Assembly (NCBI GenBank): GCA_902622245.1
Contig: CACNPC010000004.1
Coordinates: 62,001-126,000, forward strand
DNA length: 64,000 bases
Source: an uncultured Pelagibacteraceae bacterium
GTDB lineage: Bacteria > Pseudomonadota > Alphaproteobacteria > Pelagibacterales > Pelagibacteraceae
Reading direction: 5' to 3'
Shown one piece after another: positions 1-64,000 of the stretch. Position 1 is the first letter of the stretch; every line of letters starts with the position of its first letter. A program made the translations under genes and the position numbers. Under the pieces are notes generated by a model. That model did no database searches, had not been told where the DNA came from, and worked only from the letters and a program-made list of their open reading frames with translations.

Positions 1-465
1 GGCTCACATATAAGAGCATTATTATTAACTTTTTTTAATAATAAACCATTTGATAAATTAATTGAGTTTGGGCACGTTTATCTTGCTCAGCCACCTTTAT
101 TTAAAATTAATAAAGGAACTAAAAGCATATATATCAAAGATGAAAATGAGCTCGAAAGTTATTTAATAAAAAATTCAAAGGATATTAAAAAATATAAAAA
201 AAATTCAAAAGAATTTAATAATATTCTCCAAATTGAAAAGTCCAAATTAAACATTCAAAGATTTAAAGGACTGGGTGAAATGAACCCTGATGAATTATGG
301 AATACAACTTTAAATCCTGAAACAAGAAATTTATTACAAGTTCAATATTCAAAGAATAGTAAAAAAGATCAAGATTTGATACAAACCTTAATGGGTAACG
401 ATGTTTCTTCAAGAAAAGATTTTATTGTTGAAAATGCAATAAACGTTTCAAACTTAGATATTTAG
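1..465 (+). CDS. gyrB: DNA gyrase subunit B, C-terminal part (partial)
   Basis: The reading frame is open from base 1 and gives the last 154 residues of a type II topoisomerase B subunit, cut by the window edge. It starts inside the TOPRIM metal-binding region (GSHIR), continues through GHVYLAQPPLFKI and ends with RFKGLGEMNPDELW, LMGNDV and a NLDI terminus. The LMGD-type segment and the N-[IL]-D-[IV] end are typical of GyrB rather than ParE. The product would pair with GyrA to introduce negative supercoils using ATP. The kinase gene follows with no gap. The GyrB assignment is strong, but the ATPase half cannot be seen. Confidence 0.93.
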   Translation, partial: GSHIRALLLTFFNNKPFDKLIEFGHVYLAQPPLFKINKGTKSIYIKDENELESYLIKNSKDIKKYKKNSKEFNNILQIEKSKLNIQRFKGLGEMNPDELWNTTLNPETRNLLQVQYSKNSKKDQDLIQTLMGNDVSSRKDFIVENAINVSNLDI

Positions 466-1746
466 ATGGATTTAAAACAATCTGTCAAAGCAGCATCATT
501 AAATAAGTCAACATATATCAATTTAAGATGGATTGGAATTTTAGGTCAATTTATAACTATAAACACAGTAAAATTTATTTTTGGTTTTGAATTTGACTTT
601 ATTTTATCTAATCTAATAATTTTTATTGGAGTTTTAAGTAATCTCTACTTAATATTTTTTTATAAAAAACCAATTCTTTCAAATTTAACTTCTTTTAATT
701 TTTTATCTTTAGATATCCTTCAATTGAGTGCTTTACTTTTCTTATCTGGAGGTATTTTAAACCCTTTTTCAATATTTCTTTTGATACCGAGCGTATTTGC
801 TGCATCCAATTTAAATATTAGAACAAATATTGCTTTAATTTTAATTACTCTTGCATCGATTATATTTTTAACTTTCTATCATTATGAACTACCTAAACCA
901 TTAGATGAATATAGTATTAGCTTGTATTATTACTATGCAATTCCTCTAGCATTGATAATTGCATTATTTTTTTTGAATTATTTTGCATTTATTTTTGGAC
1001 AAGAAACAAATCTTAGAAAAGATGCATTAGATAAAATCCAAGAAGTAATTTCCAAAGAACATGAGCTGGTTTCGCTTGGGGGACAGGCTGCAGCCGCAGC
1101 TCATTCATTTGGTACTCCTTTGTCTACAATTAAAATTATTTCTCACGATTTATTTGATCAATTTAAAGATAATAATGACGTTAAAAAAGATCTCGAACTA
1201 TTAATTAGTCAGGTTAATAGGTGTAATGAGATTTTAAAAAAATTAACATTAAATCCTGCTATAGAAGATGATTTTATTGACAAAAACAAAACGCTTTACG
1301 ATTATATTAATGAGATAGTTAACTCATTTAAGGAAATTTCTAATAAGAATTTCAATATTGATAAAGAGCAAGATTCTAATTCATTTGAAATATTAAAATC
1401 TGTTGAAATTGTTTATGGTTTGAGGAATTTTATTGGAAATGCTAACAAATTTTCAAATGAAAATATCTATATAGCTATCAAAAGTGACAGTCAAAAGACT
1501 GAAATAACAATAGAGGATGATGGCCCTGGTATACCAAAAGATATACTTAATAAGATTGGGGAGCCTTATATTAAGACACTTAAACCCAAAGATAACAAAA
1601 AATCTGGACTAGGTTTAGGGATTTTTATAGGCAAAACATTGTTAGAAAAAAATTCTGCCAGAATAACAATTAGAAATTCAGAAACTAGAGGTGGAGCTGA
1701 AGTAAATATAGAATGGGAAAATAAAAATTTAAAAAAATTAGTGTAA
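466..1746 (+). CDS. regB: RegB/PrrB/ActS-type redox sensor histidine kinase
   Basis: This is a membrane sensor kinase of the RegB/PrrB/ActS family, which controls redox-responsive genes through a RegA-type regulator. About six hydrophobic segments fill residues 20-175. The GGxxNPF motif that contributes to quinone sensing in RegB is present as GGILNPF at 95-101. The H-box is [15 protein letters not shown], with phospho-acceptor His213. A cysteine in VNRCNEIL (about 254) sits where the redox-active Cys of RegB lies. N, G1 and G2 ATP boxes follow ([22 protein letters not shown]). The ATG directly abuts the gyrB stop codon. No regA-like partner lies in this window. The last 9 bases overlap the end of cobT on the other strand. 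Confidence 0.85.
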
Positions 1747-3528
1747 TTTTTTATTATTTTCAAACAATCCACTAAGCTGACCAATCATTACATCACCTAA
1801 TTCTTGAACATCAGCAATTTTTATCGCTTTTTTGTAATATCTCGAAACATCATGGCCTATACCTATGGCAAGAATTTCGATATCACTTTTGTTTTCAATC
1901 GATTTTACAGTTTGCTTTAGATGTTTTTCTAAAAAATCACCCGAGTTAACAGATAATGTTGAATCATCAACTGGAGCTCCATCAGAAATAACCATAAGAA
2001 TTTTTCTTTCTTCTTTTCTTTTCTTAAGTCTATTGAAAGCCCAAGTAATAGCTTCACCATCAATATTTTCTTTAAGCAAACCTTCTTTTAGCATTAAACC
2101 TAAATTTTTTTTTGATTGTCTCCAATGTGTATCAGCAGATTTATAAATTATATGTCTTAGGTCATTTAAACGTCCTGGATTTTTTATTTTTCCAAGTTTA
2201 TTCCACTTTTCTCTACTCTTACCACCCTTCCAATTTTTTGTTGTGAAACCAAGAATTTCAACTTTAACCGAGCATCTTTCTAATGTTCTAGATAATATAT
2301 CAGCACAAAGAGCCGCAATAGTAATAGGCCTCCCTCTCATAGATCCAGAATTATCTATTAGTAAAGTCACAACTGTATCTTTAAACTCTAAATCTTTCTC
2401 TTTTTTAAAAGAAAGGGAATTATATGGATCAATTATTATTCTTGGTAATTTTGAACTATCTAATAAACCTTCTTCAAGATCAAATTCCCAAGATCTATTT
2501 TGTTTTGCAAGTAACTGTCTTTGTAATTTATTTGCTAGTTTGGTAATTATGTCTTGGAAACTAGTTAGCTGTTGATCTAAATTTTTTCTTAATTTTGAAA
2601 TTTCTTCAGAATTTTCCAATATTTCTGCTTTTGCTGTCTCATCAAATTCTGAAGTATATATTTTATATTCTTTGTTACTTATTCCTAAATTTTTTTTCTG
2701 AACAATATTTTCTATTTCATTATTTTCAGCATCATCATTTCCTAGTTGTTCATCAAGTCTAAATTCATTCATTTCGTTAGAACTATCAACTCCTTCATTA
2801 ATGCTGTCTTCTTCTTCTCTTTCCTGAGAATCTCCACTATCTGTTTTTTGATCATCTTTTGAATTATTGTTATCTTGCTCATCTTCTTTCTGCTCTTCCC
2901 TTTTGTTTTCTTCTTCGGATTCGAAGATTTCCATATTCTGAAGAATTTCTGATATTTTAGAATTGTATATGTCCTGATTCTCTGCATTTTCTTTTAAAAA
3001 ATTTATGTGTTTATCTAAAGATTTTTCAAAATCATCTTTCCAGTATGATAAAATTTTTTCAGCGTTTTCAGTTAAATTTACGTTCATTATTTTATTAAGC
3101 ATGTAATATTCAAAAGCTTCAGAAACGTTAGATTCTTCTTTCTTTTTTATATTTTCAGATTTTGCCGCACTTATCTTATTGTTGTATTTGGTCATTAAAT
3201 TTTTAGAAATTCCCTTCATCATTTGTGAGCCTAAAAGTTCATATCTTATTTTTTCAGAAATTTTATAAAGTGTATGGCATGTAGGAGTTTTTGGAATATT
3301 TTGTTCTAAAGTGGAATTATCAGAAAATTTTCTTTTTAATGCTTCTGAATCTGCCTCGGCTCTTAACTTAATAAAGTTTTCTTTATCTTTTAAATTATCA
3401 AATTTAGAAATATTAAATTCTTTTAAATTTTTTTTGTCTTTTAATGGATATGTTTCACCTGAAATGGCTTTAATCGTTGAGTTTAAAGCTTGTTTAAATT
3501 GCTCTTTTATAAGATCATCTTTGTTCAT
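1738..3528 (-). CDS. cobT: CobT-like cobaltochelatase subunit (VWA domain)
   Basis: The product is about 596 residues and resembles CobT, which with CobS and CobN inserts cobalt in aerobic cobalamin synthesis. The C-terminal third is a von Willebrand factor A domain with the MIDAS motif DNSGSM and the family signature [18 protein letters not shown] long Glu/Asp/Lys-rich segment precedes it. An upstream in-frame ATG at 3576 exists, but I chose 3528 because its ATG overlaps the cobS stop as TAATG, a coupling also seen at rpmH/rnpA and rnd/kdsD. No other cobalamin genes are visible, so the real substrate may differ. Confidence 0.85.
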
Positions 3529-4502
3529 TAAACCTGAATATTTATCATCGACTCTGGCAGTTCTTCGCCAAAACATCTTTGATAGTATTCTGCGATTGTA
3601 TTCTTTTCTACGTCATCACATTTATTTAAAAAAGTTACTCTGAACGCATAACCCACATCTTTAAATATTTCTGAATTTTCTGCCCAATGTAGTACTGTCC
3701 TAGGACTCATAACAGTTGAAATATCCCCAGCCATAAATCCTTTTCTAGTAAGTGTCGCAACTTTTATCATGTTTGCAACTCTCTCTTTACCTTTATTACT
3801 ATCTAAAGATTTATTTTTTCCTAAAATAATTTCCATTTCTTTTTCTAAAGCTAAATAATTTAATGTTGTTACGATATTCCATCTATCCATTTGTCCCTGG
3901 TTTATTTGTTGTGTTCCGTGATAGAGTCCGGTTGTATCTCCTAAACCAACAGTATTTGAGGTTGCAAATAATCTGAAATATTTATTTTGCTTAATGACCT
4001 TATTCTTATCTAACAAAGTAAAATTTCCTTCAGCTTCCAAAACTCTTTGAATTACAAACATCACATCTGGTCTACCGGCATCGTATTCATCAAATACTAA
4101 AGCTACTGGATTTTGTATCGACCAAGGAAGAATTCCCTCCTTGAATTCTGTGACTTGTTTTCCATCTTTGATTACAATTGAGTCTTTTCCAATTAAATCT
4201 ATTCTACTGACATGACTATCTAAGTTAATTCTTATACATGGCCAATTCAATCTGGCTGCAATTTGTTCTATATGTGTGGATTTACCTGTTCCATGATAAC
4301 CTTGCACTAAGACTCTTTTATTAAATGAAAATCCGGAGAGGATTGCTAAAGTTGTATCTTTATCAAATTTATAAGTTTTATCTATATCTGGCACATAATC
4401 AGTTTTTTTTGAAAATGCTTCCACTTCCATATCAGAATCTATACCGAATGTTTGTTTAATCGATAATTTAATATCTGGGGTTTGTTCAATATTAGTTGTC
4501 AA
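3528..4502 (-). CDS. cobS: CobS-like AAA+ ATPase (cobaltochelatase subunit)
   Basis: This is a 324-residue MoxR/CobS-type AAA+ ATPase. Walker A is GYHGTGKST (about residues 88-96), Walker B is ALVFDEYD, and a sensor-like segment LFATSNTVG follows. The N-terminus ([25 protein letters not shown]) matches alphaproteobacterial CobS. CobS and CobT form the chaperone-like ring of the cobalt chelatase. The gene overlaps the upstream J-domain gene by 11 nt and is translationally coupled to cobT. Retention of both subunits next to a J-domain protein, with no cobN nearby, suggests a remodelling role. That is inference. Confidence 0.88.
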
Positions 4503-5019
4503 TTTTTTCCTTATAAGTATTTTTTAATTGGGTATAAGCTAAAGTTATCACTTTAAGCTTATCTTCAAATTTTTTATTGCCAGCATTCATATCAGGGTGA
4601 AATTTTTTCACAAGTCTTTTGAATTTTTCTTGTATTTTGGCCCATTTTAAACCAACTCCAACACCCAAAATTTCAAAGGCTTTAAGATCATTACTATTAA
4701 ACTTAAACTTATTCATATGATTCAAATTACTAAAATCTTTAAATTTTCCATTTTCATCTTTTAAAGTATTATTCCACAATATTTTGAAAAAATTGTCTGA
4801 AGAGCTGAAACTCTGCGTTGGCTTATGCCATGTCATATCAGATTTTAAAAAGTTGATTACTTGTTCGTCGCTCATACCTGAAAAATAATTCCAGCTTTTA
4901 TTAAATTCTCTTACATGCTCTAGACATAGAAGCCTATATTCTTTGCTGTTATCCTTTTCTTTTGGAGCTTTGTAAAGTCCCTCTTCATTGCAATTATTCC
5001 ATTCACAAATATTTTTCAT
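4492..5019 (-). CDS. DnaJ (J-domain) family protein with N-terminal Cys/His motif
   Basis: The product is a 175-residue co-chaperone-like protein. The J domain is C-terminal (about 113-170), begins at AFEILGVG and has the HPD tripeptide in KKFHPDMN. The N-terminus carries Cys and His residues (CEWNNC, then LCLEHV) that could bind zinc. This is the known alphaproteobacterial type with a YRAPK-like start, here LYKAPK. I chose the ATG at 5019 (MKNICEW) over the upstream ATG at 5034 because it fits that family's start. It is divergent from bolA across only about 20 bp and heads the cobS-cobT run. Confidence 0.8.
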   Translation of the reverse strand: MKNICEWNNCNEEGLYKAPKEKDNSKEYRLLCLEHVREFNKSWNYFSGMSDEQVINFLKSDMTWHKPTQSFSSSDNFFKILWNNTLKDENGKFKDFSNLNHMNKFKFNSNDLKAFEILGVGVGLKWAKIQEKFKRLVKKFHPDMNAGNKKFEDKLKVITLAYTQLKNTYKEKIDN

Positions 5020-5039
5020 ATAATATAATATCAAGTTTA

Positions 5040-5300
5040 ATGGATATTAATCAACTTTCAAAAAAAATTGAAAATAAACTTTTGAAAGACACCTCTATAA
5101 AAAATGTAAAGATAATTGACAACACTTATAAGCATTTAAAACACAATTCACATCAGAAAGGCAAATATCATATTAAATTAGAAATAAATTCTGAAATATT
5201 AAAAAAAATAAATAGAATTCAGTCAAATAAATTAATCTACAAAATTTTAAGCGAAGAATTGAAAACTGATATTCATTCTTTACAAATAAGCTTTATTTAA
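5040..5300 (+). CDS. bolA: BolA/IbaG family protein
   Basis: This is an 86-residue BolA-like protein with the compact fold and the His-containing segment HNSHQKGKYHIKLEI. BolA proteins pair with monothiol glutaredoxins around [2Fe-2S] clusters, and some bind DNA. A longer frame opens at 4962, but the ATG at 5040 (MDINQLSKKIENKL) gives the normal family length and start. The 3' end overlaps the end of aroB on the opposite strand by 21 nt. Its place beside a J-domain protein and cobS/cobT is a typical alphaproteobacterial order. Confidence 0.82.
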   Translation: MDINQLSKKIENKLLKDTSIKNVKIIDNTYKHLKHNSHQKGKYHIKLEINSEILKKINRIQSNKLIYKILSEELKTDIHSLQISFI

Positions 5301-6395
5301 CTCTTTTACTAAAAATTTGTTCAATTCACCAGATTTGGCCTGATAATTAAGGTTTAATTTTCCAAAATTCCTTATTAAAATTAAGTTTATACTGTCTGAT
5401 TTATTTTTTTTGTCACTTTTCATGAAATTAAGAATTGATTTAATTTTCCTTTTATTAAAAAGGTCTTTATATTTATTTTTAATTTCTATCTTTTTAATAT
5501 GATTGTTTATTAATTCTGAATTTGAATTTGAAATAATTTTTTTTTCTTTACTAAAATTTACAGCATTCATTAAACCAAAGATAACAGCTTCTCCATGATT
5601 TAATTTTTTTGAGTAACCAAGACTAGCCTCATATGCGTGAGCAAAAGTATGGCCAAGATTTAAAGATTTTCTTAAATTTTTTTCTTTTTCATCCTTTTCA
5701 ATAATTTTTTTTTTTAATAAACAGCTATTTAAAATTGCATTAATTATAAAATTTCCTTTGAGGTTTAAAATCTTATTAAAATTTTTATCTAAAAAAATGA
5801 AATTTTTTTTGCTATCAATTAAACTACTTTTTAATATTTCAGCATATCCACATATAATTTCTCTTTTGGGGAGGGTACGTAGTAAATTAATATCTGAAAT
5901 TACTAAATCTGGCTGATAAAAACTTCCTACAAGATTTTTTCCAAATTTATTATTAATACCTGTTTTACCACCTATCGAAGAGTCGACTTGAGCTAATAAA
6001 GTAGAGGGTATGTTAATAAATTTTATTCCTCTTTTAAATGTGCTGGCTGCATATCCAACTACATCTCCTGTAATTCCTCCACCAAATGAAATTATACAGT
6101 CTTCTCTATAAAAATTATTTTTAAATAAAATATTATGAATGTTATCGATACTTAAGTTACTTTTATTTTTTTCATTTGCATTAAAATTTAAAGTAAAAAT
6201 TTTTTGATCATTTAAATTTCTTAAAAGTATTGTTCTAAATTTTTTTGGTATCTTACTATCGATTACTATTAAACATTTAGAAAATGATAATTTATTTTTT
6301 TTTATAATATTTTTTAATTTTGAAATTAGATTGGTACCAATATGAACTTCGTAATTTTTACTTTTAGTTTTAACCTTTATTATTTTTGATTTCAT
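5280..6395 (-). CDS. aroB: 3-dehydroquinate synthase
   Basis: AroB converts DAHP to 3-dehydroquinate, step 2 of the shikimate pathway, using NAD and a divalent metal. The 371-residue protein shows the NAD-binding region FGGGITGDVVGYAAST, the substrate segment IPSTLLAQVDSSIGGKTGIN, and metal-ligand regions around GYAEILK, NLGHTFAHAYE and LNHGEAV. Length is normal. It lies 3' of aroK and overlaps it by 26 nt, so the two are almost certainly co-transcribed and coupled. Confidence 0.95.
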   Translation of the reverse strand: MKSKIIKVKTKSKNYEVHIGTNLISKLKNIIKKNKLSFSKCLIVIDSKIPKKFRTILLRNLNDQKIFTLNFNANEKNKSNLSIDNIHNILFKNNFYREDCIISFGGGITGDVVGYAASTFKRGIKFINIPSTLLAQVDSSIGGKTGINNKFGKNLVGSFYQPDLVISDINLLRTLPKREIICGYAEILKSSLIDSKKNFIFLDKNFNKILNLKGNFIINAILNSCLLKKKIIEKDEKEKNLRKSLNLGHTFAHAYEASLGYSKKLNHGEAVIFGLMNAVNFSKEKKIISNSNSELINNHIKKIEIKNKYKDLFNKRKIKSILNFMKSDKKNKSDSINLILIRNFGKLNLNYQAKSGELNKFLVKELNKAYL

Positions 6396-6894
6396 ATTTT
6401 TTTATAATTTTATTTGCTATTTCATTTTTATTTAGCTGATCACAATTAATTGTGAAATCTGCTAAACTATATATTTTAGCTCTTTCATTTATTAGTCTCT
6501 CTAGATCTGTTTCACTTAATGACATGGCTAGAGGTCTTTTTTTGCTACCATTTATTCTTTTAATTATTATATCTTTTTTCCAGTTCAACCAAAAACTAAA
6601 AGAACTTTTCTTACATTCTTTCCTAATATTAATATTAATATATGCACCTCCACCTAGTGATAAAATTTGTTTTTCATCTTTTAAACATGATAATGTTATT
6701 TCTTCTTCACATTCACGGAAGTATTTTTCTCCCTTTTTTTTGAAAATTTCTGCAATTTTCATTTTTTCTTTTTCTTCAATTTTATTATCTATATCAATAA
6801 ATTTAAGTTTGGTTTGTTTAGAAATCAATTTTCCTATTAATGTCTTTCCCGAGCCCATCATACCTACTAAAACTAGATTTTTATTTGATTCCAT
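6370..6894 (-). CDS. aroK: shikimate kinase
   Basis: AroK phosphorylates shikimate with ATP (step 5 of the shikimate pathway). The 174-residue protein has the P-loop GMMGSGKT (residues 11-18), the shikimate-binding FIDID and FRECEEE segments, LSLGGGA, and the lid region with KKRPLA. It is the first gene of an aroK-aroB pair on this strand. About 96 bp separate it from the divergent small membrane-protein gene starting at 6991. Confidence 0.95.
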   Translation of the reverse strand: MESNKNLVLVGMMGSGKTLIGKLISKQTKLKFIDIDNKIEEKEKMKIAEIFKKKGEKYFRECEEEITLSCLKDEKQILSLGGGAYININIRKECKKSSFSFWLNWKKDIIIKRINGSKKRPLAMSLSETDLERLINERAKIYSLADFTINCDQLNKNEIANKIIKKYEIKNNKG

Positions 6895-6990
6895 ATATTT
6901 CTAAGTTGAAAAAACACAAATATGTCTTATTTTGATTTTACAAAATTATATGCTTTTAAAACATTATACTACAAAGGAATATAACATAAT

Positions 6991-7131
6991 ATGAAATTTG
7001 CAATTAAAGCTGGAATTATTGTTTTTATATTAATTTTGTCTATTGTTGTTTTGAGTCAGATTGATTTCCCATCCCCCAACAAAAAAATTGAAGTGATTTT
7101 GCCTAATGAAAATTTTAAAACAATTAAGTAA
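6991..7131 (+). CDS. small single-pass membrane protein, 46 aa
   Basis: The open frame starts with ATG at 6991 after a purine-rich stretch (aaaggaat) and encodes MKFAIKAGIIVFILILSIVV followed by a polar tail ending in ENFKTIK. It has one hydrophobic N-terminal helix and a short charged tail, so it is probably an inner-membrane anchored or secreted peptide. It overlaps the next gene by 26 nt in another frame, which suggests an operon. I recognise no family. Support comes from the position, the membrane helix and the coupling to the downstream exported protein. Confidence 0.6.
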   Translation: MKFAIKAGIIVFILILSIVVLSQIDFPSPNKKIEVILPNENFKTIK

Positions 7132-8845
7132 AATAGTTTTCAAAATAACCTTAATTTTAATTTTTTATAATTGTTCTTTTGCAGATGAACCAATCGATAT
7201 CTGGAAAATTGAAAAAAAAGATATTATTAACAAAGAAAATTCAACCTCAAACATAAACGTAAATAATAATCTAAATACTAATACAACATTATCAGTTCAA
7301 TCTAGCTCTGAGATAGTGATAAACAAAGAAATCGAGTCATCCGCTATAAAATTAGCTGGATTATATGATCCTGCGCAGAATGGCCTAAAAATTGACATGT
7401 GGTCGAACAGCGATGGTCAGATAATTAAAAGTATATTAAATAAAAATTTAAATAGAAATTTATCTGAATTTTCAAAAAAAATATTAGATATAGCTTTACT
7501 AACAAATTCATATATTCCTACAAATAATATTACTGAAGAAGAATTTTTAGAGTTTAAATTCAATCATTTAATAAACAAAAAAGATTTTGAATTAATTAAA
7601 GAATTTTTAATTAATAACTCTGAAGTTTCAAATAAAAATAAATTGATTAAATTTTATTCAGAATATTTTCTTTCAAACTCTGAAGTAAAAAAAGCATGTG
7701 AAATATTCAATATTAGTGGTGCTATTACTGATAAGTATCTAAATAATTTTAAAATTTATTGTTTAATTCTAGAAGATAAAAAAGAACAAGCTCAACTACT
7801 TTTTGATTTGTCAAAAGAGTTGGATGAGATAGACACTTTTTTTGAAAATAAATTTAATATATTAATGGGTTACGCTAGCAAAGATGAAATAATTTCAGAC
7901 GAAAATATTTTATATTTTCACTTATCTCATAAAACAAATAATGATTTTAATTATGAGCCAAAAATGGACTCACCTAGATATATCTGGAGTTATTTGTCGT
8001 CATCAAATATTCTTAAAAATGCAAATTCCTTTGATATTGAAAATCCAGAAGATTTAAGATTATTAGAGAGAGCAACTCACGAAAGTGTATTTGACGAGAG
8101 AGAACTACTAGATACATATAAAAAATTTCAATTTAACATAACACAACTATTAAATGCCAAAGATGCTTATAAGCTACTACCAGATTATGAGGGCAGAGCT
8201 TTATTATATCAAAGATTACTTTTATCTGTTGATGTCGAGCAAAGATTAAGCATGACGTCAGAACTATATAAATCTTTCCAAAAAAAAAAATTAGATAATG
8301 CGTTCGATAATGAAATCAAAGTAATATTAAAAAAAATAAAAAAAGATGATGTTCCCTCGAATTTTACTACCTTTTATGAAAATCATACCGACAACAAGTT
8401 AAAAAAGGAGAGAAAGATAAAATTTAATAATAAAAAAATACATCAGTCAAAATTATTAAATTACTTTTTAAATAAAACTAGTTTGCCTAAAGCTGAAAAG
8501 GAAACAAACGATATTTTAAAAAAAATTAAAAGAAACAAAAAATATGTTTTTTCAACAAAAGATATGATTCTTATTGAGTCGCTTAAATCAGATGGCGTAA
8601 AAATAGATAAAAAATACGCGAACCTTTATGAATACAACTATCAATTTTCCTCTGATGTAAAACAAATGCTATCGAATGGAGAGTTAGGCTTATTATTAAT
8701 TAAAATAGTAGATATTGTTGGTGAAAGTAACCTTGAAGATCTAGATATAAACACCGTGAATTTATTAGTTTCAACTATGAATGAGCTAAAAAATGTAGAT
8801 TTAAGGAACGAAATTCTAATAGAAGTCTTGCCATTAAAAGTCTAA
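7106..8845 (+). CDS. conserved exported protein of unknown function, 579 aa
   Basis: The N-terminus (KIVFKITLILIFYNCSFADEP) looks like a signal peptide cleaved after SFA, so the protein is probably periplasmic. An Asn/Ser-rich linker follows, then a conserved-looking block, LAGLYDPAQNGLKIDMWSNS (residues about 85-105). The remainder is largely alpha-helical with TPR-like helical pairs. The GLYDPxxNGLxxDMW block recalls a group of alphaproteobacterial envelope proteins of unknown function, but that is memory rather than a search result. It overlaps the 46-aa membrane gene upstream and lies 14 nt before def. Confidence 0.6.
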   Translation: MKILKQLSKIVFKITLILIFYNCSFADEPIDIWKIEKKDIINKENSTSNINVNNNLNTNTTLSVQSSSEIVINKEIESSAIKLAGLYDPAQNGLKIDMWSNSDGQIIKSILNKNLNRNLSEFSKKILDIALLTNSYIPTNNITEEEFLEFKFNHLINKKDFELIKEFLINNSEVSNKNKLIKFYSEYFLSNSEVKKACEIFNISGAITDKYLNNFKIYCLILEDKKEQAQLLFDLSKELDEIDTFFENKFNILMGYASKDEIISDENILYFHLSHKTNNDFNYEPKMDSPRYIWSYLSSSNILKNANSFDIENPEDLRLLERATHESVFDERELLDTYKKFQFNITQLLNAKDAYKLLPDYEGRALLYQRLLLSVDVEQRLSMTSELYKSFQKKKLDNAFDNEIKVILKKIKKDDVPSNFTTFYENHTDNKLKKERKIKFNNKKIHQSKLLNYFLNKTSLPKAEKETNDILKKIKRNKKYVFSTKDMILIESLKSDGVKIDKKYANLYEYNYQFSSDVKQMLSNGELGLLLIKIVDIVGESNLEDLDINTVNLLVSTMNELKNVDLRNEILIEVLPLKV

Positions 8846-8859
8846 AGAATAAATAAATT

Positions 8860-9381
8860 ATGTCAGTAAAAGAACTAATCACAGTACCTGATGATATTCT
8901 TAGAAAAAAATCTGAGCCATTAAATAAAGTTGATGTTAATGAAAAAAAGCTCATAAAAGATTTATTTGAAACTATGTACCATCACAATGGTATAGGTTTA
9001 GCAGCTGTTCAAGTTGGAATCCTTAAAAGAGTTGTTGTTTTAGATGTCTCAAAAAATGAAAACGAAAAAAAACCTTTATGTTTTATTAATCCACTAATAA
9101 AAACTTTAAGTGAAAAAATGTCTACATATGAGGAGGGTTGTTTATCAATACCTAATACCTTTATTGAGATAGAGAGACCACAAATTTGTACTGTATCATA
9201 TATAGATGAAAATGGTGATAAGAAAGAAATGGAATGTGATGGACTACTCTCAACATGTTTACAACATGAAATAAATCACTTAGATGGAAAACTAATCATC
9301 GATTATTTATCTAAAATCAAAAAAGACTTAATAATAAAAAAATTGTCTAAACAAAAAACTTCTAATAGAGTTGTTGTTTAA
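8860..9381 (+). CDS. def: peptide deformylase
   Basis: Def removes the formyl group from the N-terminal Met of new proteins. The 173-residue protein has all three motifs: GIGLAAVQVG (motif I), EEGCLSIP with the metal-binding Cys (motif II), and QHEINHLDG with the HExxH metal site (motif III). It sits directly before fmt with no spacing, the classic def-fmt pair whose reactions mirror each other. Confidence 0.96.
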   Translation: MSVKELITVPDDILRKKSEPLNKVDVNEKKLIKDLFETMYHHNGIGLAAVQVGILKRVVVLDVSKNENEKKPLCFINPLIKTLSEKMSTYEEGCLSIPNTFIEIERPQICTVSYIDENGDKKEMECDGLLSTCLQHEINHLDGKLIIDYLSKIKKDLIIKKLSKQKTSNRVVV

Positions 9382-10296
9382 ATGTCAAATATTATATTCA
9401 TGGGTACACCGCAGTTTGCCGTACCTATTCTAAAAAAAATTAATCAAAAATATAAAATTAACTGTGTGTTTACTCAGCCCCCAAGTAAATCAAATAGAGG
9501 TCAAAAGTTTACGAAATCACCAATTCATACATGTGCAGAGGAACTTAATTTAGAAATTAAAACTCCAAAAAAAATTGATGAAGAGTATGAATTTCTTAAA
9601 GAATTAAATTTAGATCTTGTAATTGTTGTTGCATACGGACAATTAATTTCAAAAAAAATTCTTGATTTGAGTAAAAAAGGTTTTTTGAATATTCATGCTT
9701 CATTATTACCAAAATGGAGAGGGGCAGCACCAATCCAAAGATCGATTTTAAACATTGAAAAAAAAACTGGTATATCATTTATGAAAATTAATGAAAAATT
9801 AGATTCTGGACCAGTATGTAATAAATATTCAATTGATATTCTTGACCAAGATAATGCAGAAACTTTGTCTGAAAAATTATCTTATTTGAGTGCAGAAAAA
9901 ATTTTAGAAAATGTGCAAAATGTCTTAGAAGGAGAGGCAATATTTAAAGAACAAGATCATACAAAAGCTACATACGCAAAGAAAATTCAAAAAATAGAGG
10001 GAAAGATAGATTGGAATAATAGTGCTGGTAAAATAATTGCTCAAATAAATGGATTATATCCAAAACCTGGTGCATGGTTCGAGCTTAACAACAAGAGATA
10101 TAAAATATTAAAAGCTAAAACAAACAAGCAGTCAGCAACAATCGGCGAAGTAATCGACGAACAAATGACAATAGCATGTGGTGAAAATTCAATAAATATT
10201 ATTGAGATACAAAAAGAGGGTAAGAATCCTCAATTAATTAACGAATTTTTACTAGGCAATAAAGTTAGAAAAGGAACAATAATAAAAAGTGAATAG
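9382..10296 (+). CDS. fmt: methionyl-tRNA formyltransferase
   Basis: Fmt formylates initiator Met-tRNA using 10-formyl-tetrahydrofolate. The 304-residue protein begins with the typical IIFMGTPQFAVPIL and contains the catalytic formyltransferase segment NIHASLLPKWRGAAPIQRSI, with the essential Asn-His, and the C-terminal OB-like domain (NGLYPKPGAWFE). It overlaps the GTG start of truA by 8 nt. Confidence 0.96.
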   Translation: MSNIIFMGTPQFAVPILKKINQKYKINCVFTQPPSKSNRGQKFTKSPIHTCAEELNLEIKTPKKIDEEYEFLKELNLDLVIVVAYGQLISKKILDLSKKGFLNIHASLLPKWRGAAPIQRSILNIEKKTGISFMKINEKLDSGPVCNKYSIDILDQDNAETLSEKLSYLSAEKILENVQNVLEGEAIFKEQDHTKATYAKKIQKIEGKIDWNNSAGKIIAQINGLYPKPGAWFELNNKRYKILKAKTNKQSATIGEVIDEQMTIACGENSINIIEIQKEGKNPQLINEFLLGNKVRKGTIIKSE

Positions 10297-11029
10297 ATAT
10301 CAGATTTTAATAGAATACGAAGGCACTTTATACAATGGTTGGCAAATTCAAAAAAAAGGTAAGTCAATCCAGGAAAATATTGAGACTGTCTTATCTAAAT
10401 TACTTAAAGAAAAAATAAAAATTTATGGGTCTGGACGAACAGACACAGGAGTTCATGCTAAAGAGCAATCAGCACACTTTGATACTACAAATAATATTAT
10501 TCAAAAAGATAAATTAATAAATTCACTAAACTTTTTTTTAAATAAAAAAAAAATATCAATATTGAAAATAAAAAGAAAAAATAAATATTTTCATTCAAGA
10601 TATTCTGCAAAAGAAAGACGGTATACCTATTTAATAAGAAATGATGTTTCTCCTTCTGTTATTAATTTTAATAGAGAGTGGCACGTTAAAAAAAAAATTA
10701 ATGTTAATTTGATGAAAGAAGGAGCTAAAAAGTTAATAGGGACTCATGATTTTTCAACTTTTAGAGCATCTAATTGTGCTGCAAAAAGTCCAGTAAGAAC
10801 GATGAAGAAGGTAAAAATAATCAAAGTTAAAAATGTTATAAAAATTCAATTTGTGTCAAAATCGTTTCTTAAGAGTCAAGTTAGATCCATGGTTGGTTCA
10901 CTCAAATACCTTGGTGAAAATAAATGGAACTTAAAAAAATTTACCAGTATTTTTAAATCAAAATCTAGAAAAAATTGTGCTCCTATTGCTCCTGCTCATG
11001 GCTTATATCTTGAGAAAATTATTTATTAG
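10289..11029 (+). CDS. truA: tRNA pseudouridine(38-40) synthase
   Basis: TruA makes pseudouridine at positions 38-40 in the anticodon arm. The 246-residue protein begins YQILIEYEGTLYNGWQ and contains the catalytic Asp in SGRTDTGVHA. The later block HDFSTFRASNCAAKSPVRT and the segment SFLKSQVRSMVGSL are also typical. The start is GTG at 10289, inside the end of fmt. The 3' end overlaps the convergent SET-domain gene by 11 nt. Confidence 0.95.
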   Translation: MNRYQILIEYEGTLYNGWQIQKKGKSIQENIETVLSKLLKEKIKIYGSGRTDTGVHAKEQSAHFDTTNNIIQKDKLINSLNFFLNKKKISILKIKRKNKYFHSRYSAKERRYTYLIRNDVSPSVINFNREWHVKKKINVNLMKEGAKKLIGTHDFSTFRASNCAAKSPVRTMKKVKIIKVKNVIKIQFVSKSFLKSQVRSMVGSLKYLGENKWNLKKFTSIFKSKSRKNCAPIAPAHGLYLEKIIY

Positions 11030-11480
11030 ATTTCTTTTTTTTCTTTTTTATTCTCCATCTTGATCCTTCTCTAACTATATAACCACAACAATTTTTGGAG
11101 CCACACTTACAAGGAAAATCCTTATAGTTTTCATCAAAACTAAACCCATAATCATAAGTTAGTTCCTCATTTTTATTTATATCTTTAATGGAACTAATCC
11201 ATAATTTTAAACCTTTGCCTTCAACTTCGCAGTTTGGATCACAAGAGTGATTAATAAGTCTTGCAGTATTGTAAGCAAAATCACCATCTAAATCATATCT
11301 ATTATTTAAATTAAAAAGATAAATCGCTTTATCATTATCGAATTTTGGATTATTTTCTGTTTGTTTTTTCGTAATTATTTTACCTGTATAGTAAATAATC
11401 TTAGTTCCTTTTTTTATATTTTTAGATGCAAACAGTCCTCTGTTATCAATATTTGATGATTTTTGTTTATATAGTTTCAT
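11019..11480 (-). CDS. SET-domain protein (lysine methyltransferase-like)
   Basis: This 153-residue protein is essentially one SET domain plus a post-SET cysteine cluster. Visible motifs are NRGLFASKNIKKGTKI (N-SET), NTARLINHSCDPNC, which holds the NHS cofactor/active-site signature, ELTYDYGF with the catalytic Tyr region, and FPCKCGSKNCCGYI (CxCx4C-like zinc site). The C-terminus is very Lys-rich. SET enzymes transfer methyl groups from S-adenosylmethionine to lysine side chains, and the bacterial target is unknown. It ends 2 nt downstream of a deacetylase-like gene, an eukaryote-like pairing. Confidence 0.88.
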   Translation of the reverse strand: MKLYKQKSSNIDNRGLFASKNIKKGTKIIYYTGKIITKKQTENNPKFDNDKAIYLFNLNNRYDLDGDFAYNTARLINHSCDPNCEVEGKGLKLWISSIKDINKNEELTYDYGFSFDENYKDFPCKCGSKNCCGYIVREGSRWRIKKKKKKSNK

Positions 11481-11482
11481 GA

Positions 11483-12412
11483 TTATTTATTTTCTGTCTC
11501 GATTAATGCATTTACGTGATAATTAGCGCTTTCAGCAAGTGCTTTTAGGTCGTATCCACCTTCTAGTAAAGATACAACTTTTCCATTAGTAAATTTATTA
11601 GTGGCTTTTAGTGTTCTTCTAGTTATTTCATAAAAATCTTTGGATGAAAGTTCAAATTGAGCTAATGGATCGTTTTTGTGAGCATCAAAGCCAGCAGAAA
11701 AGATTAAGTAATCAGGCTTATATTCAATTAACCTATCTAAAACTCTATCATAAGCATTAAAATACTCCTCAGAATTTGTCCCTGCAGGAAGAGGTATATT
11801 AAGAGAATTATTATACTTTCCCTTGTCTTTTTCAGAGCCACCACCAGGATAAAATGGATATTGATGTGTTGATATATAAAGTGAATTTTTGTTGTCATAC
11901 ATTACATCATAATTCCCATTTCCCCAATGAACATCAAAATCTACACATGCAATTCTTTTATACTTATATTTTTTTATTAAATAATTAACAGCAATACCTG
12001 CATTAGAAATACAACAGAAGCCCATTGATTTATTCTTTTCGGCATGATGTCCTGGTGGTCGTACAACACAAAATGCATTTTTATATTTTTTGCTCTCAAT
12101 TCCATCTATTGCACTTATAGCTGATCCTGCAGCCTGAAATACTGCATCCTTACTTCCAGGCGATACGACTGTATCACCATCTAAAAAATTTAAGCCACTT
12201 TTAGGAAATGAGTCTTTTAAATTATTAATATAATCTTCAGAATGTGTCATATTAAGAATATCATTAGGAACAACATCTGGCTTATCCCAAAGCAGTTCTT
12301 TATTTTTTTTTAAAGTATCAATTATTGAAACTACTCTCTTTGGTTGCTCTGGATGACCATCGCCTGTTATATGTTTTTCTGAAGATTCAGATGTTATAAT
12401 TGCAGTTTTCAA
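11483..12412 (-). CDS. histone deacetylase / acetoin-utilisation family amidohydrolase
   Basis: This is a 309-residue zinc hydrolase of the arginase/deacetylase superfamily. Motifs are RPPGHHAEKNKSMGFC (catalytic His pair), CVDFDVHWGNG (metal ligands Asp and His) and SAGFDAHKNDPLA (Asp ligand), followed by LLEGGYD. Substrates of bacterial members include acetyl-lysine proteins, acetylpolyamines and unknown amides, and the sequence alone does not choose between them. It overlaps dapE by 4 nt upstream and is followed by the SET-domain gene. Confidence 0.9.
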   Translation of the reverse strand: MKTAIITSESSEKHITGDGHPEQPKRVVSIIDTLKKNKELLWDKPDVVPNDILNMTHSEDYINNLKDSFPKSGLNFLDGDTVVSPGSKDAVFQAAGSAISAIDGIESKKYKNAFCVVRPPGHHAEKNKSMGFCCISNAGIAVNYLIKKYKYKRIACVDFDVHWGNGNYDVMYDNKNSLYISTHQYPFYPGGGSEKDKGKYNNSLNIPLPAGTNSEEYFNAYDRVLDRLIEYKPDYLIFSAGFDAHKNDPLAQFELSSKDFYEITRRTLKATNKFTNGKVVSLLEGGYDLKALAESANYHVNALIETENK

Positions 12413-13551
12413 TTGAAGTAATTGTGTAAGATGTGCTTATAAATCTTAGTTAACTTTTTTAAATCTGAGATCGATGTTCTCTCGTTAACCATATGAATAG
12501 TATTATTTCTTAACCCCAACTCAAGACGTGGTATTGAACCTAAAAATCTGCTGTCACTTGTGCCGCCTCTACAATTTAATTTTGCATTATTTCCCGTAAC
12601 TTTTTTTACAACTTTTTTTACCATATAAATTTCTTTATTTGGTTCTGTGTAAAATGCTTCTCCACTTACTTTATAATCTATTTTAGTTTTACAATTTTCT
12701 TTTTTTGCAACTACATTAATAATTTTACTAAGTTTTTTTTTCAAAGATGTTGATTTATAAGTTGAATTAAATCTAACATTAAATTTAGCACTTGCAGACT
12801 GTGGGACTACATTTTCAGATATATTATCCACATTCATTTTTGTAAATTCTAAATTAGATGGCGGCATATATTTTGTGCCTTTGTCTAGTGGAACACTTTT
12901 AAGTTTAGATATTATTTTAGCAAGAGCAGTGCAAGGATTTATATAAGTGCCATAAAATGCAGAGTGTCCACTTTTTCCATACACTGTTATTGTTGCATTC
13001 ATAGAACCTCTTCTTCCAATCCTGATTTCATCTCCAACTGATTTATTTGATGACGGTTCACCTACCACCGAAAAATTGATTTTTTCTTTTCTTTTCTTTA
13101 AATATTTCATAACGGCTGGACAACCATGACCTGTAGTTTCTTCATCAGCGGTAATTATTATTGATATAGAACCTTTAAATTTTTTATTTTTAATAAAATT
13201 ACTTACAGCACTTATCCAACATGCCACGCTACCCTTCATGTCCTGGGATCCTCTCCCATATAAATATCCTTTTTTTACTACTGCTTTAAATGGCGGAAAC
13301 TCCCAATTATTGAGGTTAGCAACAACATCTGTGTGACCCAAATAATTAATATTAGGTTTTGATTTACCAAATTTTGCATATAAATTTAATGCAGGTTTAT
13401 TACCTGTACCTTTTGATTTTATTATATGACATTTAAAACCTATTAATGAAAGTTTCCTTGAAAGGAAATTCATAATACCTTTATCTTCTGTTTTAATAGT
13501 TTGAAATTTTATTAGCTCTTGAGCTAACTTTAGTTCATTATAAGTTTTCAT
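12409..13551 (-). CDS. dapE: succinyl-diaminopimelate desuccinylase
   Basis: DapE hydrolyses N-succinyl-LL-diaminopimelate to LL-diaminopimelate plus succinate in lysine and cell-wall synthesis. The 380-residue M20 metallopeptidase-type protein has NYLGHTDVV (metal His/Asp), YGRGSQDMKG (bridging Asp), TADEETTGHG (catalytic Glu pair), GEPSSNK and CRGGTSDSRF. The alternative in this family is acetylornithine deacetylase ArgE. GRRGSMN and GGTSDSRF, together with dapD next door (4 nt away), favour DapE. Confidence 0.88.
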   Translation of the reverse strand: MKTYNELKLAQELIKFQTIKTEDKGIMNFLSRKLSLIGFKCHIIKSKGTGNKPALNLYAKFGKSKPNINYLGHTDVVANLNNWEFPPFKAVVKKGYLYGRGSQDMKGSVACWISAVSNFIKNKKFKGSISIIITADEETTGHGCPAVMKYLKKRKEKINFSVVGEPSSNKSVGDEIRIGRRGSMNATITVYGKSGHSAFYGTYINPCTALAKIISKLKSVPLDKGTKYMPPSNLEFTKMNVDNISENVVPQSASAKFNVRFNSTYKSTSLKKKLSKIINVVAKKENCKTKIDYKVSGEAFYTEPNKEIYMVKKVVKKVTGNNAKLNCRGGTSDSRFLGSIPRLELGLRNNTIHMVNERTSISDLKKLTKIYKHILHNYFN

Positions 13552-13555
13552 TAAT

Positions 13556-14383
13556 TTATTCTCTTAAAAGATCGTTTATTGAAGTCTTTGATCTTGTTTT
13601 TTCGTCTACTTGTTTGATTATTACCGCGCAATATAATGATGGAGCGCTTGAATTATTTTTATCTGGTAGAGAACCTGGAACAACAACAGAATATGGTGGA
13701 ATTTTACCGTAGCTTATTTCACCTGTTTTCCTGTTAACAATTTTTGTTGATTGTCCAATATACATTCCCATACTTAAAACAGAACCTTCACCAACTATCA
13801 CTCCCTCTACAACCTCAGACATTGCCCCTAAAAAAACATTGTCCTCAATGATTGTTGGCAATGCTTGTGCAGGCTCTAAAACTCCTCCAACTCCGCTACC
13901 TGCAGAGATATGACAATTTTTTCCGATTTGAGAACAGCTCCCAGCTCTTGCAAAAGTATCTATCATTGTTCCTTCATCAATGTATGCTCCTATATTCACA
14001 TAGCATGGCATTAAGACAGCATTTTTGCCTACAAAAGATCCTTTTCTCACTGGAGAATTAGGAACCATTCTGAAACCAGCTTTTTCATGGTCTTCTTTAG
14101 ACCAACCTGCCGTTTTACCTTTTAAAAGATGCGCTTTGTCATACCAACTGCTGTAAGGACCATTTAAGTTTTCCATTGGGTACATTCTAAAACTTAACAT
14201 AATTGCTTTTTTTATATGTTGATGTGTTACCCACTCACCATTGATTTTCTCAGCTACTCTGACTTTACCACTGTCTAAGTCATCAATAATTTGATTAACC
14301 GTACTTTTTAAACTTTCATCTGAGTTTGGACTTACTTGGTCTCTATTTTCCCAAGCATCATTGATTATATTTTCTATGCTCAT
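13556..14383 (-). CDS. dapD: 2,3,4,5-tetrahydropyridine-2,6-dicarboxylate N-succinyltransferase
   Basis: DapD succinylates tetrahydrodipicolinate, the committed step of the succinylase branch of lysine synthesis. The 275-residue protein carries a left-handed beta-helix built of hexapeptide repeats ([52 protein letters not shown]). [20 protein letters not shown] belongs to the same helix. Length and motifs are typical. It forms a unit with dapE downstream. Confidence 0.95.
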
Positions 14384-14387
14384 AAAT

Positions 14388-15059
14388 TTAAGAACTTTTT
14401 AATAACCTTATTTCTTTTAAAAATAAAGAGAGATTTTCGATTTTATAATCGATGTAATCTTTGTCAGACTCCTTTTTCCCCCAGTATTCGTTATTGATAA
14501 GCCAAGCTGTTATAGTCCCTCGCTCTTTACCTATTGATAAATTTTTAGCTATATCCTCGATATAAAGAGTTTCTTTTGGATTAATCTTAAATTTATCAAC
14601 CATAAGATCAAAAGCTTTAGCTTCAGGCTTAGGGTGATATTTTGCGTCTACGATATCAAATATATCTTTAAATTGGTCTTCAATACCAAGAGTTTTCACT
14701 ATATTTTTTACGTGAGCTCTACTTCCGTTTGTGAATACGAATTTATTTACATTTATGTTTTCAAGCTCATTTCTTAAGATAAGATCTTTTTCCATAAATG
14801 AAAGATCAATATCATGAACATACTCCAAGAATTCTTCTGGGGGTATATTATGATGTATCATCAATCCATTTAAACTTGTGTTGTATTTGTGAAAATAATC
14901 TCTTTGTAATTCTTTAGCTTTTGTAAGGTCTAAGTTAAGTTTATTCGAAATATATTTTGTCATTCTCTTGCTAACTTGGCCAAAAACTGCTTCTAAATCA
15001 TTATATAAAACGCCATCACAGTCGAATAAAATATTCTTTATATTTTTTAAATTATTCAT
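14388..15059 (-). CDS. HAD-family pyrimidine 5'-nucleotidase-like phosphatase
   Basis: The product is a 223-residue haloacid dehalogenase fold hydrolase. Motif I is FDCDGVLY (nucleophile Asp), motif II is FTNGS, and motif III/IV are the Lys in HPKPEAKAF and YIEDIAKN. The helical cap and spacing resemble the Sdt1/Phm8-type pyrimidine 5'-nucleotidase group often found between argB and dapD in alphaproteobacteria. The exact substrate is not readable from the sequence. It overlaps argB by 4 nt. Confidence 0.82.
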
Positions 15060-15919
15060 TTTCTTATTAATGTTCCTGCGCCCTTATCAGAAAATAATTC
15101 AAATAGTATTGAATGTGGTTTTCTCCCATCGACAATAACAACGCCTCTAACACCATTAGATATTGCATCTAAACAAGTGTTTATTTTAGGAATCATTCCA
15201 CCTGTTATTACTTTTTTCTTTAACAATTCTACGGTTTTTTTTGCATTAATTTCTGTCAAAAGTTTCCCATTTTCATCTAACACACCCTCCACATCTGTCA
15301 TAAGCAATAATCTTCTTGCTTCTAGCTCTTTTGCTATTGCTCCTGCTGCTATGTCGGCATTTATATTGTAAAGGCAATTACTTTCATCAAGTCCTAGTGG
15401 CGCAATTATAGATATTTTTCCTTGCTTAATATTTTTCAAAATCTCATCTTCACTAATTTTTGTAGGAGTTCCAACAAATCCCAATTCTTCTCTTTCGGGT
15501 TTTACATAAATTATATTATTTTTTTTTGGAGTTATTGAATTTCCTACGGCTTTAGATTTTTTTAATTTATCTATTATTTCATCATTTAGATCCAGCAGAG
15601 CCTCTTCTACTAGTTTAATTGTAAATTTATCAGTGACTCTTAGCCCATCAATAAATTTAGTAGTCAAATTATTTTGGTCTAATTTTTGTTTTATGTTTTT
15701 ACCCCCACCATGAATTACTACTACAGATAATTTAAGTTTATAAATAATTGAAAGATCTTCTATAAATTGGTCAAACAAAGTTTTATCTAAAAGAACAGAT
15801 CCACCACACTTAATTATTATAATTTCATTATTATATTTTTCGATATATTTACTAACCTCTTCGGTAGAGGGACCATCATTTGGAAGAATTCTTCTTAATT
15901 CTTCTTGATCTTTAAACAT
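15056..15919 (-). CDS. argB: acetylglutamate kinase
   Basis: ArgB phosphorylates N-acetylglutamate, step 2 of arginine synthesis. The 287-residue amino-acid kinase fold protein shows IIKCGGSVL, VVIHGGGKNIKQ, the acetylglutamate-binding GLRVTD, NINADIAAGAIA, LLLMTDVEGVL and the C-terminal GGMIPKINTCLDAI. It is directly downstream of yidC (1 nt gap) and overlaps the HAD gene. Confidence 0.95.
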   Translation of the reverse strand: MFKDQEELRRILPNDGPSTEEVSKYIEKYNNEIIIIKCGGSVLLDKTLFDQFIEDLSIIYKLKLSVVVIHGGGKNIKQKLDQNNLTTKFIDGLRVTDKFTIKLVEEALLDLNDEIIDKLKKSKAVGNSITPKKNNIIYVKPEREELGFVGTPTKISEDEILKNIKQGKISIIAPLGLDESNCLYNINADIAAGAIAKELEARRLLLMTDVEGVLDENGKLLTEINAKKTVELLKKKVITGGMIPKINTCLDAISNGVRGVVIVDGRKPHSILFELFSDKGAGTLIRK

Positions 15920-15920
15920 T

Positions 15921-17618
15921 TTAATCTTTGACTTTTAGATTTTTATTAATTATCCACTGCTGAATTATTGTTAGTATATTTGTGCAGGTCCAATAAAGAA
16001 TCAACCCCGAGGCAAATGGTGCTAAAATAAATGTTATAAATAGTGGAAACCATTTAAATAATTTTCTCTGCATTACTTGTGCTGGGTCATCACCAACTGC
16101 TTGAGGAGATAATTGCATCTGTAAAAACATAGATCCACCCATTAAAATAGGTAACAGTCCGATTCCTAAAAAATCTGGCACATCATAAGGAAGCAATCCA
16201 AATAAGTTGAAAATTGTTACGGGATCTTTTGCAGCTAAATCTTCCCATATCCAAACAAAAGGAGCATGTCTCATAGCAATATCCAATAGCAAAAGTTTAT
16301 AAAGACTAAAGAAAATCGGGATTTGTAAAATAATGGGGATACACGAACTAGCGGGGTTCACGCCATTAGCCTTGTACATTTTCATGATTTCCTGTTGCAG
16401 CTTCTGCTTATCGTCTTTATATCTGTCTTTTAAAGCTTGCATAGGTTTTGCAAGATGTTTCATTTTACCCATGCTTTTCATTGAATATTGATTTAATGGA
16501 AAAAAAACTAACCTTACTAAAAATGTTAAGATAATTATTGCGTAGCCATAATTTCCAGTGAGTTTGAATAAATAGTCTAAAATGAACCAAAGAGGCTTTA
16601 CTATAAAATATAGCACTCCATAATTTACTATTAAGTCTAGTTTTTCAATTTTAAGTTCATCTGTATATTGATCAATAAGTTCAATCTCTTTTGCACCAAT
16701 TAAAGAATTTATGCTGTGACTAACTGATGAATTAGGCCCTGCCTCATATCCACTTAGATCTATGTAACTTGCTCTATATTTTTTTTTGTAATCTATATCT
16801 ACTCTAAATTTCCTATCTTGAGGAGGCAAAATACTTGTCATCCAGTATTTATCACCAATAACCAAATATCCTGAATTAGCTTCTTTAGTAAATTTTTTTT
16901 CTTCAACATCTTTATAATCAATTTCCTCTAATTCTCCATCGGCAAGAAATGTGTAACCTTCATGAAGTATATAAAAATCTGTTAAATCTGCTGGTAATGA
17001 ATTTCTATGTAAAATACTATAAGGATAAAATTTATAGGTTTTATCTGTATTATTTTTTATATTCTGTTCAACACTGAATAAGTATTTTTCATCAAGAGTT
17101 ATCTTTCTCTCAAAAACAATACCTTGATTATTTTCGTAATTTAAAACTATTGGATTGTTAGGAGTTAATTTTGTTCCACTCTTAATTTTCCAAACAGTAT
17201 TTGAATTTGGAACTTCAGCATCACTATTTGTTGCCCAACCAGTATTAAAAAAATATCCATCTTTAACGTTTGATGGGTTTAACAAGACAATTTTTTCTTC
17301 ACTATCTAAAGTTTGGTTATAGTCTTTAAATACGAAATCATCAATTGCTCCACCATTACTTAAAGATATAGAGCCTTTGATAAATTTATTTTCAAACTCA
17401 ATTCTTTGTGAAGAATTTATAGCCTCTGATCTTGTAATTTCTTTAACAATCTCTGTTTGCTCAATTTTTGGAGCTTCAGAATTATTAACTATTTGTTTAT
17501 TAGTTTCTTGATTTTCTAATTGGTTTACATTTTTAGCTGGAGGAGCGAAAAATAATCCATAGAGAATTATTACGGCAGCACTTAAGCTGATAGCAGCGAT
17601 CACATTCCGGGAATCCAA
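15921..17618 (-). CDS. yidC: membrane protein insertase YidC
   Basis: YidC inserts and folds inner-membrane proteins, alone or with SecYEG. The 565-residue protein has an N-terminal membrane helix (NVIAAISLSAAVIILYGLFF), a large periplasmic domain, and the conserved five-helix core starting at KPLWFILDYLFKLTGNYGYAII. That core includes FPLNQYSMKSMGKM, the cytoplasmic hairpin region and NPASSCIPIILQIPIFFSLY. The start is TTG at 17618, directly after the TAG of yidD. No ATG fits the N-terminus, so this unusual start decides the coordinates. Confidence 0.95.
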   Translation of the reverse strand: MDSRNVIAAISLSAAVIILYGLFFAPPAKNVNQLENQETNKQIVNNSEAPKIEQTEIVKEITRSEAINSSQRIEFENKFIKGSISLSNGGAIDDFVFKDYNQTLDSEEKIVLLNPSNVKDGYFFNTGWATNSDAEVPNSNTVWKIKSGTKLTPNNPIVLNYENNQGIVFERKITLDEKYLFSVEQNIKNNTDKTYKFYPYSILHRNSLPADLTDFYILHEGYTFLADGELEEIDYKDVEEKKFTKEANSGYLVIGDKYWMTSILPPQDRKFRVDIDYKKKYRASYIDLSGYEAGPNSSVSHSINSLIGAKEIELIDQYTDELKIEKLDLIVNYGVLYFIVKPLWFILDYLFKLTGNYGYAIIILTFLVRLVFFPLNQYSMKSMGKMKHLAKPMQALKDRYKDDKQKLQQEIMKMYKANGVNPASSCIPIILQIPIFFSLYKLLLLDIAMRHAPFVWIWEDLAAKDPVTIFNLFGLLPYDVPDFLGIGLLPILMGGSMFLQMQLSPQAVGDDPAQVMQRKLFKWFPLFITFILAPFASGLILYWTCTNILTIIQQWIINKNLKVKD

Positions 17619-17861
17619 CTAATTTTCTCCTTTAATTTTTTCTACTGGATCATGTCCACCTAAACCAAACCATGGGTTACATCTTAGTATTCTTAATGTT
17701 GATTTATAAGTAGCTTTGAAGATATTATATTTTTCAAAACACTCTAGGCAATAAGAGCTACATGATGGTTCGAATTTACATGAATTATAAAAAAAAGGGC
17801 TTAATAAAAGTTTGTAAATTTTAATTAAAAAAATAAATGGATAATTTACAATTTTAATCAT
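17619..17861 (-). CDS. yidD: membrane protein insertion efficiency factor YidD
   Basis: This is an 80-residue YidD-family protein with a short N-terminal hydrophobic/amphipathic helix and the signature CKFEPSCSSYCLECFEKY, then RILRCNPWFGLGGHDPV. It assists YidC-dependent insertion at the inner membrane. It overlaps rnpA by 4 nt and abuts the TTG start of yidC, giving the conserved rpmH-rnpA-yidD-yidC order. Confidence 0.94.
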   Translation of the reverse strand: MIKIVNYPFIFLIKIYKLLLSPFFYNSCKFEPSCSSYCLECFEKYNIFKATYKSTLRILRCNPWFGLGGHDPVEKIKGEN

Positions 17862-18199
17862 CTTATTCTCGCAAAATCTTTAAAAATTTGAGTTTTTATA
17901 TCTTGGTATTTTTCACTGGATACATTTTTTCTTGCAATAATTAAATATGAAAAATTTAAATTTATTTTAATTTGTTTATAGATATCATTCATAATATTTT
18001 TTAGTCTTCTTTTTATTTTATTTCTAATAACTGCATTACCTATTTTCTTTTTTGTGACTATACTTAAATTAAGTTTATTTGTATCTTTATTAGAAAGTCT
18101 TTTAAAAAAAATTGTAGAGTATTTGTTTGAAACTTTTTTACCTGAAAGTAGAGATTTAAAATCCTCATTTTTTTTGAGACTTACTAAACTACTTTTCAT
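17858..18199 (-). CDS. rnpA: ribonuclease P protein component
   Basis: RnpA is the protein subunit of RNase P, which matures tRNA 5' ends. The 113-residue basic protein contains the family core KKKIGNAVIRNKIKRRLKNI (RNR motif region) and a beta-strand segment, NFSYLIIARKNV. Its ATG overlaps the rpmH stop by one base (TAATG). Confidence 0.92.
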   Translation of the reverse strand: MKSSLVSLKKNEDFKSLLSGKKVSNKYSTIFFKRLSNKDTNKLNLSIVTKKKIGNAVIRNKIKRRLKNIMNDIYKQIKINLNFSYLIIARKNVSSEKYQDIKTQIFKDFARIR

Positions 18200-18336
18200 T
18201 ACACGGGAGTGAGTTTTTTTCTACCCTTACTTCTTCTTCTCTTCAAGAGAGCTCTCCCTCCTCTTGTTTTCATTTTTGCCCTGAAACCTGTCGCGCGAGC
18301 TCTTTTAAGGTTACTTGGGGAATAGGTTCGTTTCAT
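18199..18336 (-). CDS. rpmH: 50S ribosomal protein L34
   Basis: This 45-residue basic protein reads [20 protein letters not shown], continues with an Arg/Lys-rich stretch and ends KLTPV. It matches L34, with KR-T-(Y/F)-QPS and the central [12 protein letters not shown]. The stop shares a base with the rnpA start. It heads the rpmH-rnpA-yidD-yidC operon. A divergent gene starts 84 bp away, so the promoters of both must lie in 18337-18420. Confidence 0.95.
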
Positions 18337-18420
18337 ATTAAGGCTATATATTTGTAAATTTTCGGTAGTTATACAAATTAATGTATATAAGTACAGCGAT
18401 TTTTATTAAATTAGAACAAA

Positions 18421-19137
18421 ATGGAAAATGAAAATAAATTAAAAATTATTCTGGGTATTATATATCTTTCCATAGTTACTGGCTTTTTGTTGCTTTTTTT
18501 TAGCTATTTCTCATTTGACGACTTTTCAAGTTTTGAACTTATAAAAAATAATAGAGACAAACTAAATGATATCAAAAATTCTAATCTTTTAATCGCAAGC
18601 ATATTATTTTTTATTGGAGTGATTATTTGGGTTATGCTGTTAGGATTTGGTTCACCAGTTTTTTTAGTTGGAGGATTTGTATTTGGGAAATGGATAGGGA
18701 CAATTCTTATAGTATTTGGTTTATCTATTGGTGCAACATTTTTGTATATTTGTGCAAATTATTTTTTTAAAGATTTAATTAAAAAAAAATTTTCATCAAA
18801 GTTTTCTAATCTTACTGAAAAATTTAAAGAAAATGAATTTACTTTTTTTCTGATATATAGATTTGTTGGTGGGATACCTTTTTTTATATCAAACATTTTG
18901 CCAACATTATTTAATGTTAAGATTAGAAACTTCTTTTTTGGATCTGTTATTGGAATGACACCTCAGTTATTTGTTGGAGCTTCACTTGGCGCAGGGCTAA
19001 ACAAAGTAATTGAAAATAATCAAGAACTTCCAAGTACCTTTGATATAATTTTAACTCCAGATATTTATGTGCCAGTAATTGGTATGATAATCCTGATTTT
19101 AATTGGATTTATAATCAGGAAAAAATTCTACAAATAG
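18421..19137 (+). CDS. TVP38/TMEM64 (VTT domain) membrane protein
   Basis: The product is a 238-residue integral membrane protein with about six hydrophobic segments. The VTT/SNARE-associated signature is visible as GSPVFLVGGFVFGKWIG in the first half and FFLIYRFVGGIPFFISNILP followed by FGSVIGMTPQLFVGASLGAG in the second. This superfamily, related to DedA, contains lipid scramblases and transporters, and its bacterial role is unsettled. The stop codon is followed at once by the tRNA-Thr gene on the opposite strand. The last coding bases contain an 8-bp inverted repeat (TCCTGATT / AATCAGGA). Confidence 0.88.
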   Translation: MENENKLKIILGIIYLSIVTGFLLLFFSYFSFDDFSSFELIKNNRDKLNDIKNSNLLIASILFFIGVIIWVMLLGFGSPVFLVGGFVFGKWIGTILIVFGLSIGATFLYICANYFFKDLIKKKFSSKFSNLTEKFKENEFTFFLIYRFVGGIPFFISNILPTLFNVKIRNFFFGSVIGMTPQLFVGASLGAGLNKVIENNQELPSTFDIILTPDIYVPVIGMIILILIGFIIRKKFYK

Positions 19138-19138
19138 C

Positions 19139-19213
19139 TGGTGCCCTCGACGAGAATCTAACTCGTAACTGACCCTTACCAAGGGCCTGTTTTAACATTA
19201 AAACTACAAGGGC
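19139..19213 (-). tRNA. tRNA-Thr (anticodon GGU)
   Basis: On the minus strand the sequence folds as a full cloverleaf. The acceptor stem is GCCCTTG / CGAGGGC with discriminator A and encoded CCA (19139-19141). The D stem is GTTT/AAAC, the anticodon stem GGCCC/GGGTC has loop TTGGTAA (anticodon GGT), and the T stem is ACGAG/CTCGT. The length is 75 nt including CCA. It is convergent with the VTT gene, one base from its stop codon. Confidence 0.93.
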
Positions 19214-19307
19214 ATTTTTAATAATAATTAGTGTATAAAATTGTTTTTTTCAAATAATTGCCTTAATTTTTTACAAAAATCGGGTATATCTAAATTAGGT
19301 AAATGAT

Positions 19308-19505
19308 ATGGGAATTCACTACGATTATAAATCAACTAGAGGAGCTAAGGCTATGGAGAAGCAGGCTAAAAGAGAAAAAAAGCTTGCTGAAAAAAGAGCA
19401 AAAAAAATAGCCAAACAAGGTGAACCCAAAAGTACAGAGGATAAAACAATTCCAATCGATCAAGTAATTACCTTGGATCACCTTACCAATCCAGACAAAA
19501 AGTAA
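19308..19505 (+). CDS. small Lys-rich conserved-type protein, 65 aa
   Basis: The short basic protein starts MGIHYDYKSTRGAKAMEKQA, runs through a charged helix of alternating Lys/Glu/Arg/Ala (KREKKLAEKRAKKIAKQGEP) and ends with a less charged tail, DQVITLDHLTNPDKK. The helix looks like a single long charged helix. No catalytic motif is visible. It is the first of two tiny genes directly upstream of dcd (6 nt gap to the next) and may be co-transcribed with dcd and murA. I do not recognise a named family. Confidence 0.6.
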   Translation: MGIHYDYKSTRGAKAMEKQAKREKKLAEKRAKKIAKQGEPKSTEDKTIPIDQVITLDHLTNPDKK

Positions 19506-19510
19506 TCAAG

Positions 19511-19612
19511 ATGGACAGGAAGAAGGATAAAAAAGCTAAACTTGAGGAAGCTTTGCGTAAAAACTTAAGAAAAAGAAAAATTTTTCAAAAAAAAAATAAA
19601 AAAAATAAATAA
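19511..19612 (+). CDS. very small basic protein, 33 aa
   Basis: ATG at 19511 opens a 33-codon frame (MDRKKDKKAKLEEALRKNLR, then a Lys-rich tail) that ends exactly one base before the dcd ATG. The EEALRKNLRKRK segment resembles short alphaproteobacterial proteins of the LREALRxNLRRRK kind found near murA, which I recall but cannot check here. It is very Lys/Asn-rich, and the poly-A coding stretch leaves room for chance, so confidence is moderate. Confidence 0.5.
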   Translation: MDRKKDKKAKLEEALRKNLRKRKIFQKKNKKNK

Positions 19613-20167
19613 ATGTCAGTGCAATCGGATAAATGGATAATTAAAATGGCGAAAGAACACGCTATGATTTCGCCATTTGAGAATAAACAAATAAGAGAGG
19701 GAAAAATTTCATTTGGTGTTTCCTCATACGGTTATGATGCTAGAGTATCTAATGAATTTAAAATATTTACTAATGTTAATTCTGAGATTGTAGATCCAAA
19801 AAATTTTAAACCAACAAATTTCGTAACAAAAGAGTCTGATGAATGTATTATCCCACCAAATTCTTTTGTTTTAGCAAGAACAGTCGAATATTTTAAAATT
19901 CCTAGCGATGTCTTAGTTATTTGTTTAGGAAAATCTACTTATGCCAGATGTGGAATAATTGTTAATGTAACACCTCTGGAACCAGGGTGGGAAGGTCATG
20001 TGACCCTTGAATTTTCTAACACAACTCCATTGCCAGCCAAAATATATGCAAATGAGGGCGTGGCTCAATTTATATTTTTAAAAGGGAATGAGAAGCCTGA
20101 TGTTTCATACGCTGATAGAAATGGAAAATATATGGGCCAAAAAGGGGTAACGCTCCCTAAAATTTAA
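19613..20167 (+). CDS. dcd: dCTP deaminase
   Basis: Dcd deaminates dCTP to dUTP, feeding dTTP synthesis. The 184-residue protein has [19 protein letters not shown], the trimer/active-site segment [28 protein letters not shown] (here KSTYARCG with the catalytic Arg, and the Glu in the VTLE strand) and the C-terminal KGVTLPKI tail that closes over the nucleotide. It is the longer Dcd subtype that begins with MSVQSDKWI. murA follows after 1 nt. Confidence 0.94.
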
Positions 20168-20168
20168 A

Positions 20169-21434
20169 ATGGATAAATTTAAAATCAATGGTCCCTCTAA
20201 AATAAGAGGAGAGGTATTAATTTCTGGAAGCAAAAATGCTGCTCTACCAATACTTGCTGCAACTTTACTCTTTGATAAAAATGTAACAATTAAAAATCTT
20301 CCAAGAGTTAAAGATATTGATACAATGTTTACATTGCTAAAATCATTAGGAAAAAAAATTAGCTTTAAAAATAATAAAAAAACCGCGACAATCTCAAAAG
20401 GAAAAAAAAATAATTTTTTTGCACCATATTCTCTAGTTAAAACAATGAGAGCAGGAATTTTAGTTCTTGGTCCTTTATTGGCAAAAAATAAAAAAGCAAA
20501 AGTAAGTAGCCCAGGTGGTTGCAGTATAGGAGTAAGACCAATAGATATACATTTAAAAGCTATATCAAACTTAGGAGTTAAAATACAAATTGAAAAAGGA
20601 TACGTTAATGCAAAAGCTAACGAAGGGTTAGTTGGTTCAGAAATAAGATTTTCAAAAATATCTGTTGGAGCTACCGAAAATTCAATTCTTGCTGCTTGTC
20701 TTGCAAAAGGAACAACAACAATAAAGAATTGCGCTATAGAGCCTGAGATCAAGGATCTGACAAATTTTCTTAAAACAGCTGGCGCCAAGATCAAATGGAT
20801 TGGTAAAAGAACTTTAAAAATAGAAGGTGTTAAAATACTAAAAAGTATAACTTACTCAATCATGAATGATAGAATTGAAGCAGGCACTTTTTGTGTTGCC
20901 GCATGTTTGAATGGTGGAAAATTAACAATTAAAAACTTCGAGCCAAAAATTATTAACACAGAGATAAATTTACTTAAGAAAATTGGTGCAAAGATAAAGA
21001 CCACGAAAAATACAATTCAAATTAAGGGACCAAAAAAAATTAGAAGTTTGGATTTTTTAAAAACTGGAGAATATCCAAACTTCCCCACTGATTTACAAGC
21101 TCAAATTATGGTATTATTAACTCGAGCAAATGGGAAAAGCACAATTGAAGAAAATATATTTGAAAACAGGTTTATGCATGTCCCAGAATTAAAAAGATTA
21201 GGCGCAAAAATAAATATTAAAGGTAACAAGGCTATTATTGAAGGAACTAATAATTTAGAGGGAGCAGAGTTAATGTCTAGTGACCTAAGGGCATCAGTAG
21301 CTTTGGTTTTAGCAGCTTTTGTTTCAAGAGGAACATCAATTATAAATAGAGTATATCATTTAGATAGAGGTTATGAAAAAATTGAAAACAAATTAAAAAA
21401 AATTGGAGTAAAAATTAAAAGAATATCTAAGTGA
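20169..21434 (+). CDS. murA: UDP-N-acetylglucosamine 1-carboxyvinyltransferase
   Basis: MurA adds enolpyruvate from PEP to UDP-GlcNAc, the first committed step of peptidoglycan synthesis. The 421-residue protein has the substrate-binding ISGSKNAALPILAATLL, the active-site loop SPGGCSIGVRPIDIHL with the PEP-binding Cys (fosfomycin target), and later YPNFPTDLQAQ and SSDLRASVALVLAA. It is co-transcribed with dcd and overlaps the next gene (GTG in AAGTGA). Confidence 0.95.
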   Translation: MDKFKINGPSKIRGEVLISGSKNAALPILAATLLFDKNVTIKNLPRVKDIDTMFTLLKSLGKKISFKNNKKTATISKGKKNNFFAPYSLVKTMRAGILVLGPLLAKNKKAKVSSPGGCSIGVRPIDIHLKAISNLGVKIQIEKGYVNAKANEGLVGSEIRFSKISVGATENSILAACLAKGTTTIKNCAIEPEIKDLTNFLKTAGAKIKWIGKRTLKIEGVKILKSITYSIMNDRIEAGTFCVAACLNGGKLTIKNFEPKIINTEINLLKKIGAKIKTTKNTIQIKGPKKIRSLDFLKTGEYPNFPTDLQAQIMVLLTRANGKSTIEENIFENRFMHVPELKRLGAKINIKGNKAIIEGTNNLEGAELMSSDLRASVALVLAAFVSRGTSIINRVYHLDRGYEKIENKLKKIGVKIKRISK

Positions 21435-21832
21435 ATAATTTTTTAAAGAAAGTAATCGCTCAATCTCCAGATGACTTACAAATCATATCAGCAATATGTG
21501 CAGAATCTAAAGTAAAAATTTCTGATATAAAATATTTGCCATCAACAAAAATTTTTTTACTTTCTGTTATAAGAATAGATAAGGAGGGAGATAGCAACAA
21601 ACCTATTAATAGTGTTATAAAATTTGAATTTATTGAAAGTTCCAAGTCTAAAAACATTAATCAGTCCAATCCAGATTTAACTTTAGAGTTATTCGCAATT
21701 GATATTTTTAAAAAGAAAGAAAATTTTGAAATAATTCTGTTATTTTCAAAAAATAGAATTATAACACTGTCCACAGAAGTTATTGATGTAACATTAGAAG
21801 ACCAAAAAATTGAAAATGATAAAAGTAATTAA
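21431..21832 (+). CDS. DUF2948-family protein
   Basis: This 133-residue protein starts at GTG 21431, overlapping the murA stop by 4 nt. It contains LKKVIAQSPDDLQIISAICA near the start and AIDIFKKKENFEIILLFS plus TLSTEVIDVTLED near the end. This is the pattern of the alphaproteobacterial DUF2948 family, whose members lie between murA and hisD and have a repeated two-half beta structure. Function is unknown. Position and start motif both support the call, but a profile search was not possible. Confidence 0.72.
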   Translation: MNNFLKKVIAQSPDDLQIISAICAESKVKISDIKYLPSTKIFLLSVIRIDKEGDSNKPINSVIKFEFIESSKSKNINQSNPDLTLELFAIDIFKKKENFEIILLFSKNRIITLSTEVIDVTLEDQKIENDKSN

Positions 21833-23078
21833 TTGTAAGAAAAAAAGTTATAAAAAAGAATTAGTATCTTTTTTGGATAAAAGGAGATCTGGAAAAGCAG
21901 TAGACACTTCGATAGTTCCAAAAATTTTAAAAGATATCAAAATTAATGGAAAAAAAGCAGTTTTAAAATATGAGAAAAAATTTAGTAAAAATACTGAGAT
22001 TGTTCCTTCAAAAGATAAATTAAATAAAGCAATTAATACATTAGAACCTAAGATTAAAAAAAGTATCGATTTAGCCTATAATAGAATTTTTAAGTTTCAT
22101 TCACTACAAAAACCAAAAAATATTAAGTACATAGATAATTTTAAAAATAAACTTGAATATAAGCATGTGCCACTACAGTCTGTAGGAATTTATGTACCAG
22201 CTAATTTACCATCCACTTTATTAATGAATGCAGTGCCTGCAAAAATTTCTGGTGTAAAAAGAATTGTTTTGGCCAATCCAAAACTTAATGGAAAGCTAAA
22301 TCCTGCTGTTCTTTATGCAGCTAAAAAAGTTGGAATTAAGGAAATTTACTCAATGGGTGGTGCCCAAGCTATAGCAAGTTTAGCATATATTCAAAAAGTG
22401 AATAAAATTGTAGGGCCTGGAAATATTTATGTTGCAAGAAGCAAGCGCGAAGTCTTTGGTGATGTTGGAACAGAAGGAATGGTTGCCGGGCCTAGTGAAA
22501 TTTGTGTTTTAGCAGATAGTAAAACTGATTTAAATCAAGTTATAACATCTATGATTGGACAAGCAGAACATGATGTAAATTCTCAGTGTATTTTAATTAC
22601 GAAAGATAAAAAATTAGCAAATAAATTTAATATAGAAATAAAAGAAAGTATCAAAAAAGTTCAAAGGAAAAGAGTTGTTTTAAAAAGTTTAAAAAATAAT
22701 GGATTAATTGTGTTAGCCCAAAGTGATAAGCAAATAATAGAAGCAATTAATGAAGTTGCTCCAGAGCACTTAGAAATTAATGTGTCTAATTATAAAAAGT
22801 ATTTAAATCAAATTCATAATGCAGGAAGTATTATGATTGGAAAGTATTCTCCAATGGCTGTCTCAGATTATAATGTTGGTTCAAACCATGTATTACCAAC
22901 TTTAGGATCTGCAAAATTTTCATCTGGACTAAATCTTAGTGAATTTTATAAAAAAATTAGCCATATAACTCTTACAAAAAAAGGTATTGAGAAATTAGGA
23001 GAATCCGCTACACATCTCGCTGAGTATGAAGAACTAGATAATCATGCTCAAAGTATTAAATCTAGAATGAGGAGTTAA
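21816..23078 (+). CDS. hisD: histidinol dehydrogenase
   Basis: HisD oxidises histidinol to histidine in two NAD-dependent steps. The protein shows VGIYVPANLPSTLLMNAVPA, MGGAQAIASLAY, KIVGPGNIYVARSKR, the GPSEICVLAD segment, the zinc-binding QAEHDVNSQC, EVAPEHLE and the C-terminal HAQSIKSR. I prefer ATG 21816 (MIKVINC) over an upstream TTG at 21810. It overlaps the DUF2948 gene by 17 nt. It is separated from hisS/hisZ/hisG by infA, two tRNAs and a cold-shock gene. Confidence 0.94.
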   Translation: MIKVINCKKKSYKKELVSFLDKRRSGKAVDTSIVPKILKDIKINGKKAVLKYEKKFSKNTEIVPSKDKLNKAINTLEPKIKKSIDLAYNRIFKFHSLQKPKNIKYIDNFKNKLEYKHVPLQSVGIYVPANLPSTLLMNAVPAKISGVKRIVLANPKLNGKLNPAVLYAAKKVGIKEIYSMGGAQAIASLAYIQKVNKIVGPGNIYVARSKREVFGDVGTEGMVAGPSEICVLADSKTDLNQVITSMIGQAEHDVNSQCILITKDKKLANKFNIEIKESIKKVQRKRVVLKSLKNNGLIVLAQSDKQIIEAINEVAPEHLEINVSNYKKYLNQIHNAGSIMIGKYSPMAVSDYNVGSNHVLPTLGSAKFSSGLNLSEFYKKISHITLTKKGIEKLGESATHLAEYEELDNHAQSIKSRMRS

Positions 23079-23081
23079 AGT

Positions 23082-23297
23082 TTGGCAAAAGAAGATATCT
23101 TGGTATTTGAGGGGGTCGTTAAAGAATTGCTTCCAAATGCCCAAAGTAAAGTTTTGTTAGACAACGGGAAAACTTTAATTTGTACAGTTAGTGGAAAAAT
23201 GAGAAAAATGAGGATTCGAGTCTTATCTCAAGACCGAGTCAAAGTTGAAGTAAGTCCATATGATTTAACGAGAGGACGCATCTCATTTAGATATTAA
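23082..23297 (+). CDS. infA: translation initiation factor IF-1
   Basis: This 71-residue single OB-fold protein contains VFEGVVKELLPNAQSKVLLD, then MRKMRIRVLSQDRVKVEVSP and ends DLTRGRISFRY, which is diagnostic for IF-1. It binds the ribosomal A site during initiation. The start codon is TTG at 23082 (TTG GCA AAA GAA), 3 nt after hisD. No ATG alternative keeps the conserved N-terminus. Confidence 0.95.
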   Translation: MAKEDILVFEGVVKELLPNAQSKVLLDNGKTLICTVSGKMRKMRIRVLSQDRVKVEVSPYDLTRGRISFRY

Positions 23298-23304
23298 TTA
23301 AAAT

Positions 23305-23380
23305 GGCTTCGTAGCTCAGTTGGTAGAGCAGAGCCCTGAAAAGGCTTGTGTCGCTGGTTCGAGTCCCGCCGAAGCCACCA
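23305..23380 (+). tRNA. tRNA-Phe (anticodon GAA)
   Basis: The cloverleaf is clear. The acceptor stem is GGCTTCG / CGAAGCC with discriminator A and encoded CCA (ends 23380). The D arm is GCTC AGTTGGTA GAGC, the anticodon loop CTGAAAA gives GAA, and the T arm is CTGGTTCGAGTCCCG-like with the standard GTTCGA. Length is 76 nt. It follows infA by 7 nt, so it may ride on the same transcript. Confidence 0.96.
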
Positions 23381-23460
23381 CTTCTCGGTGGTATACTTAA
23401 ACAATTCTTGTATAAATTATCATCTTGCCATATCTGAAAAATTCTTATACTGAGACTGTT

Positions 23461-23490
23461 CTAAATAGATCTGAGTATAAATCTATTTAG
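23461..23490 (+). promoter_or_regulatory. hairpin in the 5' leader of the cold-shock gene
   Basis: CTAAATAGAT at 23461-23470 is the exact reverse complement of ATCTATTTAG at 23481-23490, giving a 10-bp stem with a 10-nt loop. A TATAAAT-like -10 box lies at 23411-23417, so a transcript beginning near 23425 would carry this hairpin in a leader of roughly 100 nt before the ATG at 23524. Structured leaders regulate many cold-shock mRNAs by temperature-dependent folding. A thermosensor role here is inference. Confidence 0.5.
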
Positions 23491-23523
23491 AGACTAACTA
23501 ACAATGAGAAAGAGTAAAAAAGT

Positions 23524-23739
23524 ATGAGTAACATTTTAAAGGGAAAAGTTAAGTGGTTCAATGGAAAGAAAGGCTATGGTTTCATTGAAAGAGAAGATGG
23601 TGAAAAGGACTGTTTCGTGCATGCATCAGCGGTTCGTGAAGCTGGTCTAAGATTCCTTAACGAAAATGACGCTATTGAGTTTGAAATCCAAGATGGCGAA
23701 AAAGGTCCTTCAGCAGTAAATTTGAAAAAAATATCTTAA
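23524..23739 (+). CDS. cold-shock protein, CspA family
   Basis: This 71-residue cold-shock domain has RNP1 KGYGFIE, preceded by [10 protein letters not shown], and RNP2 DCFVHASAV. Such proteins bind single-stranded RNA/DNA and act as RNA chaperones or transcription antiterminators. It is a monocistronic-looking gene between tRNA-Phe and tRNA-His with long flanking non-coding stretches on both sides, unusual in this compact genome. The paralogue letter cannot be assigned. Confidence 0.93.
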
Positions 23740-23980
23740 ATTTACCATAACCTTTTTTGTTTAGGGGTATTTACCACTTAACGATAAGTATAAGTTTCAA
23801 GTATTTATCCCTACACAAAACTTGCATTCATAGTAAAAAGTGCTACAAGGCAGCATGATTTATAAATTCGAAACATCTAGATCAACACACAGATTGCATA
23901 TCCATGCAAGCTAAGCTTGCTATTATTAAATATTTATAAATTTAAATTTTTCCACAATTAGTATAAAACAATAAAAAGGA
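23740..23980. other. 241-bp non-coding stretch with inverted repeats
   Basis: No open frame is convincing here. Two pairings stand out. TAGGGGTA (23762-23769) can pair with TATCCCTA (23806-23813), with an inner ACTTA/TAAGT stem between them. A perfect odd palindrome, GCAAGCTAAGCTTGC, lies near 23907-23921. Either could be part of the cspA 3' UTR, a terminator-like structure or a small RNA. No T-tract directly follows either stem, so an intrinsic terminator is not clear. The final A-rich stretch leads into tRNA-His. Confidence 0.35.
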
Positions 23981-24057
23981 GCACGGGTAGCTCAGTTGGT
24001 TAGAGCAGCGGTTTGTGGAACCGAAGGTCGACAGTTCGAGTCTGTCCCCGTGTACCA
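23981..24057 (+). tRNA. tRNA-His (anticodon GUG) without encoded G-1
   Basis: The cloverleaf has acceptor stem GCACGGG / CCCGTGT (first pair G-U), discriminator A, encoded CCA ending at 24057, D arm GCTC/GAGC, and anticodon loop TTGTGGA (anticodon GTG). The base before the stem is A, not G, and the discriminator is A, not C. The usual G-1:C73 histidine identity pair is therefore absent. This matches the altered tRNA-His described for a clade of alphaproteobacteria. It lies 28 nt upstream of hisS. Confidence 0.96.
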
Positions 24058-24085
24058 ACGACACATAGCTTTTCAGGATGAAAAG

Positions 24086-25474
24086 ATGAATAAAGAAAAT
24101 AAATTACAGGCCTCTTTACCTAAGGGTTTCAAAGATAGATGGGGTGATGAATTAGCTCTTAAGAATAAATTAGTAGATACTATAAAAGAAGTATTTATTA
24201 ATTATAGTTTTGAGCAATTAGAAACTCCAGAATTTGAAAAGAGTATTAATATAGGATCATTTCTAGCTGAAGACGAAAGTAATCCTATGAGTGATGTGTT
24301 TTCATTTGTTAACGAAAAAGAATCTTTAACTTTAAGATACGATTTGAGCGCCCCTCTTGCTCGTTTCTGTGCAGAGAATTTTAGAGATCTAGTTTTTCCA
24401 TACAAAAGATTTGCTTATGGTAATGTGTTCAGACAGGAAAAGGCGGATTCTGCAAGATACCGTGCCTTTGGGCAGCTTGATGCAGATATAATTGGTGATG
24501 CATATCCATCTCAAGCAGATGCAGAAATATGCAATATTATTGGAGAGTCTTTTAAAAAAATTGGTCTATCTAAAGACCAATTTACAATAAATGTTTCAAA
24601 CAAAAAAATTCTACAAGGTTTAATTAATGAACTCAAAATTGAAGAAGATAGACAATATAAGGTACTAAAATCAATTGATAAACTAGATAGATTAGGAACA
24701 AAGGGAGTAGAAGAACTATTAAAACAGGGAAGAAAAGATCAGTCAGGAGCATTCACTAAAGGGTGCGAATTATCAGATAATCAAGCATCTGAGATAATTA
24801 ATTTTCTAAATTTAAAAGGTATTAATGATTTAAAGACAAATCTAAAAAACCCGTTATCTTTAGAAGGAATAAATGAGCTAGAAGAATTGTTTGAAGTATT
24901 GTCATATGGAAAAAATCAAGACTCTGTAAAAATTGATTTTACCAAAATAAGAGGGCTCAGTTATTACACTGGGTTCTTAGTTGAAACCAACCTTAATTTC
25001 AAAGTTACAAATGCAAAAGGAAAAGAAATAAATATTGGAAGCGTGGCGTCGGGTGGCCGTTATGATAATTTGATAGCAAGGTTTAAAGGCGCAGACTACA
25101 AGGGCACTGGTATGTCTATCGGAATAGATAGACTATTATACGCTGTAAACCAACTAGGTCAGATCAAAGTAAATAAATATAAACCAGTTTTAGTTTGTAT
25201 TTTGGATAAAAGCTTTATTCAAAAATATTATGAAATAGTTAATGAACTTAGAGCAAATAATATCGCATCTGAAATATATCTAGACCAAAACAAAAATCTA
25301 AAAAAACAACTCCAATACGCAGATAGAAAGAAATTAAATCTTGCAATTATTTGTGGAGAAAATGAATTTAAAGAAGAAAAACTAACTATCAAAAAACTAA
25401 GCTCATCTAAAGAAAATGATCAACTAGTGATTAATAGAAAAGATCTTGTTAATGAAATCTCAAAATTACAATAA
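24086..25474 (+). CDS. hisS: histidyl-tRNA synthetase
   Basis: HisS charges tRNA-His. The class II core is visible: motif 2 region RYDLSAPLARF, PYKRFAYGNVFRQEKADSARYRAFGQLDADIIG, the HisA segment GLSYYTGFLVE and motif 3 GGRYDNLI plus GTGMSIGIDRLL, then a C-terminal anticodon-binding domain. The frame is open upstream through the tRNA gene, but ATG 24086 (MNKENKLQ) follows an AGGATGAAAAG stretch and gives a normal 462-residue protein. The synthetase looks like the divergent alphaproteobacterial type that co-evolved with a tRNA-His lacking G-1. It overlaps hisZ. Confidence 0.94.
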   Translation: MNKENKLQASLPKGFKDRWGDELALKNKLVDTIKEVFINYSFEQLETPEFEKSINIGSFLAEDESNPMSDVFSFVNEKESLTLRYDLSAPLARFCAENFRDLVFPYKRFAYGNVFRQEKADSARYRAFGQLDADIIGDAYPSQADAEICNIIGESFKKIGLSKDQFTINVSNKKILQGLINELKIEEDRQYKVLKSIDKLDRLGTKGVEELLKQGRKDQSGAFTKGCELSDNQASEIINFLNLKGINDLKTNLKNPLSLEGINELEELFEVLSYGKNQDSVKIDFTKIRGLSYYTGFLVETNLNFKVTNAKGKEINIGSVASGGRYDNLIARFKGADYKGTGMSIGIDRLLYAVNQLGQIKVNKYKPVLVCILDKSFIQKYYEIVNELRANNIASEIYLDQNKNLKKQLQYADRKKLNLAIICGENEFKEEKLTIKKLSSSKENDQLVINRKDLVNEISKLQ

Positions 25475-26510
25475 TATTATTAAAACCTTAAAAACAAAAG
25501 GTTTTAAGAAAATAGAAATAGATCCAATCTTAGAGTCTAAATTTATATTGCAAAGGTCGGGAGAAAATTTTAGGAAATATTTATTTTCCTTCTATAACTC
25601 AGATGCACAAGAGCTCACATTAATACCCGATCTGTCGATCTCTAGTATTTTAAGTTATGCACAAAGCAAAAAAAATTCTAAAGAAAAAGTTTTTTATACA
25701 GGAAGCGCATTTAGAAAGTCCTATAATAAAAATAAAGTTGTAATCAGACAATTGGGATTAGAAATTTTCTCATCTCGCAATGAAAATAAAGATGATAAAG
25801 AAATCATTGATACATCGATAACTATTCTTAAAAAAGTAGGTATAAAAAATGCAAAAGTTAAAATAGGTAATTTTAAATTATTCGAGTTATTAATCCAAAA
25901 ACTCTCAATACCTGAAAGATGGAAAAAAAGATTAATCAAATTTTACTGGAATAGTAAATACTTTTCAGAATTACTAAAGAGACTTGAAAGCAACTTAGAT
26001 ATAGACCCATTCATAGTTGCAGGAGACCATAAAACCTATCTTAAAATGAAAAAAGAAAACCCTAATAAAATAATAGCTGGGAGAAGTTATAGAGAAATCA
26101 TTGATAGGTATGAGAAAAAAATTAATGATCCCCGTATTACCAAAACAGGAAAACAAAGTTGTAAAATAATTAAAGAATTTTTAAAGATTAAATGCACACT
26201 TAAAAATGCACCAGAAAAATTAAATAAATTTTACAAAAAATACAATTTAAATATTTCAGTTGGTAAAGAATTCTTTCCAATAACAAATTTTAAACAAAAC
26301 AATTTAAAGTTTGAATTCTCTACAAGTAATGGAAGAGGTAGGGAAATTGAGTATTACACTTCATTTATCTTTTCAATTGATATTAAAATAAAAAATAAAC
26401 AAAAAACTTTAATATCAGGTGGAAGATACAATGATTTAACATCAAAAAATCTAGGTTTACGAAAAATACCAGCTGTTGGAGCTGCAATTAATCTTGGAGT
26501 TTATGAGTAA
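25452..26510 (+). CDS. hisZ: ATP phosphoribosyltransferase regulatory subunit
   Basis: HisZ is a HisRS-like protein without charging activity that forms the regulatory part of the short-form ATP phosphoribosyltransferase. The 352-residue protein retains class II-like blocks (FYNSDAQELTLIPDLSIS, YTGSAFRKS, EYYTSFIFSI, LISGGRYNDLTS) with altered active-site residues. I use ATG 25452 rather than the upstream TTG at 25446. It overlaps hisS by 23 nt and hisG by 8 nt, consistent with a HisZ-HisG complex. Confidence 0.88.
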   Translation: MKSQNYNNIIKTLKTKGFKKIEIDPILESKFILQRSGENFRKYLFSFYNSDAQELTLIPDLSISSILSYAQSKKNSKEKVFYTGSAFRKSYNKNKVVIRQLGLEIFSSRNENKDDKEIIDTSITILKKVGIKNAKVKIGNFKLFELLIQKLSIPERWKKRLIKFYWNSKYFSELLKRLESNLDIDPFIVAGDHKTYLKMKKENPNKIIAGRSYREIIDRYEKKINDPRITKTGKQSCKIIKEFLKIKCTLKNAPEKLNKFYKKYNLNISVGKEFFPITNFKQNNLKFEFSTSNGRGREIEYYTSFIFSIDIKIKNKQKTLISGGRYNDLTSKNLGLRKIPAVGAAINLGVYE

Positions 26511-27192
26511 AGAAATAATTAACATAGGCTGTGTTTCAAAAGGTAGGTTGAAAATTCAATCCGAACAATTATTAAAAAGAAAAAAACTTAAAATTTTTTT
26601 TGATAGAGGTGAAAGAGAATTAATTGGTAAAGTCAAAGGTCGTCCAGATATTTCGGTATCGTTTATGCATGCAAGGGAAATTTTAGATCAATTATCTATT
26701 GGAAATTTAGATATTGGGATAAGTGGATTAGACCTTTTAAAAGAGTCCGAAGTAAATGTTCAAAAAAATATAAAAATAGAAAAGAGACTTAATTTTGGCT
26801 ATGCAACATTAATTTTGGCCTGCAGGAATGAATTTATAGATTTGTTTACAACATTAGATTTAGATGAGGTTGCAGAAGATTATAAAAAAAAGAATAAATC
26901 TTTATTAAAAATCGGAACAAAATACCCAAATCTCACAAGAGAATTCCTTTATTCAAGAGGTGTAACGAACTTTACTATAGTTAAGTCATTAGGCAGTACA
27001 GAACTGATGTGTGCCATGAATACTGCTCAAGTTATATCAGACATAACAAGTACAGGAACAACACTTAAACAAAACAACCTTAGAATACTTAATGATGGAG
27101 AAATATTAAAATCTCAAGCATGCATTTTTAGTTCAAGAAAAAATTTAAAAAAAAAAGGTGTAAAGAAACTTATTAATTTACTGATCAAGTAA
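26503..27192 (+). CDS. hisG: ATP phosphoribosyltransferase, short form
   Basis: HisG joins ATP and PRPP, the first step of histidine synthesis. The 229-residue protein is the short form that lacks the C-terminal regulatory domain, consistent with hisZ upstream. Motifs include IGCVSKGRLKI at the start, the DIGISGLDLL strand and the PRPP-binding region near DITSTGTTLKQNNL. I use ATG 26503 (MSKEIINIG). Its 3' end overlaps the first minus-strand island gene by 15 nt. Confidence 0.93.
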   Translation: MSKEIINIGCVSKGRLKIQSEQLLKRKKLKIFFDRGERELIGKVKGRPDISVSFMHAREILDQLSIGNLDIGISGLDLLKESEVNVQKNIKIEKRLNFGYATLILACRNEFIDLFTTLDLDEVAEDYKKKNKSLLKIGTKYPNLTREFLYSRGVTNFTIVKSLGSTELMCAMNTAQVISDITSTGTTLKQNNLRILNDGEILKSQACIFSSRKNLKKKGVKKLINLLIK

Positions 27193-27693
27193 ATTAGATG
27201 CCACTCTTACATATCTACCAGTACTAGCATTTTCAGCTCTATTTAATTTAAATTTTTTATTAATAATTCTTTGTGTTTCCATTTTAGTATGTCCTGATTT
27301 TAAAAGTTGTTTCGCAGTTTTAACTTTTTCATTAAATTCTTTTTTTTGATTGATTGTAACTTCATGATCTCCACCAAATCTTACCCCAACACTGCCTAAA
27401 TTGGGATTTCTATTATTGCCAATCATATCTTTAGATTTTTTTAATTTAAGTTTTTCTGATAATTCTAATCTATCTTTTAAAGCAAAATCTGCTTCAGATT
27501 TTGTTGTGTAATACTGAACCCCTTGAAATTTTTTAGGTATATTAGAATTTTCGTTAGGTTTTGGTTTATAGAAAACAATTTTATATTTTGCATCTTTAGG
27601 TGCTCTTTTTCTTCTTGGGTCATCAGCAAAATCATAAACTGATACTTCCCTGATTTGATTAAGTATTTTTCTTTTTTTTAGTTTTTTTGCCAT
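27178..27693 (-). CDS. hypothetical protein, 171 aa, possible DNA-binding C-terminus
   Basis: I do not recognise this basic 171-residue protein. It begins MAKKLKKRKILNQIREVSVY and has a central segment NPNLGSVGVRFGGDHEV. The C-terminal part, TAKQLLKSGHTKMETQRIIN followed by a Lys/Arg-rich stretch, could be a helix-turn-helix because it has the spacing of KxLL-x-G-x(5)-Q-x-I. It overlaps the upstream gene by 16 nt and sits at the left edge of the accessory island, convergent with hisG. Confidence 0.6.
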   Translation of the reverse strand: MAKKLKKRKILNQIREVSVYDFADDPRRKRAPKDAKYKIVFYKPKPNENSNIPKKFQGVQYYTTKSEADFALKDRLELSEKLKLKKSKDMIGNNRNPNLGSVGVRFGGDHEVTINQKKEFNEKVKTAKQLLKSGHTKMETQRIINKKFKLNRAENASTGRYVRVASNLLDQ

Positions 27694-28172
27694 AAAGATT
27701 TAAATATTTTTATTTTTTCAGTAGTTATATTTTTAAATACCCAAACTTTTCTTTTATAAATTATTTGCTCAAATTCAATTTTCGATTGATTTAAACATTT
27801 AGTAAAAAATAATCCCTTCTTTTTTCTACCTTCAGCTCTTTTATCATAATTTTTTAATGGTTCATTGGCTCTTTTTAAAAGCATACTTACATATTCTTTA
27901 CTTCCAATATTTGTCAGTTTTGCAAATTGCTCAGTACTTGTGTGACCTTTTTCAAGAGAGGCATCATTTTTATGTTCGTAATTTCCTTTACCTATAAAAT
28001 TATTCTCTTTGATTTGTCTAAGCTCATCTATAGTTTTTGCTTTAAAAATTTTCTCGGTAGAGGTTTGTTTCCAGCACCATAATTGTTCAGTTGAGTTAAA
28101 ATAAAAGCTATCTTCTGTATATCCTTTATAGTCACCATCTGTACGTCTTTGATATAAGATTTTATCTTTCAT
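27678..28172 (-). CDS. hypothetical protein, 164 aa
   Basis: Family unknown. The N-terminus is aromatic-rich (LYQRRTDGDYKGYTEDSFYF, then STEQLWCWKQTSTE). The middle, SLEKGHTSTEQFAKLTNIGS followed by KEYVSMLLKRA, reads like a short helical DNA-binding or peptide-binding segment. The C-terminus is basic. It overlaps its neighbours on both sides (16 nt downstream, 11 nt upstream), so 27178-28332 is probably one transcription unit. Confidence 0.58.
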   Translation of the reverse strand: MKDKILYQRRTDGDYKGYTEDSFYFNSTEQLWCWKQTSTEKIFKAKTIDELRQIKENNFIGKGNYEHKNDASLEKGHTSTEQFAKLTNIGSKEYVSMLLKRANEPLKNYDKRAEGRKKKGLFFTKCLNQSKIEFEQIIYKRKVWVFKNITTEKIKIFKSLWQKN

Positions 28173-28184
28173 CCTTATTTTTTA
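28161..28184. repeat. 24-nt direct repeat, copy 1
   Basis: Bases 28161-28184 are identical to 28380-28403 (begins TTTATCTTTCATCCTTATTT). Read on the minus strand, both copies encode the same C-terminal residues KNKDER at the end of two different small genes. It is either a small duplication or recombination scar, or a conserved gene-junction sequence. Confidence 0.7.
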
Positions 28185-28332
28185 CGAATGAAACATCTAC
28201 TTCTTTTGTTTTAGCTTGTTCTTTATCTTTATTTTCAAACATGTTTATATAAGACTGTCCAAAGATGCCAATATTCTCACCTTTTTTCTGCATCTCTTTT
28301 AATTCTTTATAAACTTCTTCTATTGTAGCCAT
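28162..28332 (-). CDS. small hypothetical protein, 56 aa
   Basis: The frame reads MATIEEVYKELKEMQKKGEN, then IGIFGQSYINMFENKDKE and ends VKNKDER. It is short, acidic/basic mixed and probably helical. The stop codon lies inside the start region of the next gene (ATGAAAGATAA), an 11-nt overlap that favours a real coupled gene. Its last codons and the following bases are repeated at the end of the gene at 28381, showing a local duplication. Confidence 0.55.
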   Translation of the reverse strand: MATIEEVYKELKEMQKKGENIGIFGQSYINMFENKDKEQAKTKEVDVSFVKNKDER

Positions 28333-28379
28333 TAGTAATCTTTTCCTTTTTGAAATAATTTCATATTATAAGTATTAGA

Positions 28380-28403
28380 TTTATCTTTCATCCTTATTTT
28401 TTA
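28380..28403. repeat. 24-nt direct repeat, copy 2
   Basis: This is the second copy of the repeat at 28161-28184, here covering the stop region of the 67-aa gene at 28381. The spacing between copies is 219 nt. Confidence 0.7.
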
Positions 28404-28584
28404 TAATTTCTGTAGGATCATTTTTTATTTTAAAACCATTCTTCTTTAATACTTTAATTAAATTTTCATGAATTTCATCTCTAGAAGAATTTTTGTCTCC
28501 TATTTTTTCAAAGAATAAAAGTTTTTTACCTTTCCTTTTTTTTCTTAATAAAAAGTCTCTTATATTTTGAATTATTATTTTCAT
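28381..28584 (-). CDS. small basic hypothetical protein, 67 aa
   Basis: The sequence runs MKIIIQNIRDFLLRKKRKGK, then KLLFFEKIGDKNSSRDEIHENLIKVLKK and ends KNKDER. A strong ribosome-binding-like AGGAGAAAAT lies just before the ATG on the minus strand. It is basic at the N-terminus. I recognise no family. It belongs to the run of tiny minus-strand genes at the island's left edge. Confidence 0.5.
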   Translation of the reverse strand: MKIIIQNIRDFLLRKKRKGKKLLFFEKIGDKNSSRDEIHENLIKVLKKNGFKIKNDPTEIIKNKDER

Positions 28585-28681
28585 ATTTTCTCCTTTTGTT
28601 TGTAAATTTAGAGAAAGTCATGAAGCTTTTAGTAAAAATTGGATCATTTTTACTTAATGGTTTAATTGTTATTTTTGCCAT
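28526..28681 (-). CDS. possible very small protein, 51 aa
   Basis: ATG at 28681 is preceded on the minus strand by AGGAGAAAAC, a good ribosome-binding site. The frame reads MAKITIKPLSKNDPIFTKSF and continues with a Lys/Asn-rich tail. It overlaps the 67-aa gene by 59 nt in another frame. The real peptide could be a leader for translational coupling, or only the 5' part may be meaningful. Confidence is low. Confidence 0.3.
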   Translation of the reverse strand: MAKITIKPLSKNDPIFTKSFMTFSKFTNKRRKYENNNSKYKRLFIKKKKER

Positions 28682-28741
28682 GTTTTCTCCTTTAGCTTTG
28701 TGTTTAAAGTCCCAGCAAGTAGAGTAATTTCTAAATCAGGA

Positions 28742-29206
28742 CTATTTTTCTTTTATATAATAAGGCTTATAAAAAGTACAGAACTCTTTTGCATAATTCA
28801 TACTAGGGGTTATTCCAAGGTCTGTATCTCTCCAAGGACTTTCATCATACAAATCAAATATTCTTATTTCTGGATCGTCAATTATAGTGCCACCTCCAAA
28901 CCAGTATTCTAAAATATTTGCAAAATAAATATTGTACCCATCAACCATTTCACATTTAGATGCTAAATCAATAAAAGACCAGACTTTAGAAATTTCTTTG
29001 AATTCATCTTTCTCTGGATCATACTCCCATATAATATGACCGCGTACAAATTGCTCTATATAAATAAATTTACCATTATCTAATTTATAAATTTTTTCTA
29101 TTTCTGCATCTTTATATGGGAGTTTTGTTACTTCTAATATTGCAAATGAGGATTTTGTTAATAGAGAAAAAAATAATACAAAAGTTATTAATTTAATTTT
29201 TTGCAT
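28742..29206 (-). CDS. putative exported protein, 154 aa
   Basis: An N-terminal signal peptide is likely (KIKLITFVLFFSLLTKSSFA, cleavage after SFA). The mature part is rich in aromatic and acidic residues (EKIYKLDNGKFIYIEQFVRG, WEYDPEKDEF, YWFGGGTIID) with two late cysteines (SKCEMVDG, EFCTFYK), suggesting a small beta-rich periplasmic protein with one disulphide. No family is recognised. It overlaps the upstream membrane gene by 14 nt. Confidence 0.6.
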   Translation of the reverse strand: MQKIKLITFVLFFSLLTKSSFAILEVTKLPYKDAEIEKIYKLDNGKFIYIEQFVRGHIIWEYDPEKDEFKEISKVWSFIDLASKCEMVDGYNIYFANILEYWFGGGTIIDDPEIRIFDLYDESPWRDTDLGITPSMNYAKEFCTFYKPYYIKEK

Positions 29207-29411
29207 TAAGTTTTTTTATAGTTTTATATTGTAAATAAATAATCCAAAGCAGAATGATTACGAATACAGGATATCCAATTACAAAAATAAGAATATTGAC
29301 AAACTCATAAGTAGTACCAGTCACTTTTGCTAACCAAACAAGAATATCTACACATAGGTAAAAAAGATAATCAATCACTATTAGGATTAAACAATAGAAT
29401 AAAGTGATCAA
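29193..29411 (-). CDS. small membrane protein, 72 aa
   Basis: Two hydrophobic segments are visible: roughly residues 2-26 (LFYCLILIVIDYLFYLCVDI) and 39-63 (NILIFVIGYPVFVIILLWII). A short basic tail (KTIKKLNAKN) follows. It is a two-pass inner-membrane protein of unknown role and is probably expressed with the exported protein it overlaps. Confidence 0.55.
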   Translation of the reverse strand: MITLFYCLILIVIDYLFYLCVDILVWLAKVTGTTYEFVNILIFVIGYPVFVIILLWIIYLQYKTIKKLNAKN

Positions 29412-29595
29412 GAGGGCACAAATTTGTTTAAATTGTGAGATAGATTAATTTTGATATTAATTTAAAGATAATAAATTAATAAGATAATAAGATTTTATAA
29501 ATATTACTTTTTTACTTTAATCTCTATATCTCTTATTTTTTTACAATTTTACCATTTATTGTTCCAAAAAAGAAATGTGGTAATTTAAATAGAAA

Positions 29596-32196
29596 ATGAC
29601 AAATTTTTCTGAAACTGAATTAATCCCATTCGCACTTAGGATAATTAAAAATCATAATGATGGAATTAATACAAAAAATCTAATTGCAAGTTTAAGGCAT
29701 GATATGCAGCCAAATGGTGAAGATTTGGAAATATTAAAAAATAGGTCTGATGATAAATTTAGTCAAAAAGTTAGAAATCTTAAATCACATAGGACTTTAG
29801 AAAATGAAGGCTATGCAGATTTTATTGTAGATAAATTTTATATTTCTCAAGCTGGTTTAGATTTCTTAAGTGATTTAAATCAAAATGATTTCTTTTCAAT
29901 ATTGAAAAAACAAAAGACTATATTGCCAAGAGAAGAAATATTAGATTTGAAAATAAGTTTGAATTTGGAATTATCTGCAAGAACTATAAATACTCTTATT
30001 AAAAATGAAATTTTTACTATTAGAGATCTATTAGAATGGGATGAAAAAAAACTTATATCTATACCTGGTTTTGGAAGAAAAAGTTTAAATGAAATTAATA
30101 ATTTTTTAGATTATTACAAATTAAAATTTATAGAAAAAAATAATGATGACAATTTAGACATTTACATTAAAGAAAAAAAATTTTTAGATTTGGAAACTAT
30201 TTCTATAAATATTTTAACAGAATGGCCTCTATCAGTAAGAACATTTAATGCTTTAAAACAACAAAATATAATTTTTCTTGGAGATTTATTGTCTTACAAT
30301 GAAAATTCTTTACTTAAACTAAAAAATTTTGGCAGAAAATCATTAAAAGAAATTCATGAATTATTCCAAAGATTTAACATCGATAAGGATATATATAATT
30401 ATGATTTATCTAATTGGGAAAATTTAAGATATCAATTAATAATCAATCAAAAAAAACATAAAATAAATCAAAACAAAAAAAATTTAACTGGACTAAATAA
30501 ATCTATCTTTAAAGACTTTGAAAAATTCAAAGAAAAATTTTATGAAACTGAAAAATTAATAATAAATAAAAATATTGAGCCAACTGAATTAGAAAAACTA
30601 ATTTTAGATGACATCGAATTAATTATTTCCCTGCTAACTGATAGAATGGTTATATTTTTTACTGGTAGATATGGTTACAAAGAAAATTATAAAACTCTTG
30701 ATGAGTTGGGGAAAAAATTTAGTGTAACTAGAGAAAGAGTTAGACAGCTTGAGAAAAATTTAAATTTTTCATTGGTAAAACTTGGAAAAATTGAAAAAAA
30801 ATCATTAGTTAAGTTTTTTGATAAATATGAATATGTAAGTTTTCATAAGCTTTTTCCAACATTGGATAAAAACTTTACTGATACCGCTCGAGGCACAACC
30901 GAAATTACTAGAGATAAATTGGTAATATTTATGGAATATTTTTGTGGAGTTGATCAAGAATATTTTAAAACACCCGAAAGAGAACTTTGGCACTTCGATA
31001 TAGAAAAACTCTCTGAAATTTTTACAGTTATTCCAAGCGGAATATCTAAAGATAATTTTGTTGAAGTAGTAAAAGAAAATTTTGGATACAACAGTTTCGT
31101 TTCTAAATCTGCAATTGAATTTATGATTAAAAAAAAACTTATAAAAATACATGAAGAAAAAATTTATCCATTAAAAATGAGAAAAAATTTAGAGGTAACT
31201 CATATTTTAGTCTCTTATCCCAAAGGATTGCATTGGAGAAAAATTGCAGAAATAGGAAATAAATCATTTACATCAAATAATTGGGATTTAAGCAGAATTG
31301 TCGGCGACTCATCATTAAATATGATTTCAAATCAAAATATTTATTTATGTGAGAGGGGAACATATAAGCTGTTTAGAAGATGTCCTGAAATTAAAAATAA
31401 AGACGAAATTATAAATTTTTTTATCAAATATCTTAAAGAGAATAATGCTGAACAATCTCCAATGGAACCTGTTTTTAAAGAAATAATTAAATTAACACAA
31501 TTTAAAGATTTAAATTTTTATGACGCAAGAGCAATCATAAAAAAATTTGGCAACGAAGAAGGATTGTTTCATAAAGGTACCTCAGGAACAAATACAGTTA
31601 GTTTAAATAAAAAAATCAAATTGGTGTCACTTAAAGATAAAATAAGAGAGATTATCTCTAGCACATCAGAAGAGGTAAACCTTAAAGATATTATAAATAA
31701 ATTACAGAAAACTAATGAAGATATACCTGTCGATCTTCATTTAGGTGACCTTGTTGACAATATGGAAATATTTAGAATTAGCCCTGGAACATTTTTAAAT
31801 TTTGAAGATGGACTAAAACTCTGTGACAAAGATGATGTAAATTTTGTTTTAGATAAATTATTAGATAAATATGAGTTTATAACTAATGGTTTTATGAGAG
31901 AAAAAATTAATGATGAATTAGGATTTAATTTATCCAATTTCTATTATGACACTCTTTCAAGAATATTAGCAAAAGAAAATAACTGGTTTTATGGTTCAAA
32001 TTACTTAAGTAAAAAAAAAGAAAAAGTAATAAGTGTCCAAGAGTATATAAAACAACAATATGATGATAATTTAAGTAAAAATGAGAATTATGAAAATATC
32101 ACAAAAAAAATAGGTATTTCAAAAATGTATTTTGATAATATAGTATATCAATCAATAAATAATTTTAACACTGATTGGATACACAAAGATGACTAA
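29596..32196 (+). CDS. 866-aa protein with two RNAP alpha-CTD-like repeats and a sigma region-4-like HTH
   Basis: Domains in order are as follows. First comes a winged-helix-like N-terminus (about 5-95). Two helix-hairpin-helix repeats like the RNA polymerase alpha C-terminal domain follow at about 122-172 (LSARTINTLIKNEIFTIRDL, IPGFGRKSLNEINNFL) and 205-258 (LSVRTFNALKQQNIIFLGDL, NFGRKSLKEIHELF). A sigma-70 region-4-like block lies at about 353-390 (FFTGRYGYKENYKTLDELGK then FSVTRERVRQLEKN). The long C-terminal half has a HARE-HTH-like segment (THILVSYPKGLHWRKIAEIG). All recognised parts bind DNA or polymerase, and no nuclease motif is seen. It overlaps the MORC-like ATPase gene by 8 nt, so it belongs to that system. 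Its role could be DNA targeting or transcription control. Confidence 0.75.
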   Translation: MTNFSETELIPFALRIIKNHNDGINTKNLIASLRHDMQPNGEDLEILKNRSDDKFSQKVRNLKSHRTLENEGYADFIVDKFYISQAGLDFLSDLNQNDFFSILKKQKTILPREEILDLKISLNLELSARTINTLIKNEIFTIRDLLEWDEKKLISIPGFGRKSLNEINNFLDYYKLKFIEKNNDDNLDIYIKEKKFLDLETISINILTEWPLSVRTFNALKQQNIIFLGDLLSYNENSLLKLKNFGRKSLKEIHELFQRFNIDKDIYNYDLSNWENLRYQLIINQKKHKINQNKKNLTGLNKSIFKDFEKFKEKFYETEKLIINKNIEPTELEKLILDDIELIISLLTDRMVIFFTGRYGYKENYKTLDELGKKFSVTRERVRQLEKNLNFSLVKLGKIEKKSLVKFFDKYEYVSFHKLFPTLDKNFTDTARGTTEITRDKLVIFMEYFCGVDQEYFKTPERELWHFDIEKLSEIFTVIPSGISKDNFVEVVKENFGYNSFVSKSAIEFMIKKKLIKIHEEKIYPLKMRKNLEVTHILVSYPKGLHWRKIAEIGNKSFTSNNWDLSRIVGDSSLNMISNQNIYLCERGTYKLFRRCPEIKNKDEIINFFIKYLKENNAEQSPMEPVFKEIIKLTQFKDLNFYDARAIIKKFGNEEGLFHKGTSGTNTVSLNKKIKLVSLKDKIREIISSTSEEVNLKDIINKLQKTNEDIPVDLHLGDLVDNMEIFRISPGTFLNFEDGLKLCDKDDVNFVLDKLLDKYEFITNGFMREKINDELGFNLSNFYYDTLSRILAKENNWFYGSNYLSKKKEKVISVQEYIKQQYDDNLSKNENYENITKKIGISKMYFDNIVYQSINNFNTDWIHKDD

Positions 32197-33730
32197 GGAT
32201 AGTGTAGATATAAGACCTACAGTAGGTTATTTATCAATTCTCCCTTCGATCTCATATAAACCTTGGTATGCAATAGCGGAGTTTGTTGATAATTCCCTTC
32301 AAAGTTACCTTGATAAAAAAAGCAAGCTAAAAAAAATTCACTCTAGTAATTGGAAATTAAGAATTGGAATTTACATAACTGCTTATAAAATAAAAATAAT
32401 AGACAATGCTGGAGGTATTGCAGAAAAGGATTACTCAAGAGCATTTAGAGCTGCTGCAAGACCTGAAAAAAGAGATGGATTATCAGAATTTGGAATGGGT
32501 ATGAAAACAGCAGCTTGCTGGTTTTCTCCTGTATGGGAAGTTAAAAGCAAAGCAATCGGAGAGAGAGTCCAAAAAACTGTAAAATTTGATATTGAAAAGA
32601 TCGTTAAAGATGACATTGAAGAACTTGATATAACTGAAGTTTCATCACCAATAAACCATCATGGAACCGAGATTAATTTATATAAACTTAGGAGAGGATA
32701 TAGCGGTTTTAAAAAAAAAATTAAAGAACATTTAGCGTCAATGTATCGATTATATATAAAAAAAAATGAGATAGAAATAAGAGTAAATGATGAAAAGCTA
32801 GAGTATAGCTTGCCTCCAATTTTAAATGCACCTTACTTTCATGAAGTTGGAGTTGTTAAAAATAATAAAAAATTAAAATGGATTAAAGATATCAACTTTA
32901 AGTATGGAGAATCCAAAAATGTTACTGGTTATGTAGGAATTTTTGATGAGGGTAGATTGGGTTTTGCAAAAACTAAGTATGCAGGTTTTTCATTATTTAG
33001 AAGAAACAGATTGATAGTAGGAGTAGGTGAGGATGAAGGCTATAGACCGTCTGAGATATTTGGAAACAAACAAAGCCATAGACATCAAAGAATTTTTGGA
33101 GAATTACATTTAAATGATCAAGAAGTTTCACATACAAAAGATAGTTTTTTATGGGATGATAAAGAATTGATGGAATTTATTGATAAACTAAAAAAAAATA
33201 CTCAAAAGGGTCCACTCAATATTTATGATCAAGCAAATAATTTCAGACTTGACAGAAGATCTAGAGATATAAAAATTCAAACTTCAGAAGGTTTGGATGG
33301 AGCTATTAAATTAGCACCAACTGCATTAAAAATTCTTCAGAACAATACTATACCAAAGCAAATCCAAACACTTAAAGAAAAACCTAAACCAAAAGATAAA
33401 GAAGTAAGACGAAAACAATTAAAATTTGAAGGTTTTATTTGGAATTTTGAAATAGTCTTAAATTACGATAAAAATGAAAGAGACTGGATTCAAGTCTATG
33501 AAAAAGGAAATAAAACAAAAGATATAACAATTATTGTAGCTATGGGAATGGGCTTTACTCAACAATACTTTGGTACCAAGCCAGAGGAAGTTGAAGGGAT
33601 GTTAGCATTAATTGAATATATAGCCCTTGCTGAAATTGTTGAAAAAGATAGAGGCACATCAAAAGCTCATGCAATAAGATTGTCTTTAAATGAAATAATT
33701 AGACAACTACCTCCAGATTTAGGTTATTAA
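32189..33730 (+). CDS. MORC/MutL-type GHKL ATPase
   Basis: This 513-residue GHKL ATPase has the N-box AIAEFVDNSLQSY (Glu31-Asn35), the G1 motif IIDNAGGI (71-77) and the G2 lid GLSEFGMGMKTAACW (97-111), which match bacterial MORC-like ATPases in restriction-type clusters. A middle S5-like domain and a C-terminal region (KFEGFIWNFEIVL) follow. ATP-dependent dimer clamping on DNA is the family's expected activity. It overlaps the previous gene and is followed after 1 nt by the Z1 gene. Confidence 0.88.
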   Translation: MTKDSVDIRPTVGYLSILPSISYKPWYAIAEFVDNSLQSYLDKKSKLKKIHSSNWKLRIGIYITAYKIKIIDNAGGIAEKDYSRAFRAAARPEKRDGLSEFGMGMKTAACWFSPVWEVKSKAIGERVQKTVKFDIEKIVKDDIEELDITEVSSPINHHGTEINLYKLRRGYSGFKKKIKEHLASMYRLYIKKNEIEIRVNDEKLEYSLPPILNAPYFHEVGVVKNNKKLKWIKDINFKYGESKNVTGYVGIFDEGRLGFAKTKYAGFSLFRRNRLIVGVGEDEGYRPSEIFGNKQSHRHQRIFGELHLNDQEVSHTKDSFLWDDKELMEFIDKLKKNTQKGPLNIYDQANNFRLDRRSRDIKIQTSEGLDGAIKLAPTALKILQNNTIPKQIQTLKEKPKPKDKEVRRKQLKFEGFIWNFEIVLNYDKNERDWIQVYEKGNKTKDITIIVAMGMGFTQQYFGTKPEEVEGMLALIEYIALAEIVEKDRGTSKAHAIRLSLNEIIRQLPPDLGY

Positions 33731-33731
33731 A

Positions 33732-36269
33732 ATGCAAGAAACAACAGTTTCAATTGACACTAATAATTTTAAAAAATGGGATCCAAATCAAGAAGGACAA
33801 AGATTTAAAGATTTTTTAAATTTTAAAAAAAAAGATGATGAGTCTTTAGACGAAAATCAGATTTCAGATCAGTCTTCACAAATTCTTTCATTATGTATGG
33901 AACCAACTTTAAATTTAGAAAAATTTCGATCAACAGGTCTTGTTATAGGACAAGTGCAAAGTGGTAAAACTCTATCAATGACTGCTGTTTCAGCGATGGC
34001 GCAAGATAATGGTTTTGGAATTGTTATTGTTATGTCAGGTTCAGTTTCTCCACTTTCAAACCAAACAGCCAGTAGATTAGTTAAGGATTTAAAAGGTAGA
34101 AAAATAAAAAAAATAATTAATAATCCAAAAAATAACTGGAGCGTGGAGGATACTCAAAAAGTAAATCGATTTATCACAACTTTCAATAATCCTTCGATTT
34201 CAAAAGAAAGACAAGATACACTTTTGATAGTAACACACAAAAATCCAGCAAAGATAAGAGATTTAACTAAAATTTTTTCAGATCAATATAATAATATAAA
34301 AAATATTCCTATATTAATAATTGACGATGAGTGTGACCACCATTCGTTAAATGGTAAAGACTATTTGAATGCTGTTGAAAGGCTGACTGATAGACAGCGT
34401 GAAAGGTACGATGAAATCTACAGAATAAATTTAGGTGACACATGGGAAAAACTTAGTGACGAATTTGGAATTGGGATTGATAAATTAAAACAAATAAATA
34501 ATTTTACAGGTAATAATGAACCAAAAACAGGAAGTTGGATATTAATAGAAGAAATTGAGACAAAAACTTTTTCTGAAATAGAAAATTTAAGAAATACATT
34601 TAATTTACATACATATCTTGGTTATACAGCCACACCTCAAGCACTTACTGTTATTGATCAAGTAAACAAATTAAAACCTGATTTTGTTCATATTTTACCT
34701 CCTGGTAATAATTATACAGGTTTAGAAGTATTTTTTCCTCAATCTCAAGACAAGTTTTCACACGAAAATAGTATATATATAAATGATCTTGAGGAAAATA
34801 TTAATGAAATAATTTCAGATAATTATAAACCTGAAAGCTTTACAACAGCATTGCATATTTTTCTTATTGGTGTTGCCGTAGGTATAATAAATGGCGAAGA
34901 TAAAGAAATTAATAAGAATAGATCTATGATAATTCATCCTCACAATGAAACAGATGCACATGCAAGATTTGTTAAATATACTAGTGGGGTAATAGATGAA
35001 ATTAAAAATGGACTCTCACTTAATCCCTTAGATAACGCCTACAAGTCAATAGTTGATCAATTAAAGAAGTCATATGAAACTCTAAAGACTAAAAACTCAC
35101 CAAAAAACATTCCAAAATTTGATGATGATCTTCTTAAAAATATTGAGTATGCGGCGAATGATACTCTATTAGTAGAATTTAACGCTAGAGAAGGTAAGAT
35201 CGAAGAAGTTGATTGGGACAATGAATATGCAGTAATCCTTGTAGGCGGTGTCGGTTTAGAAAGAGGGTATACAGTTAAAGGATTAACAGTATCTTACTTA
35301 TCTAGAAGTGCTGGAGGACGACAAAAAGATACTCTGCTTCAAAGAGCTAGATTTTTTGGATATCACCAAAAATATAAAGATTTTGTGCAAATTTATTTAA
35401 CAAAAAACATGCAACAGAATTATCAGACCATATCTCAATCTAATAAAAATTTATTCAACTCAATTGAGAATTTCAAAAAAAATAACCCAAATGCAAGTTT
35501 TAAAGATTGGGTTCCGGAATATATAGCAACAAATACAGCAAATCTAAACCTAACGAGAAAGGGCGTTAAAAGAAGAAACACAATTATTAATTATAATTCC
35601 AATAATCCTCTTATAAATAGATGTAATCATCTTTTAAGTGATAATGAGTTAAAAAATAATCAAGATATTTACAAAAATTTGTTTCACAAAAACATCGACA
35701 ATCTTGTTCATTTAAAAAACTTTAAGAATTTAAAACCCGAGTATAAAGAATGGGCTTCAAGAAGAAACATTTATTTATCAACGCAAATGAATATGAAAGA
35801 TCTTTATAATTTAATTTCTCAATTAAAATTTCATAGTTCAGAATATAAAGAATTTTTAACCAGTAAAACAAATTTTGAGTTATATGCTAAAAGTGAGGAC
35901 GAAAATATTAGTAAAAGAATATGTCCTATATTTTTTATGAATTACAAAAGCGAAAATGAAAAAGATCTCAAAAGAGGTAATTTACCAAACAGTTTTAAAA
36001 TTAATCCACATGCTGGAAAAAATACAAATTATGAAAGGTATGATCAACGAACATACAATTTATTTCCTGGCGATAGGTCTATTCATCATGATTTTCTAAC
36101 TGGCGAAGTAATACCAAGTGATGAGAAAAATATAGGAAAAACTTATGCCTCAATTCAAGTTTATAATTTTGACGAGGTAAATTGTAAAGGTAAAGTAACA
36201 AAAAATGTCCCTTATTTTAATATTTATCCAGCTTCTGATCTATGGGTGGATATAACCAGAGTTGAATAA
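33732..36269 (+). CDS. Z1-domain ATPase (helicase-like)
   Basis: This 845-residue P-loop ATPase has Walker A in VIGQVQSGKTLSM (about 71-83), the DEAD-like Walker B IPILIIDDECDHHS, the motif III-like YLGYTATPQALTVI, and the Z1 signature region VGGVGLERGYTVKGLTVSYL with LLQRARFFGYHQKYKDFVQI (arginine-finger-like QRAR-FG). The Z1 family (PF10593) is a helicase-like group found with MORC ATPases and restriction nucleases. It sits immediately before the PD-(D/E)XK gene with no spacing, so a single DNA-translocating complex is plausible. Confidence 0.88.
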   Translation: MQETTVSIDTNNFKKWDPNQEGQRFKDFLNFKKKDDESLDENQISDQSSQILSLCMEPTLNLEKFRSTGLVIGQVQSGKTLSMTAVSAMAQDNGFGIVIVMSGSVSPLSNQTASRLVKDLKGRKIKKIINNPKNNWSVEDTQKVNRFITTFNNPSISKERQDTLLIVTHKNPAKIRDLTKIFSDQYNNIKNIPILIIDDECDHHSLNGKDYLNAVERLTDRQRERYDEIYRINLGDTWEKLSDEFGIGIDKLKQINNFTGNNEPKTGSWILIEEIETKTFSEIENLRNTFNLHTYLGYTATPQALTVIDQVNKLKPDFVHILPPGNNYTGLEVFFPQSQDKFSHENSIYINDLEENINEIISDNYKPESFTTALHIFLIGVAVGIINGEDKEINKNRSMIIHPHNETDAHARFVKYTSGVIDEIKNGLSLNPLDNAYKSIVDQLKKSYETLKTKNSPKNIPKFDDDLLKNIEYAANDTLLVEFNAREGKIEEVDWDNEYAVILVGGVGLERGYTVKGLTVSYLSRSAGGRQKDTLLQRARFFGYHQKYKDFVQIYLTKNMQQNYQTISQSNKNLFNSIENFKKNNPNASFKDWVPEYIATNTANLNLTRKGVKRRNTIINYNSNNPLINRCNHLLSDNELKNNQDIYKNLFHKNIDNLVHLKNFKNLKPEYKEWASRRNIYLSTQMNMKDLYNLISQLKFHSSEYKEFLTSKTNFELYAKSEDENISKRICPIFFMNYKSENEKDLKRGNLPNSFKINPHAGKNTNYERYDQRTYNLFPGDRSIHHDFLTGEVIPSDEKNIGKTYASIQVYNFDEVNCKGKVTKNVPYFNIYPASDLWVDITRVE

Positions 36270-37229
36270 ATGTATTACAAATTATTTAAAGAGTTATCTT
36301 CACCAAATACTAATAATGAAAATGAGTTTAAATCATCATTAATTCCAAAGACAAGTCATAGAGTTGCAAAAAATTCAATGGGTTTACCATCAATTCTTAT
36401 AAATACAATGAAGGATGATAGTTTAGTAAGTAATTATAAGGGAGCAAATATATTATTAAGATTTAAAGAAAATTGTAAAATTCACGAGGAAAATAAATCA
36501 AGTATATTTACAATTTTATCTTGTAGATCAGATGATGACTTAACAATAAAAATGTTTTTGGATATTTGTGAAACTACAATTTCACAATTAAATAATGAGC
36601 CTAGCGCTAAAGAAATCAAAGAGATTACAAATACAATTATTGATCTTTTTAGAGAATTATCAGATAAAAAAAGAAGTATTATTGGATTGTGGGGAGAACT
36701 TTTTATTATTTATTCTAGTTCAAACATTGAAAAAGCGTTGCAAGCTTGGCACGAAAACCCAACTGACAAATATGATTTTTATGACAATAATGAAGCATTA
36801 GAGGTAAAATGTACTACTAGTACCGATAGAATTCATAAATTTAATCATGACCAATTATTAAGTGAGATTGATAAACATTACATTGCATCGATTATGGTTT
36901 CAGAAAACACAATCGATGGATTAAGTGTTGTTGATTTATTTGAAAATATCAAAAAAAAAAAATTAGCAGTTAATCTTTTAAACAAACTTCAGAAAAATTT
37001 TTATAGAGTTATTGGTTCTAATCCTAAAGATGATATTAATGAATTTAAATTTGATATTCAGTATTCTAAGAAAAATATAATGTATTTTCACTTACATGAA
37101 GTAACATCTTTAATCAATAATGATGATGCTATTACTGAAATTTCATACAAAGTGGATTTATCAAGAAAAAATTGTGTGGACAAATTAAGTGAAAATAAAT
37201 TTACTTCTTGCTTGTATTTTCCAAATTAA
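36270..37229 (+). CDS. PD-(D/E)XK motif protein (DUF4420-like), candidate restriction nuclease
   Basis: This 319-residue protein has a nuclease-like core. Glu143 sits in IIGLWGELFII, and the D-x(8)-E-V-K motif (Asp169, Glu178, Lys180) sits in DKYDFYDNNEALEVKCTT. The order and the Z1/MORC neighbours match the PF14390 (PD-(D/E)XK motif, DUF4420) family. It is the expected DNA-cutting component. The 3' end overlaps the convergent methyltransferase gene by 29 nt. Confidence 0.8.
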   Translation: MYYKLFKELSSPNTNNENEFKSSLIPKTSHRVAKNSMGLPSILINTMKDDSLVSNYKGANILLRFKENCKIHEENKSSIFTILSCRSDDDLTIKMFLDICETTISQLNNEPSAKEIKEITNTIIDLFRELSDKKRSIIGLWGELFIIYSSSNIEKALQAWHENPTDKYDFYDNNEALEVKCTTSTDRIHKFNHDQLLSEIDKHYIASIMVSENTIDGLSVVDLFENIKKKKLAVNLLNKLQKNFYRVIGSNPKDDINEFKFDIQYSKKNIMYFHLHEVTSLINNDDAITEISYKVDLSRKNCVDKLSENKFTSCLYFPN

Positions 37230-38475
37230 ATAAATTTTTTGCTATTTTAGAAATTACACCAACATTAACAGCATTTCCTATTGTATTATAAAAATTCTCA
37301 TCTCCTTCTGGGTAACTTTTTATTCCTTTAAAACCTTGAATATTTAAACATTCTTCGTGAGATAAATATCTATTTTTCCATGGTAAATACGGAACTTGGC
37401 ATACCGATGATGAAATTAAAGTTGGTGAATTTTTATTTCTTCTTATTCTTACTCCAGAAGCTCTGAATGTTACAATCTTCTTTCTTAAGCTAAATCCATC
37501 TCCTTGGCAATTCCATTCTAATTTTTGATAAGCCTCAAATTCCAATTTAATTATCTCAGGTAAAATTTTATCAACCCAAGATTTATTTATTTTATAAAAT
37601 TCTCTACTTCTCTTAATCATTTTTATTTTCCAGTCAGGAAATTTTTTTGTTTTTACTCTTGCATATTTTGGAATTAATTCAAAAATCTCTGTCTTTTTCT
37701 TATTTAATTTTACCCCAAAAGATCCTTTTGAATTTCTCAAAGCCTTAATTTTAGATGAAAAGGGAGTTTCGTTTTCATACGGATATGTTGCACCAAATTC
37801 CATGGCCCATAAGGGATTTGGTAAATATGTCTTCTTTGGTATTTTTTTTAGAAAGTATTTCCAGACATTTAATATATTTTGTTTTTTTTCAGTCAATCTT
37901 TTATTTTTCTTTGGTTTTGATACCAAAAATTTTTTTAAGTTTGGTTTAGTTTTATATTTTTTTGGCCACTCAAAACTATCAAGCTTATTTTGCTTTGCAA
38001 CAATGTAAAGTCTATCTCTTGTCTGTGGAATTTTAAAATCAACTGGAGATAATATTTTTTGATCTACATCATAATTTAAATTTTCTATTTGTTTTTTCAT
38101 AAAATTCCAAGTTTCTCCATTATTATGATTAAGTAAGTTTGGAACATTTTCTAGAAATAAATATTTAGGTTTGTGATATTTAATTATTTTAATTAATTGA
38201 AAAAACATTTTACCAGCAACTTTATGACTAAATCCATTTGCATATCCTGCTTTTGAAAATGGCTGACAAGGAAATCCTGCACACAATATGTCATGTTTAG
38301 GAACATTTTTTGGTTTAATTTTTGTAATATCTCCTTCTGGATTTATATTAAAATTTTCTTCATAATGACGTCGTAAATACTTCTCTATTTCACATGCAAA
38401 AACACATTCGTGACCTAAATCGCTTAAAGCAAGGTGAAATCCCCCCAATCCTGCAAATAAATCTATAAATTTCAT
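37201..38475 (-). CDS. DNA (cytosine-5) methyltransferase
   Basis: This 424-residue Dcm-type enzyme has motif I DLFAGLGGFHLAL, motif IV AGFPCQPFSKAG with the catalytic Cys, motif VI FLENVPNL, motif VIII PQTRDRLYIVA, a target-recognition region of about 150 residues, motif IX-like NSPTLISS and motif X YNTIGNAVNV. It methylates C5 of cytosine in an unknown site. It faces the four-gene MORC/Z1/nuclease operon and overlaps its end, so it is the likely protective methylase of that system. Confidence 0.92.
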   Translation of the reverse strand: MKFIDLFAGLGGFHLALSDLGHECVFACEIEKYLRRHYEENFNINPEGDITKIKPKNVPKHDILCAGFPCQPFSKAGYANGFSHKVAGKMFFQLIKIIKYHKPKYLFLENVPNLLNHNNGETWNFMKKQIENLNYDVDQKILSPVDFKIPQTRDRLYIVAKQNKLDSFEWPKKYKTKPNLKKFLVSKPKKNKRLTEKKQNILNVWKYFLKKIPKKTYLPNPLWAMEFGATYPYENETPFSSKIKALRNSKGSFGVKLNKKKTEIFELIPKYARVKTKKFPDWKIKMIKRSREFYKINKSWVDKILPEIIKLEFEAYQKLEWNCQGDGFSLRKKIVTFRASGVRIRRNKNSPTLISSSVCQVPYLPWKNRYLSHEECLNIQGFKGIKSYPEGDENFYNTIGNAVNVGVISKIAKNLFNLENTSKK

Positions 38476-38547
38476 AAGAATCGTAAAAGCTTATATTATA
38501 AGATTTTATTAGAAATGGTTTTAAAAAATTAAGGTTATTAAATAAAT

Positions 38548-38667
38548 ATGGATGAAAAATCTGAAATTTCAGAAAAAGTTTTTAATTCAGAAAAATTAAT
38601 TGAAAAATGGGAAAAAATAAAAGCCCTTGAAGTAAAGAAGATGTCCAAGACGCAAGGTGTGGTGTAA
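38548..38667 (+). CDS. possible 39-aa peptide or gene remnant
   Basis: ATG 38548 opens a 39-codon frame (MDEKSEISEKVFNSEKLIEK, then WEKIKALEVKKMSK) that is charged and helical. Just after residue 30, a second frame runs on past its stop (VQDARCGVRGIITKK to 38690). A frameshifted remnant of a slightly longer small protein is therefore possible. Nothing else is coding between the methyltransferase start (38475) and the exonuclease (38740). Confidence 0.25.
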   Translation: MDEKSEISEKVFNSEKLIEKWEKIKALEVKKMSKTQGVV

Positions 38668-38739
38668 GAGGCATTATTACTAAAAAGTAGAAATACTAAA
38701 ATTATTGATTTAATCAATTGTCTCAAATATTAAAGACAT

Positions 38740-39423
38740 ATGAAGTGGAACAGAAAATTTAATTATCCAACATCTACAAGAGCTCTTTATAATGGTAAAC
38801 GTCTATATGATGTTAATAATGAAAAATTACCATCCGTCACAACAATACTCGCTGCCACAAAGCCACAAGAAGAAATAGATTCTTTAAATAGATGGCGTGA
38901 AAAAGTAGGCCACAAACAAGCAGATATAATTTCAAGAGAAGCCACTGAGCGTGGTTCTAGCATGCACGATTACATTGAAAAATTCTTGTTAGGAAAACTT
39001 AATCTTGATTTATTAGGAGATAACACAAGAGAAAGAATGATGGCAGATCAGATTATTGAGAATGGTTTGAGAAATAGACTTCAAGAAATATGGGGCTGCG
39101 AATCAACTTTATATTATCCTGGAAAATACGCTGGTGCTGCAGATTGTATTGGTGTTTATGAAAATTATCAAAGTCTTATTGATTTCAAACAATCGAATAA
39201 ACCACGAAAACATGAATGGAATACTACATATTATATGCAATTGGGTGCTTATTCACTTGCTCATAACACTGTCTATGGAACCCATATAAATCAAGGGGTT
39301 ATATTAGTTTGTACAAAAGATAATACTTTTCAAAGATTCGTAATTTATGGTGATGAGCTTAAAGAATATCAAAATAAGTTTTTGGAAAGAGTAGAACAAT
39401 ATTATTCACAAAAAAAAATTTAA
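38740..39423 (+). CDS. phage-like PD-(D/E)XK exonuclease (MGME1-like)
   Basis: The 227-residue protein begins NRKFNYPTSTRALYNGKRLY and contains LPSVTTILAATKP, EATERGSSMHDYIE and the nuclease core YAGAADCIGVY followed by SLIDFKQSNKPRKHEW, then YYMQLGAY. The Asp plus D-F-K pair is the metal/catalytic pattern of the RecB-like family that includes MGME1. The SVTTIL...RWREKVG layout is typical of exonucleases in T4-like cyanophages, which suggests phage origin. The family call is by recall of that layout. Confidence 0.72.
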   Translation: MKWNRKFNYPTSTRALYNGKRLYDVNNEKLPSVTTILAATKPQEEIDSLNRWREKVGHKQADIISREATERGSSMHDYIEKFLLGKLNLDLLGDNTRERMMADQIIENGLRNRLQEIWGCESTLYYPGKYAGAADCIGVYENYQSLIDFKQSNKPRKHEWNTTYYMQLGAYSLAHNTVYGTHINQGVILVCTKDNTFQRFVIYGDELKEYQNKFLERVEQYYSQKKI

Positions 39424-39431
39424 ATTTTTTA

Positions 39432-39460
39432 TTGACTTTAAAAATTACGTAATATATAGT
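39432..39460 (+). promoter_or_regulatory. sigma-70-type promoter for the rmuC operon
   Basis: TTGACT (39432-39437) and TATAGT (39455-39460) are separated by exactly 17 nt, close to the -35/-10 consensus. Transcription would begin near 39467, giving a leader of about 175 nt before the rmuC ATG at 39644. The same leader contains the repeated hairpins noted separately. Confidence 0.65.
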
Positions 39461-39479
39461 TTATACACTAAATAAATTA

Positions 39480-39617
39480 GTACTTGTTTAGATCTAGTGA
39501 AATTTAGTCCTTTCTTTTCATTCAATCTAAACAACCTAATTTATTTTAAACGAAGGTACTAGTTTAGATCCTGAGTTATCCTTTCTACTCGCTTTCTAAA
39601 CTCATATTTAAACTAGT
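39480..39617 (+). repeat. leader with tandem hairpin repeats and alternative pairings
   Basis: A 15-nt unit (GTACTTGTTTAGATC at 39480-39494) recurs with one mismatch at 39556-39570. Each copy starts a hairpin. TTGTTTAGAT (39484-39493) pairs with ATCTAAACAA (39525-39534), and AGTTTAGA (39561-39568) pairs with TCTAAACT (39595-39602). Both loops contain TCCTTTCT. The second unit's ACTAGTTTA (39558-39566) can instead pair with TAAACTAGT (39609-39617), which excludes the second hairpin. It lies downstream of a good promoter and just upstream of rmuC, with AGAGGAAAAG as ribosome-binding site. Confidence 0.55.
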
Positions 39618-39643
39618 CCTCGTTAACAAAAAAAGAGGAAAAG

Positions 39644-40540
39644 ATGTTTGAATATTTAATAATTGGCGGTTTAGCTGTTGTAGTAATCTTTGCTTTTTTG
39701 ATTTATCAAAAAATAGGCTCAAAAAACAAGGAAAATACTGATGAAATCGGTCTTAGCGATATCAAAGAGAGGCTAGGGAATATTGAAAATGCCCAACAAG
39801 CAATCGAGAAATTAAACGAAAAAATCATAGATTTTGAAAATATTTTCAACAATAAGACTAAAAGAGGAAAGCTTGGAGAGGAGTATTTAGAAGAAATTGT
39901 CAAAGATACATTAGTTGCAAAACATCATTCATTTCAACACACCTTATCAAATAATAAACGAGTAGATTGTCTATTAACTTTCGGTACAACAAATGAAAAT
40001 ATTTGTATCGACTCAAAGTTTGTTTGGGATAATTATGAAAAATATTTTAAAGAAACTGATGAGGATAAAAAAACTCAATATCTTAAAGAATTTGAAAAAG
40101 ATTTAAATAATCATATTAAAGCAATATCAGAAAAATACATTGTTACAGGAGAAACCGCTCAATTAGCAATTATGTTTATAGGTTCTGAGGGTGTTTTTAG
40201 AGCCATTGAGGACATATCTGAGGATTTTATTAAGGAAGCACGTAAGAAAAATGTGATCATTGCTTCGCCAAATACACTATGGGCATTCTTGAGAACTTAC
40301 AAATTACTTATTCAAAACAGAGAAATGTATGAGCAAACTCATGTTATCCAAAAAGAAGTTTCAGAATTATCAAAAGTTATTAATGCTTTTGAAAAAGGTT
40401 TTAAAGATTTAGAAAATAGACATAATAAAAATTCTGAAACAATCCAGGATTTAAAAACTTCGGTAAGTAAAATTACAAATACTTCACAGAAAATACAAAA
40501 CCTAGACTTAGAAAATAAAAAAACAGGAGAACAGAAATAA
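39644..40540 (+). CDS. rmuC: RmuC-like DNA recombination/nuclease protein
   Basis: The 298-residue protein has an N-terminal membrane helix (YLIIGGLAVVVIFAFLIYQK), a coiled coil, the RmuC domain starting KRGKLGEEYLEEIVKDTL with NNKRVDCLLTFG and ICIDSKFVWDNYEKYF (PD-(D/E)XK-like Asp...D-S-K), and a C-terminal coiled coil. RmuC limits recombination at inverted repeats and has been linked to defence. It is shorter than the E. coli protein. Its TAA shares a base with the next ATG. Confidence 0.82.
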   Translation: MFEYLIIGGLAVVVIFAFLIYQKIGSKNKENTDEIGLSDIKERLGNIENAQQAIEKLNEKIIDFENIFNNKTKRGKLGEEYLEEIVKDTLVAKHHSFQHTLSNNKRVDCLLTFGTTNENICIDSKFVWDNYEKYFKETDEDKKTQYLKEFEKDLNNHIKAISEKYIVTGETAQLAIMFIGSEGVFRAIEDISEDFIKEARKKNVIIASPNTLWAFLRTYKLLIQNREMYEQTHVIQKEVSELSKVINAFEKGFKDLENRHNKNSETIQDLKTSVSKITNTSQKIQNLDLENKKTGEQK

Positions 40541-41979
40541 TGAATTATGTAATATGGGATGTAGAGACAGATAGTGCTGATACTAATTATGCAACTATAA
40601 TTGAAATTGGTGCGTTACTTTTAGATGAAAATTTCAGAGAAAAAGAGAGGTTTAGTGCACGATGTAGAATCCCTCAAGATCGTGTTCCTTCCGCAACAGC
40701 TTTATGTGTTAACCGTTCAAGTATTGATTTACTTACAAAACAAAATCTTAGTCATTATCAGATGCTTAATCAAATTGAAGCTAAATTCAAAGAATGGTCT
40801 CCTGCAACTTTCCTAGGGTACAGTTCAATTAATTTTGACGATGAAGTGATAAGGAAAGAATTTTTTAAAACTTTAAGAGAACCTTACATTACAAATACAA
40901 AAGGAAATGTTAGACATGATGCTTTAAATATTGTTAGAGCTGCTTTTGCAGTTAATCCAGATGTTTTAAATACTGAATTAAATCAGAAAGGAAATATTTC
41001 AATGAAGTTAGAGTCTCTTGGAAGAATGAATGGATACGATACAGAAGCAGCACACTCAGCTTTATTTGACAGTGAACTTTGTGGGAAAATACTTTCAGAG
41101 ATAAAAAAAAAGCAAACTAATCTTTGGGACGATTATTTAAGAACGAGTAGTAAACAATCTGTTGAAGAAATAATCAAAAATGAAACAATTTTAACAATTA
41201 ACGAATACTTTTATTCACGAAGTCGTCTTTATCTAGTCGCACCTCTTCATCCAAGCAACTGTATACATCCAGTTTATAAATGGGGCCAGGCCGTTGATAT
41301 TAGGATAGATGTGGAACCATTATTTAAACTTTCTTATCAAGAACTTAAGAAAGAAATGCTAAAGACGCCAAAATTTTTGCGGACGATCCGGTCTAACAAA
41401 GCGCCGATTATAATTGATGCAAGTTACGGAATGAAAGTTGAACCATATAATGCAATTGGTCCTGAATTGTTAAGGAAGAGAGCTGAGATGGTCAAATCAA
41501 ATGCTAAGTTTGCTCAAGATGTATGTAATATTTTAAAAGAAAATGCAGAGGAAAAAATGCAAACATCATCACAAGAAGACATAGAACCTGAAGAGAGTAT
41601 CTACAGCAAGTTTGCAACAGATAAAGATAAATTTTTATTTCCAAAATTTCATGCAGCAGATTGGAAAGAAAAATTCTCAATGTTAGAGAAATTTGAAGAT
41701 CAAAGAATGAAATATTTTGGTGAAAAATTAATATTTAATGAAGCCCCAGAAATTCTTCCTGAGACCACTCAAAAAAAAATAAAAAAACAAATTAAAGATA
41801 GATTATTTTCTATGAATAAAGAGAAATGGCTTACACTTCCTGCAGCAGAAAATGAAATTGATAACTTGAGAGAAAATAAGCAACTATTTTCATTCAAATC
41901 AGAAGAAGAAAAATTAAATTTTTTAGAAGATATAGATAAATATTATAAATTTTTAAGAGACAAATATGAGAGCGCTTAA
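40540..41979 (+). CDS. exodeoxyribonuclease I-like 3'-5' exonuclease (DEDDh)
   Basis: This 479-residue protein matches ExoI (SbcB) in length and domain order. The exonuclease I residues are WDVETDSAD (Asp7, Glu9), exonuclease II is SINFDDEVIRKEFF, and exonuclease III is TEAAHSALFDSELC (His and Asp). A C-terminal helical/SH3-like part follows, with WGQAVDIRIDVEPLF. ExoI degrades single-stranded DNA from the 3' end. It is co-transcribed with rmuC. The first motif differs from the YDYETFG seen in E. coli ExoI, so I leave out the symbol. Confidence 0.8.
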   Translation: MNYVIWDVETDSADTNYATIIEIGALLLDENFREKERFSARCRIPQDRVPSATALCVNRSSIDLLTKQNLSHYQMLNQIEAKFKEWSPATFLGYSSINFDDEVIRKEFFKTLREPYITNTKGNVRHDALNIVRAAFAVNPDVLNTELNQKGNISMKLESLGRMNGYDTEAAHSALFDSELCGKILSEIKKKQTNLWDDYLRTSSKQSVEEIIKNETILTINEYFYSRSRLYLVAPLHPSNCIHPVYKWGQAVDIRIDVEPLFKLSYQELKKEMLKTPKFLRTIRSNKAPIIIDASYGMKVEPYNAIGPELLRKRAEMVKSNAKFAQDVCNILKENAEEKMQTSSQEDIEPEESIYSKFATDKDKFLFPKFHAADWKEKFSMLEKFEDQRMKYFGEKLIFNEAPEILPETTQKKIKKQIKDRLFSMNKEKWLTLPAAENEIDNLRENKQLFSFKSEEEKLNFLEDIDKYYKFLRDKYESA

Positions 41980-41981
41980 AT

Positions 41982-42416
41982 ATGATTAAAAAAATTTTTA
42001 AATTATTCAAAAAGAAAACAAAATTTAAAAAAAAGATTGAGAAAGGTAATAAGGCAGAAGTAATCAATTTTATTAATAAGTCAAAAAAAAATAACAAAAT
42101 TCAAACAAATGCCGATGAAGCAAGGAAAATGGATAATCTTGCTCAAGAATTAGTAGAAAACTACTTGAGAGCATCTAGAAAAAGCTTTTTAGATATGGGA
42201 TATTGTTTTTACTTATTTTTATTTAGGGTTTTACAAAGAATGATTTTTCAATTTAGTTACCCAGTTTACAGACATTATCTAAAAGCAACATGTAAAGAAA
42301 TTTTAAACAACCATAAAGAATGGCTTCATGAGTTCAAAGAATGGGATAAGGCACCTACGGAAGGCAATCTAATTGGAGAGAAAAAAAAGGATAGTGACAA
42401 CGATACTTTACACTAA
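41982..42416 (+). CDS. hypothetical protein, 144 aa
   Basis: No family is recognised. The N-terminus is strongly basic (MIKKIFKLFKKKTKFKKKIE). A helical middle follows, including an aromatic, moderately hydrophobic stretch at about 70-93 (GYCFYLFLFRVLQRMIFQFS), and the tail is acidic (DSDNDTLH). It starts 2 nt after the ExoI-like gene and ends 3 nt before the giant LRR gene, so it is part of that operon. Confidence 0.6.
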   Translation: MIKKIFKLFKKKTKFKKKIEKGNKAEVINFINKSKKNNKIQTNADEARKMDNLAQELVENYLRASRKSFLDMGYCFYLFLFRVLQRMIFQFSYPVYRHYLKATCKEILNNHKEWLHEFKEWDKAPTEGNLIGEKKKDSDNDTLH

Positions 42417-42419
42417 AAT

Positions 42420-45400
42420 ATGAAAAAAAATAAAGATCCATATCCTATTACAGATGTATATCATGTAACTGATACATTGGTAGATGGTGCAACAGTAGTT
42501 GTAACTGATCTTTGCGATAATCTTTCAAATAATATTGATACAGACACTGAGAATATTTTAAGTGATACAAAACAAATAAATTCAAAAAAATTTAATTCCA
42601 TTTCAGTTTCAAATGGAGCAGATGGTGCATATCCTGTTTGGTTAGGAGTTGATAAAAATAATAAAGTTAGAAAAATATTTGCCGAAACATCTGGTGGAAG
42701 TTTTGCATGGGGTGAAAAACACAAAACCCTTGTGTCTTGGAGTTGGAACAAAGAAGACATGAATGATCAATTTTTCACCAAAGGAAAGATTGATAAAAAA
42801 GTTAAAAGAGAAAAACTTTTTGATATGAAAGTAACCTCAGGTGCAATAGCAGTTGCCGACCACGGTGGAAATTTTAGATTTGAACATCATGAAATTTTAA
42901 ATGAATCTTTAGATGATAAATATTTTAAAAAAGAAAACATTTTTCAAAATAATTATCCAATTGGATTATTTAAATTTAAATATGGTGCTGAAGCTAAATC
43001 AGAAACTTCATCATTCGCAACTTCCTCTATGCATGACGATAAGGTTTTTCATTTAAATGAATACAGAAATAGAACTTATGTTGAGTTTCTAAGCAACCTA
43101 TTAGATGATACCTGTTACCCTACTAAATATATTTTTGAAGAATACCTAGAAGAAACATTGGGATATAGAGATATTGTCGAATTAAAAGTAAATGATAAAA
43201 AAATTTCAGCAAATTATTTATCTGACAGGCTTCCAAAGGCATTACAAATTTTAAGAAAACAAACAAAAATATTATTTAAAGACAATTTTAAAGAAGTTTA
43301 CGAAATAAGAAAAAATCAATTTGAAAATCTAATATTTACAATAATAAGAGACATTGAACCTCAAGAATTAGACCTACCAAGTTTTGGAAAGAAAAAGCCG
43401 AAAAAAAATGAAAAAAAGGTTGAGAACAAACTAACTGTCGAAACAGGTGGTCTACCTTACATTCAAGAAACTTTTTACAATGGTTTTAAACTTAAAGAAG
43501 AACCAACTCTAGAACACTCAGTTACAATTCCAATTAAAAATGGAAATTACCCCTGCTATGTACATTCGTATCCTGATAAAAGTGATGATGAATATGATTT
43601 TAATTATGTAAAAATAGTAGTCGAGGGGATTGAAGGTTGTTATTTAAGCCGAGATCAAAAAGGAAAATTAGTTTTTAATAAAAGACAAAAAGAGAGCTCC
43701 TTCATTAAAGAACATATAAAAAATAAATCTAAAACTATTTCATTAGATCAAATTGTACTTAGAAATTCAGAAAATTTAGACGAATTAAGCAGGATTGATT
43801 TTGTAGAAGAATTAGAATTGCATGGATTAAAAAATATTAAAAATTGGAACGGTCTATCTAAGTTAAAAAATCTCAAAACATTGAAATTAGTTTCATGTGA
43901 AATTCAAAGTGACCAAAGTGAAAATTTTTTTAAAAATCTTTACTCTTTAAAAAATTTAATAAAATTTTCAATTGATGATAGCTGTTCTTTATCATTACCT
44001 AAAAAGAAATTATCTAATAATTTATATTTTAAGAAACTAAAATTATTTGAAATTGATTTCAGAAAAGATTGGAAAAAAAACACCAGTGAAACTAAACCAG
44101 ACCATCAAGGTTATGGTAATGAAAATTTATATTTCTTAAATTTTTATCTCTTAAATATTTCCAATTTTCCAAATTTTGAAAAATTTAAAAGTTTAGAAAT
44201 AATAAACCTTTATAATATTTTTGATGAAGACGAACCAAATGGTAATTTATTTGGTTATAGATATGGATTAAGTACATTTGAAAAAATTGGTAAACTTATT
44301 AAGAATTCAAAAAATTTAAAAGAAGTTTGGCTACACGGTTTCAAATTTCAAGGTGATATTAGCTTATATTCAAACAGAGTATCCAGGTGTTTAAATGCAT
44401 TAAATACAAAAAAAAATATATTAATTAATGGAAAAAAAATACAAGAAAATAAAATTAATTTTAAAGATGTAAATTCAATAGAACTCATCAGTAAAGTCGA
44501 GGAGTATCATAATTCTAAGATAATTTCTTTTGAAAAAGATAAACTTACTCTTAGTTATTTTTCAATTTTATCGGATGAAAATAAAGATTTCCAAAAAAAA
44601 ATATTTAAACAAAAGCCTGAGGAAATAATAATAAATCCAACCTATCAATTTGTTAGAAGTGAAATGATGTATGGAGATACATTTAAACCATTTAATAAAC
44701 ACGTTTCTCAAAACAAAAATTTAAAAAGGCTATTTTTTAAATTTGATAACAAAATTGTCGATGATGATTGGGGAGATCTTGCTGGGTCTTGGTCTGAATG
44801 GGAGTGCAGAAGTTTTTGTCAGTATATAAATGATCTCCTAATATTAAATAAAAATTTAAAAATTTTCATAGATATTCCCAATCTTAATGAGGAATTAAAA
44901 GATCTTGAAAATATCTCAAAATATATCTTGTTGTTTGAGTATTCTATAATTTTAAGTGAGAAAAAAGAGACACGTAACAGATTAATATTTAAGCAATTAC
45001 TTAATAAAGAAGTTAAACAAATAATTGATAAATACTTATTAGAAGTAGTGGATACTTTAGTTGTAATTGAGGATAATTACGGATGGAACGACTCTACCAG
45101 TGTAAGAAATATTGAATTTTTAGATAGGTTTCAGTTTGAAGACGCTAGCCCATTTAAAATTAACATAAATACTAAGTCAATTAATCTTAGTTATGATGGA
45201 GAAAAGCCGTATGAAAAAGAAAGTAGATTTTTACAAGAAATGTTTGAGGATGATTTCTGGACTTATTCAGATGCAAAATTTTATCACTTTCTAAATGATA
45301 AAATCGAGGGAAATAGCTATGATAAACCAATAATTTTAGTTAAACAAAAATATCTAGATCAATTAAAAACAACAATTTTTAAAAATATTAAACACTACTT

Positions 45401-46709
45401 TTATTTTGCAAAAGCCGACTATCGCTTTGATGATTATGATAACGTTCTTTACAAAAAATTTTGGAAAGAAAAAGAAATATTCACACTACCTCAATCTATA
45501 AAGTTTAAAAATTTGGAAACATTAAATATTATAGGTGGAAGAGATGTAAATTTAAAAAAACTATCTCAAGAAATAGATTTTACAAAAATTAAACAAATAA
45601 TATTAGAGTCGTGTGTAGGGTCGGTTAGAGACTTTCCATATTGCCCTAATTTAAAGACTTTAATTATTACTGATAGATATTGTGCAAAAGCTAAAAATTA
45701 TTCTAATTTTAAAAATTTACCTTCTTTAGAACATTTAGAATTCAAAAGCTTATTCAATTATAATGATGGTAGCTCAAGATGGTGTACCACAGAGTTTGAT
45801 TTTACAGATATTTACAAATTATCGAAATTGAAATTCTTAAAATTAAACCAATTAAATCCCGAATATTTACCACCCTTAAAAACTCTAAAAAATCTAGAAG
45901 ATCTAAATTTATCTTTTAAACTCATTACTGGCGATATGGGATCTGATGATGGAATAATTAATGAAAATATAAGAGATAAAGATTTTGAGTTTTTAAAAAA
46001 TTTAAATAATTTAAAATCAATAAGCATTGAATTACCTTTAGATCATTCGAGTGTAAAAGGTGAGCAATTAATTTCCTATATTAATTCAAATATTGAAGTT
46101 TTGGACTTAGAAGCTCAATACGATGATGCTGAAATACAACTAGCCTATCAAACTATAAATAAAATTATTAAAAGATTTAAAAATCTTAAAAAAATAAAAT
46201 TAGAACTTAGCAGAAATAATAACTTCGAGTCTAATGATAAAGAAAAAATAATATATTTTAGAAAAACAGGAGAAAGATGGAAAGAAGGAAATAGCCCAAG
46301 ACCGTTTATATTGGATTTTAATAATTTCTGTAAATTGAAATATTTAACAGATATTACCTTTAGTCAATTGTACAGAGATGAGATGGGATTTAAAATTAAA
46401 AACCCAAGATCAATAACAAAAATGAAAAATATTAAAAAAATAAATATAAAAAAAGAAAAATTTAAAACAGAAGACCTGCAATATATAAGATCTATCACTT
46501 TAAATCCTAGAGATAATTTTTTAAAAGAATGTCAGAAAAAAGATAAATCAATTAAAAGTGAATATGATTTAAATGAAAAAGATAAGAAAAAATATGATAA
46601 GTTAAATAGAGAAATTAAATTTGATGGTTCAGATTGGAACTGGTCAGGTGATACAATTGACGAAATATTAAAAGAAAGAAAAAAGAAAAAAAGTGAAACA
46701 GCAAATTAA
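42420..46709 (+). CDS. giant leucine-rich-repeat protein with DUF4241-like N-terminus, 1429 aa
   Basis: The N-terminal region has NGADGAYPVWLG (65-76) and TSGAIAVADHGG (139-150), a layout like the DUF4241 family (SGxGDGxYPVY, then a DPxx-type strand). A related block, IPIKNGNYPCYVHSYP, lies near residue 372. Irregular leucine-rich repeats follow from about 440 (VEELELHGLKNIKNWNGLSK, LKNLKTLKLVSCEI) and again from about 1030 to the end (NLETLNIIG, KLKFLKLNQL, NLEDLNLSFKL). No signal peptide or membrane helix is seen, so it is probably cytosolic. It overlaps the DUF2130 gene by 17 nt. Function is unknown. A sensor or scaffold role is a guess. Confidence 0.65.
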   Translation: MKKNKDPYPITDVYHVTDTLVDGATVVVTDLCDNLSNNIDTDTENILSDTKQINSKKFNSISVSNGADGAYPVWLGVDKNNKVRKIFAETSGGSFAWGEKHKTLVSWSWNKEDMNDQFFTKGKIDKKVKREKLFDMKVTSGAIAVADHGGNFRFEHHEILNESLDDKYFKKENIFQNNYPIGLFKFKYGAEAKSETSSFATSSMHDDKVFHLNEYRNRTYVEFLSNLLDDTCYPTKYIFEEYLEETLGYRDIVELKVNDKKISANYLSDRLPKALQILRKQTKILFKDNFKEVYEIRKNQFENLIFTIIRDIEPQELDLPSFGKKKPKKNEKKVENKLTVETGGLPYIQETFYNGFKLKEEPTLEHSVTIPIKNGNYPCYVHSYPDKSDDEYDFNYVKIVVEGIEGCYLSRDQKGKLVFNKRQKESSFIKEHIKNKSKTISLDQIVLRNSENLDELSRIDFVEELELHGLKNIKNWNGLSKLKNLKTLKLVSCEIQSDQSENFFKNLYSLKNLIKFSIDDSCSLSLPKKKLSNNLYFKKLKLFEIDFRKDWKKNTSETKPDHQGYGNENLYFLNFYLLNISNFPNFEKFKSLEIINLYNIFDEDEPNGNLFGYRYGLSTFEKIGKLIKNSKNLKEVWLHGFKFQGDISLYSNRVSRCLNALNTKKNILINGKKIQENKINFKDVNSIELISKVEEYHNSKIISFEKDKLTLSYFSILSDENKDFQKKIFKQKPEEIIINPTYQFVRSEMMYGDTFKPFNKHVSQNKNLKRLFFKFDNKIVDDDWGDLAGSWSEWECRSFCQYINDLLILNKNLKIFIDIPNLNEELKDLENISKYILLFEYSIILSEKKETRNRLIFKQLLNKEVKQIIDKYLLEVVDTLVVIEDNYGWNDSTSVRNIEFLDRFQFEDASPFKININTKSINLSYDGEKPYEKESRFLQEMFEDDFWTYSDAKFYHFLNDKIEGNSYDKPIILVKQKYLDQLKTTIFKNIKHYFYFAKADYRFDDYDNVLYKKFWKEKEIFTLPQSIKFKNLETLNIIGGRDVNLKKLSQEIDFTKIKQIILESCVGSVRDFPYCPNLKTLIITDRYCAKAKNYSNFKNLPSLEHLEFKSLFNYNDGSSRWCTTEFDFTDIYKLSKLKFLKLNQLNPEYLPPLKTLKNLEDLNLSFKLITGDMGSDDGIINENIRDKDFEFLKNLNNLKSISIELPLDHSSVKGEQLISYINSNIEVLDLEAQYDDAEIQLAYQTINKIIKRFKNLKKIKLELSRNNNFESNDKEKIIYFRKTGERWKEGNSPRPFILDFNNFCKLKYLTDITFSQLYRDEMGFKIKNPRSITKMKNIKKINIKKEKFKTEDLQYIRSITLNPRDNFLKECQKKDKSIKSEYDLNEKDKKKYDKLNREIKFDGSDWNWSGDTIDEILKERKKKKSETAN

Positions 46710-47817
46710 GTGTCCACATTGTAATAAATTTTTTCCTCTTGAAGAAAGTTTAAAACAAGAAACTGAAGAATTGAGAAAGAAACTAAGAGCAGAAGAAAAA
46801 GAAAAATCTAAGGAAAGGGAAAAAGAACTTGAGGGCAAACTTAATCTTAAACTTGAAAAACAACAGGCAGAGCATGAAAAACAGCTCAAAAAAATAAAAA
46901 TAGAGGAAGAGAAAAAGATAAAAGATGAAGCAAAAAAACAGGCAGAACAAGATATAAAAAAAATTAAAAAAGAAGCTGAAGATAAAGCTAAAGAAGCAAA
47001 GTTAGAGGTAGAGAGAAAAGCTCAAAAAGATAATGCTGTTCTGAAAGAAAAACTTCTTAAGCAGGAATTAGCTCACCAAAAAGATATTGAGAGATTAAGA
47101 ACCAAAGCAGAAGAAGCAGCACGTGCTGCTAGCCAATCGCCTGTTGAGAGAAAAGGCGAGGTTCAAGAAGATTTATTAGAGGATTATTTAAAGAAAGAAT
47201 TTCCTTATGATAATTTTGAACCTGTAAAAAAAGGAAAAAGGGGAGCAGATGTAATTCAATTTGTTCAAAATAAAAATAATGACACCGTTGGTAAAATACT
47301 ACACGAGAGTAAAGATGTCTTAAACTTTGATGAAAAGTGGGTCAGTAAATTATTAGATGATATGACTAACGAGAATGCAACAATTGGCGTTATTTATACT
47401 AAGGCTATGCCAAAAAAATCAAATGGTTTAGTTGACGAAAGAGAAGGAGGAAGAATTCTTATTTGTGCAGAACTTCCAATAATTAGGCAGATGGTTTCCA
47501 TTCATAGAAAACTAATAGAACAAATACAGCAAAATAAACTTAGTAAAGGGGATGCAACTTCAAAGTTACAGAATCTTTATAATTATTTAAACGGAAACGA
47601 ATTTAAACTTCAATATAGAAAAACAATGAATGGACTTCGTAAAGAAGGATTACAGATAGATAAAGACGAAAGATCATACACAACTCAAATAAAGACTAGA
47701 AAATTGAATTTTGAGGATAATAAAAAAAATATAAATTCAATCATCACTTCAATTCTATCTAATAGTGAATTGTCAGATGATTTATTAGATGGCGGAGATG
47801 ATCCGATGTTGGAATAG
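46693..47817 (+). CDS. DUF2130 coiled-coil protein
   Basis: The start is GTG at 46693 (MKQQIKCPHCNKFF, a single CxxC). A long charged coiled coil covers about 15-150. The conserved DUF2130 (PF09903) core follows: SPVERKGEVQEDLLEDYLKK, KGKRGADVIQFVQ, HESKDVLNFDEKWVSKL, and GVIYTKAMPK. The core resembles PD-(D/E)XK nucleases (Asp in GADV, then E-S-K), which would suit a nuclease, but activity is unproven. It is the last island gene, 11 nt before recJ. Confidence 0.82.
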   Translation: MKQQIKCPHCNKFFPLEESLKQETEELRKKLRAEEKEKSKEREKELEGKLNLKLEKQQAEHEKQLKKIKIEEEKKIKDEAKKQAEQDIKKIKKEAEDKAKEAKLEVERKAQKDNAVLKEKLLKQELAHQKDIERLRTKAEEAARAASQSPVERKGEVQEDLLEDYLKKEFPYDNFEPVKKGKRGADVIQFVQNKNNDTVGKILHESKDVLNFDEKWVSKLLDDMTNENATIGVIYTKAMPKKSNGLVDEREGGRILICAELPIIRQMVSIHRKLIEQIQQNKLSKGDATSKLQNLYNYLNGNEFKLQYRKTMNGLRKEGLQIDKDERSYTTQIKTRKLNFEDNKKNINSIITSILSNSELSDDLLDGGDDPMLE

Positions 47818-47828
47818 TCTCTGTATAG

Positions 47829-49514
47829 ATGTTATCAGTTTCAGGGAGAGATTGGCAAGAAACAAAAATTGATGGTAGAAAAGTCGAAAAATATTCACAA
47901 AAATACAATCTATCAAACTTTACCTCTAAATTATTAATCAATAATAATTTTGATGAAGATGAAATCTATTATTTAAATCAGAAACCAGGAATTGATTATA
48001 CATATAAAAATCTTAAAGATTTTAAATTAGCAGCATCATTAATTGATGAGCATATAGAACAAAATAAAAAAATACTTTTATTTGGTGACTACGATGTTGA
48101 TGGAGGATGCTCAGTTGCACTACTTGCAAAATACTTGAAATTTAAAGGCGCAGATTTTAATTATTATATTCCAGATCGAATTAAAGATGGTTATGGACCC
48201 AATTTAACTTTAATGAGAAAATTCTCAAAAGAAAAAATAAATTTAATTATCTTTGTAGATTGTGGGACAAATTCATTTGATGAAATAAATTTTTTAAATT
48301 CAAATGATATTAAATCAATTATTATAGATCATCATAAAATTGACAATTTTAAAGTAAATCCATCAGTGTTTATAAATCCTTTGAAAAGTTCAGATTATAA
48401 AAATTATAACTTTTTTTGTTCAACAAATTTGGTTTTTTTTCTTTTAAGATTCATTCTTTTCAAGAATAGAGAAAATAAAAAATTTAATTTAACTAAATAT
48501 TTAATATATGCAGCTTTGGGGACAATTTGTGATGTTATGCCGTTAAGAGGATTAAATAGATATTTAACCATTGAGGCAATAAATAGTTTTAACTTAAGTG
48601 AAGATAATGCATTTTCTCATATTCTAAAATTTAATAAAATTAATAGAAAATTAACAATCGATGACCTTGGTTACTTAATAGGGCCTGTGCTAAATTCAGG
48701 TGGTAGATTAGGAAAATCAAAATTAGCAACAAAATTACTTATATCTGAAGATAAAAAAGAGATTGAAAAAATATCTAAGGAATTACTTTATACAAATGAA
48801 AAACGTAAAATTATCGAAGAAAGAACGCTTAAAAAAATAGAAGGAAACATTGGTTTAAACAAAAATTATATTTTTCATGTTGAAGAACATATAAGTGAGG
48901 GAATTTTAGGTATTATAGCAGCAAGACTAGCTGAAAAATATAATAAGCCAGTTATTTTAGCTACATACTCAGGAAATTTTATAAAAGGGTCAGCAAGGTC
49001 GGTTGAGGAGATAGACATTGGGAAAATTTTATTAAATTTAAAACAAAAAAATATTTTAATTAAAGGAGGAGGTCATGCAATGGCGGGAGGATTTTCCTTA
49101 TTAAAAAAAAATATAAAAAAAGTAGACGAATATCTTCAAAAACAAATCAAAATTAACAAAAATAATAATATTAATAGATATCTATCAAAACATTCTCTTA
49201 GTTTATTAAACAATTCATTGCTTCTAGATTTAAGAAAAATCGCTCCATTTGGAAGCAAAAATCCTTCTCCAATACTTTTATTTAATAAGATCAAAATAAT
49301 AAAAACTAAAATTATTAATAAAAAACATATTTTTTTTGTTGCTAAATCAGGCATTAAATCCTGCGAAGGCATGGCATTTAACTCAGTCGACAGTGAAATA
49401 GGGAATATACTTTTGTATTATAAAAGAGAAATATCAATAATTTCAGAACTAAAAGAAAGCACGTATAAAAATAAATCAAAATTGCAACTTATTTTAAAAG
49501 ATATAATTAATTAA
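47829..49514 (+). CDS. recJ: single-stranded-DNA-specific exonuclease RecJ
   Basis: RecJ degrades single-stranded DNA 5' to 3' in recombination and mismatch repair. The 561-residue protein has the DHH phosphoesterase motifs LLFGDYDVDGGCSVALL, IIFVDCGTNSFDEI, IIIDHHKI, LIYAALGTICDVMPL and the DHHA1 motif IKGGGHAMAGGFSL, then a C-terminal OB-like region with LRKIAPFGSKNPSPI. It marks the right border of the accessory island and the return to core genes. Confidence 0.93.
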   Translation: MLSVSGRDWQETKIDGRKVEKYSQKYNLSNFTSKLLINNNFDEDEIYYLNQKPGIDYTYKNLKDFKLAASLIDEHIEQNKKILLFGDYDVDGGCSVALLAKYLKFKGADFNYYIPDRIKDGYGPNLTLMRKFSKEKINLIIFVDCGTNSFDEINFLNSNDIKSIIIDHHKIDNFKVNPSVFINPLKSSDYKNYNFFCSTNLVFFLLRFILFKNRENKKFNLTKYLIYAALGTICDVMPLRGLNRYLTIEAINSFNLSEDNAFSHILKFNKINRKLTIDDLGYLIGPVLNSGGRLGKSKLATKLLISEDKKEIEKISKELLYTNEKRKIIEERTLKKIEGNIGLNKNYIFHVEEHISEGILGIIAARLAEKYNKPVILATYSGNFIKGSARSVEEIDIGKILLNLKQKNILIKGGGHAMAGGFSLLKKNIKKVDEYLQKQIKINKNNNINRYLSKHSLSLLNNSLLLDLRKIAPFGSKNPSPILLFNKIKIIKTKIINKKHIFFVAKSGIKSCEGMAFNSVDSEIGNILLYYKREISIISELKESTYKNKSKLQLILKDIIN

Positions 49515-49579
49515 TTTAAATTGTGGAAAAATTAAATTTTAACAATTGAATTAATAACAGAATCAATTATATCAATGTA

Positions 49580-49952
49580 ATGCCTACAATTAAAGTAACC
49601 GATGAGAATTTTGAGACAGAAGTCATTAAAGCTGCTAAGCCAGTCATAGTTGACTTTTGGGCCGAATGGTGTCGATAACCCCCTGGTCTTTGTACCAGGG
49701 GGTTATCGACATTAATTAAAAAGTGGTCCGTGCAAAATGGTGGGTCCAATATTAGAGGAGATCTCTGATGAGATGTCTGATCAGGTTATTATTGCGAAGT
49801 TAGACATAGATTCTGAAGTTAACACAGGTACCCGCTATTCGATAAGGGGTATACCTACGATGCTATTGTTTTCAAATGGCGAAGTTAAATCTACGAAAGT
49901 TGGAGCGACGCCAAAAAGTGATATCGTCTCTTGGATTAAAGAAAATATTTAA
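49580..49952 (+). CDS. trxA: thioredoxin, interrupted in its WCGPC active site by a 52-nt segment
   Basis: The 5' part (49580-49672) encodes [20 protein letters not shown] through DFWAEWC, and the 3' part (49725-49949) encodes [13 protein letters not shown] through VSWIKENI. Joined, they give a complete 106-residue thioredoxin with WCGPC, the cis-Pro loop GIPTMLLF and the buried Asp region. The genomic frame instead reads TGT CGA TAA, so direct translation stops after 32 residues, and the downstream half is in another frame. Both halves look undecayed. Either the segment is skipped or removed in expression, or this copy is a fresh disruption, or the assembly is wrong. An ATG at 49737 could start a 71-residue fragment lacking CGPC. 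The 3' end overlaps folC (convergent) by 4 nt. Confidence 0.8.
49671..49724 (+). repeat. 52-nt hairpin insert within trxA
   Basis: The extra segment is 52 nt. Its exact edge slides because GT occurs at both ends (49671-49672 and 49723-49724). It contains a perfect inverted repeat of 17 bp, GTCGATAACCCCCTGGT (49671-49687) and ACCAGGGGGTTATCGAC (49694-49710), around a 6-nt loop CTTTGT. An AT-rich 12-nt tail (ATTAATTAAAAA) follows. The stem is far more G+C-rich than its surroundings, and no T-tract follows on either strand, so it is not a normal terminator. The in-frame TAA lies at 49676, two codons after the last shared Trp. Confidence 0.85.
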
Positions 49953-51214
49953 TTTAAATTTAATACTTCTCCAATTAGATAAAGAGATCCAATTATAAGA
50001 GTTATTGAATTTTCACTTTTTTCATTTGATTTGATTGCATCTTGAATATTATTTGAAAGATTTAAAGTAAATTTTAACTTACTTATTTTATCTTTAAACT
50101 CCTCTTTTGAAATTGCCCCTTGTTGATTTGGAATATCAATTAAATTGACTGAATTAACTAAACCTTCAAATGACTTCATAAATTCTTCATGTTCCTTATC
50201 TTTCATCATAGCCACAACAAGATTAACTTTTTGATTTTGGTTTTTTATCCAATTAGCAATAACATAAGAACTCGAAATATTATGACCTCCATCAATCACT
50301 AGTCTATTATTGCCTGCAATATCTTTTAGTTTTCCTGATTTGATTTCTTGTAACCTTCCTTTTAGATCAATGTTCTGGATTCCTAATTTGATATCTTGAT
50401 CTTTCACATTGAATATTTTTCTCGATGCTGCAATTGATGTACTTATGTTATAAAGCTGATGATCTCCTAAAATATTTGGTTCTGGAAGTATTAGTTCACC
50501 AAGTTCATCTTGATATTGGATAAAGCTATTTTCTGATTTTGAAATATTAAAATTCTTTCCAAAATAATATTTATTTGATGTATTTTGATCTAAAGATACT
50601 TCAATTTTTTGTCTTATTTCATCCGACACTTGCTTATTAATAAAAATATTTGAATTCAAAAGCTTAGTAGTTTTTTCATGTATAACCCCATCGATACTTT
50701 TATTATCTAACCAATGAAAATGGTCATTATGAATTACACCTAATAACGTCATTAAATTGTCTTTAAAAACATTGGTGCTGTCGTATTGGTGAAAGAGACC
50801 AGCTTCGATTATATGAACGTTATCTTTATAATTCTCTGCATATTTTAAAAAGGCACATGTTAGTAGTTCAAACACAGTTGCATTATCCTCGTCTAAAACT
50901 TTTTCTATATCTACTAATAATTCAAATAGGTTTTCCTCATTAATTTTGTTATCATTGAATACGAAGCGTTCTGTATAGGATTGAAGGTGAGGTGAGGTGT
51001 ACATATTGCATTTCAATCCAGCCTGGTTGAGTATAGATTTTAGACTGTAAGACATGCTTGCCTTAGCATTTGTACCTACCACGGTTACTATATTTTTAAG
51101 TTTATCCTGAGGATTTCCAAGTTTTTTTAAAAGATTAAATGTTCGACCTAAGGAAAGGTCTAATTTCTTTTTATGATGCTTCTCTAGTTTGGATATTAAT
51201 TTCTGAAGTTTCAT
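49949..51214 (-). CDS. folC: folylpolyglutamate / dihydrofolate synthase, divergent motifs
   Basis: FolC adds glutamate to (dihydro)folate using ATP. The 421-residue Mur-ligase fold protein keeps family landmarks: GRTFNLLKKLGNPQ, SPHLQSYTERF, the ADP/metal His in HNDHFHWL and VIDGGHNISSS. The P-loop is GTNAKAS where GTNGKGS is usual, and the EVGLGGRLDATN motif is EAGLFHQYDSTN. The accD-folC-trxA order is the alphaproteobacterial one, which supports the call. It overlaps accD by 44 nt. Confidence 0.85.
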   Translation of the reverse strand: MKLQKLISKLEKHHKKKLDLSLGRTFNLLKKLGNPQDKLKNIVTVVGTNAKASMSYSLKSILNQAGLKCNMYTSPHLQSYTERFVFNDNKINEENLFELLVDIEKVLDEDNATVFELLTCAFLKYAENYKDNVHIIEAGLFHQYDSTNVFKDNLMTLLGVIHNDHFHWLDNKSIDGVIHEKTTKLLNSNIFINKQVSDEIRQKIEVSLDQNTSNKYYFGKNFNISKSENSFIQYQDELGELILPEPNILGDHQLYNISTSIAASRKIFNVKDQDIKLGIQNIDLKGRLQEIKSGKLKDIAGNNRLVIDGGHNISSSYVIANWIKNQNQKVNLVVAMMKDKEHEEFMKSFEGLVNSVNLIDIPNQQGAISKEEFKDKISKLKFTLNLSNNIQDAIKSNEKSENSITLIIGSLYLIGEVLNLN

Positions 51215-52103
51215 TGGACTGCTCTGAATTTACCCCAGAATCTTTTTTAAGCAATATATTAAGAATATTTGAAATTTTTTCGTTAATATCTTTTCTATGA
51301 TATACACCATCACACATTCCAGTTTCTAAAAGTCTTTGGGAATCTTGAAAATTTTCTGGGAGTGTCTCACGTGTTTGATTTGCAACAATTGCTTTACCAG
51401 CAAAACCGACTAAAGAGGGTTCTGCAAAAGTAATATCAGCAATTGATGGTCCAGCGAAACTAGCAGTTATACCTCCATAACACTTATTGGTATAAACGTT
51501 TATGTAGGGCATTCCTGATTTTTTAAAAGTTGCTGCTGCTAGAACTGTTTTACTCATATAGTGCAAAGCAATTAAATTTTGTTGCAAGGCCTGACCACCA
51601 CCTTCACACCAACCTATCACAGGTGTAGCGTCATCAATTCCCTTTTGAAATGCGTAAACAATTGCTTCTCCAGCTGCAGCGTTTATCGAACCTCCACTAA
51701 ACCTTGAGTCTATTGCAAATGTAGTAATTTTAATTCCGTTTCTTAATCCTTGAGCAACCATAACCGCACAATGATGACCAGTTACTTTTCTACCTCTTGC
51801 TAGTTTCTCTTCATAACCTGGAAAATCTAAAGGATTATCATTCGGTTTAGGGGTATCAATAATTTCATAATTACCCTTAGGAAAAAAATGATCAAACCTT
51901 TCTTTAGGCGTAAATGGATAATGTTTACTACAGTCTGGACAAGTATTAAGTGTCTCAGAGTTAAAAATAGTTGAGCGCTGAACTGGTCCCTTGCAACACG
52001 ATATCCATGGTGACTCAAGTTGCTCTTTTTTTGTTGGAAACTTTTTTTTTAGGTTTTTTTTAATCTTTTCACCAAAATTTAAAGCTTTTGTAATCCAGTT
52101 CAT
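51171..52103 (-). CDS. accD: acetyl-CoA carboxylase carboxyltransferase subunit beta, divergent
   Basis: AccD with AccA transfers carboxyl from biotin to acetyl-CoA for fatty-acid synthesis. The 310-residue protein has the N-terminal zinc region (WISCCKGP ... NTCPDCSKHY) and a crotonase-fold core, with GRKVTGHHCAVMVA, SRFSGGSINAAAGEAI, YGGITASFAGPSIADITFAE and LVGFAGKAIVANQT. The second zinc Cys is displaced (CC instead of CxxC), and the SGGARM-type motif reads EGGGQAL. Position between trpA and folC fits AccD. It overlaps folC by 44 nt and trpA by 4 nt. Confidence 0.85.
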   Translation of the reverse strand: MNWITKALNFGEKIKKNLKKKFPTKKEQLESPWISCCKGPVQRSTIFNSETLNTCPDCSKHYPFTPKERFDHFFPKGNYEIIDTPKPNDNPLDFPGYEEKLARGRKVTGHHCAVMVAQGLRNGIKITTFAIDSRFSGGSINAAAGEAIVYAFQKGIDDATPVIGWCEGGGQALQQNLIALHYMSKTVLAAATFKKSGMPYINVYTNKCYGGITASFAGPSIADITFAEPSLVGFAGKAIVANQTRETLPENFQDSQRLLETGMCDGVYHRKDINEKISNILNILLKKDSGVNSEQSNETSEINIQTREAS

Positions 52104-52900
52104 AGAATTTTACTTTTTAATTTTTTTACTAGCTTACTTACATTTGTGACAGGATTTTGTCTATGCTTTAAACTCTTGCTAATTTCCTTACAAATAGCAC
52201 TTCCAACAACTAATCCATCTGCAGATTTTAGTTTACCAATTGTTTTTTCGGTGATTCCAAAACCAATTACAACATTTTTAGAGGGACTAATTTTTTTTAC
52301 TATTTTATAATTTTCTATTATTTTTTTTGTAGTTACTTTTAGAGCAGAGCCAGTTGTTGATATCATTGAAATCATGTAAACCATTGTATCGGAAACCTTT
52401 AAAATCTCTTTCATTCTTTGTTTGCTTGTTGTTGGCGCAATTAATTGAACAAAACAAATTGAGTTTTTTTTACATAATTTGGCAAAATCTTTATTATCTG
52501 GATAAGATAAATCTACTACAATTAACCCATCTACACCTACTTCTTTACATTTTTTTATAAATTTAACCTCACCATAATTAAAAATCATTTGGTAATAACC
52601 CATAAGTATTATTGGTTTAGAAAAATTATTTTTTTTATACTTTTTAACCATTTGAAATATATTTTTCAGTTTTATTCCATTAGTTAGAGCCCTGTAGGAA
52701 CTATTTTGTATCTCTTTACCATCAGCAGTTGGACAATTATGAGCAATACCCCATTCTGCAATATCTATATTTTCAGATATAGAATTTAAAATATTTAAGG
52801 AATTTTCTTTGTTATTATCACCACATACCGTATACGAAATTAATGCTGGTCTGTTTTGTTTTTTTGCTTCTTTAAAAATATTGTCTATTGAATTTTTCAT
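52100..52900 (-). CDS. trpA: tryptophan synthase alpha chain
   Basis: TrpA cleaves indole-3-glycerol phosphate to indole, which is channelled to TrpB. The 266-residue TIM barrel has ISYTVCGDNNKENSL at the start (catalytic Glu region around ADGKEIQNSSYRAL), ILMGYYQMIFNYG, GVDGLIVVDLSYPDNKDF with the second catalytic Asp, LIAPTTSKQRM and the phosphate-binding VIGFGITEKT / GLVVGSAI. It overlaps trpB by 4 nt. Confidence 0.94.
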   Translation of the reverse strand: MKNSIDNIFKEAKKQNRPALISYTVCGDNNKENSLNILNSISENIDIAEWGIAHNCPTADGKEIQNSSYRALTNGIKLKNIFQMVKKYKKNNFSKPIILMGYYQMIFNYGEVKFIKKCKEVGVDGLIVVDLSYPDNKDFAKLCKKNSICFVQLIAPTTSKQRMKEILKVSDTMVYMISMISTTGSALKVTTKKIIENYKIVKKISPSKNVVIGFGITEKTIGKLKSADGLVVGSAICKEISKSLKHRQNPVTNVSKLVKKLKSKIL

Positions 52901-54111
52901 TCTGGGTAATATCCAATATTTTCAATATAAATTTTTTTGTCCTTGTAACCCTTGCCACAATTATTTACCACTATCACGTCGCTTTTTTTAAGTTTAGGAG
53001 CAATACGAATACACTCACTCCAAGCGTGCGCTGGTTCAAGACTTGGTCTCAAGTTTTCTAACTTACTAACAAGCTTGAATGCGTTCAGTGCCTCTTTGTC
53101 AGAAGCTAATGTATATCTTGCTCTTTTTGTATCTTTTAGCAAACCATGCAAAGGCGACGAGCCTGGATAATCCAAACCTGCAGACAATGAATGGGTCTCC
53201 GCAATTTGACCCTCTTTGTCAGTTAAACAATATTGTGCAGCTCCATGGAGAATAGCAACTTTTGCATTTGTCGCTAGTGGTGCTGCGTATTTTGCTTCAA
53301 CCCCAATAAGTTCTACATGTTTTTTATCGTAATCTATAAACTCATTCCAAAACCCAAGTGCTGAGCTTCCACCACCGATTACATTAATTAGTTTAAGTTT
53401 AGGAATTTCTCCAAACTCTTTTATCAATTGTCTTTTTAACTCTCTTGAAATTTGAGATGTACTCCAAGCACAAATTTTTAAAAAAATATTTGCTCCAATT
53501 GCAGATCCAACAGCTAAATGTGTCGTATCACAGTTACTGACGTAATGCCTCATACATTCTGAAACTGCGTCAACTAAGGTTTTTGAACCTGAATCAACTG
53601 GCACCACTTCAGCACCTGCCTCTCGCATAAATTTCACATTAGGTGCTTGTCTAGAAATATCTTTCGTACCCATAAAAATTTTTGCAGATAATTTCATCTC
53701 TTTTGCTGCAAGAGCTAAATTTTTTCCAAACATTCCAGCCCCTGTATCTCCAGCTATAAATTTTTTACCAGACTCTTTACAAATTAATGCATTTACGGTT
53801 GCGTGGTACGCTTTATGCGCATCCCCATTAATTGCAGAAACGTCTTTACACCATATTTGAGCTCCCCCAAGATATTTTGTTAAATTATTGAGTTTGAAAA
53901 AGGGAGTTTCACCACCTAAGTAATGTTTAAAGTAAAAGTCTCTTTTCTTTAGAAATTTTTTACTTCTTCTTAATTTTTCAAAAAGTTTAGATAAGTCTTC
54001 GATAGGCTTTCGAGCTGTCTCTGCTACAAAATTTCCCCCAAACTTTCCATTACAATAGAATCCAAACTTGTCGTGCTGATCGATTATATTAATTCCTTTT
54101 TTAAGTTTCAT
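52897..54111 (-). CDS. trpB: tryptophan synthase beta chain
   Basis: TrpB condenses indole with serine using pyridoxal phosphate. The 404-residue protein contains GRPSxL-type early blocks, here YLGGETPFFKLNNLTKYLGG, the PLP lysine in NGDAHKAYHATVNAL, ETGAGxxG as DTGAGMFGKNLALAA, the phosphate loop NVIGGGSSALGFW, and the C-terminal catalytic-site region LRPSLEPAHAWS. The lysine segment reads GDAHKAYHA where most TrpB have GAHKIN, so it is somewhat divergent. Position between trpF and trpA is standard. Confidence 0.92.
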   Translation of the reverse strand: MKLKKGINIIDQHDKFGFYCNGKFGGNFVAETARKPIEDLSKLFEKLRRSKKFLKKRDFYFKHYLGGETPFFKLNNLTKYLGGAQIWCKDVSAINGDAHKAYHATVNALICKESGKKFIAGDTGAGMFGKNLALAAKEMKLSAKIFMGTKDISRQAPNVKFMREAGAEVVPVDSGSKTLVDAVSECMRHYVSNCDTTHLAVGSAIGANIFLKICAWSTSQISRELKRQLIKEFGEIPKLKLINVIGGGSSALGFWNEFIDYDKKHVELIGVEAKYAAPLATNAKVAILHGAAQYCLTDKEGQIAETHSLSAGLDYPGSSPLHGLLKDTKRARYTLASDKEALNAFKLVSKLENLRPSLEPAHAWSECIRIAPKLKKSDVIVVNNCGKGYKDKKIYIENIGYYPE

Positions 54112-54725
54112 ATTTTTATAGATAAGTTTAACAATCTATCAATTTTACTTATATCTTTTTTTCCATTTTCATCTTCTAATGCACCACTAAGATCAATTAT
54201 AAAGTTTTTATTTTTAAAACTAGGAATATCATCTATTTGAATATTTCCTGCAATCATTTTATTTAATTCATTTGGTACTTTATTTAGTAGATTATGATCA
54301 AAACTTTCAGATTTATGATATCCTTTTGAATCAAATAAAATTATATCTGATATTTTAAGATAATTTTTATATTTAATTACGTCAGCTTCTTCAGAAATTG
54401 TAAGAGCAGATATTATTTTTATTTTATATTTTGATTTAATTTCTTCTGTTCTTTCAGGATCTACATCGTATAGTTGATAATAGTCAAAATTTAAATCTTT
54501 AATCTTTTCCAAAATCTCATCGTTAGGATTCACAAGGACAGAGACAAAGTTTACCTTCTTTTTATCAACATTAATTAAACTTTGTAATTTGTCATATTTA
54601 ATAAATCTTTTGCTTTTTTCATAATTTGTAATGAATCCTATCATAAAGGGTTTGTATCTATGATTTAAAATATAGTTTAAAGTTTTAGGATCTGAGATCC
54701 CACAAATTTTTAAACCCTTTATCAT
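54108..54725 (-). CDS. trpF: phosphoribosylanthranilate isomerase
   Basis: TrpF isomerises phosphoribosylanthranilate in tryptophan synthesis. The 205-residue barrel begins with LKICGISDPKTL (catalytic Cys) and ends with the phosphate-binding IDLSGALEDENGKKDISKID, the family's SGVE-x-PGxKD motif in altered form. Divergence from typical TrpF is considerable, but the trpF-trpB-trpA order and both end motifs support it. It overlaps pyrF and trpB by 4 nt each. Confidence 0.85.
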   Translation of the reverse strand: MIKGLKICGISDPKTLNYILNHRYKPFMIGFITNYEKSKRFIKYDKLQSLINVDKKKVNFVSVLVNPNDEILEKIKDLNFDYYQLYDVDPERTEEIKSKYKIKIISALTISEEADVIKYKNYLKISDIILFDSKGYHKSESFDHNLLNKVPNELNKMIAGNIQIDDIPSFKNKNFIIDLSGALEDENGKKDISKIDRLLNLSIKI

Positions 54726-55396
54726 TTATTTAAGTGCTTAATTAGTTTCTGAATATTATTCTTAATGTTGCCTTTAGTAATATCTCTACCTATTACAAGC
54801 CAGTCAGCTCCATTTTTGAAAGCTTCTCTAGGTGATAAAACTCTTTTTTGATCGTCTCTTTCAGAATTTAATCTTATTCCAGGAGTTATAATTTCTTTTT
54901 TAAATACTTTTCTTACAATTTTTACTTCTCGAGCACTACATACAACTGCATCTAACTTTGCTTTATGAGCTAATTTTGCTTGTTGGTGCACTACTTTTTT
55001 CACATCTTTACTAAATCCAATTTGCCTCAATGCTTCATTATCTAATGATGTTAATATTGTAACACCTATCAGTTTTGTTTTTCCTGAAACCTTTTTTGTT
55101 GCTTTTAAAGCATCCAATCCAGAGCTTATGTGTATTGTAATATAATTAAAATTTAAATCTTTAACTGATTTAATTGCTGAGGAACATGTATTTGGTATAT
55201 CTGCAAATTTATAATCTCCAAATGTAATCTTATTCTTTAAATTAGATATAAATTTTCTTCCATTTTTTGAATTTAAAAGTTCAAGACCAAATTTATAACC
55301 AACTTTAATTTTGCTACTTCTTGTTTCTTTAATAATCCTCTTAATTTTTTTTATATCTGTTGTATCGCATGCAACAAATATTTTACTTTTATTCAT
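54722..55396 (-). CDS. pyrF: orotidine 5'-phosphate decarboxylase
   Basis: PyrF makes UMP from OMP. The 224-residue barrel has VACDTTD at the start, the catalytic network FGDYKFADIPNT (Asp/Lys/Asp), GVTILTSLDNEALRQIG, TPGIRL and GADWLVIGRDIT for the phosphate. It sits between ihfB and trpF, overlapping both slightly. Confidence 0.93.
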   Translation of the reverse strand: MNKSKIFVACDTTDIKKIKRIIKETRSSKIKVGYKFGLELLNSKNGRKFISNLKNKITFGDYKFADIPNTCSSAIKSVKDLNFNYITIHISSGLDALKATKKVSGKTKLIGVTILTSLDNEALRQIGFSKDVKKVVHQQAKLAHKAKLDAVVCSAREVKIVRKVFKKEIITPGIRLNSERDDQKRVLSPREAFKNGADWLVIGRDITKGNIKNNIQKLIKHLNK

Positions 55397-55673
55397 TTAT
55401 TTTTTTCGTCCAAAATTTTGATGATTTAAATTTTAATGAATATTTCTCCCTTATATAGACTTTTTCGTTCGTTTTTGGATTTCTAGCAAACCTAGGCTTT
55501 TGCAATCTAGCTTCTATTGTAAACACATCTCTTAATTCAACTCTTTCATGTCTTTTTAATGAGTTTTGTACTTCAGATAAAAAAATATCAACTAATTTAG
55601 TAAGATCTCTTTTTAAAAAATTAGGATAGTTATTTGATAGTATATTTATTATCTCAGATTTATTTGTAGACAA
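55389..55673 (-). CDS. ihfB: integration host factor beta subunit (HU/IHF family)
   Basis: This 94-residue DNA-bending protein contains the IHF-beta-like core KRHERVELRDVFTIEARLQK and the arm/tip RFARNPKTNEKVYIREKYSLKF, with the intercalating Pro in RNPKT. Its place after rpsA is the conserved proteobacterial rpsA-ihfB order, which distinguishes it from HU. It may help organise DNA in this compact genome. Confidence 0.87.
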   Translation of the reverse strand: MSTNKSEIINILSNNYPNFLKRDLTKLVDIFLSEVQNSLKRHERVELRDVFTIEARLQKPRFARNPKTNEKVYIREKYSLKFKSSKFWTKKINE

Positions 55674-55677
55674 TTAT

Positions 55678-57408
55678 TTACTCATTATCTTTATTTTTTT
55701 TCTCGTCCAACTGTTCAGAAAGAGACGAAAAGGGTAAATTTTTTCCACTTAGTGGGCTTGAAAATTTTGAAACAGCCTCTTTGTTTTGAATTTCCTCTAA
55801 CAACTTGATACTTAAACTTACTTTCCTTTTTTCATAGCTTAGGTCTTGAATCGCGCAATCGATACGCTCCGATCCAACGAACCTTGATGGACGACTATCT
55901 TGTGAGGAAACTGCTATGTTAGATTTTTTTATTGAGAACTCCATTTCACATCCTTCTGGCTTAACAGTTAATCCCTTGTTATCTGAAGATATTACTTGGA
56001 CAGTAATTATATCATTGACTTTTTTATCCTTAAAGAACTCAAACGGATCTTTTTCAAGTTGTTTTATCCCGACCCTTATTTTTTGTTCATCTTTTTTAAT
56101 TTCTAAAACTTTAACTTTAAGATTGTCTCCTTTCTTAAATTTTTTCAATTCCTCTTCTGGATTACCTAAAAAACTGATGTCGTTCGCGTGGCAAAATCCG
56201 TCGATGTCATAATTATCAAGTTTTATATATAATGCATACTCATTCATACTTGATATTACCCCATTAACTTCACTTCCCTCAGGGAAATTCTTAGCAAAAG
56301 TTTCATATGGATTTTCTATTGTAAGTTTGTGAGAAATGGCGATACGTCGTTTATCTTTATCTATCTCAGTAATTACACATTGAATCATATCTCCAACCTT
56401 AAATAGTTTTTTTGGTGCGATATTTCTTTTAGTCCAGCTCATCTCACTACTATGTAAAAGTGTGCTTAGTCCAGGTTCTAAGGAGCAAAAACATCCATAA
56501 TCAGTTATTTTTTCAACTTTAACTTTATATTGTTTACCAATTTCATAATTTGAAATATGCTCAAAAGGGTCTGGTGATAGCTGCTTTATAGAACATCCAA
56601 TTTGTAATTTTTCATTATCAATTGATATCACCTTTAGATCATGCTTTTCTCCAATATTAAATATTTCATCTGGATGATTTACTCTAGAATATGAAATTTC
56701 TTGTAAATGAACTAATACATCTATTTCATTATTTACCTCAAAAAAGCATCCAAAAGATGAGTAACCTTTCACGACTGCATCTTTAATAATATCTCCAACC
56801 TTAAACTTTTCAATAATTTTAGCCTTATCTTCTCTTTTATTTGAAGAAACAATTTGTCTTCTAGATACGCATGCATTACCTCTTAGCTTATCTAGTTTTA
56901 TTATTGCAAATTTTTGCTCCACACCAATCAAATGATCTATGCTTTTAAGAGGTTTATCACTTATTTGTGAACCTGGGCAAAACATTAATGAACCAGTATC
57001 AATGTGCTCTACAATCACACCTCCTTTACACTTAGATGTTATTTTACCTAAGATTGACTCACTTTTATCGTAAGCTTCTTCTAGTTTAAACCATCCCTTT
57101 ATTTTTTGGGCTTTAATTGCAGAAACTATAACTTCACCATTTTTATCTTCAATTTTTTCTAAAAGAACGGAGATATTTTCACCGATTGATATTTTATCTT
57201 TCATACCAATCATCTTTAATTCATTCACATCTATCACTGGCTCACTCTTAAGACCTGGTATAAATATAAAAACAAACTTATCAGTAATTTTAGTAATTTT
57301 TCCCTCTGTTATTTTACCTTCTTCAATTTTATTCTTCGATAGTTGAGAATTAAGCAGATCTTTAAATTGTTTGTTAGCAGGTGAATTTAAGTTTTTATAT
57401 ACTTCCAT
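55678..57408 (-). CDS. rpsA: 30S ribosomal protein S1
   Basis: This 576-residue protein has six S1 (OB-fold) repeats, for example EGKITEGKITKITDKFVFIF, GDIIKDAVVKGYSSFGCFFE, IGKQYKVKVEKITDYGCFCS and GSEVNGVISSMNEYALYIKL. S1 brings mRNA to the 30S subunit. Length is typical of alphaproteobacterial S1. The start overlaps the end of cmk by 14 nt. Confidence 0.95.
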   Translation of the reverse strand: MEVYKNLNSPANKQFKDLLNSQLSKNKIEEGKITEGKITKITDKFVFIFIPGLKSEPVIDVNELKMIGMKDKISIGENISVLLEKIEDKNGEVIVSAIKAQKIKGWFKLEEAYDKSESILGKITSKCKGGVIVEHIDTGSLMFCPGSQISDKPLKSIDHLIGVEQKFAIIKLDKLRGNACVSRRQIVSSNKREDKAKIIEKFKVGDIIKDAVVKGYSSFGCFFEVNNEIDVLVHLQEISYSRVNHPDEIFNIGEKHDLKVISIDNEKLQIGCSIKQLSPDPFEHISNYEIGKQYKVKVEKITDYGCFCSLEPGLSTLLHSSEMSWTKRNIAPKKLFKVGDMIQCVITEIDKDKRRIAISHKLTIENPYETFAKNFPEGSEVNGVISSMNEYALYIKLDNYDIDGFCHANDISFLGNPEEELKKFKKGDNLKVKVLEIKKDEQKIRVGIKQLEKDPFEFFKDKKVNDIITVQVISSDNKGLTVKPEGCEMEFSIKKSNIAVSSQDSRPSRFVGSERIDCAIQDLSYEKRKVSLSIKLLEEIQNKEAVSKFSSPLSGKNLPFSSLSEQLDEKKNKDNE

Positions 57409-58063
57409 TAAATTTTAATTTTTCATCAATTATAGCTTTTATTTTAATAAAGCATGCCTTCTTACTTAATTTGGATGTATTAATCAAGATTGAATCTTTG
57501 GTTTTTTTTAATGGATTATATTTTCTTTTTTTATCTAAATAATCCCTATTTTTTAAGCTTTTTAGTACTTCTTTATAAGAAATTCTTTTTTTTAACTTTC
57601 TAAGCTCAACAAATCTTCTTTTTGCTCTAACCTCTAAGTTAGCGGTTATGTAGAATTTAAACATCGCATCCTTCATTATAACAGACGTTATATCTCTGCC
57701 ATCCAAAACTGATCCTGAAAATTGTTTTGGCGGATTATATCCACATTCTAATTGGAATTTCTTTATAATTTTTCTGATTTTTATATCCTTAGCTATAATT
57801 GATGCGGAAACCGCAACTTTATTTGAAAGTAGTTCTTTATTATTAAGATCTTTAATTTTTAAATTATTAATTTTATTTTTAATTGATTTGTAGTTAAAAT
57901 TTTTTATATTTTTAATTCTTAAAAGTCCAATGAGGCGATATATTTTCCCTGTATCGAGGTATAATAAATTGTATTCTTTTGCAATATATTTAGATTGAGT
58001 ACCTGCTCCAGCAGCAGCTGGCGAGTCAATTGCTACAGTAATTATATTTTTTCTTTTTTTCAA
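57395..58063 (-). CDS. cmk: cytidylate kinase with altered P-loop
   Basis: Cmk phosphorylates CMP/dCMP. The 222-residue protein has the family blocks LYLDTGKIYRLIGLL, SVLDGRDITSVI, the Arg-rich RAKRRFVELRKL, NRDYLDKKR and the C-terminal ILINTSKLS. The nucleotide-binding loop reads DSPAAAGAGTQ, with Ala where the essential P-loop Lys (GPxxxGKGT) is expected. The reading is clear at the DNA level. The aroA-cmk-rpsA order firmly supports the family call, so the enzyme is probably genuine, with a displaced lysine. Confidence 0.87.
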   Translation of the reverse strand: MKKRKNIITVAIDSPAAAGAGTQSKYIAKEYNLLYLDTGKIYRLIGLLRIKNIKNFNYKSIKNKINNLKIKDLNNKELLSNKVAVSASIIAKDIKIRKIIKKFQLECGYNPPKQFSGSVLDGRDITSVIMKDAMFKFYITANLEVRAKRRFVELRKLKKRISYKEVLKSLKNRDYLDKKRKYNPLKKTKDSILINTSKLSKKACFIKIKAIIDEKLKFNGSI

Positions 58064-59385
58064 TTTATTTTTGCTCCCAATTTTTTTATAATTTTAAAAA
58101 AATTTGGAAAAGATGTATTTACAGAATCTTTATCTGATAATTTCCATTTACCTCCAAGAGTCAAAGCTGCTATACATGACATCATAAAAACTCTGTGATC
58201 TTTTCTAAAGTTATTAATTTCATAAAAATCATTCAATTCAAGGTTTGGGTTCCCATAAATTTTAATGTTATCTTTTTTTCTTATAACTTTTATTCCTATC
58301 ATTCTTAAAAACTTAATTGCTATATTTAGTCTGGGGCTTTCTTTTTTATTCAATTCAGATAAATTATTAAAAGTTGATACACCTTTTGCTTTTGCTGCAA
58401 CAAGAAAAATTACTAGAAACTCATCAATTGCTGAGCTATTTAAACTCTTTGGACACTTAATCCCTATAAAATTTTTCTTACTTTTAACTATAATATCTGA
58501 AATTGACTCTCCTTTATATTCTCTTTTATTTTTAAAAGTAATATTTGCATTCATTTTATTTAATATTTTAATTAAACCTATTCTACTCTTATTTGTATTT
58601 ACATTTTTTATAATCAACTTAGATTTTTTTGAAATTAAAGTTAAAACTATAAAAAAAGCCGAGGAACTTATATCTCCAGGCACATAATAATCAAAACCAC
58701 TAAAATTATTTTGTCCCGTAATTTCGATAAAGTCATAATGTTTTTTTCTCTTAATATTAATTGGTATTTTTAAGTTTTTGAAAAGTAATTCAGTATGATC
58801 TCTTGATTTCTTTGCTTTAATTTTTGTTATCCCAGGCGCTTTTAATGATGCAAGCATTATTGCACTTTTACACTGCGCACTACCTAATTTCTCATAATAA
58901 TTTATAGGACGTAAATATTTTGATCCGATAATTTTAACAGGTAATTTATTATCTTTAGAATTAATATTTACACCAAAGTTTAATAACGGCTTAGTAACTC
59001 TTGAAAAATCTCTTTTTCTAAGACTCTTATCTCCTGTTATAGTTACATAATTATCAACATTAACTAAAAGTCCCAAGATTAGTCTTGCAAGTGTCCCAGA
59101 ATTTCCAGCATCTATTTCAATTTTCTTTTTTGTTAAATATCCATTTAAACCAAAACCTTGTATTTCAATGTAGTTTTTCCTCTTTCTATATTTTATTCCT
59201 AGTTTTCTGATTGCTTTTAATGCATTCATTACATCTTCTGACTCTAAAAGATTATAAATTTTTGATAACCCGATGGCTTGGGATGCCATAAGAACACATC
59301 TTATTGAAATACTTTTATCTCCACTAACTTCTATTTTTTCGTTAAAGGAATTTATTTTATTATTGATTTGAATATAATTTTTCAT
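58060..59385 (-). CDS. aroA: 3-phosphoshikimate 1-carboxyvinyltransferase (EPSP synthase)
   Basis: AroA adds enolpyruvate to shikimate 3-phosphate. The 441-residue protein has GDKSISIRCVLMASQAIG at the N-terminus, DAGNSGTLARLILGLL, the substrate segment LGSAQCKSAIMLASL, the PGDISSSAFFIVLT strand and FRKDHRVFMMSCIAAL at the end. It belongs to the bacterial class with a GNSGT(L/A)-R motif. It overlaps cmk by 4 nt and starts 8 nt after lptB ends. Confidence 0.94.
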   Translation of the reverse strand: MKNYIQINNKINSFNEKIEVSGDKSISIRCVLMASQAIGLSKIYNLLESEDVMNALKAIRKLGIKYRKRKNYIEIQGFGLNGYLTKKKIEIDAGNSGTLARLILGLLVNVDNYVTITGDKSLRKRDFSRVTKPLLNFGVNINSKDNKLPVKIIGSKYLRPINYYEKLGSAQCKSAIMLASLKAPGITKIKAKKSRDHTELLFKNLKIPINIKRKKHYDFIEITGQNNFSGFDYYVPGDISSSAFFIVLTLISKKSKLIIKNVNTNKSRIGLIKILNKMNANITFKNKREYKGESISDIIVKSKKNFIGIKCPKSLNSSAIDEFLVIFLVAAKAKGVSTFNNLSELNKKESPRLNIAIKFLRMIGIKVIRKKDNIKIYGNPNLELNDFYEINNFRKDHRVFMMSCIAALTLGGKWKLSDKDSVNTSFPNFFKIIKKLGAKIN

Positions 59386-59392
59386 TGGTGAT

Positions 59393-60169
59393 TTAACTTA
59401 TATTAAATTCATCACCAAAATATTGATTTTTTGCGTTTTTATCACTAATAACTTCGTTGGGACTCCCAGATGCAATTATTTTACCATTAGATAAAATTAT
59501 AGCTCTATCTACACAGTTTAATAAGTCCCTAGCTTGATGGTCACATACAACTACAGAAATTTCCTCTGTTGATTGTAAATTTAATATTACTTCTTGTAAC
59601 ATTTTAATTGTTAAAATATCTAAAGCAGCGAATGGCTCATCCAAAAGAAGTATTTTTGGATCGTTTATTAATGACATTGCGATTACAAGCTTCTTTTTTT
59701 GACCTCCTGATAAATGTTTACCCTTAATATTTAAAAGTGCATCAAATTCAAATTGAGATATTAATTTATTTATTTTTTGAACTCTCAATTCTTTCTCTTT
59801 TATATGAATTTCAGCAACTAATTTTAAATTATCGATAAGAGATAAATCATGAATTAGACCACCATATTGTGGAACAAGTCCTAATTTAAATTTAGTAAAT
59901 CTCTCATTTATTGGTAAGTTTGTACAATTTATTCCATCGATAATTACTTCGCCATAATTTGGACTCTTCAGACCAGTTATTAGATTAAAAATAGTTGACT
60001 TTCCAACCCCATTAGGACCCAACATTCCAAGTATTTCTTGTCTATTTATTTTTAAATTAAGATTATCTAAAATTTGTCTTTTATTATAAAGTACAGATAT
60101 ATTTTTTAATTCAACAATAGTTTCGTCACCTTTATAACTCTTAATCCTAAATTTTTTTATTAAGCCCAT
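59393..60169 (-). CDS. lptB: LPS export ABC transporter ATPase
   Basis: LptB powers extraction of lipopolysaccharide from the inner membrane with LptFGC. The 258-residue ATPase has Walker A GPNGVGKST, the Q-loop in GLVPQYGGLIHDLSLIDNL, signature LSGGQKKKLVIAMSLI, Walker B KILLLDEPFAALD and the switch His in VVVCDHQARD. The N-terminus is slightly extended. Its ATG overlaps the end of lptC by 1 nt. Confidence 0.93.
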   Translation of the reverse strand: MGLIKKFRIKSYKGDETIVELKNISVLYNKRQILDNLNLKINRQEILGMLGPNGVGKSTIFNLITGLKSPNYGEVIIDGINCTNLPINERFTKFKLGLVPQYGGLIHDLSLIDNLKLVAEIHIKEKELRVQKINKLISQFEFDALLNIKGKHLSGGQKKKLVIAMSLINDPKILLLDEPFAALDILTIKMLQEVILNLQSTEEISVVVCDHQARDLLNCVDRAIILSNGKIIASGSPNEVISDKNAKNQYFGDEFNIS

Positions 60170-60924
60170 TATTTTGTAAATATTTTAATTTTTTCTTTAG
60201 AATTTATTTTTATATCTTTTGTTAGAGTATCCAATATTATAATTTGCGCTTTCATCAGAGAATTATTATCTTTTACTAAAACATTGCCATAAGCAACAGC
60301 AATATTATCACTAATATTTAAATCCAAATTATCACAGAAAATAGTTTTTCCGTCATATCTTACTTCTACGTCGTTATAAAATTTGGAATTTTGATTATTA
60401 TAATTATACATAGCAAATTTTGATATTATATTGATATCTGATCTAACTTTTGAACTAACATTTCCTTTAACATCTTCTAAGTCTAATATATTACTGTTAT
60501 CAAGGTTTGTTTTTCCATATTTTGAAAATATTTTAAAAGTATCTCCATTTTTATTTGATGTTATATACTCAATTTCTTTAGTTAGATTATCAATTTTATT
60601 TTTTGATATATTCTCCATTAAATTTGTATTTTTTTCTAAATCCACTTTTATACTCGCTTTATCTTGAAGAATAATATTATCTGTATTGTTCTTATCCAAA
60701 TTTGAATTACTAGTTTGAACATTGTTACTATCACTTTCTTCTAAAGGTTTTTCTTCCAACGATATATTTTGTTCTTGATTTTTATAAACCAACTCTCCAA
60801 TTTCCTTTTCTAGAACAATTTGATTTTTCAATGGTCCAGAGTAAAAATACATGTAATAAATACTACCTAAAATTATAAAAATTAGTAACAGCAATATTAA
60901 TTGCAACAAAGATTTTATAGACAT
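60169..60924 (-). CDS. LptC/LptA-like LPS transport protein
   Basis: The 251-residue protein has one N-terminal membrane helix (LLQLILLLLIFIILGSIYYM), an Asn/Asp/Ser-rich low-complexity stretch, and a C-terminal OstA/LptC-type beta-jellyroll strand set: ISKFAMYNYNNQNSKFYNDV, EVRYDGKTIFCDNL and NIAVAYGNVLVKDNN. This is the expected LptC position (kdsD-lptC-lptB). No separate lptA lies between it and lptB, so this protein may be LptC alone or carry part of the LptA role. I leave the symbol blank for that reason. Confidence 0.78.
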   Translation of the reverse strand: MSIKSLLQLILLLLIFIILGSIYYMYFYSGPLKNQIVLEKEIGELVYKNQEQNISLEEKPLEESDSNNVQTSNSNLDKNNTDNIILQDKASIKVDLEKNTNLMENISKNKIDNLTKEIEYITSNKNGDTFKIFSKYGKTNLDNSNILDLEDVKGNVSSKVRSDINIISKFAMYNYNNQNSKFYNDVEVRYDGKTIFCDNLDLNISDNIAVAYGNVLVKDNNSLMKAQIIILDTLTKDIKINSKEKIKIFTK

Positions 60925-61904
60925 TAATTTATATTAGATTTCAAAATATCGTGCATATGCACAATTCCTACTGTTTTCTTTATTTTTTTATTTTTATGAA
61001 CAAATAAAGATGTAATTTTTTTTGAATTCATTAGAGATAATGCTTTTGCTGCTAATGTATCAACCTCAACACTCATTGGATTTTTTTTCATCACTTTTCG
61101 TATTCTTAATTCTTCAAAATTTTTATATTTTTGAGCAATTCTCTTAATGTCACCATCAGTCACAATTCCACATGTATCACCATTTTTTTTTTTGATTATA
61201 ATTAGTCCTAATTTTTTATTGTTAATTATTTTAAGAGCCTCTTTCATTATTGCACTATCTTTTACAATTGGTAATTTTTTTCCAGTTATCATCAGGTCAC
61301 CTACTGTTTTTAATTTAATAGATAAAGTCCCACTCGGATGGAACTTCTTAAAATCAAGTTTAGAAAATTTCTTAAATTTCATACAAGCCATTGCAATTGC
61401 ATCACCTAGGGCAAGTTGACAAGTTGTAGATGAAGTTGGTACAATGTTTTCTGGTCCTGCTTCTTTAATTGATGGCATTAAAAAAACATATTCAGAGTTT
61501 CTGTAAAGTAGTGAATCTCTTTTTGATGTAATGCCAATTAATTTTATGTTTTTATTTCTTGAAACATATTGAATAATATTTTTTAATTCTTCACTTTGTC
61601 CACTATTACTAATTAATATAACTAAATCGTTAGAAGTTATTTGCCCCATATCACCATGGCTTGCACTAGAGGCATCTAGATAAAAAGAGGGTGTGCCAGT
61701 AGATGAAAATGTTGCAGCCCATTTTCTAGCTATTATTCCACTTTTACCAACTCCAGATATGATGATTTTACCATTTTTACATTTTAGAATTTCTTTTACT
61801 AAATTACGAAAAGATTTATCAATTTTTTTCCTTAGATTCTTTAATGCATTTATTTCATTTTGTAATACATCTTTCGCAATCAACTCTGTTTTTTTATCTT
61901 TCAT
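60924..61904 (-). CDS. kdsD: D-arabinose 5-phosphate isomerase (KdsD/KpsF)
   Basis: KdsD interconverts ribulose 5-phosphate and arabinose 5-phosphate for Kdo synthesis. The 326-residue protein has a SIS domain (GKIIISGVGKSGIIARKWAA, SSASHGDMGQI, LVILISNSGQSEEL, PTSSTTCQLALGDAIAMACM) and two C-terminal CBS domains (VKDSAIMKEALKIIN, CGIVTDGDIKR, PMSVEVDTLAAKALSLM). I prefer the ATG at 61904, which overlaps the rnd stop as TAATG, to the upstream ATG at 61916. Confidence 0.92.
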   Translation of the reverse strand: MKDKKTELIAKDVLQNEINALKNLRKKIDKSFRNLVKEILKCKNGKIIISGVGKSGIIARKWAATFSSTGTPSFYLDASSASHGDMGQITSNDLVILISNSGQSEELKNIIQYVSRNKNIKLIGITSKRDSLLYRNSEYVFLMPSIKEAGPENIVPTSSTTCQLALGDAIAMACMKFKKFSKLDFKKFHPSGTLSIKLKTVGDLMITGKKLPIVKDSAIMKEALKIINNKKLGLIIIKKKNGDTCGIVTDGDIKRIAQKYKNFEELRIRKVMKKNPMSVEVDTLAAKALSLMNSKKITSLFVHKNKKIKKTVGIVHMHDILKSNIN

Positions 61905-62515
61905 TAGTGAGACCATATATCTGAGGAAAAAGATGCCAAATCCAAATTTACTCTTGAATGAATAAATTTTATCGTATCAGTATATAAATTAAATCTTTTC
62001 TCCCTTATTAAAATTTTTTCCAGACTTCCAAAAATCTTATGCAAATAAATCACATCATTAGCGCAATACTTAAGTTGTTTTTCAGAAAGGTCTCCACCAA
62101 AATCTGATGATTGCATGCTTTTACTTATGTCATTGCCAGTAAATTCTTTGATTAAATCTTTTAGTCCATGTTTATCACTATAACTTCTAGCAAGTTTACT
62201 CATTATTTTTGTACAATGAACATTTTCAACTTTTACATTCAAATATTTTTTTATAAATAGCAGATCAGCTCTAGCAAAATGAAATATTTTTGAAATATTT
62301 GTGTTTTCAAGAATTTTTTTTAAATTTGGAGCATTATAATTATCTCTATTTAATTGAATTATATGTGCATCATTTTTACCTGAAGAAATTTGGACCAGAC
62401 ATAGATTATCTCTTTCAACATTTAGCCCCATAAACTCACAATCTATAGCAATATTGTCACCTAAAGATAATTGATCTGGCAAATCTTCCTTGTGTAATTT
62501 AATATCAATATTCAT
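61904..62515 (-). CDS. rnd: ribonuclease D-like 3'-5' exonuclease
   Basis: The 203-residue DEDDy nuclease has IAIDCEFMGL (Asp, Glu), FHFARADLLFI (Asp), and the KQLKYCANDVIYLHKI block with the tyrosine/Asp pair. It is the short RNase D form (no HRDC domains) seen in alphaproteobacteria. It could process tRNA or other RNAs. It heads the kdsD-lptC-lptB-aroA run and is divergent from the NDUFA9-like gene across 16 bp. Confidence 0.88.
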   Translation of the reverse strand: MNIDIKLHKEDLPDQLSLGDNIAIDCEFMGLNVERDNLCLVQISSGKNDAHIIQLNRDNYNAPNLKKILENTNISKIFHFARADLLFIKKYLNVKVENVHCTKIMSKLARSYSDKHGLKDLIKEFTGNDISKSMQSSDFGGDLSEKQLKYCANDVIYLHKIFGSLEKILIREKRFNLYTDTIKFIHSRVNLDLASFSSDIWSH

Positions 62516-62531
62516 TTGAGAGAATATATAT

Positions 62532-63497
62532 ATGAAACAAAAAGAAATTCTACTTTTCGGTGCTACGGGCCAGATTGGCAGAAATTTGATCAGAAAGTTA
62601 ACTAAAAATAACTATAAAGTCACTGCTGTAACAAGAAACATTCATCGAGCGGGATATAAATTAAAGACCCAAGCTAACCCTGGTTACCTAAATTTAGTAG
62701 AATTAAAACGTTTTGATGTAAATAAAATAGAAGAATTAATAAAAAACTGTTCCATATGTATAAATTTGATTGGCATTTTATACGAAAAAAAAAATCAAAA
62801 TTTTAAAATGATCCATTCAGATTTACCAAGTCTATTATCAATTAAAGCAAATGAATTTAAAATTGAAAAATTTATTCATATCTCAGCTTTAGGAATAGAA
62901 AAGGCTTATGACAGTAATTATGCAAAAAGTAAATTAGAGGGCGAAAAAAGAATATTAAAAAACTTTAACAATTCAATAATTCTTAAGCCGTCTATTGTTT
63001 ATTCAGTAGATGATAATTTTACCACGAATTTTATGACATTGTTATCTAGACTTCCGGTAATGCCTATTTATTATAACGGTAGAACAAAATTTAGTCCTAT
63101 ACATGTATTAGATCTTGTGGAAATTTTATTTCAATTAATAAACGGAAAAAATCAAAAATTAGTATTAGAATGCTTAGGTCCAGAGGTAATTACATTTAAA
63201 GAAATTTTAAATAAATTATTAAATTCAATTAATAAAAAAAGGTTATTGTTGCCCCTTCCTTTGCCTATTGCATCGCTGTCTGCCAAAATTCTACAAATAT
63301 TACCTAAACCTTTGTTAACAGAAGATCAATTAAAATTATTGAAATATGATAACACAAAATCTGGTTTGTATGATACGAATTTTGATATCGGAATTAAAGC
63401 TGATAGAATATTTGATGTTGAATTAGAAAAATATAGTTTTAATTGGAGAAGTGGTGGTCAATTTTCCAAAAATAATAAATTAGGACAAACAAAATGA
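62532..63497 (+). CDS. complex I NDUFA9-like NAD(P)-binding protein
   Basis: This 321-residue extended short-chain dehydrogenase fold protein has the nucleotide loop LLFGATGQIGRNLI, a CINLIGILYEKKNQ strand, the HISALGIEKAYDSNYAKSKLEGEK catalytic-like region (Tyr...Lys as YAKSK) and ILKPSIVYS. It matches the NDUFA9/complex-I assembly group common in alphaproteobacteria. It may support NADH dehydrogenase assembly or be an atypical reductase. It overlaps the SHOCT gene by 4 nt. Confidence 0.82.
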   Translation: MKQKEILLFGATGQIGRNLIRKLTKNNYKVTAVTRNIHRAGYKLKTQANPGYLNLVELKRFDVNKIEELIKNCSICINLIGILYEKKNQNFKMIHSDLPSLLSIKANEFKIEKFIHISALGIEKAYDSNYAKSKLEGEKRILKNFNNSIILKPSIVYSVDDNFTTNFMTLLSRLPVMPIYYNGRTKFSPIHVLDLVEILFQLINGKNQKLVLECLGPEVITFKEILNKLLNSINKKRLLLPLPLPIASLSAKILQILPKPLLTEDQLKLLKYDNTKSGLYDTNFDIGIKADRIFDVELEKYSFNWRSGGQFSKNNKLGQTK

Positions 63498-63757
63498 TGA
63501 CATATATTGTAATTGGAATTTGCGTTATTTTGTTAGCACTTGTGGTTTTTATATCTGCAAAACCAATTAGTATGGGTATAGAAGCTAGAAGAAATGTTAA
63601 TCTAAAAAGTTCTGATGAAAATAATAAACAAAATATAAATTTAGATTCTAACGATAGTAGTATAACAGATGAATTATTAAAACTTAATGAACTTAAAAAG
63701 GATGGCGTGTTAACTCAAGAAGAGTATGAACAAGCAAAAAAAAAATTACTGACTTAA
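63494..63757 (+). CDS. small membrane-anchored SHOCT-domain protein
   Basis: The 87-residue protein has one N-terminal membrane helix (YIVIGICVILLALVVFISAK), a polar Asn/Ser/Asp linker and a C-terminal SHOCT motif, ELLKLNELKKDGVLTQEEYE, ending QAKKKLLT. SHOCT domains are short oligomerisation or binding modules. It is coupled to the NDUFA9-like gene. Confidence 0.82.
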   Translation: MMTYIVIGICVILLALVVFISAKPISMGIEARRNVNLKSSDENNKQNINLDSNDSSITDELLKLNELKKDGVLTQEEYEQAKKKLLT

Positions 63758-64000
63758 GCTGACTTGATTTTTTTCTCTATAAATTTTGGAACATCTTCAT
63801 CTTTTTCTATAATATCCTCTTTTTTACCTTTTGGCTGGAACACAATCATTAAATGCAATGGGCAATATGAAAACTTTTCAACATTTTTTCTTCCACAAAA
63901 GCTTGAATTTTTTTCATCAGGATTACCTTCCATATATTTACAAGTATTTTCTGTTAACTCTTCTAGGGATAAATTTTTTGCTTCCTCAAAATTATTATCC
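63754..64000 (-). CDS. gcrA: GcrA cell-cycle regulator, C-terminal part (partial)
   Basis: Only the C-terminal 81 residues are inside the window, and the gene continues past base 64000. The visible part has LSLEELTENTCKYMEGNPDE, then SFCGRKNVEKFSYCPLHLMI, the Cys/His cluster (C...FCG...YC..H) that characterises GcrA. GcrA binds DNA and sigma-70 at promoters that carry GANTC sites methylated by CcrM. It is convergent with the SHOCT gene, and the two stops overlap by 2 bases. Confidence 0.85.
   Translation of the reverse strand, partial: DNNFEEAKNLSLEELTENTCKYMEGNPDEKNSSFCGRKNVEKFSYCPLHLMIVFQPKGKKEDIIEKDEDVPKFIEKKIKSA

Follow-up and report, generated by a model that had tools for sequence, protein, structure and literature searches.

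Phage coat-protein operators, boxB, and the ANTAR dual hexaloop hairpins are protein-binding RNA hairpins that work as translational operators or antiterminators. In type III toxin-antitoxin systems (ToxIN), the RNA is a series of tandem repeat hairpins that stands upstream of a gene. The element described here lies in a 64,000-nt stretch of DNA from an uncultured Pelagibacteraceae bacterium (the window), in the leader of a run of nuclease genes. Like the coat-protein operators, boxB, and the ANTAR hairpins, it combines a conserved loop with a stem of free sequence, and it is positioned in mRNA leaders; as in ANTAR, it can occur in tandem. It differs from these in that the core is 13 nt long (rather than 3-6 nt), that it occurs in a host nuclease leader as well as in virus mRNAs, and that there is no terminator. 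Unlike in ToxIN, no toxin gene is recognized here, the units are spaced 72-79 nt apart, and single-unit forms are common; the next gene is rmuC, sbcB, orf144, or orf101 (the last of which lies outside the domain scan). The combination of a conserved loop and a covarying stem, by which a protein-binding RNA hairpin operator may be judged, is found in the viral set described below; on the host side, support for the compact form of such a hairpin comes from the closing pairs only.

Structured leader motifs have been described in Pelagibacter (rpsB, rpsL, ffh, SAM-V, and others; PMC2704228), and these are likewise conserved structured SAR11 leaders. We did not find the present motif described there, and the words rmuC, hisG, and tandem are absent from the main text. 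We also did not find it in print, as far as literature listings and the opening parts of abstracts go, or in Rfam 15. At gathering and at loose thresholds, Rfam 15 returned nothing relevant for the window, nine viral loci, and six host loci; in the window, it gave only three tRNAs at gathering and a single chance-level snoRNA match over the leader.

A tandem hairpin leader upstream of rmuC

The leader follows a gene for a PD-(D/E)XK exonuclease (pddexk; 38740-39423, forward strand, like the leader and the genes that follow it), which was assigned to phrog_298 by family matches and has relatives in 328 of 399 genomes of the genus. The near-consensus promoter that was proposed from the sequence alone is present (39432-39460), with TTGACT at 39432-39437, a spacer of 17 nt, and TATAGT at 39455-39460. 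The first gene past the leader is rmuC (39644-40540; PF02646, E 5.5e-48), followed by the gene of an SbcB-like exonuclease (40540-41979; PF08411; PADLOC RTasSbcB, DEDDh) and then, based on open frames and a domain search, by orf144, a 1429-aa LRR-like protein, and a DUF2130 protein (41982-47817). Judging from their spacing, these genes probably share one transcript. orf144 has no Pfam match, and the LRR-like protein (42420-46709) matches no Pfam family above the curated cut-off. The SbcB-like and RmuC proteins match reverse-transcriptase-associated PADLOC models (RTasSbcB and RTasRmuC, respectively); no reverse transcriptase was found among the classified neighbor genes of the leader. The surrounding region (27178-49514) is a variable island that extends from hisG to a gene whose product has a Mur-ligase C-terminal match slightly below cut-off, and its gene set is defence-like. 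It includes a Z1-domain protein (PADLOC Helicase_II, E 2.6e-42; MzaC, 2e-22), a DUF4420 PD-(D/E)XK protein, a HATPase, and, ~7 kb upstream of the leader, a protein with RNA polymerase alpha-CTD / sigma-70 region 4 similarity (29596-32196) and weak PglW and MzaA matches.

Two similar units, each starting GTACTxGTTTAGATC, had been noticed from the sequence, and we find them at 39480 and 39556, 76 nt apart. The 212-nt stretch that contains them has a predicted folding energy of -47.6 kcal/mol, as compared with -27.6 +/- 3.6 kcal/mol for 200 dinucleotide shuffles (z -5.48, with 0 of 200 as good), and the predicted fold consists of two long hairpins. In the first (39470-39546; folds and covariation), the 13-nt invariant core of unit 1, TACTTGTTTAGAT (39481-39493, with closing pairs AG/CT by sequence comparison), is buried by an antisense arm, ATCTAAACAA, at 39525-39534; for a stretch in L026 that is identical to unit 1, the antisense-arm test gives p=0.007. 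The predicted compact form of the same unit (39467-39508) has an outer stem ACTAAAT/ATTTAGT, an inner stem ATTAG/CTAGT, and the core as its loop. The second long hairpin (39549-39624) pairs the region of the unit 2 core, TACTAGTTTAGAT (39557-39569, with closing pairs GG/CC by sequence comparison and fold), with the antisense arm ATTTAAACTAGT at 39606-39617 (antisense-arm p=0.003).

The sequence-only reading had placed TCCTTTCT in the loops and had proposed mutually exclusive pairings. The former holds for both apical loops of the window and fails, by eye, in diverged homologues such as G012. As to the latter, competing pairings do exist, but the specific one that was named lacks conservation, and its partners had been garbled. 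The main stem pairs ACTAGTTTA with TAAACTAGT; the competitor is TCTAAACT (39595-39602), which by eye is missing in several homologues (G012, G213, and the G053 type). A different alternative pairing is possible within 39617-39639, where TCCTC, located at 39617-39621 in the 3' base of hairpin 2, is complementary either to its own stem partner or to GAGGA (39635-39639) of the ribosome-binding site. By eye, several two-unit leaders seem to have similar complementarity. Hairpin 2 is followed by A-rich sequence, CGTTAACAAAAAAAGAGG, and not by a U-tract, so the leader is not a classical terminator attenuator, which had been one of the initial suggestions.

Two-unit leaders in related genomes

A DNA search of 200 relatives gave four strong matches (G071, G059, G053, and G012, with E 1.7e-12 or better). 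In a pattern search of the 399 genus genomes, 12 had matches, and nine two-unit leaders (including that of the window) were retained once three genomes had been dropped (G283, G246, and G363; open frames of 231-570 codons contain their matches as well as that in L121, which was likewise dropped). A strictly filtered covariance-model search had matches in 6 of 397 genomes of the family, of which G791 was new, and three near-identical two-unit leaders occur on SAG contigs (L026-L028). Across these 13 leaders, the core-to-core spacing is 72-79 nt, and each unit keeps an almost constant 5' strand that resembles GSTACTWGTTTAGAYSC.

Compensatory changes, which the sequence-only reading had called for, are present. 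When ten two-unit leaders are aligned to the model, 91.0% of cells are paired and 17 of 52 pairs have changed on both sides, with a covariation score of 0.277 (0.134 for shuffled alignments, 0 of 500 as high; slid versions reach at most 0.088), figures that come from an alignment fitted to the structure and including four near-identical leaders. Related sequences are not independent, and the shuffle-based numbers, here and below, are optimistic. The double changes fall mostly in hairpin 1, where 10 of the 11 pairs of the lower stem have them, as compared with 3 of 24 pairs for hairpin 2. The count covers 10 of the 13 leaders and leaves out G073, G053, and G285, because the model (R1) loses diverged leaders (in its search, G073 has E 0.0043, G053 has E 0.11, and G285 is unlisted).

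The two-unit leader precedes rmuC in the window, G012, and G379, and sbcB in G059, G071, and G213. Elsewhere it is directly 3' of hisG, before orf101 (G053, G073, and G285) or orf144 (G791). G073 carries, in addition to its two-unit leader after hisG, a separate one-unit copy between pddexk and sbcB (L049:10634-10732). The two-unit form of the window is the rarer variant of the element, as the following counts indicate.

The core at the nuclease locus across Pelagibacter

The invariant part of each unit is the 13-nt core UACUNGUUUAGAY with complementary closing pairs, which vary by lineage (GC/GC, AG/CT, or GG/CC) yet remain complementary. A search of SAR11 and phage genomes had been recommended from the outset, and when it was run the motif proved to be present in many Pelagibacter genomes as well as in viral contigs. 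The 17-mer GCTACTWGTTTAGATGC, which is the core with GC/GC closing pairs, was found with at most one mismatch in 107 of 399 Pelagibacter genomes (one match for the reversed-pattern control), a count that leaves out the window's own variant with its other closing pairs and may include some one-mismatch matches that lie elsewhere. As 101 of the 107 carrier genomes have a single match, tandem copies are not essential. The picture of a structured leader with tandem units and competing pairings ahead of a nuclease operon is supported by the covariation and by the arm complementary to the core in many host units (see below). Without mismatch, GCTACTNGTTTAGAYGC occurs in 28 of 117 genus genomes, in 0 of 27 genomes from other genera of the family, and in 0 of 53 genomes from another family of the order.

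The element stands at a nuclease locus (PD-(D/E)XK / SbcB-like / RmuC) in 29 of the 30 loci fetched from the 17-mer scan, and in 43 of 44 when the loci from both scans are pooled; the exception, L121, is inside an open frame of 280 codons. The nearest upstream gene is pddexk in 41 and hisG in two of the 44 loci, and the nearest downstream gene is sbcB in 34, rmuC in seven, and orf101 in two. The same genes can also adjoin directly: the pddexk-sbcB gap (between BLAST ends) is 3-9 nt, with no leader, in 31 of 37 loci, 29 of which were chosen as closest pddexk matches and not at random, with two genomes counted twice. That many Pelagibacter run the same genes without a leader counts against an RNA regulatory reading.

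We sought a regulon of the 17-mer in the window's own genome. At up to three mismatches there are 26 matches, both leader copies included, as compared with 15 for the reversed control, and outside the leader there is no copy with fewer than two mismatches; those beyond the leader all have at least two. A reading in which an upstream peptide is encoded was set aside, given that, by eye, the frame is not preserved from one locus to the next.

The core as the apical loop of viral hairpins

In IMG/VR, mRNA-sense hairpins whose stems vary widely carry the 13-mer TACTNGTTTAGAY as their apical loop. The viral counts that follow derive from scans that include one of CTACTTGTTTAGATG and apply among the matches listed. 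There were 236 distinct contexts in 338 viral loci, and, with open frames set at 120 codons, stems of at least 6 bp were found in 23 of 85 contexts outside such frames and in 2 of 151 inside. The stems are 6-15 bp long; with one or two closing pairs specified in each scan, there is some search bias toward the innermost pairs and none for the outer ones. In 17 distinct hairpins among these matches, 94.6% of cells pair and 9 of 12 pairs have changed on both sides, giving a covariation score of 0.558 (0.128 when shuffled, 0 of 500 as high; at most 0.120 for slid versions). In 25 of the 27 hairpin contigs from the matches listed, which include near-duplicates, the nearest downstream ORF shares the strand of the hairpin. 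A relative of the window's PD-(D/E)XK gene occurs in 7 of 30 hairpin contigs and in 4 of 308 other viral loci among the matches listed (Fisher p 5.6e-6, optimistic owing to near-duplicate contigs). We call the hairpin contigs pelagiphage-like because the terminase of one of them (L165) shares 74-75% identity with its counterparts in Pelagibacter phage HTVC027P and phage 023Pt_psg01. A BLAST search of one viral hairpin against INPHARED gave 13 records, with a 17-letter match in each at E 5, which we took as chance.

Cultured pelagiphages offer a further comparison. The terminases of HTVC027P, HTVC023P, and 023Pt_psg01 are 62-75% identical to that of L165 over ~85% of its length, and all three phages encode a relative of the window exonuclease (43-46% identity). 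In the stretches compared (not whole genomes), they have no core-like site (at most two mismatches) in a stem of more than 1 bp, and HTVC033P has no core in a stem within the 6 kb read. The gene at L165:4683-5291 stands downstream of the L165 hairpin. Upstream of its homologue, HTVC027P (L492, minus strand) carries a 9-bp hairpin whose 13-nt loop is a different one, and 023Pt_psg01 (L493) a 12-bp hairpin with a 20-nt loop. The recorded host of HTVC027P is HTCC1062. The 13-nt loop of this phage, which differs from the core though placed upstream of a shared gene, is absent from three of three near-complete Pelagibacter genomes searched. As the same stretch of HTVC027P holds other hairpins of at least 9 bp, this loop may be a coincidence. 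The phage loops may be host-specific, or the hairpins with other loops may be coincidental.

Alternative folds in host leaders

Host elements commonly have, downstream, an arm that is complementary to the core. Of 46 distinct units, 30 have an arm better than expected at p<=0.05, including 12 at p<=0.01, and the other 16 are above p 0.05. Among the viral matches listed, 1 of 17 hairpins has such an arm at p<=0.05 (tested with a slightly shorter arm, beyond the stem). An unpaired core costs at least 3.9 kcal/mol in 39 of 47 host units and at most 2.4 kcal/mol in the other 8 of 47. Given these eight and the 16 units that miss p<=0.05, a two-state picture is not valid everywhere. By eye, the host arm usually leaves a short bulge and does not rebuild the 17-mer.

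For the compact host form, the outer stem is no better than shuffles (p<=0.05 in 1 of 45 and in 0 of 11 units), and in many host copies only two closing pairs hold the hairpin. Because of this failure of the outer stem and the small number of closing pairs, the case for the compact form is made by homology to the viral loops and by the closing-pair changes. From the modeled folds, it appears that in many host elements the core can be enclosed in a long, briefly bulged hairpin, and that the viral hairpins would present it permanently.

Regulatory interpretation and competing explanations

The reading that we favor, at a probability of roughly 0.6, is that the element is a cis-regulatory RNA hairpin that is bound by a putative trans-acting factor and controls nuclease expression, that pelagiphages carry a locked form of it, and that the window has a tandem form. 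The factor, most likely an RNA-binding protein, would recognize the core hairpin, and in host leaders its binding would compete with the long hairpin in which the core is enclosed. The resulting shift of fold would change ribosome access to, or the stability of, the sbcB/rmuC mRNA. In the window, the freed 3' base of hairpin 2 (TCCTC) could cover the ribosome-binding site.

Of the competing explanations, the one that survives best, though we consider it improbable, is that the 17-mer is a DNA operator, a dyad-symmetric repressor site just past the promoter, with incidental hairpins. In 42 of 44 loci, the distance from the start of TTGAC down to the 17-mer is 38-47 nt, and in 28 it is 46 nt (background 1.75% per 17-nt window), a placement that counts for the RNA leader reading as well and would suit a site tied to a promoter; in many loci TTGAC overlaps the pddexk stop codon (by eye), so its conservation may be partly protein-coding. 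The sequence is almost absolutely conserved and contains a partial dyad (GCnnCT-N5-AGnnGC), which would be expected of a DNA operator too and would count against the RNA reading, and the island has the alpha-CTD / sigma-70 region 4 protein ~7 kb upstream. However, the 6-15 bp viral stems covary and mostly follow same-strand ORFs, neither of which a double-stranded operator needs, and the long hairpins of the two-unit leaders covary as well. The host antisense arm, with its short bulge, usually does not restore the 17-mer (by eye). Finally, there is no HTH domain in the classifiable flanking genes (orf144 and the LRR protein being without a match above cut-off).

Slightly less probable again is a hairpin for mRNA processing or stability, with no switch, for example a cleavage site for RNase III or RNase E, or a protector of the 3' end of the upstream gene. 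The nearest upstream ORF in the 27 viral hairpin contigs (among the matches listed) is on the same strand in 21, on the opposite strand in three, and not found in three, and in those 21 of 27 the distance from its end to the inner closing pairs is 15-36 nt, which speaks for such a hairpin, as do the long imperfect duplexes of the host leader. Such a role is possible particularly in viruses. It is rare for a processing site to keep a 13-nt loop constant while its stem changes in sequence, and this is the pattern seen here; moreover, the host copies follow a promoter-like sequence of their own.

A riboswitch or a type III RNA antitoxin, as the sequence-only reading had suggested, is very unlikely. 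The tandem structured units in a long leader fit either, but a 13-nt loop on an arbitrary stem is small for a metabolite aptamer, no toxin gene was recognized adjoining the leader, most carrier genomes have one unit, and there is no Rfam match. That the element is a small mobile palindrome inserted between genes, as the same gap being filled or empty among relatives might suggest, is hardly credible when 101 of 107 genomes with a GC/GC-closed core have a single copy and the window's own genome has none with fewer than two mismatches outside the leader.

Returning to the regulatory RNA hairpin, the presence of the same loop in a host leader and in viral mRNAs suggests an RNA signal that is used by both host and virus and was not previously recognized. 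A more specific idea, which we regard as doubtful, is that the locked pelagiphage copy is a high-affinity hairpin that titrates or hijacks the host factor, by which the virus, while infecting, would shut down or commandeer the SAR11 exonucleases, with the loop as a possible host-matched address. SAR11 ranks with the most abundant groups of bacteria in the ocean, and to our knowledge few of its regulators are known. If the reading is true, a conserved RNA signal on a nuclease operon, present also in phages related to those of SAR11, would give concrete access to DNA metabolism in SAR11 and to how phage and host interact.
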